Below, piece by piece: positions 1 through 28,590 of a stretch of DNA of 28,590 bases. Position 1 is the stretch's first letter; each line of letters starts with the position of its first letter. Below the pieces are notes generated by a model. That model ran no database searches. It was not told the DNA's origin and saw only the letters and a program-made list of their open reading frames with translations. The DNA is from a virus, in the IMG/VR virus record IMGVR_UViG_3300035162_000149, positions 1-28,590 of that record. One strand, given 5' to 3'. The translations under genes were made by a program, and so were the position numbers.

Positions 1-41
1 CTAAGTTAAAGTCCATCCCAATGTGGAGTGTACCACTATCG
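1..41. repeat. Terminal overlap, left copy
   Basis: The first 41 bases match 28550-28590 with one difference (A at 8, G at 28557). On the minus strand this is TTT versus TTC in the MDFN motif of terL, so it is synonymous. It joins the two ends of the contig in frame, which shows a circular or terminally redundant map. The mismatch suggests two sequence variants in the sample rather than a simple assembler k-mer duplication. Confidence 0.93.
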
Positions 42-724
42 TCATCAATCGCCAATACAGAGTCCTCGCGGCTAAATCCGTAATAGATCAGTCCTTGATA
101 AGTTACAAACTCAGCCTCATATTCTTGCTTAAATGTTCGCTCGTCTAAGTCAGACCTTGCAGCCTCTATTTCTTCTTGCGGTACGTTGCCACCATCGAGA
201 GTTGTATATTGAAAGGACTCCCAATCATCTGCGCCATCTTTACTTCTAACCCACAGATCATAGAAGTGATTCCTTCCTTTAGGTGTACCAATAAAAAGCG
301 CACCCCCTTTCCTGTCACTTAGTGAAGCCCTGCATACTTCGTACCAAGTCTCTGGGCGCATATCTGCAAACTCGTCAAGCACGATATAATCTAAAGCCCT
401 TCCTCGCAGGTTGTTTGGCTTCTCTGCGCCCTTTAAGGCTATGTATGATCCGTTGATTAGCTTAATAGTCAGAGAAGTTTCGTTAGTCTTGGCAATGTAC
501 TCTTGTGGAATTGTATTGATTAGCATGTTCCAACAGATTTCTTTTGCCGCCCCGTATGTTGGAGCCACGTACCAGATGTTTTTATTGTGGCCCGATATAG
601 CCGCCCTAAGCAGCGCAGCAGTAGCAGTAAAGGTTTTTCCAAATCGCCTGCCAGCAACAACAGAAACAAAACGAGCCTTAGATAAAAATATCTCAGACTG
701 CGGCTTTGTTAATTGCATCTGCAT
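1..724 (-). CDS. terL: Terminase large subunit, N-terminal ATPase part (gene continues at 28590)
   Basis: This is the packaging motor ATPase that drives DNA into the prohead with TerS and portal. The sequence encodes a Walker A motif GRRFGKT (residues 25-31), a Walker B motif ending VLDE (D117, E118) and a downstream IGTPKGR stretch typical of the terminase coupling region. The frame stays open to the left edge and continues at the right edge through the 41-base overlap. The joined gene runs 724 to 1 and then 28549 to 28053, giving 406 residues, a normal TerL length. ATG at 724 and ATG at 718 are both possible starts. Both lie inside the end of TerS, which stops at 693, so translation is probably coupled. 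The nuclease half is listed separately at 28053-28590. Confidence 0.95.
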   Translation of the reverse strand, partial: MQMQLTKPQSEIFLSKARFVSVVAGRRFGKTFTATAALLRAAISGHNKNIWYVAPTYGAAKEICWNMLINTIPQEYIAKTNETSLTIKLINGSYIALKGAEKPNNLRGRALDYIVLDEFADMRPETWYEVCRASLSDRKGGALFIGTPKGRNHFYDLWVRSKDGADDWESFQYTTLDGGNVPQEEIEAARSDLDERTFKQEYEAEFVTYQGLIYYGFSREDSVLAIDDDSGTLHIGMDFNL

Positions 725-1055
725 CCACAATTATATTTATTGGGGGTATCTCTTTAACTGGCTCAATGTATTCGTCACCCCAAGATTCTCGATCTCTTTT
801 CTTTAGGTAAAAAATAATAGAGGTAGTGTCGCCATCGATTGCCTTTTTATATAGCGCATTGGCAACATCATGAATACCTTCGCTCCTTCCCTTTTTTATA
901 GCCTCTGAAAACTCTGGAAACTCTTTCTGGCGCTCGTATATTGTAGCATCACTTACACCAAGGCAATGAGCTATCTGTGTAACCGTAAGCCCTTTGGAAG
1001 CCATCTCGCGAGCTTTAGAGCATGTTGACTCGTCAGGTATCCATTTAGGTCGCAT
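693..1055 (-). CDS. terS: Terminase small subunit
   Basis: A 120-residue protein that probably recognises phage DNA and hands it to TerL. Residues about 18-45 form a helix-turn-helix (GLTVTQIAHCLGVSDATIYE), as in homeodomain-like TerS proteins, followed by a charged helical region. It sits directly upstream of terL, whose start overlaps its 3' end by about 30 bases. Its ATG overlaps the stop of the preceding gene as TAATG, with GAGG just upstream. Family assignment rests on the HTH, the size and the position before an unmistakable terL. Confidence 0.85.
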   Translation of the reverse strand: MRPKWIPDESTCSKAREMASKGLTVTQIAHCLGVSDATIYERQKEFPEFSEAIKKGRSEGIHDVANALYKKAIDGDTTSIIFYLKKRDRESWGDEYIEPVKEIPPINIIVDADAINKAAV

Positions 1056-1306
1056 TAAACCTCAGTGCCGAATAATTCATCGGCAGTTAGTAACGGTTTT
1101 TCTTGTTCAAAATGTTTAACTTCAGTTATTTCTTCAATTTGCTCTGTGACAGACGCGCACCAGTCAGAAAGGGCTTCGCGCACTTGATTTCGCTGAACAT
1201 CAGTTTCCATCAATGAATCAATAATAGCGTCAAACTGGGAAAGGTAATTTTTTAGCTCAAAAAATAGACATTCATCTATATGCGAAGTTATTTGCAAAGA
1301 GTTCAT
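1055..1306 (-). CDS. Unknown acidic protein, first gene of the terminase operon
   Basis: An 83-residue acidic protein starting MNSLQITSHI and ending in LFGTEV. I do not recognise it. It looks helical, with no membrane segment or metal-binding motif. The ATG at 1306 is preferred over an upstream in-frame TTG at 1318. Its ribosome binding site is weak (GGTGCGGT). It is the first gene after promoter 1337-1366 and is coupled to terS by TAATG, so a packaging or regulatory role is possible but unproven. Confidence 0.7.
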   Translation of the reverse strand: MNSLQITSHIDECLFFELKNYLSQFDAIIDSLMETDVQRNQVREALSDWCASVTEQIEEITEVKHFEQEKPLLTADELFGTEV

Positions 1307-1336
1307 ACCGCACCGCAAAGTGTAATTAGTTACGGT

Positions 1337-1366
1337 ATTGTAGCGGGTTTTAAACGTAAGTGTAAA
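1337..1366 (-). promoter_or_regulatory. Promoter for the terminase/late operon
   Basis: Reading leftwards, TTTACA (1366-1361) is followed after 18 bases by TACAAT (1342-1337). These match the sigma-70 -35 and -10 boxes at 5 of 6 positions each. The predicted start near 1330 leaves a short leader before the gene starting at 1306. It shares its TTTAC -35 core with four other promoter-like sites in this phage. Confidence 0.6.
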
Positions 1367-1435
1367 CTAGTTAAGGTCTTGCACCGCCACAGCCAGCAGC
1401 GAAGTCACTACAAAAATAATCATATAAATAATCAC
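1367..1435 (-). CDS. Possible 22-residue membrane peptide
   Basis: A very short frame from GTG (1435) to TAG (1367). The AGAGG ribosome binding site at 1445-1441 is well placed. The product, MIIYMIIFVVTSLLAVAVQDLN, is almost wholly hydrophobic, so it would be a single membrane helix. A TACAAT box at 1471-1466 could serve as its -10. It ends one base before the -35 box of the terminase promoter. Frames this short arise by chance; the ribosome site and hydrophobic pattern are the only support. Confidence 0.35.
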   Translation of the reverse strand: MIIYMIIFVVTSLLAVAVQDLN

Positions 1436-1516
1436 GGTTGCCTCTTTGTTAGTAAATAAAGGCGCATTGTAAAGACTATTATTTATGATTTGAAATGATT
1501 GGTTATTATTAGATAG

Positions 1517-1532
1517 ATACCATTTATGGTAT
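1517..1532. promoter_or_regulatory. Operator-like palindrome ATACCAT-TT-ATGGTAT
   Basis: A perfect 7-base inverted repeat separated by two bases, in AT-rich DNA upstream of the late operon. Its size and symmetry fit a dimeric repressor site. Which protein binds it is unknown; the small HTH protein at 6804-7013 is one candidate. Confidence 0.4.
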
Positions 1533-1558
1533 GTATAAATATAAATTAAGTGTGTATT

Positions 1559-1672
1559 GTAATAGGTAGCCCGTATCGGCTCCCCAGTGGGCTAGTCTGG
1601 GTCAAAAGGTCTAAGGGGAAACCTTGGCCTAAATGATCCGTTTCTGCCACCAGTGGATCAGGCTGGCAGGAG
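1559..1672. ncRNA. Structured element R1 (copy 1 of a duplicated intergenic fold)
   Basis: Helices seen directly: TAGCCC (1567-1572) with GGGCTA (1589-1594); AGGTC plus AAGG (1607-1616) with CCTT plus GGCCT (1622-1630) around a GGAAA loop; TGATCC (1634-1639) with GGATCA (1655-1660); CTGCCA (1644-1649) with TGGCAG (1664-1669). The last two interleave, giving either an H-type pseudoknot or two exclusive states. One T-G pair (1610/1627) is a wobble only in plus-strand RNA, slightly favouring that strand. It shares four blocks with the element at 6625-6759: GTAATAG (1559), CGTATCGG (1572), GGGCTA (1589) and GGGTCAA (1599). It is not a tRNA. Function and strand are unknown. Confidence 0.55.
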
Positions 1673-1734
1673 ACGCAACATGAGCGCTGGCAACAATATT
1701 ATAACCCCATACGAAATAAAATCTTGCAACCTTT

Positions 1735-1857
1735 TTATTTTTTACGCTTTTTTTTAACTTCTAAAAATTGTTGATTTGCATCTTCAATGCTAAGCCACGC
1801 TCCCCTAAAAAGAACAGCGGCAAACAAACCCAATATGGCAGAAAATATTATTTCCAT
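1735..1857 (-). CDS. Small membrane protein, 40 residues
   Basis: The frame starts with ATG at 1857, overlapping the stop of the preceding gene as TAATG, and ends TAA at 1735. The product begins with a hydrophobic helix (IIFSAILGLFAAVLF) and ends with a strongly basic tail (VKKKRKK), a typical N-out/C-in single-pass pattern. It is the last gene of the early operon. Function is unknown; a role in host membrane takeover or superinfection exclusion would be a guess. Confidence 0.6.
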   Translation of the reverse strand: MEIIFSAILGLFAAVLFRGAWLSIEDANQQFLEVKKKRKK

Positions 1858-2219
1858 TACTGCCCCGCTTCATAGCCAGCAAAAGTTTCTTCCTGAGCGT
1901 CGTTAACTTTATCAAAAGACTGTTGTACCATTTCCCTCAAGTGGCCCTCAAGATATAAATAGATATCACCTCTAATAATATTAGATAACAATGAGTCATC
2001 AGAGAAATCATAAATTCGTTGGATAAATTCACGCTGATTGATAATAATCGGCGGCAATATATCATCCCACCAACTTTCTGCGTTCATCAGAAATTTAAAG
2101 CAAATTATATCTTTAAAGCAATCGTTACATTCGAGTATGTCTCCAGTCCAGCCACTTGTTACATTTTTATAACTTGCAACCATTTCATCAAGTTGATCTT
2201 GAAACTTTGAAATGCTCAT
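1857..2219 (-). CDS. Unknown early protein, 120 residues
   Basis: An acidic protein starting MSISKFQDQL, rich in aromatic residues (GWTGD, ESWWDD) with two cysteines in ECNDC. I do not recognise the family. ATG at 2219 overlaps the stop of the upstream gene as TAATG and has GGGGGTG just before it, so it is chosen over the in-frame GTG at 2225. It is translationally coupled to small genes on both sides. Confidence 0.7.
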   Translation of the reverse strand: MSISKFQDQLDEMVASYKNVTSGWTGDILECNDCFKDIICFKFLMNAESWWDDILPPIIINQREFIQRIYDFSDDSLLSNIIRGDIYLYLEGHLREMVQQSFDKVNDAQEETFAGYEAGQ

Positions 2220-2383
2220 TAACACACCCCCAAATTAATGCAGTCGTTATAGCTCATTGTTGAGACAGTGACATAAAGCAAAAATAATATGATGCTTAAC
2301 GCAGCAAGCCTAATGCTTTCGGCACGTTTTTTGCACGCTATTTTGTTTTTAAATTCGTCAATTTTGTACGGATGGTTAATCAT
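2219..2383 (-). CDS. Small single-pass membrane protein, 54 residues
   Basis: The start ATG at 2383 overlaps the stop of the preceding gene (ATGA) and has a strong GGAGG seven bases upstream. The N-terminal half is basic and hydrophilic; the C-terminal half holds one membrane helix (LAALSIILFLLYVTVSTM) followed by a short tail with two cysteines. No family is recognised. Confidence 0.65.
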   Translation of the reverse strand: MINHPYKIDEFKNKIACKKRAESIRLAALSIILFLLYVTVSTMSYNDCINLGVC

Positions 2384-2604
2384 GCTATTGCCTCCACAGT
2401 GTTGCAGCCGTAACCGTTGTTCCAAAGATGCTCTTCAAGAGAACCAATACCTGATGCGGTCATGTGGCTTTTTATGAACTGGCTAACAGTTTCTGTAGAC
2501 CCCACCTCATTCAAGTATTCTTTAATCATATTAGCGTCAACTTCTACGGCATAGCTGACGCGAACTTTTTGCATTTTGGTTTTATACATTTTGGCTTGTG
2601 ACAT
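2380..2604 (-). CDS. Unknown basic early protein, 74 residues
   Basis: A small protein starting MSQAKMYKTKMQ, with a basic N-terminus and a C-terminal half rich in short helices (EYLNEVGSTETVSQFI). The ATG at 2604 is preceded by AAAGGG at good spacing, so the in-frame extension up to 2640 is not used. It is the first gene after promoter 2637-2665. The strand-helix-helix layout resembles small ribbon-helix-helix regulators (VRVSYAVEVDANMIKEYL), but that is a weak impression only. Confidence 0.6.
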   Translation of the reverse strand: MSQAKMYKTKMQKVRVSYAVEVDANMIKEYLNEVGSTETVSQFIKSHMTASGIGSLEEHLWNNGYGCNTVEAIA

Positions 2605-2636
2605 TTTAATACCCTTTGTTTTTTGATTGAGATATA

Positions 2637-2665
2637 ACAATAAACGATCTACTCACTAAAGTAAA
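2637..2665 (-). promoter_or_regulatory. Promoter for the 2604-1735 operon
   Basis: Leftward TTTACT (2665-2660), 17-base spacer, TATTGT (2642-2637), followed by a leader into the ATG at 2604. The extended box GTTTACTTT is identical to those at 8790 and 6794. The surrounding gap 2641-2791 is very AT-rich and contains further TATAAT-like hexamers but no gene that I can support. Confidence 0.5.
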
Positions 2666-2791
2666 CTTTTATGTATACAATAATCATGGTTTTTATATAA
2701 TATAATAGAATAAAAACAAAATGCTTATAACGTTTTATACACATAGCAAAAATATGTACATATAAACGCAAAATATAAACACTTTACTGCG

Positions 2792-3223
2792 CTAGATCTC
2801 ACCTATTCGCCATTCTTGATTTTTTATCTGTTTTTTTAGGTCTCTAGCAAACTGGATCACTTCCTCTCGCTTAAACTTGGGCGACGGCCTCCAAGCTAGT
2901 TTTTGCATAGCTCTTATTCTCCTTACGCCATACATATCCTCCATGTATATCCTATATGCTTCTTGTATTTTGGTGGTTCGCATACCATACAAGTTGCAAT
3001 TAGCACATTGTGGGTTCAGATTCTCTTCGAAAAGTTTAAACACTAAATGCTTTCGGGAGTAAAAATGACCGCCTTGCATTTTCTTATAATGATCTATTTT
3101 GCCGCAGGTAACGCACTGGCAGTATCCGTTTTCATCACTTGCTTTTAGTCTTACCAATCGTTGCAATAGCTTTGCCGCCTTCTCGACCTCTTGCGCTACA
3201 GTTGTCTTTTTACGAGCCGCCAT
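2792..3223 (-). CDS. ninG: NinG/Rap-like recombination nuclease
   Basis: A 143-residue relative of lambda NinG (Rap), which cleaves branched recombination intermediates such as Holliday junctions and D-loops. The sequence has two cysteine pairs, C37-V-T-C40 and C73-A-N-C76, framing GGHFYSRK (H53), the layout of the NinG zinc and HNH-like core. N- and C-terminal stretches are basic. It overlaps the upstream DUF3310 gene by 14 bases and is the last gene of the recombination cluster. It is shorter than lambda NinG (about 200 residues) but keeps the recognisable core. Confidence 0.85.
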   Translation of the reverse strand: MAARKKTTVAQEVEKAAKLLQRLVRLKASDENGYCQCVTCGKIDHYKKMQGGHFYSRKHLVFKLFEENLNPQCANCNLYGMRTTKIQEAYRIYMEDMYGVRRIRAMQKLAWRPSPKFKREEVIQFARDLKKQIKNQEWRIGEI

Positions 3224-3428
3224 TTTCTAACTCTTCTTGTATCAAAAAATCACAGTAGTGTTTTATTTTACGCAGATCTTCAACGCCACCTTTATCACGC
3301 CACCTAGTTATATACTTAACAATCGAACCTTCACAAAATCCAAGTTTATTAGCCATAATGTATTCGATCGGTTGATGCTTTTTACTTGAATAATGATCGC
3401 CGCCTATTTGAGTATTTATTGCTTTCAT
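3210..3428 (-). CDS. DUF3310 family protein
   Basis: A 72-residue protein with the signature of the DUF3310 family: GGDHY near the N-terminus, QPIEYI, then FCEGSIVKYITRWRDKGGVEDLRKIKHY. The family is widespread in phages and sometimes annotated as nucleotide kinase-related, but its function is not established. The start ATG overlaps the stop of the zinc-ribbon gene (ATGA) with AAAGGAG upstream. Family call is strong; role unknown. Confidence 0.85.
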   Translation of the reverse strand: MKAINTQIGGDHYSSKKHQPIEYIMANKLGFCEGSIVKYITRWRDKGGVEDLRKIKHYCDFLIQEELENGGS

Positions 3429-3598
3429 TCACTGTCTCCTTTAACAATTATTTCGCGTAGATTTTCCAAATCGCAAACAGGGCAAATACCATACGCGCAA
3501 TCATCATCGCCCAACCAGTATTCGAGAGTGTGGCCGCAATTACAGAACAGCTTTTTAATAGTGCTTAACCGAGTTGGCAGTTCGATAACATTGCTCAC
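3425..3598 (-). CDS. Small zinc-ribbon protein, 57 residues
   Basis: The gene runs from GTG at 3598, overlapping the metallophosphoesterase stop as GTGA, to TGA at 3425. The product contains C19-N-C21 and C39-P-V-C42, plus C34, a likely zinc ribbon. Aromatic and acidic residues (EYWLGDDD) lie between the pairs. Position among ninB, the phosphoesterase and ninG suggests a part in nucleic-acid transactions. The exact function is unknown. Confidence 0.7.
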   Translation of the reverse strand: MSNVIELPTRLSTIKKLFCNCGHTLEYWLGDDDCAYGICPVCDLENLREIIVKGDSE

Positions 3599-4764
3599 TT
3601 GCTCACCTTAATTTTTACTCGCGAATCTTCCCCGCTGTCTTTGTGATAAACGACAGCAGTCATCGATCTCTCAGCACCATATCCTGAGTCACTGTGCCAT
3701 TGATCTGTTGACGTAAGTGACCCCCAGCTACTAAAGAGCATAGAGCCATATTCTCGCTCAACATGATGATGAATATGCCCCATGTGACAATATCTATTTT
3801 TACTCTGCGCCCACTCATCATCAAGATTTTTTATTACCGCTTGCAAAATCTGCTCTGGCTTTATTTTATCTCCGTGATGAAAAACAAAAAGGTTATTGTG
3901 CCACTGGTAATGAATAAATTTAGAATAATTTGGCAGCACGCTTACACGCTTTTCTTTTTTATAAAGCAAATCAACGCAGCTAGATAAGTGACAAGCCATG
4001 TCTGAGTCGTGATTCCCTCTTACATTTATTACTACAACATCTTTATGCGTTTCTAACATTTTATCGATTAATATCTGAAACAAACGACCTGCTAGTTTAA
4101 ATGTCTTACCAATGCGAGTATCTACATCTACCCTAGTTCCTGCTGTAGTTTCGTTTTTGCTGCTATCTGCGTGAAAAAAATCTCCTACATTTAGCAATAC
4201 ACCAACCTCTGCATCGCCTACACGCTTAGATAATCTTTCGGTTGCATCAATTAATATTTTCGTAGCTATTTTTACATCCCAGTCATCGTCATCCATTTTT
4301 GTCTCTGAATCGGCCAGCATTCCAAAGTGATGATCGCCGATTATATAAATAGCTAAATAATCTGAGTTAATTTTCGAAGGAGCCTTAGCTGGTCTTTTTA
4401 GCCCGTCAAGCTCATCAGTGAGACCATCAACGACTGCTTGAACTTTTTCTCTTATATCATGCTTTTGCGGCTCTTGTATAACCCATTGCAAAGCAACTGA
4501 ACCATCATCTTTGTAAGCCGTTGATATTCTTTTAGCGTCAAAACCTTCGGCTGTCTGATGAACTAAATCTCGGTGCGGTGATACTCCTTGACTTGCTGCT
4601 GTTTTTTCTAAACGGATAAGCATCGTATCAACCGCACGCCTGCTGCAACCTAGAGCTTTTGACGCTTTGTTAGCCGATCCATTATTAATAACTGCATCTA
4701 ATACTTGATGATGCCTTTCAGTTTTTGCAAATTGTTTTAGTACCCTCGGATCGATCTTACTCAC
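3595..4764 (-). CDS. Calcineurin-like metallophosphoesterase with N-terminal HTH
   Basis: A 389-residue protein with two parts. Residues about 1-70 contain a helix-turn-helix-like segment (NKASKALGCSRRAVDTMLIRLEK). From about residue 138 lies a metallophosphoesterase domain with its metal ligands: D144-H-H, a GDFFH motif, G250-N-H-D253, a later HHGD and G329-H-I-H332. This arrangement is related to Mre11/SbcD-type nucleases and other phage phosphoesterases. A DNA-end processing role fits the recombination neighbours, but the substrate is not shown. The start is GTG at 4764, overlapping the ninB stop as TAGTG with AGGAGG just upstream, rather than the longer frame to 4845. Confidence 0.85.
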   Translation of the reverse strand: MSKIDPRVLKQFAKTERHHQVLDAVINNGSANKASKALGCSRRAVDTMLIRLEKTAASQGVSPHRDLVHQTAEGFDAKRISTAYKDDGSVALQWVIQEPQKHDIREKVQAVVDGLTDELDGLKRPAKAPSKINSDYLAIYIIGDHHFGMLADSETKMDDDDWDVKIATKILIDATERLSKRVGDAEVGVLLNVGDFFHADSSKNETTAGTRVDVDTRIGKTFKLAGRLFQILIDKMLETHKDVVVINVRGNHDSDMACHLSSCVDLLYKKEKRVSVLPNYSKFIHYQWHNNLFVFHHGDKIKPEQILQAVIKNLDDEWAQSKNRYCHMGHIHHHVEREYGSMLFSSWGSLTSTDQWHSDSGYGAERSMTAVVYHKDSGEDSRVKIKVSK

Positions 4765-5222
4765 TATGCCTCCTGCTGGGCTTGAAGTTCGGCATACTCG
4801 CTGTCTGCGGGTATTGATAACCGAATGCCCTGCTTGATAGCCCAATGATAGACGTTATCAAGAAAGTGTACAAACTCGCCTTTTGTAAGTGTACTAGTTC
4901 TTTTTACTTGATCAGAAATTTTCTGGTTACCAATCGAGTAGCAACAAGTTCCTAAAAATCGTTGTTTAAGCCAGAGCTTCCAGACATCGGCAGGTTCTTC
5001 GTGGTGAATCTTATGTCCTTTTTTTTCCATTTCTTTCGCTATTTCCCTGTACCAAATATGTGACATAGCGTTTTGGCTTAGACTTCTAGGGTTTTGATAA
5101 GGTTCTAATTTAACGACCATCGGAACTTGGTAGTCCCAGCCATCCATTCGCTTTAGTATGAAGGGTAACTTTTTCTCTAGCTCCTGACTGCTGCCGACTT
5201 TAACGTGGTCGCCCTGCGTCAC
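4764..5222 (-). CDS. ninB: NinB-like recombination mediator
   Basis: A 152-residue homologue of lambda NinB (Orf), a DNA-binding mediator that helps load recombination proteins on SSB-covered single strands. Family features are SLSQNAMSHIWYREIAKEME and the C-terminal TSTLTKGEFVHFLDNVYHW with final IPADSEY. The likely start is the GTG at 5222, which overlaps the upstream stop as GTGA and has GGGTGAA before it; a GTG at 5240 is also in frame. Downstream is the metallophosphoesterase. Confidence 0.85.
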   Translation of the reverse strand: MTQGDHVKVGSSQELEKKLPFILKRMDGWDYQVPMVVKLEPYQNPRSLSQNAMSHIWYREIAKEMEKKGHKIHHEEPADVWKLWLKQRFLGTCCYSIGNQKISDQVKRTSTLTKGEFVHFLDNVYHWAIKQGIRLSIPADSEYAELQAQQEA

Positions 5223-5536
5223 AGTTTCACCCGTAACCACTTAGCCATTATGCGTTCCGAATTAGTTTCAAGGTTAGAACGCGTGGCCACGCACTTTTGT
5301 GCTTCCGTATCTGATAAAAGGCTATTTTTAGTAAAACTACATGCTGGTTTTAACTGCTTGGGCGTACAGTATTGCGTACGGTACAGCCTACTTTTCATTG
5401 TTCTATATTTAATTATATCTCCGTTTAATTCGTTGCAAACTTTTACATAATCAGAAATTGTGTAAAATTTACCGTCTTCAAAAATTGAGTGTTCACCCTT
5501 AAATTCAACTAGCTTTTTATTATTTTTACTACGCAT
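5219..5536 (-). CDS. Unknown basic early protein, 105 residues
   Basis: A lysine/arginine-rich protein starting MRSKNNKKLV. Its middle part (YTISDYVKVCNELNGDIIKY) and RTMKSRLYRTQYC look like a DNA-binding or homing-type accessory fold, but I cannot place it. Four cysteines have no clear zinc spacing. It overlaps the upstream gene by 8 bases and the downstream ninB by 4, so it belongs to the replication/recombination operon. Confidence 0.65.
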   Translation of the reverse strand: MRSKNNKKLVEFKGEHSIFEDGKFYTISDYVKVCNELNGDIIKYRTMKSRLYRTQYCTPKQLKPACSFTKNSLLSDTEAQKCVATRSNLETNSERIMAKWLRVKL

Positions 5537-5900
5537 TTTTTAAATCTCCATCGTAATAAAATCCAAACTTTTGTAAATAAAAGTTTTTCATTAATGTTTT
5601 TTCTTCGTTTTCAAGCCAAGTTATATCAGTCATCTGCATATCAATGGACTTTGCCCTAATGCTCCCATTTTTACTAGACTTTTTAGCCATTGGTGAGCCG
5701 CCCTGATTTTGCGCCTTAGTCAACCAAAGATTGACAAAGCGTTTAATACCGCTTTTTGTCTTTCTCTTTGTAGGGTTAGCATCGCACCATGATTCCATAG
5801 CCATAAGCTCTTGGTGTACGTTGACTGCTGGAAAGGCTCTCTGCCAAGCGATTACATCTTTTTCTTCTGGCTGCCAATCTTCTTTAGTATTTAGTAGCAT
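5529..5900 (-). CDS. DnaT-like replication accessory protein
   Basis: A 123-residue protein with the conserved stretch found in DnaT-like and replisome-organiser C-termini: W-Q-R-A-F-P-A-V-N-V-H-Q-E-L, then ESWCDANPTKRKTKSGIKRFVNLWL and QGG. In related phages this segment helps load the host helicase. ATG at 5900 is chosen because it directly follows the stop of the nuclease gene; the longer in-frame extension to 5960 lies inside that gene. As no helicase or polymerase is encoded, this may be the main link to the host replisome. That role is inferred. Confidence 0.65.
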   Translation of the reverse strand: MLLNTKEDWQPEEKDVIAWQRAFPAVNVHQELMAMESWCDANPTKRKTKSGIKRFVNLWLTKAQNQGGSPMAKKSSKNGSIRAKSIDMQMTDITWLENEEKTLMKNFYLQKFGFYYDGDLKNA

Positions 5901-5901
5901 A

Positions 5902-6456
5902 TTATTCCCCGAATGCTTGTTGATATAGGTGAGTCTCAACCTTGTTAAAAAATAAATCAATAGACTCTAGCTCATTGTATTTCTTTTTGCCTCCATCTTC
6001 TCGCTCAATAAGGCCATCTGAGTTCTGCCCTTTTCTTTTTATCTGACAGGTATCCCAGTAATCCGATTTCCTGCACCAGCCCATAAACTTTACATTAGTC
6101 GCCAGCTTCTCTCCTTTCGGAATAAGAACACTAGCAAAAACATAATAGTGACAAGGGTAATCCCTTTGGTACAGGTTGACGTGAGTATCGTAGCTTGGCA
6201 AACATTCAACAGTTCTTTGCTTGGCTTTTAAGTCAACAGTGGCTCTGCCTATCTTAAAGTCGAAATGATAGCTCGTAGCTGCTGTGTATTCATGCTCTAA
6301 AAAACGATCACTTAAAGCGCCTTTAAAAAGCAGTTCAGCAAGGTTTCCAGCGTATTGACCTGAACCATTATCTAACATCGTCTTGCCGTTAAATGCTTTG
6401 TTGGTCGCCATCTCTAACGCTTTTTTGTGATTAGCTTCAGTTGGAACTAATATCAT
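5902..6456 (-). CDS. PD-(D/E)XK-like nuclease
   Basis: A 184-residue protein with a probable PD-(D/E)XK active site: E41, D66 (HFDF), then D75-L-K77, followed by KQRT. Such folds make restriction-like or recombination endonucleases; the substrate here is unknown. ATG at 6456 has AGAGG five bases upstream, so I prefer it over an in-frame TTG at 6489. It is the first gene after promoter 6566-6593 and the structured element at 6625-6759, and heads the replication/recombination operon. Confidence 0.65.
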   Translation of the reverse strand: MILVPTEANHKKALEMATNKAFNGKTMLDNGSGQYAGNLAELLFKGALSDRFLEHEYTAATSYHFDFKIGRATVDLKAKQRTVECLPSYDTHVNLYQRDYPCHYYVFASVLIPKGEKLATNVKFMGWCRKSDYWDTCQIKRKGQNSDGLIEREDGGKKKYNELESIDLFFNKVETHLYQQAFGE

Positions 6457-6565
6457 CTGAACCTCTTTTGTTCTCCTATGGCTCGGCAAGCCTCGCCCGA
6501 TAAAGTTAGTAAATATGTTTCTTATAATTTTCTTTTGTTACTTTTAGCAACGTTTATTAAAGATG

Positions 6566-6593
6566 ATTAAACCCTTTTACTACAAATAGTAAA
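6566..6593 (-). promoter_or_regulatory. Promoter with overlapping operator palindrome
   Basis: Leftward TTTACT (6593-6588), 16-base spacer, TTTAAT (6571-6566). The -35 is one arm of a perfect inverted repeat, TTTACTA-CAAA-TAGTAAA (6576-6593). A protein bound there would block RNA polymerase, so this promoter is probably repressible. It would drive the nuclease, DnaT-like protein, NinB and following genes. Confidence 0.55.
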
Positions 6594-6624
6594 TTTACGA
6601 TCAAAGGGCTAAAGCAACTTTGCG

Positions 6625-6759
6625 GTAATAGTTGTGATCGTATCGGATATCCAACCTATCCTTTAATAACTACCGAGTTATCGCAGGGGCTATGCACTGG
6701 AGGGTCAACCACGCTCTGACGTTTTATTTAAGGAGTCCGTCAGCCTCTAGCCCGATCAC
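6625..6759. ncRNA. Structured element R2 (copy 2 of the duplicated intergenic fold)
   Basis: Helices seen directly: GTGATC (6634-6639) with GATCAC (6754-6759); GGATA (6645-6649) with TATCC (6657-6661); ATAACT (6666-6671) with AGTTAT (6676-6681) around a 4-base loop; GGGCTA (6687-6692) with TAGCCC (6748-6753); GAGG (6700-6703) with CCTC (6744-6747); CTGACG (6716-6721) with CGTCAG (6738-6743). All 22 bases from 6738 to 6759 are paired, in register, with four separate upstream segments, so the fold is a closed multi-branch junction. If transcribed leftwards from promoter 6794-6766 the predicted +1 is 6759, the first base of the closing helix. Blocks shared with 1559-1672 are GTAATAG (6625), CGTATCGG (6639), GGGCTA (6687) and GGGTCAA (6702). 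Function unknown. Confidence 0.6.
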
Positions 6760-6765
6760 TTTTAA

Positions 6766-6794
6766 ACTTTAATTGATTTTAGCTACAAAGTAAA
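6766..6794 (-). promoter_or_regulatory. Promoter in front of structured element R2
   Basis: Leftward TTTACT (6794-6789), 17-base spacer, TAAAGT (6771-6766). The -35 context GGTTTACTTTGTAG matches the site at 8790 (GGTTTACTTTATAG) at 13 of 14 bases. The predicted transcript start, 6759, coincides with the outermost helix of the R2 fold. Confidence 0.55.
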
Positions 6795-6803
6795 CCTATG
6801 TGT

Positions 6804-7013
6804 CTATTTATAACCAAATGCTATAAAAGCGTTAATTGTTATGCCTAAAGCAGAACATAACAACTGAACTGTATGTATCTTTAAGTTCTTGCTTTTACGC
6901 CATCGCAATACCTGCTGGGGTGAAGTTTTAGCTATATTGGCAAGCTGTCGGCTGTTTACGCCTTTGTTGTTTTGTGCCGCTATTAGGCATTTTCCTGTAT
7001 CGATTAATTCCAT
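6804..7013 (-). CDS. Small Cro/CI-type HTH regulator
   Basis: A 69-residue protein made almost entirely of an XRE-like helix-turn-helix: SRQLANIAKTSPQQVLRWRK (residues 21-40) followed by a helix IHTVQLLCSALG. It resembles Cro-like or host-type transcription regulators and could bind the TTTACT-containing operators around it. It is transcribed leftwards after the SSB gene and ends just before promoter 6794. AAGGG lies eight bases upstream of the ATG. With no integrase present it need not be a lysogeny repressor; timing of early genes is as likely. Confidence 0.75.
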   Translation of the reverse strand: MELIDTGKCLIAAQNNKGVNSRQLANIAKTSPQQVLRWRKSKNLKIHTVQLLCSALGITINAFIAFGYK

Positions 7014-7076
7014 GATCTTAACCCTTGTGATATATTAATTAGGCGGGTTCCCCCGACTCGCAACCTCCTATGGTTT

Positions 7077-7099
7077 GCCCCCCGAAAGGGGGGCTTTTT
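7077..7099 (+). terminator. Strong rightward intrinsic terminator
   Basis: GCCCCCC (7077-7083), GAAA loop, GGGGGGC (7088-7094), then TTTTT (7095-7099). The U-tract exists only for plus-strand transcription; on the minus strand the hairpin is followed by AAACC. It therefore faces opposite to every gene and implies a rightward transcript antisense to the HTH gene. Confidence 0.7.
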
Positions 7100-7103
7100 A
7101 AGC

Positions 7104-7400
7104 CTAGAACGGTATATCTTCATCCAACTGTTCAATACTCATATCGGCCTGCTTGGCAGGCGCTGCTGCCTGACCATCGGTAAAGAACACCTTCACATTA
7201 CCAAGAATAGGGGTTTGCACATTAGCTTCGCGCTCTTCTTTGGTTGTTGACTGGCTGATAAATCCATTGTTCTCATACTGATCCTGCTGCTCCGTATCCA
7301 CAAAGGTGGTCAGGTCAAGGTAAGTACCTTTGGCCCCTTTATACAGCCGAGACTTGTCAATCTTGGTCACGTCGATTCGTACAGATAATCCTACTTTCAT
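7104..7400 (-). CDS. ssb: Single-stranded DNA-binding protein (SSB-like)
   Basis: A 98-residue protein with a beta-rich body (LSVRIDVTKIDKSRLYKG, YLDLTTF, TPILGNVKVFF) and an acidic tail ending DEDIPF (residues 93-98), the classic SSB tip that binds partner proteins. It overlaps the YqaJ exonuclease stop as ATGA and follows the annealing protein, a standard recombination trio. It is shorter than bacterial SSB, typical for a phage OB-fold version. The OB-fold is inferred from context and tail. Confidence 0.75.
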   Translation of the reverse strand: MKVGLSVRIDVTKIDKSRLYKGAKGTYLDLTTFVDTEQQDQYENNGFISQSTTKEEREANVQTPILGNVKVFFTDGQAAAPAKQADMSIEQLDEDIPF

Positions 7401-7996
7401 TTTAACTTCTCCACTTGGTTTAGTATTTCAGACACAGCCCCTTGGACTTCAATGGCTAGTTTTGCGATATATTCTTCATCGCGTTCAACCCGCACTAGAA
7501 CATGCGGCATTTCTGGATGGTAGGCAAAGAAGTCCCACCAATCACGTTTGGTAATCCACATACAGCCCTGAATCTGCTGCCAGTATTTCTTAACCCCGAC
7601 CTGCGGATCACGCAGATAGCTGACCATAGTTTTAGGGGCTGGGCATTTAATCTCTAACCCTCCCTGATCCAATATCAAACCATCAGGCGAACAGCCAAAC
7701 TCATAGCTAGTGTGTAGAATAAAGCCAGTCTCGATAACATCATTGCTAGATATAAACTCATACGCCTCCCTAGCTTCTGGCTCTAGCTCAGTGCCGCGCT
7801 GCATCCACTCTGTAATGTGGAACGGCTCAGATTGCCTTGTAAGGCGTTCTGCGATCAATTCATTGATGTACCCATCAGCAGAAGTGCTTGGCTTACCAGT
7901 TAGTGTTATTAGCTTGGAAAACATACTAGCGGATGGCCTGCCCAGTCTTGCAGCAAGCCATTCTGGTGATCCCTGCTCATGGTCTAAGATGATCAC
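7397..7996 (-). CDS. YqaJ-type recombination exonuclease
   Basis: A 199-residue relative of lambda exonuclease (YqaJ viral recombinase family), which resects double-stranded ends 5' to 3' to make substrate for the annealing protein. Visible motifs are RGTELEPEA (67-75), CSPDG with D105, and the catalytic E115-I-K117, then YWQQIQG. The start is GTG at 7996, overlapping the annealing-protein stop as GTGA with AGAGG upstream. It is translated with its Sak3 partner and the SSB-like protein. Confidence 0.92.
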   Translation of the reverse strand: MIILDHEQGSPEWLAARLGRPSASMFSKLITLTGKPSTSADGYINELIAERLTRQSEPFHITEWMQRGTELEPEAREAYEFISSNDVIETGFILHTSYEFGCSPDGLILDQGGLEIKCPAPKTMVSYLRDPQVGVKKYWQQIQGCMWITKRDWWDFFAYHPEMPHVLVRVERDEEYIAKLAIEVQGAVSEILNQVEKLK

Positions 7997-8559
7997 TTCT
8001 TGGCCTCTAGTGCGGCAACAGCGCGATCAAAGTGCATCGCTAGAATCTGATCGACCGACCGAACCTTCAACCACTTGCAGAATTTCTCGCTGTCGGCACC
8101 AGTCTCATTAAGTAATTTTTTGATGGCGATTATCTGGTCGTCAGTGATAACTGCGTTCGCTATTACAGGGTTTATATCTTCACCTGCGTAGATGTAGTGA
8201 CCAAGCCCAAACATTGCGAAACATTTGACTAGACAGCGCATCTTGCTAGAGTTGATAGCAAACTTATCGGGGTTTGCGATAGCCTTATTGCGGTGATCCA
8301 TAACAGGAAGCCACATATGCCGCATCATCATCTGATCTTTCTCTGAGCCAGTATGTATATGGACTACGCAACTAATCTCAACTGTCCCTGTATCCTCGCA
8401 TTTATCCTCTTCGAAAGAGTAATGCAGGTCAGGATAATGCTCCATCATAGTGCCGTAAGCCCAAGCCCACGACAGATATGATAAGTTGCCTTTTTTCTCA
8501 ATATGCTGAGATACATCGATAGCAGATAGGGTTTGCCAGACTTCTTTAGATAAACTCAT
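7993..8559 (-). CDS. Sak3-type single-strand annealing protein (DUF1071)
   Basis: A 188-residue protein whose N-terminal half carries the DUF1071/Sak3 pattern: LSYLSWAWAYGTMMEHYPDLHYSF, then TGTVEISCVVHI and a central NPDKFAINSSKMRCLVKCFAMFGLGHYIYAGED. Sak3 proteins are a phage family grouped with Rad52-like annealers that pair complementary strands. The C-terminal third may bind partners. AGGAGG sits six bases upstream of its ATG, and it overlaps a small upstream gene by 14 bases. The YqaJ exonuclease follows directly, making a complete recombinase pair. Confidence 0.85.
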   Translation of the reverse strand: MSLSKEVWQTLSAIDVSQHIEKKGNLSYLSWAWAYGTMMEHYPDLHYSFEEDKCEDTGTVEISCVVHIHTGSEKDQMMMRHMWLPVMDHRNKAIANPDKFAINSSKMRCLVKCFAMFGLGHYIYAGEDINPVIANAVITDDQIIAIKKLLNETGADSEKFCKWLKVRSVDQILAMHFDRAVAALEAKK

Positions 8560-8725
8560 TTTGACCTCCTACAGTCATTTCGCTATTAGCAGTTTCACAT
8601 TGCTCTAAAGCATATTGGTCAGCGTAACCCCAATAATACTCTGGATTTTCAACATCCCTAACAGGATGCCCATGAATGGCATCATATTCGCCTTGCTCGT
8701 AATAACTTAGATCATTAATATTCAT
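8546..8725 (-). CDS. Small acidic early protein, 59 residues
   Basis: It runs from ATG at 8725 (GAGG five bases upstream) to TAA at 8546. The product is acidic and tyrosine-rich: YYEQGEYDAIHGHP, then NPEYYWGYADQYALEQ. The spaced G/Y pattern recalls many small phage early proteins with a YxxG...YxxGY layout and loosely the ribosome modulation factor; no function is assigned. It is the first gene after promoter 8762-8790. Confidence 0.7.
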   Translation of the reverse strand: MNINDLSYYEQGEYDAIHGHPVRDVENPEYYWGYADQYALEQCETANSEMTVGGQNEFI

Positions 8726-8761
8726 AATTGCCTCATACCCTGTTTTGTTAATTGAGGTTAA

Positions 8762-8790
8762 ATCTTAATCTATTTAAACTATAAAGTAAA
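8762..8790 (-). promoter_or_regulatory. Early promoter for the recombination operon
   Basis: Leftward TTTACT (8790-8785), 17-base spacer, TAAGAT (8767-8762); predicted start near 8755, 30 bases before the ATG at 8725. The -35 lies in GGTTTACTTTATAGTTTAAA, nearly the same as at 6795. It sits just past the late terminator, at the late/early boundary. Confidence 0.55.
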
Positions 8791-8811
8791 CCCTTTTGTT
8801 GATTAATGTGC

Positions 8812-8839
8812 AAAAAAAAGCCCCACGCTAGGCAGGGCT
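8812..8839 (-). terminator. Intrinsic terminator of the late operon
   Basis: Leftward AGCCCTGC (8839-8832), 5-base loop, then GTGGGGCT (8826-8819), with two G-U pairs, followed by a run of eight T. It lies about 20 bases after the endolysin stop, closing the virion and lysis block. Confidence 0.8.
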
Positions 8840-8856
8840 GATGTTCTACGTGGAAC

Positions 8857-9249
8857 TTAGTATGACCAGATCGCAGGGCAAGTAAAGCCGTCCTCTTCTG
8901 TGCACCCGTCTAAATGAATAAATCGACCTGAACCTTTCTGTTGAATACCGATCCTCCGTATGCCATGCTTCTGGGCTACTCTAATGATCTCTAACGCTTT
9001 TTCTCCGCTGGCTATTATATCGACTGCCTTGCCATACGTGTGCGACCCTAGAGCCTCTTTACGTGCTTCTATTGGATGCTCAGGCGATCTGTACGCGCTA
9101 GATAAGGCAAAGCTGAATCCGCACTCTTCGCGAATAGCATTTAGGGTCTTTAAAAAGTTAGTGTCAAAACCTTGATCGCCTGTATGCCTGCAAGCCAATT
9201 CTTTGGGCTTGAAATAATTCTTTTTTTCTGAATTTGATAATTTAGCCAT
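8857..9249 (-). CDS. Endolysin, M15-type D-Ala-D-Ala peptidase
   Basis: A 130-residue zinc peptidase that cuts peptidoglycan cross-links at lysis. Family motifs are SAYRS (51-55), S69-H70-x-x-G73-K-A-V-D77 with two zinc ligands, and the final IHLD with H112. Length is normal for a single-domain M15_3 enzyme; there is no signal peptide, so it needs the holin. AGAAGG lies upstream of the ATG. It is the last gene of the late operon, followed by a terminator. Confidence 0.9.
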   Translation of the reverse strand: MAKLSNSEKKNYFKPKELACRHTGDQGFDTNFLKTLNAIREECGFSFALSSAYRSPEHPIEARKEALGSHTYGKAVDIIASGEKALEIIRVAQKHGIRRIGIQQKGSGRFIHLDGCTEEDGFTCPAIWSY

Positions 9250-9286
9250 TAAATTTACCTTCTATTTTTTAACAAGTGATAAACCC

Positions 9287-9436
9287 TTACCGCTTGTCTT
9301 TGTTGATTTTATCAACCCTTTTTTTTAGCCGCTCAATTATAATACGTTGTTGTTCTATTTCAGTTTTTTGCTCCGACATTAGAACACGAACACGTTCTTC
9401 TTCGCTAACTTGCAGGGTAGGAAATGGTAAAATCAT
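9287..9436 (-). CDS. Small coiled-coil protein in the lysis cassette, 49 residues
   Basis: ATG at 9436 follows the holin stop with AGAAGG eight bases upstream; TAA at 9287. Most of the protein is one charged helix (EEERVRVLMSEQKTEIEQQR and IIERLKKRVDKI), probably a coiled coil. Between holin and endolysin it may modulate lysis, but nothing in the sequence proves it. Confidence 0.65.
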   Translation of the reverse strand: MILPFPTLQVSEEERVRVLMSEQKTEIEQQRIIIERLKKRVDKINKDKR

Positions 9437-9437
9437 T

Positions 9438-9818
9438 TTATTTACCTTCTATTGCTTTTGTTTTCTCAAATGATCTCATGCCGCCAAGTCCCAACAAACC
9501 GCCTAGAATAGGCATAAGTGTACCACCATCGGCTTGAGGTATCATAATTCCAAAACCAGCAGCGATAGGTGATATTAAGTAGTTAACTGCAAGTGCAAGG
9601 ACGCAAACCCATCCGGTTGCTGGCCTCCATCCAGACTGAAACCAATTACCTTTGGCTTCTTCAATGTTAAGTTCAACCTGTGCCAGTGCAAGTTCCTGTG
9701 CATGTTTATCCGACAGGGTGCTGATTTCGTGCGCGAGTTGAGCTTTTTGATCCTTGTCCTCGATAAATTTATCTAGTAGCCCAGTAACAGGCCCGATGAG
9801 TGAAGTTACAATGCTCAT
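9438..9818 (-). CDS. Holin of the 3-TM (GTA-holin) family
   Basis: A 126-residue protein with an N-terminal helical region containing KDQKAQLAHEI and a coiled-coil-like HAQELALAQVELNIEEAKG, then WFQSGWRPATGWVCVLALAVNY and further hydrophobic helices (LISPIAAGFGI, LMPILGGLLGLGGMRSFEK). This matches the GTA_holin_3TM family, which makes membrane holes for endolysin release. It overlaps the XhlA-like gene as ATGA and precedes the endolysin by two genes. Confidence 0.85.
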   Translation of the reverse strand: MSIVTSLIGPVTGLLDKFIEDKDQKAQLAHEISTLSDKHAQELALAQVELNIEEAKGNWFQSGWRPATGWVCVLALAVNYLISPIAAGFGIMIPQADGGTLMPILGGLLGLGGMRSFEKTKAIEGK

Positions 9819-9994
9819 AATTTGTCTAATAAAAATAGACCAATGATCAGCGGATAAATGCCCCAGAGCATTATCTCACTTTTTTTAAATCTTTGGGAGC
9901 CTTCATCTAATCGCTTTTCAATATTTTGATAGCGGACAGCACACTCTTTTTCGTGGCCTTCCAATCTTATTAGGGCTTCTTTTACTGTAGCCAT
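9815..9994 (-). CDS. XhlA-like lysis accessory protein, 59 residues
   Basis: ATG at 9994 overlaps the previous stop as TAATG, with AAAGGAT upstream; TGA at 9815. The N-terminal 40 residues form a charged helix (LEGHEKECAVRYQNIEKRLD) and the C-terminus is one membrane segment (IYPLIIGLFLL). This is the layout of XhlA-type hemolysin/holin-partner proteins found next to holins. It is translationally coupled to the holin. Confidence 0.75.
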   Translation of the reverse strand: MATVKEALIRLEGHEKECAVRYQNIEKRLDEGSQRFKKSEIMLWGIYPLIIGLFLLDKL

Positions 9995-10224
9995 TATTTA
10001 TCCTTTACTAATTTTAAGTCATAACCTTTAACTTTTTGCTGATTCGGGTTGACCCACTCTGGGCGACAAAAGGCCACAATGGGGTGATAGTTTTCTTCTC
10101 TTCGAGCCAATAAACGAGCATCATTTAAGCAATGGTCTTGGTATAGCCAATAGCTCGCCACTGTCTCGTCTGTTTCTGGAGGCAGTTGTACTATTAAAGC
10201 AAACACAATTATTAACTCTTTCAT
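9994..10224 (-). CDS. Small exported lysis-region protein, 76 residues
   Basis: The protein begins with a short hydrophobic segment (IIVFALIVQL) that may be a signal sequence, followed by a soluble part with two cysteines (C32, C53) that could form a disulfide in the periplasm. There is no lipobox, so a lipoprotein o-spanin is not supported. Its ribosome site is weak, suggesting translation depends on the gene before it. Unknown function; its location in the lysis cassette is the main clue. Confidence 0.6.
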   Translation of the reverse strand: MKELIIVFALIVQLPPETDETVASYWLYQDHCLNDARLLARREENYHPIVAFCRPEWVNPNQQKVKGYDLKLVKDK

Positions 10225-10232
10225 AACACATA

Positions 10233-10523
10233 CTATTTAGTCGATGATCGTTGATTGGATAAAATCGTTAAAATAGTCTTAGTGTCAGCCCTAACATCAC
10301 CAAGATCTTCTGCTACGTTAGACAGTTGTATTTCTGTTCTAGTCATCTTTTGTTGTAACTCGTCTACTTCATCTTCTATCTTTTCTACGTTCTCTGTGAC
10401 TTCTTCAATGTCCTCAGAGTTTTCAGAAGCCATAGCGTCTAAACTGGCATAAGAAAATAAAGCGCCACTTGCTACCATAACAACAGGCAACAAACCCAAT
10501 AAACTTGCTCCTTTAATTTCCAT
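10233..10523 (-). CDS. Membrane-anchored coiled-coil protein, possible i-spanin
   Basis: A 96-residue protein with an N-terminal membrane helix (LLGLLPVVMVASGALFSYA) and a long acidic coiled coil (residues about 32-75, heptads such as VTENVEKIEDEVDELQQKM). This is the topology of inner-membrane spanins, and the lysis neighbours agree, but no partner lipoprotein is visible. AGGAGG precedes the ATG, which overlaps the preceding gene by 11 bases. A structural or holin-regulator role is equally possible. Confidence 0.65.
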   Translation of the reverse strand: MEIKGASLLGLLPVVMVASGALFSYASLDAMASENSEDIEEVTENVEKIEDEVDELQQKMTRTEIQLSNVAEDLGDVRADTKTILTILSNQRSSTK

Positions 10524-10749
10524 TGCTTACCTCCTTTTGATTAACATCTGTAAGAGACGCCGACAGCATATTAACAAAAGCCTCGCGGCCTACTTTTAGC
10601 TGATCAATGTTAAATCCAAGGCTTCCTAGCTTCTTGTCTAAGTCTGCTATGTGATTAACCATCGCAATCTGTTGCTCGCTAAGGTCTTCAATATTGTGCT
10701 CTACTTCATTGACAGTAATGGTTTTGGTTTTGTTTTCATTTTTAGCCAT
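10513..10749 (-). CDS. DUF6447-like small protein
   Basis: A 78-residue protein: a lysine-rich start, TITVNEVEHNIEDLSEQQIA, then a helix (NHIADLDKKLGSLGFNIDQL) and a final REAFVNMLSASL. This matches small proteins of the DUF6447 type that accompany tail fibre genes in marine phages. Probable virion or fibre accessory; function unknown. Confidence 0.65.
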   Translation of the reverse strand: MAKNENKTKTITVNEVEHNIEDLSEQQIAMVNHIADLDKKLGSLGFNIDQLKVGREAFVNMLSASLTDVNQKEVSNGN

Positions 10750-10771
10750 TAGAGTTCTCCTTTAATTTAAT

Positions 10772-11122
10772 TTAGGCGGCCCACGGCACGCCCGTTGCGG
10801 TAAACGCCGCACGATCAATTTGGTTCTGGACGCGAGAGGTGCGGTTTGCTTCAATACGCGCTTTAGCTTCTTCCGCTGTCTCTTCGTCGTCTTTAATGCT
10901 GTCATAGATCCAACCAAGAACGTCAGCTTCAGTTAGATCGGCATAGGGTATGTACGAGCCGCTAGAAGCGTCATAGGTACATAGCAGCTTGCCACCTTCT
11001 GAAGCAGAGTACGATGGGGTAGTGTCAGACGTTGCTACACAACTCCAGTATGCCTTGATTACGCCACCATCAGCGTCAACGTGTGTCATGTCGGTCACTG
11101 ACCAAGTAGTTGTTATTGCCAT
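10772..11122 (-). CDS. DUF7936-like fibre-associated protein
   Basis: A 116-residue protein beginning MAITTTWSVTDMTHV, with a beta-rich first half (KAYWSCVATSD), then YADLTEADVLGWIYDSI and the ending GVPWAA. This end-to-end pattern is shared by a small protein family (DUF7936 type) usually found beside tail fibres in cyanophages and other marine phages. AAAGGAG precedes the ATG. Confidence 0.75.
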   Translation of the reverse strand: MAITTTWSVTDMTHVDADGGVIKAYWSCVATSDTTPSYSASEGGKLLCTYDASSGSYIPYADLTEADVLGWIYDSIKDDEETAEEAKARIEANRTSRVQNQIDRAAFTATGVPWAA

Positions 11123-11135
11123 GTTTCTTTCTCCT

Positions 11136-13556
11136 TTAATGGATTATTACTGCGAGTTCTGCTCGCCCATCTTCCAGTATTCTATTTACGCGACCTACCG
11201 AAAGTTTGTACTGTGAAAAATCGGGGTCAGTAACCGCTTGCCCTGTAATTTCACCCGAACTATTAGCAACGGCTATAATATACTGACCTGCCGTTGCACC
11301 TTGGACATTAACGGGTACTTTGCCAGAGTAGGCAACCCTGTCTACTTTTGCTCTTTTAGCCTCTGCTTCAGCAAACCAAGTGTCCCAAGCAGTGGTGTTT
11401 TTTTCGGGCGGCTCTACATCTGACCAAGTGTCACCACCTACATACGCAGGGTCAGTAGACTTAACTGCAAACCTAACTGCTTCGCTAAAGGTTAATGTTA
11501 AAACACCATCTGCGTTAAAGCCTACTATTGACCCCTTACTTATCACTAAGCCATTGTTTGCTTCGTACTCAGCATAATCTGCGCCTGACGCATTAATGGT
11601 GCCGGTGGCGTTTATAGACCTGCCCGATGTCATCGCACCTACGCATAGAACAGCCGCTGTAGCTGTAGAATATGAAGAGGCGTTTGGGTTGTCCATACCA
11701 ACACCGTCCCGAAAAGTGTAGGATTTAGTCGTTATAAAGTTAGTATCCGTGGAGGCTTGAAATCCCGCAGTTGATTGTGTGCGAATTGTGTTGGCTGCTG
11801 ACGAACTTGAGCCAAGAGTAACGGAGTTGTTCGCCCCATCTACATAGATAGCGTGATCGTTGCCGTCAGACTCAACTCTAAAGTCAGCAGTAGTACCGTC
11901 TTCATTAAATACTGATGCCGAGCCAGCTTTACCACTATTCTGTAGGCTGTCACTCAAATACAAATTTGTAAATCTTTGACCACTAAGCCCTAAACTTATT
12001 GCATCATTTGTAATAGTTCCAGCATTGTTAGTAGGTCCAACATACCCATTACCAAGACGTAATCCACCATGACTGGCGGTTGTTGAGTAAATGTTTAAGT
12101 CACCATCGGTAGCTCCAACTACTCCAACTCCTGCGACACTTACCGTAGAACTAAACGTAGCCGCACCGTCTGTGGCTATGTTAAAACGTTCTGTCCCTGC
12201 GGTTTTAAAAGAAAGACTACCATTTGAATGTTGAGCATCTAAAACTGCTACGCTATTGGTGTGAGTTGTAGTTGCATTTGATATTACCAGACCTCTGCCA
12301 GAAGTTGCCGCAAAGGTTGCTCCTGTTGCCGCTATCGTAGAAGTAAACGTAGCCGCACCGTCTGAGGCTATTGATAAACGTGTCACACCCGCTGTTGCAT
12401 CGTATAGTACAAATGAATCCGATAAACCTCCATGAACACCTAATGCATACTTTCTTGCATCATTTTCAAAAGTTGCTTGTACTATAGAATTAGAACTGCT
12501 ATCTGCCAAATGAATCCTTGACGTTGGCGACGAAGTACCAACCCCGACCCGATCATTCTCACCGTCAACAAACAGCATATTGGCGTTGCCGCTAGACTCA
12601 ATACGTACATCGTGGTCACCGCCGTCTTGATTAATTACTATTCCACCCGCTCTGGTCAAAGTAAAAATACTTCCACCAAGGTCACTATTTATATCTAAGG
12701 TAGTTCCACTGTTGGTGTAATCTATTGCAAAAATTTCTGACCCAGCACTGTTTTGGAAGTTAATAGAAGATTTATTTGCCCCCGAATTAGCAGAACCCAT
12801 TCTTAGTATGCTAACAGCATCTGCACCTGTACCTGCATCTACAGTAAGCCCATCCATCGTGGCTGTGCCAGTAACGTCTATACCTGTGGAGGTGGTGGCT
12901 AGTTTCTGACTGTTGTTGTGTCTAAGGTTTACTCCGCCTCCTTCAACAAACTGCACTCCAACAGTACCATTAGCTCCTGCAATTAAAACTTGAGTTGAAC
13001 CTTGTAAGTTTAAAGTTCCTGTGCCTGCGTCCTTAACATAACTATTGCTACCATCATGGTAAATCTGTAGATCATCACTATCACCTAAGCGAATTTTTGC
13101 GTTATCTGGCGCGTCAATATGGGAGGTTGTAACGAGACGACCAGTGATGTCTACGCCGTAGGAGGTGGTGGCTAGCTTTGTTGAGCCGTAGTTATATAAT
13201 ATTGCGGCTCCTGTTGAGCCATCAGCAGCAAAATAATCAGTAACTCCACCGCTACCGTTATCAGACTGAATAATTACATCTTGGTCATCAGACGTATTTC
13301 TGATGCGCAAAATACCTTGTGTGTTATTAATGTACGAGAAAGTTCCGCCATCGCTAAAAATAGTTAGGTCATCACCATCACCAAACGTAGCCTTCTGTGA
13401 ATCAGGAAGAGCAATACCAGCGTTGGCTGTGATTTCGCCTGTGAATGTAGCACCTGATAGCTCTGCTTTATCTGTGTTTAAGTTTGTAAAGTTACTGTCA
13501 ACTTCTGCACTAGTTAGGGGCGATCCTTTGCCGCTCCTTGTTACGATAGTAGACAT
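11136..13556 (-). CDS. Tail fibre with repeated modules and C-terminal chaperone-like domain
   Basis: An 806-residue fibre. The N-terminus (MSTIVTRSGKGSPLTSAEVD) is typical of marine phage fibres and probably attaches to the tail tip. The shaft has repeated modules: KLATTSxGxD-TG at about residues 127 and 217; GDGDDLTIFSDG and LGDSDDLQIYHDG; SDGAATF and TDGAATF. The C-terminal part (GADYAEY near residue 660, then SKGSIVGF and NRILEDGRAELAVII) resembles the Peptidase_G2 intramolecular chaperone domain, which folds the trimer and cuts itself off. Cleavage here is inferred only. It probably binds the host surface. Confidence 0.85.
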   Translation of the reverse strand: MSTIVTRSGKGSPLTSAEVDSNFTNLNTDKAELSGATFTGEITANAGIALPDSQKATFGDGDDLTIFSDGGTFSYINNTQGILRIRNTSDDQDVIIQSDNGSGGVTDYFAADGSTGAAILYNYGSTKLATTSYGVDITGRLVTTSHIDAPDNAKIRLGDSDDLQIYHDGSNSYVKDAGTGTLNLQGSTQVLIAGANGTVGVQFVEGGGVNLRHNNSQKLATTSTGIDVTGTATMDGLTVDAGTGADAVSILRMGSANSGANKSSINFQNSAGSEIFAIDYTNSGTTLDINSDLGGSIFTLTRAGGIVINQDGGDHDVRIESSGNANMLFVDGENDRVGVGTSSPTSRIHLADSSSNSIVQATFENDARKYALGVHGGLSDSFVLYDATAGVTRLSIASDGAATFTSTIAATGATFAATSGRGLVISNATTTHTNSVAVLDAQHSNGSLSFKTAGTERFNIATDGAATFSSTVSVAGVGVVGATDGDLNIYSTTASHGGLRLGNGYVGPTNNAGTITNDAISLGLSGQRFTNLYLSDSLQNSGKAGSASVFNEDGTTADFRVESDGNDHAIYVDGANNSVTLGSSSSAANTIRTQSTAGFQASTDTNFITTKSYTFRDGVGMDNPNASSYSTATAAVLCVGAMTSGRSINATGTINASGADYAEYEANNGLVISKGSIVGFNADGVLTLTFSEAVRFAVKSTDPAYVGGDTWSDVEPPEKNTTAWDTWFAEAEAKRAKVDRVAYSGKVPVNVQGATAGQYIIAVANSSGEITGQAVTDPDFSQYKLSVGRVNRILEDGRAELAVIIH

Positions 13557-13572
13557 AGGTAGCCCCCTCTAA

Positions 13573-14022
13573 TTAAGATGCAGTTAATGTAATAGTCCAA
13601 GTAACGCTCATAGTGTCATCAGCTTGCTTATTCACTACAGCAAACACCGTACGACAAAGCATAGTGCCGCTTGATGAAGCATTAAAGATTCCTGCTTCTG
13701 TAACAGCCCCAGTTCCTTCGCCAGCTTCAAAAGATGAAACATATGTAATGGTGTTACTCGAAGCAGTAGAACTATCTAACGCCTCTCTAGAGCCTAGAAT
13801 TGATACTAAGTCAGTCTGTCCTGCGGCCGCCGCTGTAGTGCCAGAACCTAATGCCATGTGTGACATAACGCCAGCCGAAGTCCCAGCCATGCGCGAACAA
13901 ATAAACTCAAGGCCAGAACTAACTACCAAGTTTTGGATTTTACGGTTTTCTTTTATATTGCCGTCCTTATCTTTCAATACTATCGCAACATCGCCGCGTA
14001 GCTTTAAATCTTCGTTAATCAT
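13573..14022 (-). CDS. Conserved fibre/tail-tip accessory protein, 149 residues
   Basis: Family pattern seen: MINEDLKLRGDVAIVLKD, LVVSSGLEFICSRM, MALGSGTTAAAAGQTDL, then EAGIFNASSSGTMLCRTVF and TWTITLTAS. Proteins of this shape sit beside fibres in many marine and T4-like phages and are thought to be virion parts. It is beta-rich with no catalytic motif. AAAGGTGA precedes the ATG. Confidence 0.7.
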   Translation of the reverse strand: MINEDLKLRGDVAIVLKDKDGNIKENRKIQNLVVSSGLEFICSRMAGTSAGVMSHMALGSGTTAAAAGQTDLVSILGSREALDSSTASSNTITYVSSFEAGEGTGAVTEAGIFNASSSGTMLCRTVFAVVNKQADDTMSVTWTITLTAS

Positions 14023-14031
14023 AAATCACCT

Positions 14032-14652
14032 TTAAAAAGTTCGGCTTGCGCCAACATAATCGTCTAAAAAATAGTCAAAGGCGCAATAACCCTGACTGCG
14101 AATGGAACCTAAATCGGATGACCCAAGTGTATCACTTAAACCCTTGCCACTTCCATAAGCTAGAATGTCAATCATAGTAGCAAGATCAGACCTAACTTTA
14201 GTAAAGATCATTTCTTGATCATCATCTGCGGTGGCCTCACCGTCAAGATCATCTGTTACGCCAGCAGGCTCATCAATAAATTTATGAAACGCCATCGTTT
14301 GATTTTGGCTGGCCGATGAAGAATCTTGCAAGGTCTTTGAAAAAGCCAGCGTATCAATAGAATCTAAGGTTGCAGAAGAATCGCTGTGAGATGCATTTAC
14401 ACTTAAAGAAACAGAGTCATTAGTTGCAGAGCTTTCAGATATAATCTTAGCAACGACTTTGTTTTCAGAGTCGGTAACATTCTGAGAATCGCTTAAAGAT
14501 TTACCAAAAACCTTAGCATGAACATCAGATAATCCAAGAGTCTCAAAGAAAAACCGAAAGATTAAAAAATTGCCTAACTTAATGCTAGCGATGGCGTTCT
14601 TAAACGTGACACCTGCAACGGCTTTTCTAAATGCGACAACTGCTTTAATCAT
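14032..14652 (-). CDS. Ser/Asp-rich repeat structural protein
   Basis: A 206-residue protein with a basic hydrophobic start, then acidic repeats built around S/T-D-S (KSLSDSQNVTDSENK, ISESSATNDSVSLS, SHSDSSATLDSIDTLAF, KTLQDSSSASQNQTMAF) spaced by about 20 residues. It ends in FDYFLDDYVGASRTF, an ending I associate with fibre-region proteins of marine phages. Probably an elongated virion decoration or adhesin. The ATG overlaps the previous stop as TAATG. Confidence 0.6.
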   Translation of the reverse strand: MIKAVVAFRKAVAGVTFKNAIASIKLGNFLIFRFFFETLGLSDVHAKVFGKSLSDSQNVTDSENKVVAKIISESSATNDSVSLSVNASHSDSSATLDSIDTLAFSKTLQDSSSASQNQTMAFHKFIDEPAGVTDDLDGEATADDDQEMIFTKVRSDLATMIDILAYGSGKGLSDTLGSSDLGSIRSQGYCAFDYFLDDYVGASRTF

Positions 14653-14978
14653 TAAAAATCAGCTCTAAGATAAAAATCCAATACAGCAAATACAGTCTCA
14701 ACAGTCCCGCTTGAGTAAGTAATTTCTATTTCTCCTTCATAATACCCTTCTTCAAGGTTTAACTGAGTACCCGAAAATGAAAATATAGCCTTACCTTGCA
14801 AAAAGTTGTCACCCACATTAGTAGCAGCCAAAGTGAACAGCGTTGTCGTTGTGCCTTTGGCCCTAAACTTTAACGCGCAAGAGCCACCAGAAAAGTCTAT
14901 AGCTGCACCAGTATCATCGCGAGTTAGCGTTGCTTGTATCTGTGGGGCTTGATCGCCCTTTACTAATTGATAAGTCAT
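14652..14978 (-). CDS. BppU-like baseplate/receptor-binding accessory protein
   Basis: A 108-residue beta-sandwich-like protein: QLVKGDQAPQIQATLTRDD, IDFSGGSCALKFRAKG and LEEGYYEGEIEITYSSG near the C-terminus. This matches the N-terminal domain of upper baseplate protein BppU, which anchors receptor-binding parts. It starts just after the preceding gene, with GAGG upstream. Confidence 0.7.
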   Translation of the reverse strand: MTYQLVKGDQAPQIQATLTRDDTGAAIDFSGGSCALKFRAKGTTTTLFTLAATNVGDNFLQGKAIFSFSGTQLNLEEGYYEGEIEITYSSGTVETVFAVLDFYLRADF

Positions 14979-14979
14979 A

Positions 14980-15372
14980 TCAAACCTCTGGCTGTACTGG
15001 AAATATTATATCATCAAGTGAGTCAGCATCAGAATAGGTTGCAGGAATGTCTCTTAATGCTTGCCTGTAGGTTGCCCACTCTGCTTTTTGCTTTTCTGTT
15101 AAAGGACTGTCAGGAAGTTGTGTCCAGTCCGATTGTGCTAAAAAAGCGTTGCGTTTTTTTTTGCGCTTACCTTGATCACTTAAAACAAATGGCAATTGAA
15201 TATCTGCTGAAATTAACTTTTTTGTTTGCAAATCAACTGACATGCCTTCGGTAAGATCATTAGACTTAATATAATCATAACCATCATGAACATCATTTTT
15301 AGGGTTGCCCGCAGTGGTAATAATAGACTTTATAATGCCAGTATCTAAAGAATAAATAATATAATTATTCAT
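14980..15372 (-). CDS. Tail fibre assembly chaperone-like protein
   Basis: A 130-residue protein whose C-terminal half carries the Phage_tail_APC pattern: RNAFLAQSDWTQLPDSPL, KQKAEWATYRQALRDIP. Such proteins help assemble tail fibres. The N-terminal half (GYDYIKSNDLTEGMSVD) looks beta-rich. The ATG overlaps the gpJ stop (ATGA), so it is co-translated with the tail-tip protein it may serve. Confidence 0.75.
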   Translation of the reverse strand: MNNYIIYSLDTGIIKSIITTAGNPKNDVHDGYDYIKSNDLTEGMSVDLQTKKLISADIQLPFVLSDQGKRKKKRNAFLAQSDWTQLPDSPLTEKQKAEWATYRQALRDIPATYSDADSLDDIIFPVQPEV

Positions 15373-18308
15373 CGTTTTGCTGCCCCAATTGATATGATTC
15401 CTAAATCAACAAACATAGTATCAGTGGCGCTTGTCCCTGCTGAATCTCTTCCTTGTATTTTATAAGTAAATGTTCCATTGCTTGGACTATCTACAAATAA
15501 AAGGGGTATCAAAGACGTTTCATTAAGTGAAAAATCTGCTTTAATAAATGCTTCGAATTGTTTTAATTCTGTCGTGTCTCGCATAATTCTATAATTAAAA
15601 AACTTACCAGCGGCAGATATATTCGTAGCTTGCACAATACCATTAATAATAACAGCAGATGATGAAGATAAATCACTAAGGACAATGCTTTTTTCTATAA
15701 TTGTAGTATATCCATCCGCAGGAGATATGCCAAAACCACTTGCTAATGATGCTGTTTCTTCAACAAATACAGCCGAATCTGCAATTTTTAAAGTGCTTAC
15801 CTGCAAATCACCGATTTGAGTTGTGCCTACCCCTCCAGCTTTAATAATTAGATTTCCGCTGGCATCCGTGTCAATAGTCGCGTCATCAATCTTAATCCTG
15901 TTAGCATCTACTAATCCTGATTTTATTAAGCCACCATTTATAGTAGTAATTTCAGTGCTAGAGGCATCTGCCAATTCAGTATTTAAGTTTGTAAACGTAA
16001 CCAAGCCGTCAAATTGCGTTGACGCAAATGCAGCAGAAAAAGTAATAGTTTGCGTCCCGCCAAAACTTGCCTCGGTGATCGTAAAGCTGCTTGCCCAAAA
16101 CTTACCATTTGCACCATTTATAGTCGGAGGGTCTTTCTGCCAATTAGTCGTAAGACCAGCAAAAGCTGCGGTATCGTAATTATAAGATGTTGCGCTTGGG
16201 GAGTTTGGAGCATTATCACTGGAGACTGTGTAATAAACATAACCATTATCTGCTCTCGGAGTTGAAACTGGGGCGTTAGTTGTTGCATTTACAATGTCAG
16301 AAAAATCTGACTTATTGCCGCTGTAATCTACTGACTTGATCTTGTAGAAGTATTGAGTCGAGTCACTTAAAGAACCATTAACAAACGATGAAGGTAGACC
16401 GTAGCCGCCCGAAACGCTCGCAATTGCTGTGTAAGTTCCATCAGTAGCCGTGGATCTGTAAATCTCAGCATTGGAAAAGTCCTTATCTGCTGGATTTGTC
16501 CACGCCAGAGTTATCGAACCTTGACCCCCACTTGCTGATGGGCTACTAACTACGGCGGGTGCGGTTGTATCACCAACCGCTGTTACGTTAGCTGTGACAA
16601 ATGCACTCCTAACTCCTAGCTCGTTTACAGCCCTAACTCTAGTGTAGTAAGTTGCCGCACCGATAGTTGGACTTATAGTAAACTGCGTTCCTTCTACATC
16701 AAAAGAATTAAAATTACTATTATCGGTTGACCATTGATAGTCATACTTTACGACAAAAGCATCTGCGCTTGCTTCCCAACTTGATACTATCTGGCTGACA
16801 ATAGTTCCATCTGAGTTTGTGGCTGTAGATGCTGCCCCAGCAAAGGAAGTAGGTGCGGCAACAGTTCTGCCGTCGTACAAAGAAACCTCGCCACCTGACA
16901 AATAATCTTCTTCGTCAGATGAAGCCCAGTCATAAATAGCTGATGCTGTTTCAATAGCCTCTACATTTACTATGATGCTTCCATCGCCGCCTAGCGCAAA
17001 GTTATACCCTGTAACTTGGAACACTTTTGCAGACCATCCAATTTTGGCATTGGTAACCATAATTGTATCGCCAGCTTTAAACTTTAAAGCGGCCAAATTA
17101 CACGGCAGCGTAACTTGCGTTTGCTGCCTAGATTGCAGCAAAGCTAACTTAGCTATTCTTTGTGCTCTTATGTTATTTGTTGTTGTCGGCAATGGCATGT
17201 CGAGATAAATAGGATCGCCATCGGCAGAGCTATAAGTGCTGCTGATCTGAGCAGGGTAATCAGCTAGGATATAATTGTCGTCTTCACTTAAAAATACGCC
17301 TTTCACTCCATTGTAAATACTACGCCTGCTTTGCTTGGTTTGTGCTGATATAGCGCCAACCAATACAGATTCATCTATAGTTACTGTAGGCGTAACGTAA
17401 GCCGAACCAGATATAAAGTATTCGCCGCCCGAATGAATTAATCGACCAGCCATAGAAGATAAAAGGGATTCAATGTTAGCTTCTCTTGAATTACCTGTAT
17501 CAATAACCCCATCACAAACATATCTTTTTTGAGTACCGCCTGCGCTTAAAGATACATCCTGATCACATAAAGTTTGGGCAGTAGCTACAGAAGCTGCATT
17601 TATGTTAGCAGCATCTTCAGCCAAGCCATACTTGGAATCTAATAAGTAATCTCTAACAATAAGCGCAGGGTTTTGCGACCACACAGTAGTAGAAGTTGCT
17701 GGATTGTAAACTTTTTTTCCGCGAACTACTGTGGAAATGTTTGGCAATCCATTAGCAAACTGTTCCGCATCATATTTAAGGCGAACGTATATATAAGATG
17801 TATCTAGTAATTTGTGATCAGCAGTCCATTGACTTGACGCTGACCTTAAAGCAGAATCTGCGGCTGTTTGTGTACCGTCGTGAAAACCAATATAAACGTA
17901 AGTACCATAGCTACCAACGAAATTACCGCTATCCCATATTTTTTGATCATTGAACCAAACTTGTTCATACGCATCAATTGCATGACCTGCAACAGCAATC
18001 ACCATATGTATAAATTCGTTATCTGTTCCGGTTGAATCTAAATAAACAATAGACCCGCCAACTCTAGCGCGACCGTAGACCAACTTTCTAGTTGAGGCTG
18101 GCTCCCTTACCGTCATGGTAGTGCCAGACATTTGCTGACCCATTGATGGTGTAGGCATTAGGGCGCGAGAAACCATAGACAAACCAGCACCTAACGCAAA
18201 TGCGGCACCGAATCCTGCAAGAGTAGTTGCCGCAAACCCGAAAACGGTCAACCCTGCGGCCGCCGCGCCAGCCCCTGCTGCCAATCCCGCTACTGCTGCA
18301 ATCGCCAT
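15369..18308 (-). CDS. gpJ-like tail-tip (host specificity) protein
   Basis: A 979-residue central tail-tip protein. The N-terminus has a hydrophobic glycine/alanine stretch (about residues 3-45), recalling lambda gpI fused ahead of gpJ, then REPASTRKLVYGRARVGG, typical of gpJ. The middle contains a phage-tail-like body; residues about 490-680 form two fibronectin type III repeats (second: PAVVSSPSASGGQGSITLAW to YFYKIKSVDYSGNKS). The C-terminal part is likely the receptor-proximal domain. It follows gpM/gpL-like genes as in lambda-type tails, with a GNAT gene inserted between. Confidence 0.88.
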   Translation of the reverse strand: MAIAAVAGLAAGAGAAAAGLTVFGFAATTLAGFGAAFALGAGLSMVSRALMPTPSMGQQMSGTTMTVREPASTRKLVYGRARVGGSIVYLDSTGTDNEFIHMVIAVAGHAIDAYEQVWFNDQKIWDSGNFVGSYGTYVYIGFHDGTQTAADSALRSASSQWTADHKLLDTSYIYVRLKYDAEQFANGLPNISTVVRGKKVYNPATSTTVWSQNPALIVRDYLLDSKYGLAEDAANINAASVATAQTLCDQDVSLSAGGTQKRYVCDGVIDTGNSREANIESLLSSMAGRLIHSGGEYFISGSAYVTPTVTIDESVLVGAISAQTKQSRRSIYNGVKGVFLSEDDNYILADYPAQISSTYSSADGDPIYLDMPLPTTTNNIRAQRIAKLALLQSRQQTQVTLPCNLAALKFKAGDTIMVTNAKIGWSAKVFQVTGYNFALGGDGSIIVNVEAIETASAIYDWASSDEEDYLSGGEVSLYDGRTVAAPTSFAGAASTATNSDGTIVSQIVSSWEASADAFVVKYDYQWSTDNSNFNSFDVEGTQFTISPTIGAATYYTRVRAVNELGVRSAFVTANVTAVGDTTAPAVVSSPSASGGQGSITLAWTNPADKDFSNAEIYRSTATDGTYTAIASVSGGYGLPSSFVNGSLSDSTQYFYKIKSVDYSGNKSDFSDIVNATTNAPVSTPRADNGYVYYTVSSDNAPNSPSATSYNYDTAAFAGLTTNWQKDPPTINGANGKFWASSFTITEASFGGTQTITFSAAFASTQFDGLVTFTNLNTELADASSTEITTINGGLIKSGLVDANRIKIDDATIDTDASGNLIIKAGGVGTTQIGDLQVSTLKIADSAVFVEETASLASGFGISPADGYTTIIEKSIVLSDLSSSSAVIINGIVQATNISAAGKFFNYRIMRDTTELKQFEAFIKADFSLNETSLIPLLFVDSPSNGTFTYKIQGRDSAGTSATDTMFVDLGIISIGAAKR

Positions 18309-18309
18309 T

Positions 18310-18765
18310 TTATTTTCCTAAAAATTTAGAATAAATACGCTCAATCAAATCAAATCCCATGCCAATCATTAAGCTATCAAATGGAATGTGGACTTTAGTA
18401 TTGATCATCATTAAAGAAACACCAGCTTTTCGACAATACTCTTCTGCAAACTTAATTAATTTATAACCTGTTGCACCAGCCCTGCTATCAGGCAACACAA
18501 AAATTACATCGTTATTTGCAAAAAGATGATCTTTATAATGAATACTTTCACTAACCATCAACACAAAATAACCCACTAACTTTCCATCATCTCGTGCCGT
18601 AAATATGCGAAGGATTCCAGCAGAATCAAGATTAGCGTATTCTTTCCAGTTAGGGTTTAACTTAATTTCTCCTTGGTTTAAAGCCACTAATTCCCAATGC
18701 TTATCAAGCAAAGGGATTATCTCTGCCTTTACGTTTAACAGGCTTTCATGAGCTATGCTGATCAA
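18310..18765 (-). CDS. GNAT acetyltransferase within the tail operon
   Basis: A 151-residue GNAT-fold protein: LDSAGILRIFTARDDGKLVGYFVLMVS forms strands 2-4, and FVLPDSRAGATGYKLIKFAEEYC contains motif A with the acetyl-CoA loop R95-A-G-A-T-G100. The start is an unusual TTG at 18765, overlapping the previous stop as TTGA with AAGGG seven bases upstream; no other start lies before the conserved domain. It could modify a tail or host protein; substrate unknown. It is not a typical tail gene by fold. Confidence 0.85.
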   Translation of the reverse strand: MISIAHESLLNVKAEIIPLLDKHWELVALNQGEIKLNPNWKEYANLDSAGILRIFTARDDGKLVGYFVLMVSESIHYKDHLFANNDVIFVLPDSRAGATGYKLIKFAEEYCRKAGVSLMMINTKVHIPFDSLMIGMGFDLIERIYSKFLGK

Positions 18766-19367
18766 CGGCCTACCCTTAAATCTTGCCTTGCAGACATCGA
18801 AGCTGGTGAAGGCCTGCCCCAGATAATCTCTTTCTCTTGAATCTTGGCGACAAACTCAAAGCCCTTGTCTGTCGGATGTTCAATCTTTTGATCTTCGGCG
18901 GTGTAACGTCTTACTGCTGTTCTTTGAAATGCTATTAGCTTATTCTCAACAGTAACCGTAATTGTAGATGTATCGCCAGAATCTGCGATGGTCATAATAT
19001 CCATGAAACCGCTAAACAGAATTACAGGGCTGGATATTAAATCACCATTTCCATCAAATGCGCCCAACCTGATAATTAACGGTCGCCCTTGGTACGGCTC
19101 ATCTCTAGCCAAGGTAAGCAAAGACTGCTTTATACCGCCAAGCGTTACGGTTGCGCCGTTGGCTGTTAGTTCTGCTGTTTCTTGAATTGCGCCAATTGAT
19201 AAAAGGTCGCCAGCACCAAGATAAGTATTAGAGTTATAGGTAAGATCGCCGATGCCAGACCACAGAAAAATGCTACCAGAACTAAACTCCATATCGACCA
19301 AATAAACTGGGCGCACAAGCTCGGCAGTGGCGACCGCTTGCATTTCTGTGCTTAATGTTCTGCTCAT
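18762..19367 (-). CDS. Minor tail / baseplate protein, DUF2163-like (gpL position)
   Basis: A 201-residue protein: VRPVYLVDMEFSSGSIFLWSG, YLGAGDLLSIGAIQETAELT, NGATVTLGGI, then VILFSGFMDIM and a C-terminal HPTDKGFEFVAKI. This matches the DUF2163-type tail hub subunit that occupies the lambda gpL position in many phages and GTAs. Overlap TAATG with the preceding gene supports ordered co-translation of tail-tip parts. Confidence 0.75.
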   Translation of the reverse strand: MSRTLSTEMQAVATAELVRPVYLVDMEFSSGSIFLWSGIGDLTYNSNTYLGAGDLLSIGAIQETAELTANGATVTLGGIKQSLLTLARDEPYQGRPLIIRLGAFDGNGDLISSPVILFSGFMDIMTIADSGDTSTITVTVENKLIAFQRTAVRRYTAEDQKIEHPTDKGFEFVAKIQEKEIIWGRPSPASMSARQDLRVGR

Positions 19368-19927
19368 TAAATAGCCTCCGCAAAGGCAAAGCTAAACCCA
19401 TAAATAGAGGCTTCATTAGTAGACCAACCTATATCGTTGCTTGATAAACGCCAAAGGCTTTTGGGTAGGGTAAAGTCTAATGCTGTACCACTTGTTATTT
19501 GTGCTCTCAAAGGCGGTTGAAAGGACAAAGTTCCTGCCCCAGAAGACTTATCCGCAGTAACCAGATACAAATAATCGCCCAATTGAAAATAAGTTCCAGC
19601 AGTCACTGCACTCGCCGCTGCTGTTGTAGTTAATTGCTCTGCCCTTACAGCGGTCGTACCAGAAGTGACACTTGTGGCTGTGCTTGTATGCAAAGGGTGA
19701 CCGAACGTAAACGTACCAGAGCGCCCTTTTAAACCCACAATAAAAGCCTCTACTGATCGTGCTTCATTGTGATTTAAAGGAGGCAAACTAACCTCGGCTT
19801 CCCATATAGCGCCTTGATGAGCGTAAACCTGCTGGTCGTAAGTAAAAGGAGACTCTGTAACCGCAACGGTTCTTTTTAAACGTAGGTTTATTGATGTAAT
19901 ACCTACGCTGGGAAAAGCTAATGGCAT
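19367..19927 (-). CDS. Distal tail-tip protein (gpM position)
   Basis: A 186-residue beta-rich protein: MPLAFPSVGITSINLRLKR, FTYDQQVYAHQGAIWEAEVS, FIVGLKGRSGTFTFGHP and a C-terminal FSFAFAEAI. Position directly after the tape measure and the QQVYxHQGxxWEAEV motif fit distal tail proteins of lambda-like tails. GGAG lies eight bases before the ATG. Confidence 0.75.
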   Translation of the reverse strand: MPLAFPSVGITSINLRLKRTVAVTESPFTYDQQVYAHQGAIWEAEVSLPPLNHNEARSVEAFIVGLKGRSGTFTFGHPLHTSTATSVTSGTTAVRAEQLTTTAAASAVTAGTYFQLGDYLYLVTADKSSGAGTLSFQPPLRAQITSGTALDFTLPKSLWRLSSNDIGWSTNEASIYGFSFAFAEAI

Positions 19928-19930
19928 TTC

Positions 19931-21736
19931 TTACGCTCCGACTAATGACTTGCTAAATCCACCACCACGCACCCTAGCATCAGCTACAGCGCCTTTAGCA
20001 GCTTGGGCTATTTGTGGCATTAGCCCAGCAATTTCGGCTCTAACTGTGCTTTGTATGCCCGTGGTGACGTTGATAGTTTGATTAACTGTAACGCCCGTTT
20101 CACCGCCTAGTTTATTGTTTGGAATTATCGAACCGTTTTGATTTGGAACGAACATTTCTTGACCGCGCTCTCCGACCATATATGAAGAGCCAGCCTGTAC
20201 CGAGCCGCCAATAGCTTTTGGTCTTCCGAAACTTAATGTAGAAAGGTCGCCAGTACCCCCGCCGCCGCCGCCGCCGCCGCCGCCAAACCCAGCCGTTATA
20301 GCCCCAAAAGCTGCATCAACAATATACTTTTGAATGAGCATTTTAATTAAACTATCTACTACACTTTTAGCCATAGACTTCATAGCATCAGCGAAGTTAG
20401 CTGCGCCAGTAATACCAGCAGTTAGAGAGTCAGTTAAACCATCCAAGCCCTGCTTTGTTAGGTTTTGAAGATTAGTATTCATGTCGGGAATACTGTCACT
20501 CCATGACTTAAACCCAAGTTCAATGTCATTCAATTCAGGCACGATTACTGCTGGCAATTCAACAGCTACTGCTTCAAATTCTTTAAGGGAAGTTATAGCC
20601 CCATCAATCTGCTCAATTACGCCTGACACCCAATCTACAGGTTTAACGGTTTCAGCTTCTTCAGCGTCTTGAGCTTGCTGATATAGCTTTAATATTTCTT
20701 TCCGTCTTGCCATTAAAAGGTCTGTAGCTCGCAACTGAGCTTGTACACTCATTCCGGCTGCATTTTTAATTCTTTCTATCTTGTCATCTAGCTTATCAAG
20801 GTCTTCTCTGTATTCTTTTGAGTCTTGCAATCCTACGTTAAAGGTATCTTTAAGCTCATTTTTTAGCTTTATAGAAGACGTATATACTTTTATAAATCCA
20901 TTAGCTAAAGACTCAAAGGCAATCAGCGCAGTTTTTACGCCATTTAACAGGTCAATTGCTAATGACCTAGCAAATGCTTCTATGCCGCCTTTTGCTTCTA
21001 TTGAACGTTGTAAAAATCCCGTAAATCTTTTTGTAATGAATTTTATCGCAGGGGCAAAGGCTGCTACAGTTTGGTCGGTAACGCCTTTAAATAAACTTTG
21101 TAATTTAGTAAGAGAATCATTTGCATCCTCGACACCTTTGGCCGCGCTGCCAGACATTGTAAGGCCAAGAACTTTAGCCTCGCCCAGCATTTCTTTTAGG
21201 CCATCACTGCCCTGAGATAGGGTATTTACAAGCGCAGCACCTTCAGAGTCGAACAACTTAAAGGCAAGACGTAATCTGTCAGATTCGCTTTCTACCTTCT
21301 CAAAAGCATCAGCCAAAACAATCATGCGCTTATCTAGCGGCATTCTGTTTAGCTCTTGAGCGTTTATGCCTAGCTCTTTGATCGCCCCTTTAGCCTCCCC
21401 AGTACCCGCTGCTGCTTCCGCAGTTCTACGGGTAAACCTTTGCAGAGCCATATCCATCGTTTGAGTAGCCACGCCGGTAAGGTCAGCGGCATATCTTAAT
21501 GCGGCCAGAGCTTCCGTGGTTGTGCCTATCTTTGCAGCGGTTTTAGAAAGAGTATCTGTTGCTTTAAGAGATGAGGTTATAATTGCGGCAAAACCAGCCG
21601 CACCCACTAATCCTACAATAGCTGTTTTAGCATTAAACACAGCGCCAGCTACAGCTTGCAAGCCTTTGGTAGCAGAACTAAAACCTTTTTTGGTTTTATC
21701 AAACGCACTGATCGTAATTTTTACATCTTCAGCCAT
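19931..21736 (-). CDS. Tail tape measure protein
   Basis: A 601-residue protein that sets tail length and is ejected into the host. It has a hydrophobic stretch (FNAKTAIVGLVGAAGFAAIIT) near residue 40, long helical regions, ATDTLSKTAAKIGTTTEALAALRYAAD typical of tape measures, and the usual C-terminal VGERGQEMFVPNQNGS. A ten-glycine run encoded by (GCC)8 lies near residue 485. At about 1.5 angstrom per residue it predicts a tail near 90 nm. ATG at 21736 has GAGTG upstream and overlaps the frameshifted chaperone end; GTG at 21745 is an alternative. Confidence 0.92.
   Translation of the reverse strand: MAEDVKITISAFDKTKKGFSSATKGLQAVAGAVFNAKTAIVGLVGAAGFAAIITSSLKATDTLSKTAAKIGTTTEALAALRYAADLTGVATQTMDMALQRFTRRTAEAAAGTGEAKGAIKELGINAQELNRMPLDKRMIVLADAFEKVESESDRLRLAFKLFDSEGAALVNTLSQGSDGLKEMLGEAKVLGLTMSGSAAKGVEDANDSLTKLQSLFKGVTDQTVAAFAPAIKFITKRFTGFLQRSIEAKGGIEAFARSLAIDLLNGVKTALIAFESLANGFIKVYTSSIKLKNELKDTFNVGLQDSKEYREDLDKLDDKIERIKNAAGMSVQAQLRATDLLMARRKEILKLYQQAQDAEEAETVKPVDWVSGVIEQIDGAITSLKEFEAVAVELPAVIVPELNDIELGFKSWSDSIPDMNTNLQNLTKQGLDGLTDSLTAGITGAANFADAMKSMAKSVVDSLIKMLIQKYIVDAAFGAITAGFGGGGGGGGGGTGDLSTLSFGRPKAIGGSVQAGSSYMVGERGQEMFVPNQNGSIIPNNKLGGETGVTVNQTINVTTGIQSTVRAEIAGLMPQIAQAAKGAVADARVRGGGFSKSLVGA
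20261..20284. repeat. (GCC)8 trinucleotide repeat in the tape measure gene
   Basis: Eight perfect GCC units encode most of a ten-glycine linker in the tape measure. Slippage would change glycine number without breaking the frame. Confidence 0.9.
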
Positions 21737-22216
21737 TGTTTTCACTCATTATCTGGAAATAGGCAAGCCATTCGTTGAAATGACTAACAGGCATTTGCTC
21801 TGCTTCTTCTATGCTCATGTTAAGGCGATCGGCCAGAGATAATAAATTCATCCTAGACTGATCGCTTCTTAGTTTCCCTCGGCAGCCTCGACAGACTCTA
21901 TTTCTGCAAACATCTGATTTGCAATTTCGGAAATAACATTTGTCTCTTCACCCATTAGATCAATGCGATCTTCAGCAGACGCAAACAGTTTATTACCGCC
22001 TTCGTCTTCTGCTTTCATGCAGATTAAATCTACCATTGCACCGATCGTAGTGTTTTGTAAAAAATTAGGGTGCTTTTTCTGTAGCTGATCTAAGTCGTAA
22101 CAAGTAATACTTCTGCAATACAACTTAAATGCTCCAGATTCATCACCCCATTTAGGCACAACAACTTCCCTCGCCTTAACTTTTCTTCTGTTGCGTAACT
22201 CTTTTGCTAAACCCAT
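21729..22216 (-). CDS. Tail assembly chaperone, frameshifted long form (gpGT-like)
   Basis: A -1 frameshift at GGGAAAC (21878-21872) joins the 115-residue chaperone to a 47-residue extension in the -1 frame ending at TGA 21729, for 162 residues. The extension reads SLADRLNMSIEEAEQMP and FNEWLAYFQIM, the conserved pattern of gpT-type extensions. As in lambda gpG/gpGT, the long form would bind the tape measure while the short form recruits tail subunits. The frame arithmetic closes exactly (163 codons). Confidence 0.85.
21869..22216 (-). CDS. Tail assembly chaperone, short form (gpG-like)
   Basis: A 115-residue acidic protein located between major tail protein and tape measure. It includes LYCRSITCYDLDQLQKKHP, a helical middle part (GAMVDLICMKAEDEGGNKLF) and NVISEIANQMFAEIES. 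Position and the frameshift site at its 3' end identify it as the chaperone that coats the tape measure during tail assembly. AGGAG precedes the ATG. Confidence 0.88.
   Translation of the reverse strand: MGLAKELRNRRKVKAREVVVPKWGDESGAFKLYCRSITCYDLDQLQKKHPNFLQNTTIGAMVDLICMKAEDEGGNKLFASAEDRIDLMGEETNVISEIANQMFAEIESVEAAEGN
21872..21878 (-). promoter_or_regulatory. -1 ribosomal slippery heptamer GGGAAAC
   Basis: Read leftwards as G-GGA-AAC in the chaperone frame, directly before its TAA stop (21871-21869). It fits X-XXY-YYZ and resembles the lambda GGGAAAG site. The stop codon in the next position would increase slippage. Confidence 0.88.
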
Positions 22217-22238
22217 AACTATTCTCCTAGTCGTTAAA

Positions 22239-22640
22239 TTAAGCTGTTGCTTCTGTTATTGCTCCGCTGCACTGAATAGAGAAGCTGGCCTCTACCATGC
22301 CATCGAAAGAACCAGTGATTGAACGAGAAGTTACAATGCCGCCACCAGTGAAATAGCTTTCACCAGTTCCAGTACCTGTTGGATAAATCTCAAAATCTAC
22401 CGCAGCGCGCTCGTCTAGGATCAGTTGCTGTGCATCAGCTTCGTCCCAGTAGCATTCGATAGATACTGTGTTAGTTTTCAAACCTTGCTTGTAAGATCGT
22501 GCGGTATCACCTATCACTGAATCTTCAATGGTATCTGCTGAACCATCGAAAGTGAAAGAACGTACCTCACCCACAACGGCCGCAGAGCCGCCAGATGCCG
22601 CGATTTTAACTACACCAGATGCGCCTGTTTTAGTCGCCAT
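22239..22640 (-). CDS. Major tail protein
   Basis: A 133-residue beta-rich subunit that would form the tail tube: SGVVKIAASGGSAAVVGEVRSF, TIEDSVIGDTARSYKQGL, then DFEIYPTGTGTGESYFTGGG and a C-terminal GSFDGMVEASFSIQCSG. Size, pattern and position between terminator and chaperone fit the gpV/TP901-like tube family. GAGG precedes the ATG. Confidence 0.88.
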   Translation of the reverse strand: MATKTGASGVVKIAASGGSAAVVGEVRSFTFDGSADTIEDSVIGDTARSYKQGLKTNTVSIECYWDEADAQQLILDERAAVDFEIYPTGTGTGESYFTGGGIVTSRSITGSFDGMVEASFSIQCSGAITEATA

Positions 22641-22661
22641 GATAATTACCTCTAATTTAAG

Positions 22662-23096
22662 TTAAGTTGTGCCGCGAGTGTATTGATACAAAACGCGAAC
22701 TGTTATAATAACCCCGCCAACGGGGTCAATAGAACCTTCATCTATCTCGACTCTAGTGATCTGCGTATCTAGTGCATAACCACCACGCAAACGATCGACA
22801 TCGAGACCTTCTTCGATTGCTTCAATAATGTTGTTTCGGGCCGAGTCTATAACAGAGCCTTTAACGTAACAAATAAATTCGTAATTAATAGTCCCCATAC
22901 GCTGGGTAATAGACCCGCCGATACTGCTATCTTCTCGATCTTCATCTGCACTGCGGACAAGAATAGCAGGGAATTGTGCACTTGATAACTTAGTAAAATC
23001 AAACGGCTCTCTCGTTACATACTTAATATCTACTGGCGTTTTAACCGCCTGTAATGTAGCGACCAAGTTGTTTGCGATGTTCTCTCTTACACTCAT
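22662..23096 (-). CDS. Tail terminator / head-tail completion protein (gpU position)
   Basis: A 144-residue alpha/beta protein: VRENIANNLVATLQAV, QFPAILVRSADEDR, INYEFICYVKG and VRVLYQYTRG. This matches minor tail or terminator proteins that cap the tail tube before joining the head. The ATG overlaps the gp10-like stop (ATGA). Confidence 0.75.
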   Translation of the reverse strand: MSVRENIANNLVATLQAVKTPVDIKYVTREPFDFTKLSSAQFPAILVRSADEDREDSSIGGSITQRMGTINYEFICYVKGSVIDSARNNIIEAIEEGLDVDRLRGGYALDTQITRVEIDEGSIDPVGGVIITVRVLYQYTRGTT

Positions 23097-23515
23097 TTCA
23101 ATGCCTTAAAGAATACGTCAGATAATTCTTTTTGTTCTTTACCACTAAACCCAAAAAACGGCCTAGTCTTGTTATTCATCGCAGCCTTTTTTGACTCGGT
23201 AGCTCTGGAAAAGAATATCTCAGCCTGCCTGTTGCTTGCCCTTGAGGTAATTGAACTTAACATCTGGCCTGTAAACTGTAAGTCTGGAGTAGTGTTTCTG
23301 CCTCTACTTGCCCTAAATGCTGCATAGATTGGCGTGTACTTTTTAAAATTGCCGCTTTTAAAGCCTTTGCCTTTGCTAGTGCGATCTTCGATAATATTGA
23401 TGCCAACCTGAGCAGTAATCGACAATGCGTTTTTAACACTGACTGACAACGCTTTGCCTTTCTTGCCAATACGCTTTGCAACAGCCTTGGCATTGGTATC
23501 AATCTTTACATCCAT
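23093..23515 (-). CDS. HK97 gp10-like / virion morphogenesis neck protein
   Basis: A 140-residue basic protein with helical N-terminus (AKAVAKRIGKKGKALSVSVKN), DLQFTGQMLSSI and RPFFGFSGKEQKELSDVF, a pattern shared by HK97 gp10 and Mu gpG-type morphogenesis proteins. It probably joins head and tail. Overlap TAATG with the previous gene. Confidence 0.75.
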   Translation of the reverse strand: MDVKIDTNAKAVAKRIGKKGKALSVSVKNALSITAQVGINIIEDRTSKGKGFKSGNFKKYTPIYAAFRASRGRNTTPDLQFTGQMLSSITSRASNRQAEIFFSRATESKKAAMNNKTRPFFGFSGKEQKELSDVFFKALK

Positions 23516-23925
23516 TATCTATCTAACCGTTGTCCGACAGGTTGCTTTTCATCTTCTTTAACATTGCCATCGCCGTCTGCGTCATATTCAACGCCGTCAG
23601 CTAAGACAGACTCTAACTCTTCACCGTAGCGTGCCTTGTAGAAGTCGATCATGTTTCCAAATCGGTCGCCCTCTGTCCAGTTAGTTAACTGGGGTAAAGC
23701 ATAACGCCACAGCACTAGGTAAGCACTGACAGTAGTAAACTGAGTAGCTGTTAACTTAGTATTGTCCATCTCGCCAGCTATGTTCTTTCTAGGCCACCAC
23801 TTGATCCGTAGTTCGCGCTGAATATCTGCCTGCGCTTTAGGGTGTTCCAATACAAAAGACTCGATACCTAAATCGAGAATATCTGGAATCAGTTTTAATA
23901 AATTTGCGTCGCTTGAATAAGCCAT
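23515..23925 (-). CDS. Head-tail connector protein (gp6-like position)
   Basis: A 136-residue protein starting MAYSSDANLLKLIPDILDLG, with helices and RELRIKWWPRK, TQFTTVSAYLVLWRYALPQL and an acidic tail EYDADGDGNVKEDEKQPVGQ. Helical make-up and place between capsid and neck genes fit the gp6-like connector family. ATG at 23925 overlaps the previous stop as TAATG and has AAGGTG upstream; GTG at 23931 is less likely. Confidence 0.65.
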   Translation of the reverse strand: MAYSSDANLLKLIPDILDLGIESFVLEHPKAQADIQRELRIKWWPRKNIAGEMDNTKLTATQFTTVSAYLVLWRYALPQLTNWTEGDRFGNMIDFYKARYGEELESVLADGVEYDADGDGNVKEDEKQPVGQRLDR

Positions 23926-24212
23926 TACCACTTCACCTTATCTGCCCAGTATGCCGCTGAAGCTGTTTTGTCTTTGCGGCCTCTTGCTATGTCTTTAGCA
24001 AACCGAGCTTTGAACGATCTGCGTTTAGCTTTGTCTGCATTTGATTCGTTCTTGCGGGGTGGCTTATTGTCTGCACCTTTTTGACCAAATCTAATTAGCT
24101 TTATCTTATCGCCTTCTTTAGCCAATACAGCATGACTCTTTCTGTCATGCTTAGGTGTGCGTTTGGGCTTATTGTAGCCTTCAAACCTTTCACCGCGATA
24201 AATTATAGCCAT
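23925..24212 (-). CDS. Conserved basic protein downstream of capsid, 95 residues
   Basis: A highly basic protein: FEGYNKPKRTPKHDRKSHAV, then KLIRFGQKGADNKPPRKNES, SFKARFAKDIARGRKDKTAS and the ending AAYWADKVKW. I recognise the pattern (LIRFGQKG ... KARxAK ... SAAYWADKVKW) as common in marine phages near the capsid gene, but its function is not established; DNA binding or head decoration is possible. It starts just beyond the capsid terminator. Confidence 0.7.
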   Translation of the reverse strand: MAIIYRGERFEGYNKPKRTPKHDRKSHAVLAKEGDKIKLIRFGQKGADNKPPRKNESNADKAKRRSFKARFAKDIARGRKDKTASAAYWADKVKW

Positions 24213-24222
24213 CTATACCTCG

Positions 24223-24248
24223 AAGAAAGCCCCCTCCGAAGAAGGGGC
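24223..24248 (-). terminator. Intrinsic terminator after the capsid gene
   Basis: Leftward GCCCCTTC (24248-24241), UUCG loop (24240-24237), GAGGGGGC (24236-24229), one G-U pair, then TTTCTT (24228-24223). The short, imperfect U-tract suggests partial termination, giving more capsid mRNA than downstream mRNA. Confidence 0.8.
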
Positions 24249-24256
24249 ATTCAGTC

Positions 24257-25090
24257 CTAAAGTACAGCGTCAGAAAGAATCTCAACACCGAATGCATCGT
24301 CAAGTTCCGCAACACCATATACAGCAGTTGCGTTAAGCTCAAAGGCACGCAGTGACTCATCGCGCTGTGGAGCAATGTTAAAGTCACGCTTCATAGCGAT
24401 CATCAGAGCTTCAGGAGCGAATACAGCACCTTTAGCGTCGTCATTGCCGTCAATAGCTACGTTGGCAGACTCATAAACATTGATGCCAGCAATAGTTCCA
24501 ACATAACCGTTACGCATTGCTTCGTTCTGCAAATCGCCACCGTTCGGGTTAGCAAAGGTGTTAGTTAGGTTAGCTTTCAACTGGTACGCTTGGAATGGAT
24601 GCACAACAGCATTAATAGTACCAGTTACCTTGTTAGCACGAAGGGTAGCAGCAGCCTTGAACAGATCAGCAACAGTAATTTCTGCGCCTGCTGAACCAAT
24701 AGAACCAGAAAAGCTGTCAAACAATGCAATCAGGTCAGTATCAATCTTAGTTGCAATAGCATTGCCTAGCACAGTACCTAACTCAACAGCAGGGTTGCCG
24801 TCACCGTAAGTAGCCATGTCAGTCAATAGAACCTGCGCGCCTACTTCGCCAACAGTTACAGAAACTGAGCTAGTAGATACAGTCGTGCTAGACATGTCAG
24901 TGCCTTCGGTGAGGTTAGCAGCAGCGATTGCTGGGTACTTAGGAACCTGAATGGTCTTGCCAGCGGTCGATTGGATGTTGTAGTTAGTCACAAGACCCAT
25001 CATTAGTGATTGCTCTTCGGCAGTGAAACGCGCCTGAGCGACGATATTGACGAACAGGTCGTCAAGAGTTGTGGAAGTAGTTGCAGCCAT
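24257..25090 (-). CDS. Major capsid protein
   Basis: A 277-residue protein expected to form the head shell with an HK97 fold. The sequence has the N-terminal helix region (LFVNIVAQARFTAEEQSLMM), TIQVPKYPAIAAANLTEGTD, VGEVGAQVLLTDMATYGDGN and a C-terminal ELNATAVYGVAELDDAFGVE typical of phage coat proteins. It follows a scaffold-like gene and is followed at once by a UUCG terminator. No protease gene was found. Fold is inferred from pattern and position. Confidence 0.88.
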   Translation of the reverse strand: MAATTSTTLDDLFVNIVAQARFTAEEQSLMMGLVTNYNIQSTAGKTIQVPKYPAIAAANLTEGTDMSSTTVSTSSVSVTVGEVGAQVLLTDMATYGDGNPAVELGTVLGNAIATKIDTDLIALFDSFSGSIGSAGAEITVADLFKAAATLRANKVTGTINAVVHPFQAYQLKANLTNTFANPNGGDLQNEAMRNGYVGTIAGINVYESANVAIDGNDDAKGAVFAPEALMIAMKRDFNIAPQRDESLRAFELNATAVYGVAELDDAFGVEILSDAVL

Positions 25091-25127
25091 GATAATTGCC
25101 TTTAAATAGAATTAGTTTGTGGTTTGG

Positions 25128-25787
25128 TTACTTTCGCTTCATAGCAGCAAATGCTTCTTTGCCGCCGTTAGACCAGTTTGCAACCATATCTGCCACAGGT
25201 ATAGGCTTCTGTGTCAAGCCGCCAGCGTTACCCATCGATCCTGTGCCACCTTGTGAGGCTTTGACCATGTGTGGGTTTACTGTCAAGAATTCAGTTACCA
25301 TCTCATTGACGGATAACAAATCACCGCTGTCATTGTAGCGCGGCGTACCGTTAGCGTCCAGCACCTCTACTGTGCCGTCATCTGACAGTCTGGTCTGGTC
25401 TTTTAGCAACATTGAAACTTGCGTTGGATTAACAGCGTTATTATTACCGGCGGCACCTAAGATCGCTCCATCTACTAGCGTCTGTTGCAGCTTGCTTTTG
25501 TAACTCTGAATCTCCATGTCTTTTTTCTCGACCGTTTGTTTCAAAATTTTATCAAACTCTCCGCGCTCTTTCTGTCGCTCTAGCTCTGCGGCTTCTTTCT
25601 TTGCCAGCAGATCTTTAGCTTCATCTATATCTACGCCTGACAGTCTTTTGTCAAACTTGCGCTGCTCTCTGGCGACACGATCCGCAACAATGCGGTCTAG
25701 TTCATCCTGAGTAAACGTTTTGCTTTCCTGAGTTTCTACTGCCGCAGTTTCAGTCTCTGCTTGGTTTTCCATGATTTCATCGCTCAT
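25128..25787 (-). CDS. Scaffold-like protein
   Basis: A 219-residue acidic, strongly helical protein: TQDELDRIVADRVAREQRKF, then a coiled coil (AKKEAAELERQKERGEFDKI, TVEKKDMEIQSYKSKLQQ) and a glycine-rich C-terminal part (SQGGTGSMGNAGG). Placed immediately before the capsid gene, it fits internal scaffolds that shape the prohead. ATG at 25787 has AGAGGTG eight bases upstream; the GTG at 25796 lies inside that site and is rejected as start. Confidence 0.78.
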   Translation of the reverse strand: MSDEIMENQAETETAAVETQESKTFTQDELDRIVADRVAREQRKFDKRLSGVDIDEAKDLLAKKEAAELERQKERGEFDKILKQTVEKKDMEIQSYKSKLQQTLVDGAILGAAGNNNAVNPTQVSMLLKDQTRLSDDGTVEVLDANGTPRYNDSGDLLSVNEMVTEFLTVNPHMVKASQGGTGSMGNAGGLTQKPIPVADMVANWSNGGKEAFAAMKRK

Positions 25788-25816
25788 GTGACGCACCTCT
25801 GAAAGAGTATTGTTGA

Positions 25817-25822
25817 ATTATA
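25817..25822 (-). promoter_or_regulatory. Perfect -10 box upstream of scaffold/capsid
   Basis: Leftward TATAAT (25822-25817) lies about 30 bases before the scaffold ATG, in the gap after the 24-residue gene. No good -35 is visible, so an internal promoter boosting scaffold and capsid is possible but weakly supported. Confidence 0.35.
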
Positions 25823-25838
25823 AGTGTAGCATAATTGG

Positions 25839-25913
25839 TTACTTTTTAACCTTCTTCTTTTTTTTCTTAGGACGGCCAACTGTTGAACCGTATGTACCTT
25901 TACCTTGTGGCAT
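25839..25913 (-). CDS. Very small basic protein, 24 residues
   Basis: ATG at 25913 is preceded by GAGGTGA at ideal spacing; TAA at 25839. The product starts MPQGKGTYGSTVGRPKK and ends in a lysine run. I recall the MPxGKGTYGSxVGRP pattern as a recurring short phage frame between head genes, which argues for a real gene. The lysine tail suggests DNA or scaffold contact; function unknown. Confidence 0.7.
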   Translation of the reverse strand: MPQGKGTYGSTVGRPKKKKKKVKK

Positions 25914-25924
25914 ATGTCACCTCG

Positions 25925-26668
25925 TTAAAAAACGCCTCTGAATCTATGACGGCAGTTATAGCCGCCCCGTACTACAAAAGGATCGCCACTAATCTTGCCT
26001 GCCCAACTGCCAGACCAAATTTCCTCGATCTCTTCTTTTGTATATGTTTTGCCTACGTGCTTTTCGCAGAAATCCCTAGTGACTTCATCGTCAGGGCCAT
26101 AATATTTAAACTCAGTCGCACCAGAATCAAGGGCTATTCTCGTATTGACTGCCGCATCAAACTGCATCAGGCCATCGTGCAATGCCTGCTTTGCGTACCT
26201 TCCTAAACTAGAATCGACAGACTGCTTGATAGTTGCCACACTCGCAGCAAACGATGTTCCTGTTAAAGTGCTTTCATATATCTCTTTTGATATCGAGTCT
26301 AGGAAGTTCTGACCCAGATCATCGAATCCCTGAAAGGTTAGCGACTGAAGTTGAGAGATGATGGCAGGGTCTAGCTTAGTTACATCGCCATAGGTTCCCA
26401 GCATAGCAACTATGTCATCAGCGACTCCAGCATACTCTCTCACTATTCGATCGACTGTAACCAAGTATTCTTGCTCAATTGCCTCGCGCAGTTCCACCCT
26501 AGCCTGTATTGCCCACTCTAGGTCAAACAGTTCACCATCACGCAACGGTGCAGTAGCCATCAGTTCAGCTATTCGGCTTTCTAGTTTCAGTAAAGCAGCG
26601 GACAAAAGTTCCTGATGTTTGTCCGCTTGTGCAATTACTGCCCTTAGCTGATTAACGTCTGCTGGCAT
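25925..26668 (-). CDS. Mu gpF-like head morphogenesis protein
   Basis: A 247-residue minor head protein. The N-terminal two thirds are helical; the C-terminal domain holds the family signature: TRDFCEKHVGKTYTKEEIEE and GGYNCRHRFRGVF with paired C/H residues. Such proteins sit near the portal and assist head assembly or DNA ejection. The ATG overlaps the portal stop as TAATG, supporting the portal-gpF pairing seen in many siphophages. Confidence 0.88.
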   Translation of the reverse strand: MPADVNQLRAVIAQADKHQELLSAALLKLESRIAELMATAPLRDGELFDLEWAIQARVELREAIEQEYLVTVDRIVREYAGVADDIVAMLGTYGDVTKLDPAIISQLQSLTFQGFDDLGQNFLDSISKEIYESTLTGTSFAASVATIKQSVDSSLGRYAKQALHDGLMQFDAAVNTRIALDSGATEFKYYGPDDEVTRDFCEKHVGKTYTKEEIEEIWSGSWAGKISGDPFVVRGGYNCRHRFRGVF

Positions 26669-28053
26669 TAGATTTGTTCAGTAACCTGCCCAGCAAACTG
26701 GCCTAGCACCTGAGCGCCAGATTCAATCTCTGCATGGGCTTTAGCTAACTTTTCGTCGTCAAGAATTAGATCGCTGATCTTCTTGTCAATCTCCCTTGCA
26801 AGGGTCGCAGACTTAACGCCTGTGGCTCTCATCTGCTGTAGGAATATCAACTCTTTATCGTAGTCGCGTAGGTCGAATGCGTCTGGGTAATATATTTCTA
26901 CGTCGGGGCTGACATCTTGCCAATCGCAAAATAAAATCCATAATTGCTCTTCAGCAAGCTCTAGTAAATCCGCTTTTTCCGACAACTTTGCGTTAAGCAT
27001 CTGAAACTCTGTCTGCATAGCCACGCCGCTCATAGTCATAGCTTGAGTGCCACGAACAGCACCCATGTGACTCATACGATTGATTGACTCGACCTTATCG
27101 TTTATCGATGCACGGACAGCATCTAGGTTCTGGCCGCTTGGCTGTAGTTGAAATGGTTTAAGACTTGCATCCATATCATCCGGCATATTAATAATCGCGC
27201 CAGCGCCAGCGCTAGCATCAGTACCAAATGACTTAACAAGTGTCGGGTGGTTAGAGATACGGATTAGCTGCTCGATCTCTGATAGCTCTTGATAGATAGC
27301 CCTCTGCATGTAAGCAGCATCAGATATGTCGCTTAATCCTATACCTCGTGTAATGCTGCGGTTAGCAGGTAAGAATACGGCAGGGATGCGACCTAGCACG
27401 TTATCGTCTACCTCTATCATTTTGTCTAAATCATTAAGCGAATGCCACTGCTCTACGCGGTCTTTGTACCAAACTCGGTAGTAGGTCTCAGTTGTCGTCT
27501 CATCAACACGGATAACACTTTCTCTGACCTTAAAATAGTCAAGCTCAAAGCGACCGCTGGGGGTGCGAGCATAGTTCCAGTCAAGAACATTTTCAGGCGT
27601 AAACATTGTTACGTAGGGTCTGATGTCTTGCTCTAGTTCTTCTGCCTTAGTTCCCGCTGTAGACTTAGGTTTATCCATCATTAGCCATACATGACCATAC
27701 ACACTAGACCATATCTGAGCTTCACGCATAAACGCGTTAAAGCTGCGACCATCCAGATCACAGTCATTAAGAAACGGCTCAAGAGCTACGTTATTTGCTG
27801 CGCTGTTATATGCTCTAGTGGGTGGTACGCGCCACAGGAAGCTGCTGTAGATGTGGACTATGTTTTTACAGTGATTATCTAAAGGTGTGAGATCAAGTCT
27901 GCGGTCATAGTCATCTGTCGTTTCAGATATGTAGCGCGTTAAATATGCGCCATTAAAGTAATCTTCTCCACCCATGTAGCTGCGAACATAAAACTCCCAG
28001 CGGCTTTCGTATTTGTCATAATCAGGGTGCGTTGTATCTGCGTTCAATCTCAT
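26668..28053 (-). CDS. Portal protein
   Basis: A 461-residue portal, the dodecameric ring through which DNA is packaged. Features: YFNGAYLTRYISETTDDYDR near the N-terminus, YSSFLWRVPPTRAYN, MFTPENVLDWNY and a long C-terminal helical part (EFQMLNAKLSEKADLLELAE). It resembles DUF4055-type portals. The best start is ATG at 28053, sharing one base with the TerL stop (TGATG), with AAGGTGG eight bases upstream; GTG at 28062 has no site. Adjacent to terL and the gpF-like gene. Confidence 0.85.
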   Translation of the reverse strand: MRLNADTTHPDYDKYESRWEFYVRSYMGGEDYFNGAYLTRYISETTDDYDRRLDLTPLDNHCKNIVHIYSSFLWRVPPTRAYNSAANNVALEPFLNDCDLDGRSFNAFMREAQIWSSVYGHVWLMMDKPKSTAGTKAEELEQDIRPYVTMFTPENVLDWNYARTPSGRFELDYFKVRESVIRVDETTTETYYRVWYKDRVEQWHSLNDLDKMIEVDDNVLGRIPAVFLPANRSITRGIGLSDISDAAYMQRAIYQELSEIEQLIRISNHPTLVKSFGTDASAGAGAIINMPDDMDASLKPFQLQPSGQNLDAVRASINDKVESINRMSHMGAVRGTQAMTMSGVAMQTEFQMLNAKLSEKADLLELAEEQLWILFCDWQDVSPDVEIYYPDAFDLRDYDKELIFLQQMRATGVKSATLAREIDKKISDLILDDEKLAKAHAEIESGAQVLGQFAGQVTEQI

Positions 28054-28590
28054 CAAGTCCACCTTGTCGGTTGGGGTGTAGCGTATTCCGTGCGAACAGG
28101 AAACAAGTATTCAACCAAGTAGCCAAGAGCGTCATTCATATGATCAAACCCATCTTCTTTGTTCGGAATGCTTGTTCCCTCTTTGTATGTCTGTCGCTCC
28201 AAACTCTTAATAGTGTGCTTGCATTTTGGGCTTACAAACAAATGCCGTCCACCATCACTCGACAGTAAACGACTATTCACAGCGTTGATACGATCCCTGA
28301 CCAATGCATGTGATTTCTTCGCCTTAACGCTGAATCCTGCGTTTTGTAAGATCGACAAATCTGTTCGACCACCAGCAGATGTTTTCCGCTGTCTTGATGC
28401 TGGGTCTGGATAGACAATTATATTGCGTCTAGGGTAGCGGCTTATTATCTCTGCAACCATTTCATCAGTGTTAGACCCGTACATGACTATCTCGTCAACG
28501 GCAATCAGCGTCCCGCCTTTACGAATACAGATAACGGCAGACATGGGGTCTAAGTTGAAGTCCATCCCAATGTGGAGTGTACCACTATCG
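28053..28590 (-). CDS. terL: Terminase large subunit, C-terminal nuclease part
   Basis: This part completes the gene starting at 724. It carries the RNase H-like headful nuclease: HIGMDFN (first metal aspartate), IIVYPDPASRQRKT (second) and DGFDHMNDALGYLVEYLF (third). The frame enters from the right edge in the overlap region (28550-28590) and ends TGA at 28055-28053, one base into the portal start. Together both parts form an intact 406-residue terminase. Confidence 0.95.
   Translation of the reverse strand, partial: DSGTLHIGMDFNLDPMSAVICIRKGGTLIAVDEIVMYGSNTDEMVAEIISRYPRRNIIVYPDPASRQRKTSAGGRTDLSILQNAGFSVKAKKSHALVRDRINAVNSRLLSSDGGRHLFVSPKCKHTIKSLERQTYKEGTSIPNKEDGFDHMNDALGYLVEYLFPVRTEYATPQPTRWT
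28550..28590. repeat. Terminal overlap, right copy
   Basis: The partner of bases 1-41 (40 of 41 identical). Joining the copies restores an uninterrupted terL frame and a unique length of 28,549 bases. Confidence 0.93.

Follow-up and report, generated by a model that had tools for sequence, protein, structure and literature searches.

A stretch of viral DNA of 28,590 nucleotides (the window) contains two non-coding gaps that share four short blocks, which raises the question of whether the gaps hold two copies of one structured RNA or DNA sites with incidental folding, and of what such elements do for the phage. The order and common orientation of the blocks, as described in a first-pass annotation, were confirmed, with spacings between starts of 13/14, 17/48 and 10/15 in the first and second gap, respectively:

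1559 (first gap) and 6625 (second gap): GTAATAG
1572 and 6639: CGTATCGG
1589 and 6687: GGGCTA
1599 and 6702: GGGTCAA

The annotation had allowed that shuffled sequence might yield such a chain equally often. An ordered chain of exact blocks of this length (28 nt in total) was rare: 20,000 dinucleotide shuffles produced it 20 times, and 20,000 pairs of windows drawn at random from this genome produced it 111 times. By itself the chain is unusual but not decisive; it is the relatives that decide, with homologues of the first element (A) at 115 viral loci and of the second (B) at 128, both with dense compensatory change.

Two RNA families on the minus strand

The RNA lies on the minus strand, in sense with every gene of this one-directional phage genome, and not on the plus strand read in the first-pass annotation. 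Both elements had been placed correctly but drawn too small, as B extends as far as about 6597 and the end of A lies near 1692. Their parts are as follows:

1566..1630, minus strand: core of A, a three-way junction (helices d, a and b) with pseudoknot helix c and the linker GAUAC/GAAAC (covariation, model, descriptor)
1634..1692, minus strand: second A unit, an upstream tandem copy with the c helix TGATCC/GGATCA (same descriptor, 0 matches in the reversed control)
6633..6760, minus strand: P1-closed domain of B with P1, P2, P4, P8, P5 and the GX/YC hairpin (128 homologues, covariation)
6597..6632, minus strand: 3' part of B, the P6 pseudoknot strand and hairpin P7 (covariation)
6623-6627 with 6671-6675, minus strand: P6 pseudoknot, the 3' strand with the P5 loop (98.9% of cells paired)
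6602-6622, minus strand: P7, the 3' hairpin of B (96.2% paired, two-sided changes in 5 of 7 pairs)

Element B (6597-6760) is a pseudoknotted RNA of several helices closed by P1, which covariance model R2 detects at E 2.2e-32. Its cells were 95.4% paired, against 31-41% for a control slid alignment, and 33 of its 44 pairs had changed on both sides, as had all five pairs of P6. The core of A is shorter (about 58-66 nt), with the b loop pairing to c3 immediately 3' of d; covariance model R1 detects it at E 3.7e-20, and a structural descriptor gave 100 matches and none in the reversed control. Since this core is a pseudoknot, the nested-only minimum-energy fold of the true strand is unremarkable (z 0.19). 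Units of A stand in tandem in many lineages, and the c helix of the second unit covaries among relatives (TGATCC/GGATCA, TGATCT/AGATCA, TGATGC/GCATCA). Very divergent relatives of A retain the architecture with different helix sequences and few invariant nucleotides. Judged by how the sequences have evolved in more than 100 relatives, both folds are real, which bears out the annotation's reading of the blocks as the mark of structured RNA.

The non-Watson-Crick cells of B on the minus strand were 82 G.U and 6 A.C (in that count the register of P6 was off by one), and the 48 distinct cores of A gave 821 Watson-Crick, 35 G.U and 0 A.C cells. Because of this asymmetry in the sense strand the plus-strand reading was rejected, although A, folded without crossing helices, did better on plus. 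The same asymmetry, 82:6 in B and 35:0 in A, speaks against DNA sites for replication or packaging, as do the many two-sided changes in crossing helices and the constant sense orientation. The gene of the small terminase does lie near A and each genome carries one A and one B, as might suit such sites, but we consider incidental folding highly improbable. Among the relatives, A and B are nearly always in sense with the adjoining genes; in 41 of 41 loci that carry both, the two share one orientation, with A downstream of B at a distance of 4.7-7.1 kb.

The two gaps do not hold copies of one element, as had been proposed, since A and B are separate families with different helices. Both show a ring-like topology, in which the loop of a hairpin inside the junction pairs with the strand that directly follows P1 on its 3' side, and both conserve the words UUGACCC, UAGCCC and CGAUAC. 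Three of the four blocks, CGTATCGG (CGAUAC / CGAAAC in the RNA sense), GGGCTA and GGGTCAA, are kept in both families. GTAATAG is conserved in neither, so we reject it as a real shared block and ascribe it to chance. The chain of words in linear order recurred in 7 of 3,000 shuffles; a strict circular permutation of one element into the other brought no improvement (18 of 3,000). The common topology and word chain suggest common descent.

No known RNA family had been recognised in the gaps, and Rfam 15 at the gathering threshold likewise gave 0 matches in the window and 0 in four relatives, with matches at chance level only under relaxed thresholds. Against 50,697 phage records, blastn found chance matches only for the region of element B and a single unrelated match of 126 nt for positions 1-8000 of the window. 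Among 84,980 genomes of bacteria and archaea, a pattern search returned 4 matches, none of them convincing under model R2. Both elements are absent from the Pelagibacter phages HTVC111P and HTVC202P and from phage DSL-LC06, for which portal and terminase are 47-52% identical. The carriers are a group of uncultivated marine phages, and the elements were previously uncatalogued.

Position at the two ends of the early operon

The predicted early transcript of about 5 kb includes NinB/NinG genes and has B at its start and A at its end. The following features adjoin the two elements:

1337..1366, minus strand: sigma70-like late promoter TTTACA-18-TACAAT, downstream of A (conserved)
1857..2225, minus strand: gene of a small, very acidic protein, upstream of A (at 95 of 99 A loci)
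6480..6497, minus strand: hairpin GGCGAGGCUUGCCGAGCC, ahead of the AGGAG ribosome-binding site of the first early-operon gene (read by eye)
6576..6594, minus strand: small A+T-rich hairpin of the TTTACT...AGTAAA type, after B (read by eye)
6766..6794, minus strand: promoter-like TTTACT-17-TAAAGT, directly upstream of B (TTTA[CT] count and repeat)

Element B lies after a cro-like gene, with about 100 nt separating it from the first ribosome-binding site. The predicted start site coincides with the beginning of its 5' helix, and a promoter-like start is present in about half of the lineages: of 38 B representatives, 17 carry TTTA[CT] at -42/-41 relative to GGGCT. The promoter-like site also falls within a repeat (6762-6818 / 8758-8814). 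By eye, the inverted repeat after B is present in most B relatives with varying arms, and hairpin GGCGAGGCUUGCCGAGCC in nearly all of the listed B leaders, with a change of GGC/GCC to GGU/ACC. The first gene downstream of B varies between lineages, so B is tied to the operon and not to a single protein.

Element A follows directly on the last early stop codon and lies upstream of the late promoters; one was found downstream of it in 27 of 42 A representatives, as compared to 3 of 736 control windows. A TATAAT upstream of A was considered as a conserved promoter and rejected, because in most relatives it lies inside the final codons of the upstream gene (V-I-I-Y/F stop). An intrinsic terminator stands 72-76 nt downstream of A in 14 of 43 representatives, about a third of the lineages, with some 11 gains or losses on the tree; the window has none after A. 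Together, A, the hairpin and the terminator would give a discrete RNA of about 140-200 nt in many lineages. A role of A (with its terminator) and B as stable, trans-acting small RNAs with targets in the host or the phage is nevertheless very unlikely, as there is no conserved promoter upstream of A, where most relatives have coding sequence right to the stop codon, and no terminator behind B.

The fixed distance from A to the terminator resembles that of an H-type pseudoknot riboswitch with a terminator platform, and A might sense a ligand or a phage RNA-binding protein and so control the terminator behind it, with B controlling the early leader. The conserved unpaired words (UUGACCC, GAUAC and UUGGAUAU) would fit such sensing, as would the acidic-protein gene that almost always adjoins A, 90-440 nt upstream. 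We regard it as unlikely. About two thirds of the A elements have no terminator, inspection showed no alternative pairing common to A and the terminators, few nucleotides are invariant among divergent A elements, no Rfam riboswitch matched and no ligand is indicated. For B no nearby terminator was found, and the first ribosome-binding site is some distance away. The acidic protein (pI 4.1-4.2; predicted model all-helical, pLDDT 83.5) is an improbable RNA binder. As a Q-like antiterminator it was set aside, with no family match and no significant structural match; among the proteins scanned by HMM, a weak method for small proteins, no N- or Q-like family was recognised.

Transcription control and mRNA protection as possible roles

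The explanation that we favour, tentatively, is that A and B control transcription in cis, in the manner of HK022 put or lambda nut. Element B would fold as the 5' leader of the early transcript, right after the cro-like gene, and A past its last stop codon, ahead of the late promoters. Both folds have a junction that a short helix closes and that is locked where the loop of an internal hairpin pairs with the strand immediately 3' of this helix. We infer that the folded elements act on the very RNA polymerase that made them: B would let early transcription withstand pausing or termination, and A would set read-through at the early/late boundary, near the intrinsic terminator of many relatives.

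One put site of HK022 is located after cro, and B occupies the place of this site, putR, and likewise that of lambda nutR, after cro and upstream of nin-type genes, although B is longer than 120 nt and pseudoknotted and is not a boxB hairpin. The put RNAs are cis-acting structured phage RNAs, two per genome, one of them directly at the early promoter start, and require no dedicated phage protein (PMC9378689). They bind the beta' zinc-binding domain and suppress pausing and termination without a protein cofactor. Like putL, B has its 5' helix beginning at the predicted start (PMC9378689), and B, unlike A, has the position of a put site in the early transcript, at or near its start or after cro. 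The put sites are both early, measure about 70 nt and consist of two simple stem-loops without a pseudoknot, whereas A and B have crossing helices supported by covariation and A is placed where the early transcript ends. At E<=5, neither model R1 nor model R2 matched anything in HK022.

Several observations count against transcription control. The late genes have promoter-like sites of their own downstream of A, so read-through past A may not be needed, and A would be superfluous if the antitermination set by B already persisted. Intrinsic terminators are not enriched on the sense strand between B and A (19 sense and 20 antisense in 35 genomes), and, as noted above, A is not followed by one in the window.

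A somewhat unlikely alternative is that the elements stabilise RNA, B shielding the early mRNA at its 5' end, A blocking exonucleases near the 3' end or protecting downstream RNA. In both, the ring-like fold would act mechanically, in the way that flaviviral xrRNAs stop 5'-3' exonucleases. Those RNAs have a three-way junction with a loop-to-downstream pseudoknot, lie in the 3' UTR and often stand in tandem, and one of them also blocks bacterial RNase J1 (PMC5760640). The topology of A is that of class 1 xrRNAs, a three-way junction with an L3-S4 pseudoknot, and its tandem units, the places of B and A at the 5' end and right past the last stop codon of one transcript, and the fold that divergent A elements keep while their helix sequences change are all in agreement with protection. 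Unlike the flaviviral RNAs, A and B come from a DNA phage, and they have no Rfam match. Against protection, no DNA-phage precedent was found in the literature searched, and the strongly conserved loops of B suggest specific binding. The narrower proposal that both are xrRNA-like, nuclease-resistant rings bracketing the early mRNA, with the 5' end protected and a stable 3' product defined, we hold to be rather unlikely.

Strongly covarying and widespread among uncultivated marine phages, these two new RNA families have fixed places at the two ends of one transcript. They would join the few known protein-free RNA devices with which phages steer host transcription or RNA decay and, being short and separable, can be tested in E. 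coli or in vitro without the host. If A is nuclease-resistant, a strategy of eukaryotic RNA viruses would exist in bacteriophages too.

Genome layout and distribution of the two elements

The ends of the 28.6 kb record (1-41 and 28550-28590) overlap by 41 nt with 98% identity and the large terminase gene (terL) is split across them, so that the window is effectively a circularised phage genome. The closest isolates are Pelagibacter phages and phage DSL-LC06, with 47-52% identity in terminase and portal. All recognised genes are carried by the minus strand, as are two structured RNA elements, A and B.

Features of the genome, gene groups in order of transcription
Minus strand, late genes: small terminase, large terminase, portal, scaffold, capsid, tail, holin, endolysin
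Minus strand, after endolysin: single-strand annealing protein, RecE-like exonuclease, 98-aa protein, cro-like regulator, element B
Minus strand, after element B: early genes including NinB, DNA-repair exonuclease and NinG; small acidic protein; element A; then small terminase again
1857-2225, minus strand: acidic protein gene; product small, all-helical, pI about 4.1; adjoins almost every A
6597-6760, minus strand: element B

Antisense to every gene, a strong hairpin resembling an intrinsic terminator (GCCCCCCGAAAGGGGGGC-TTTTT) lies on the plus strand at 7075-7100, between the 98-aa and cro-like genes.

The first-pass annotation had described four blocks shared by the two intergenic regions (GTAATAG, a second word, GGGCTA and GGGTCAA), and all were confirmed where it had placed them. 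Of 20,000 dinucleotide shuffles, 20 yielded a block chain of the same total length, as did 111 of 20,000 window pairs drawn at random from the same genome. Relatives are far stronger evidence than these statistics; three of the blocks are kept in them, but GTAATAG is not conserved. A single pattern search of viral contigs returned 16 loci, mostly true A relatives, and the set was enlarged to 213 sequences by more patterns and a terminase search. Iterated profile searches of these found 115 with A and 128 with B, always as a single copy per locus. In all 41 loci that contain both, the two have the same orientation and B precedes A by 4.7-7.1 kb. Whole records searched with the covariance models never gave more than a single A and a single B; among four large records with B but no A, a divergent A was present at the expected place in one and A was not found in the other three. 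No family in Rfam 15 matches A or B, and we did not find a published account of either among open-licence papers.

RNA strand and folds of A and B

The minus strand gives 82 G.U against 6 A.C pairs in B (with the P6 register off by one in this count) and 35 against 0 in A; these G.U pairs would read as A.C mismatches on the plus strand. Both elements also run in the sense of the adjoining genes at almost every locus, and so the first-pass annotation, in reading the plus strand, read the antisense.

The A core is a three-way junction of P1 (d, 3-5 pairs), hairpin a and hairpin b. The loop of hairpin b pairs, as helix c, with a strand five nucleotides 3' of d, the spacer being GAAAC, GAUAC or GCAAC. 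Hand parsing of 48 distinct cores gave 821 Watson-Crick cells, 35 G.U, 0 A.C and 14 other, and an alignment-based count concurs. Highly divergent members retain the architecture with different helix sequences.

Variants of helix c in element A
TAGTCC/GGACTA
TAGCCC/GGGCTA
TGGTTC/GAACCA (loci L038, L185)
TGGCTC/GAGCCA (locus L227)

Over 1.83 Mb of these contigs, a descriptor of the A architecture matched 100 places, every one a recognisable A unit, and the reversed control none. Its two matches in the window, the core (1566-1630) and a second unit immediately upstream (1634-1692), make element A a tandem pair here, as in a number of other lineages.

For B, 38 representatives were aligned in the minus sense, and RNAalifold returned 35 pairs, 26 of them with two-sided changes. 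With pseudoknot P6 and extra pairs added, 95.4% of cells are paired and 33 of 44 pairs show two-sided changes; none of 500 shuffles matched any of five measures, and sliding the partners left 31-41% paired. At the strict threshold of R2, the B covariance model, five A-bearing genomes with enough upstream sequence gave no B; each proved to have a divergent form where B would be expected (E 9e-10 to 4e-5). These show two-sided changes in P2, elsewhere nearly invariant, and in the P8 hairpin, an independent confirmation of the fold because the sequences were absent from model building.

In both elements the loop of a hairpin within the P1-closed junction pairs with the strand directly 3' of P1. 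They also share UUGACCC, UAGCCC and CCGAUACG as words in the same order (7 of 3,000 shuffles). Such likeness suggests that A and B are kin, although it falls short of proof.

Retention of fold over sequence and the xrRNA-like topology, in tandem, would suit a mechanical protection of early mRNA ends, as would the positions of B at the 5' end and of A past the last stop codon; a flaviviral xrRNA does stop bacterial RNase J1 (PMC5760640). We consider this role rather unlikely, and rank it close behind the reading in which the nascent RNA controls transcription.

Surroundings of the elements and possible roles

In the window and many relatives, B lies about 45 nt past the end of the cro-like gene and is followed, about 100-130 nt later, by the start of the next operon's first gene. 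Of the 38 representatives, 17 have a TTTA[CT] box at a constant -42/-41 relative to GGGCT, with a weak -10-like box 17 nt downstream; this spacing predicts a start at the first helix of B. The remaining lineages have other upstream sequences, with divergent genes in some. Upstream flanks of B without the TTTAC box (L002, L014, L118, L119, L123, L145, L159, L164 and L204) often have short direct repeats and a tract rich in C and T, which hints at another type of promoter. The promoter-like region occurs twice in the window (6762-6818 and 8758-8814, 72% identical); one copy would feed B, and the latter lies past the late terminator (8820-8838) and ahead of the recombination genes. The first gene past B varies among lineages, which ties B to the operon and not to one protein. 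An extra conserved hairpin, GGCGAGGCUUGCCGAGCC, lies downstream of B and upstream of the ribosome-binding site.

In most relatives a gene for a small membrane protein has its stop codon at or just before the start of A. Upstream of that gene, 95 of the 99 loci with sufficient sequence encode a very acidic protein (pI 4.1-4.2). This acidic protein, for whose family Pfam, PHROGs, PDB and BFVD gave no match, could mimic a nucleic acid. Downstream of A there is an intrinsic terminator in 14 of 43 representatives, its T-run beginning 72-76 nt past A, and a sigma70-like promoter in 27 of 42 (3 of 736 control windows). The terminator changed state about 11 times on the acidic-protein tree, at least 7 of them by well-supported branches, with constant spacing throughout. 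The stretch from B to A shows no excess of sense terminators: 35 genomes have 19 on the sense and 20 on the antisense strand. The interval from A to the late promoter contains a ATACCATNNATGGTAT-like palindrome (about 1509-1527), a candidate operator with related forms in other lineages, and a conserved tiny hydrophobic minus-strand ORF (about 1373-1429, about 18-21 aa, MIIFVVTSLLAVAVQDLN-like), found in most relatives.

The placement of B after cro, its predicted start at a promoter-like site and the constant distance from A to the terminator speak for transcription control; many lineages without terminators and the late promoters past A speak against it. Sensing of a ligand or protein is the third of three broad readings that would fit. 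Our tentative preference for transcription control owes most to the put RNA of the lambdoid phage HK022 (PMC9378689) as a direct precedent, although the folds of A and B are unlike those of put and neither covariance model matched HK022. It is possible, if short of probable, that the A and B RNA, while still nascent, would act on transcription in the manner of put.
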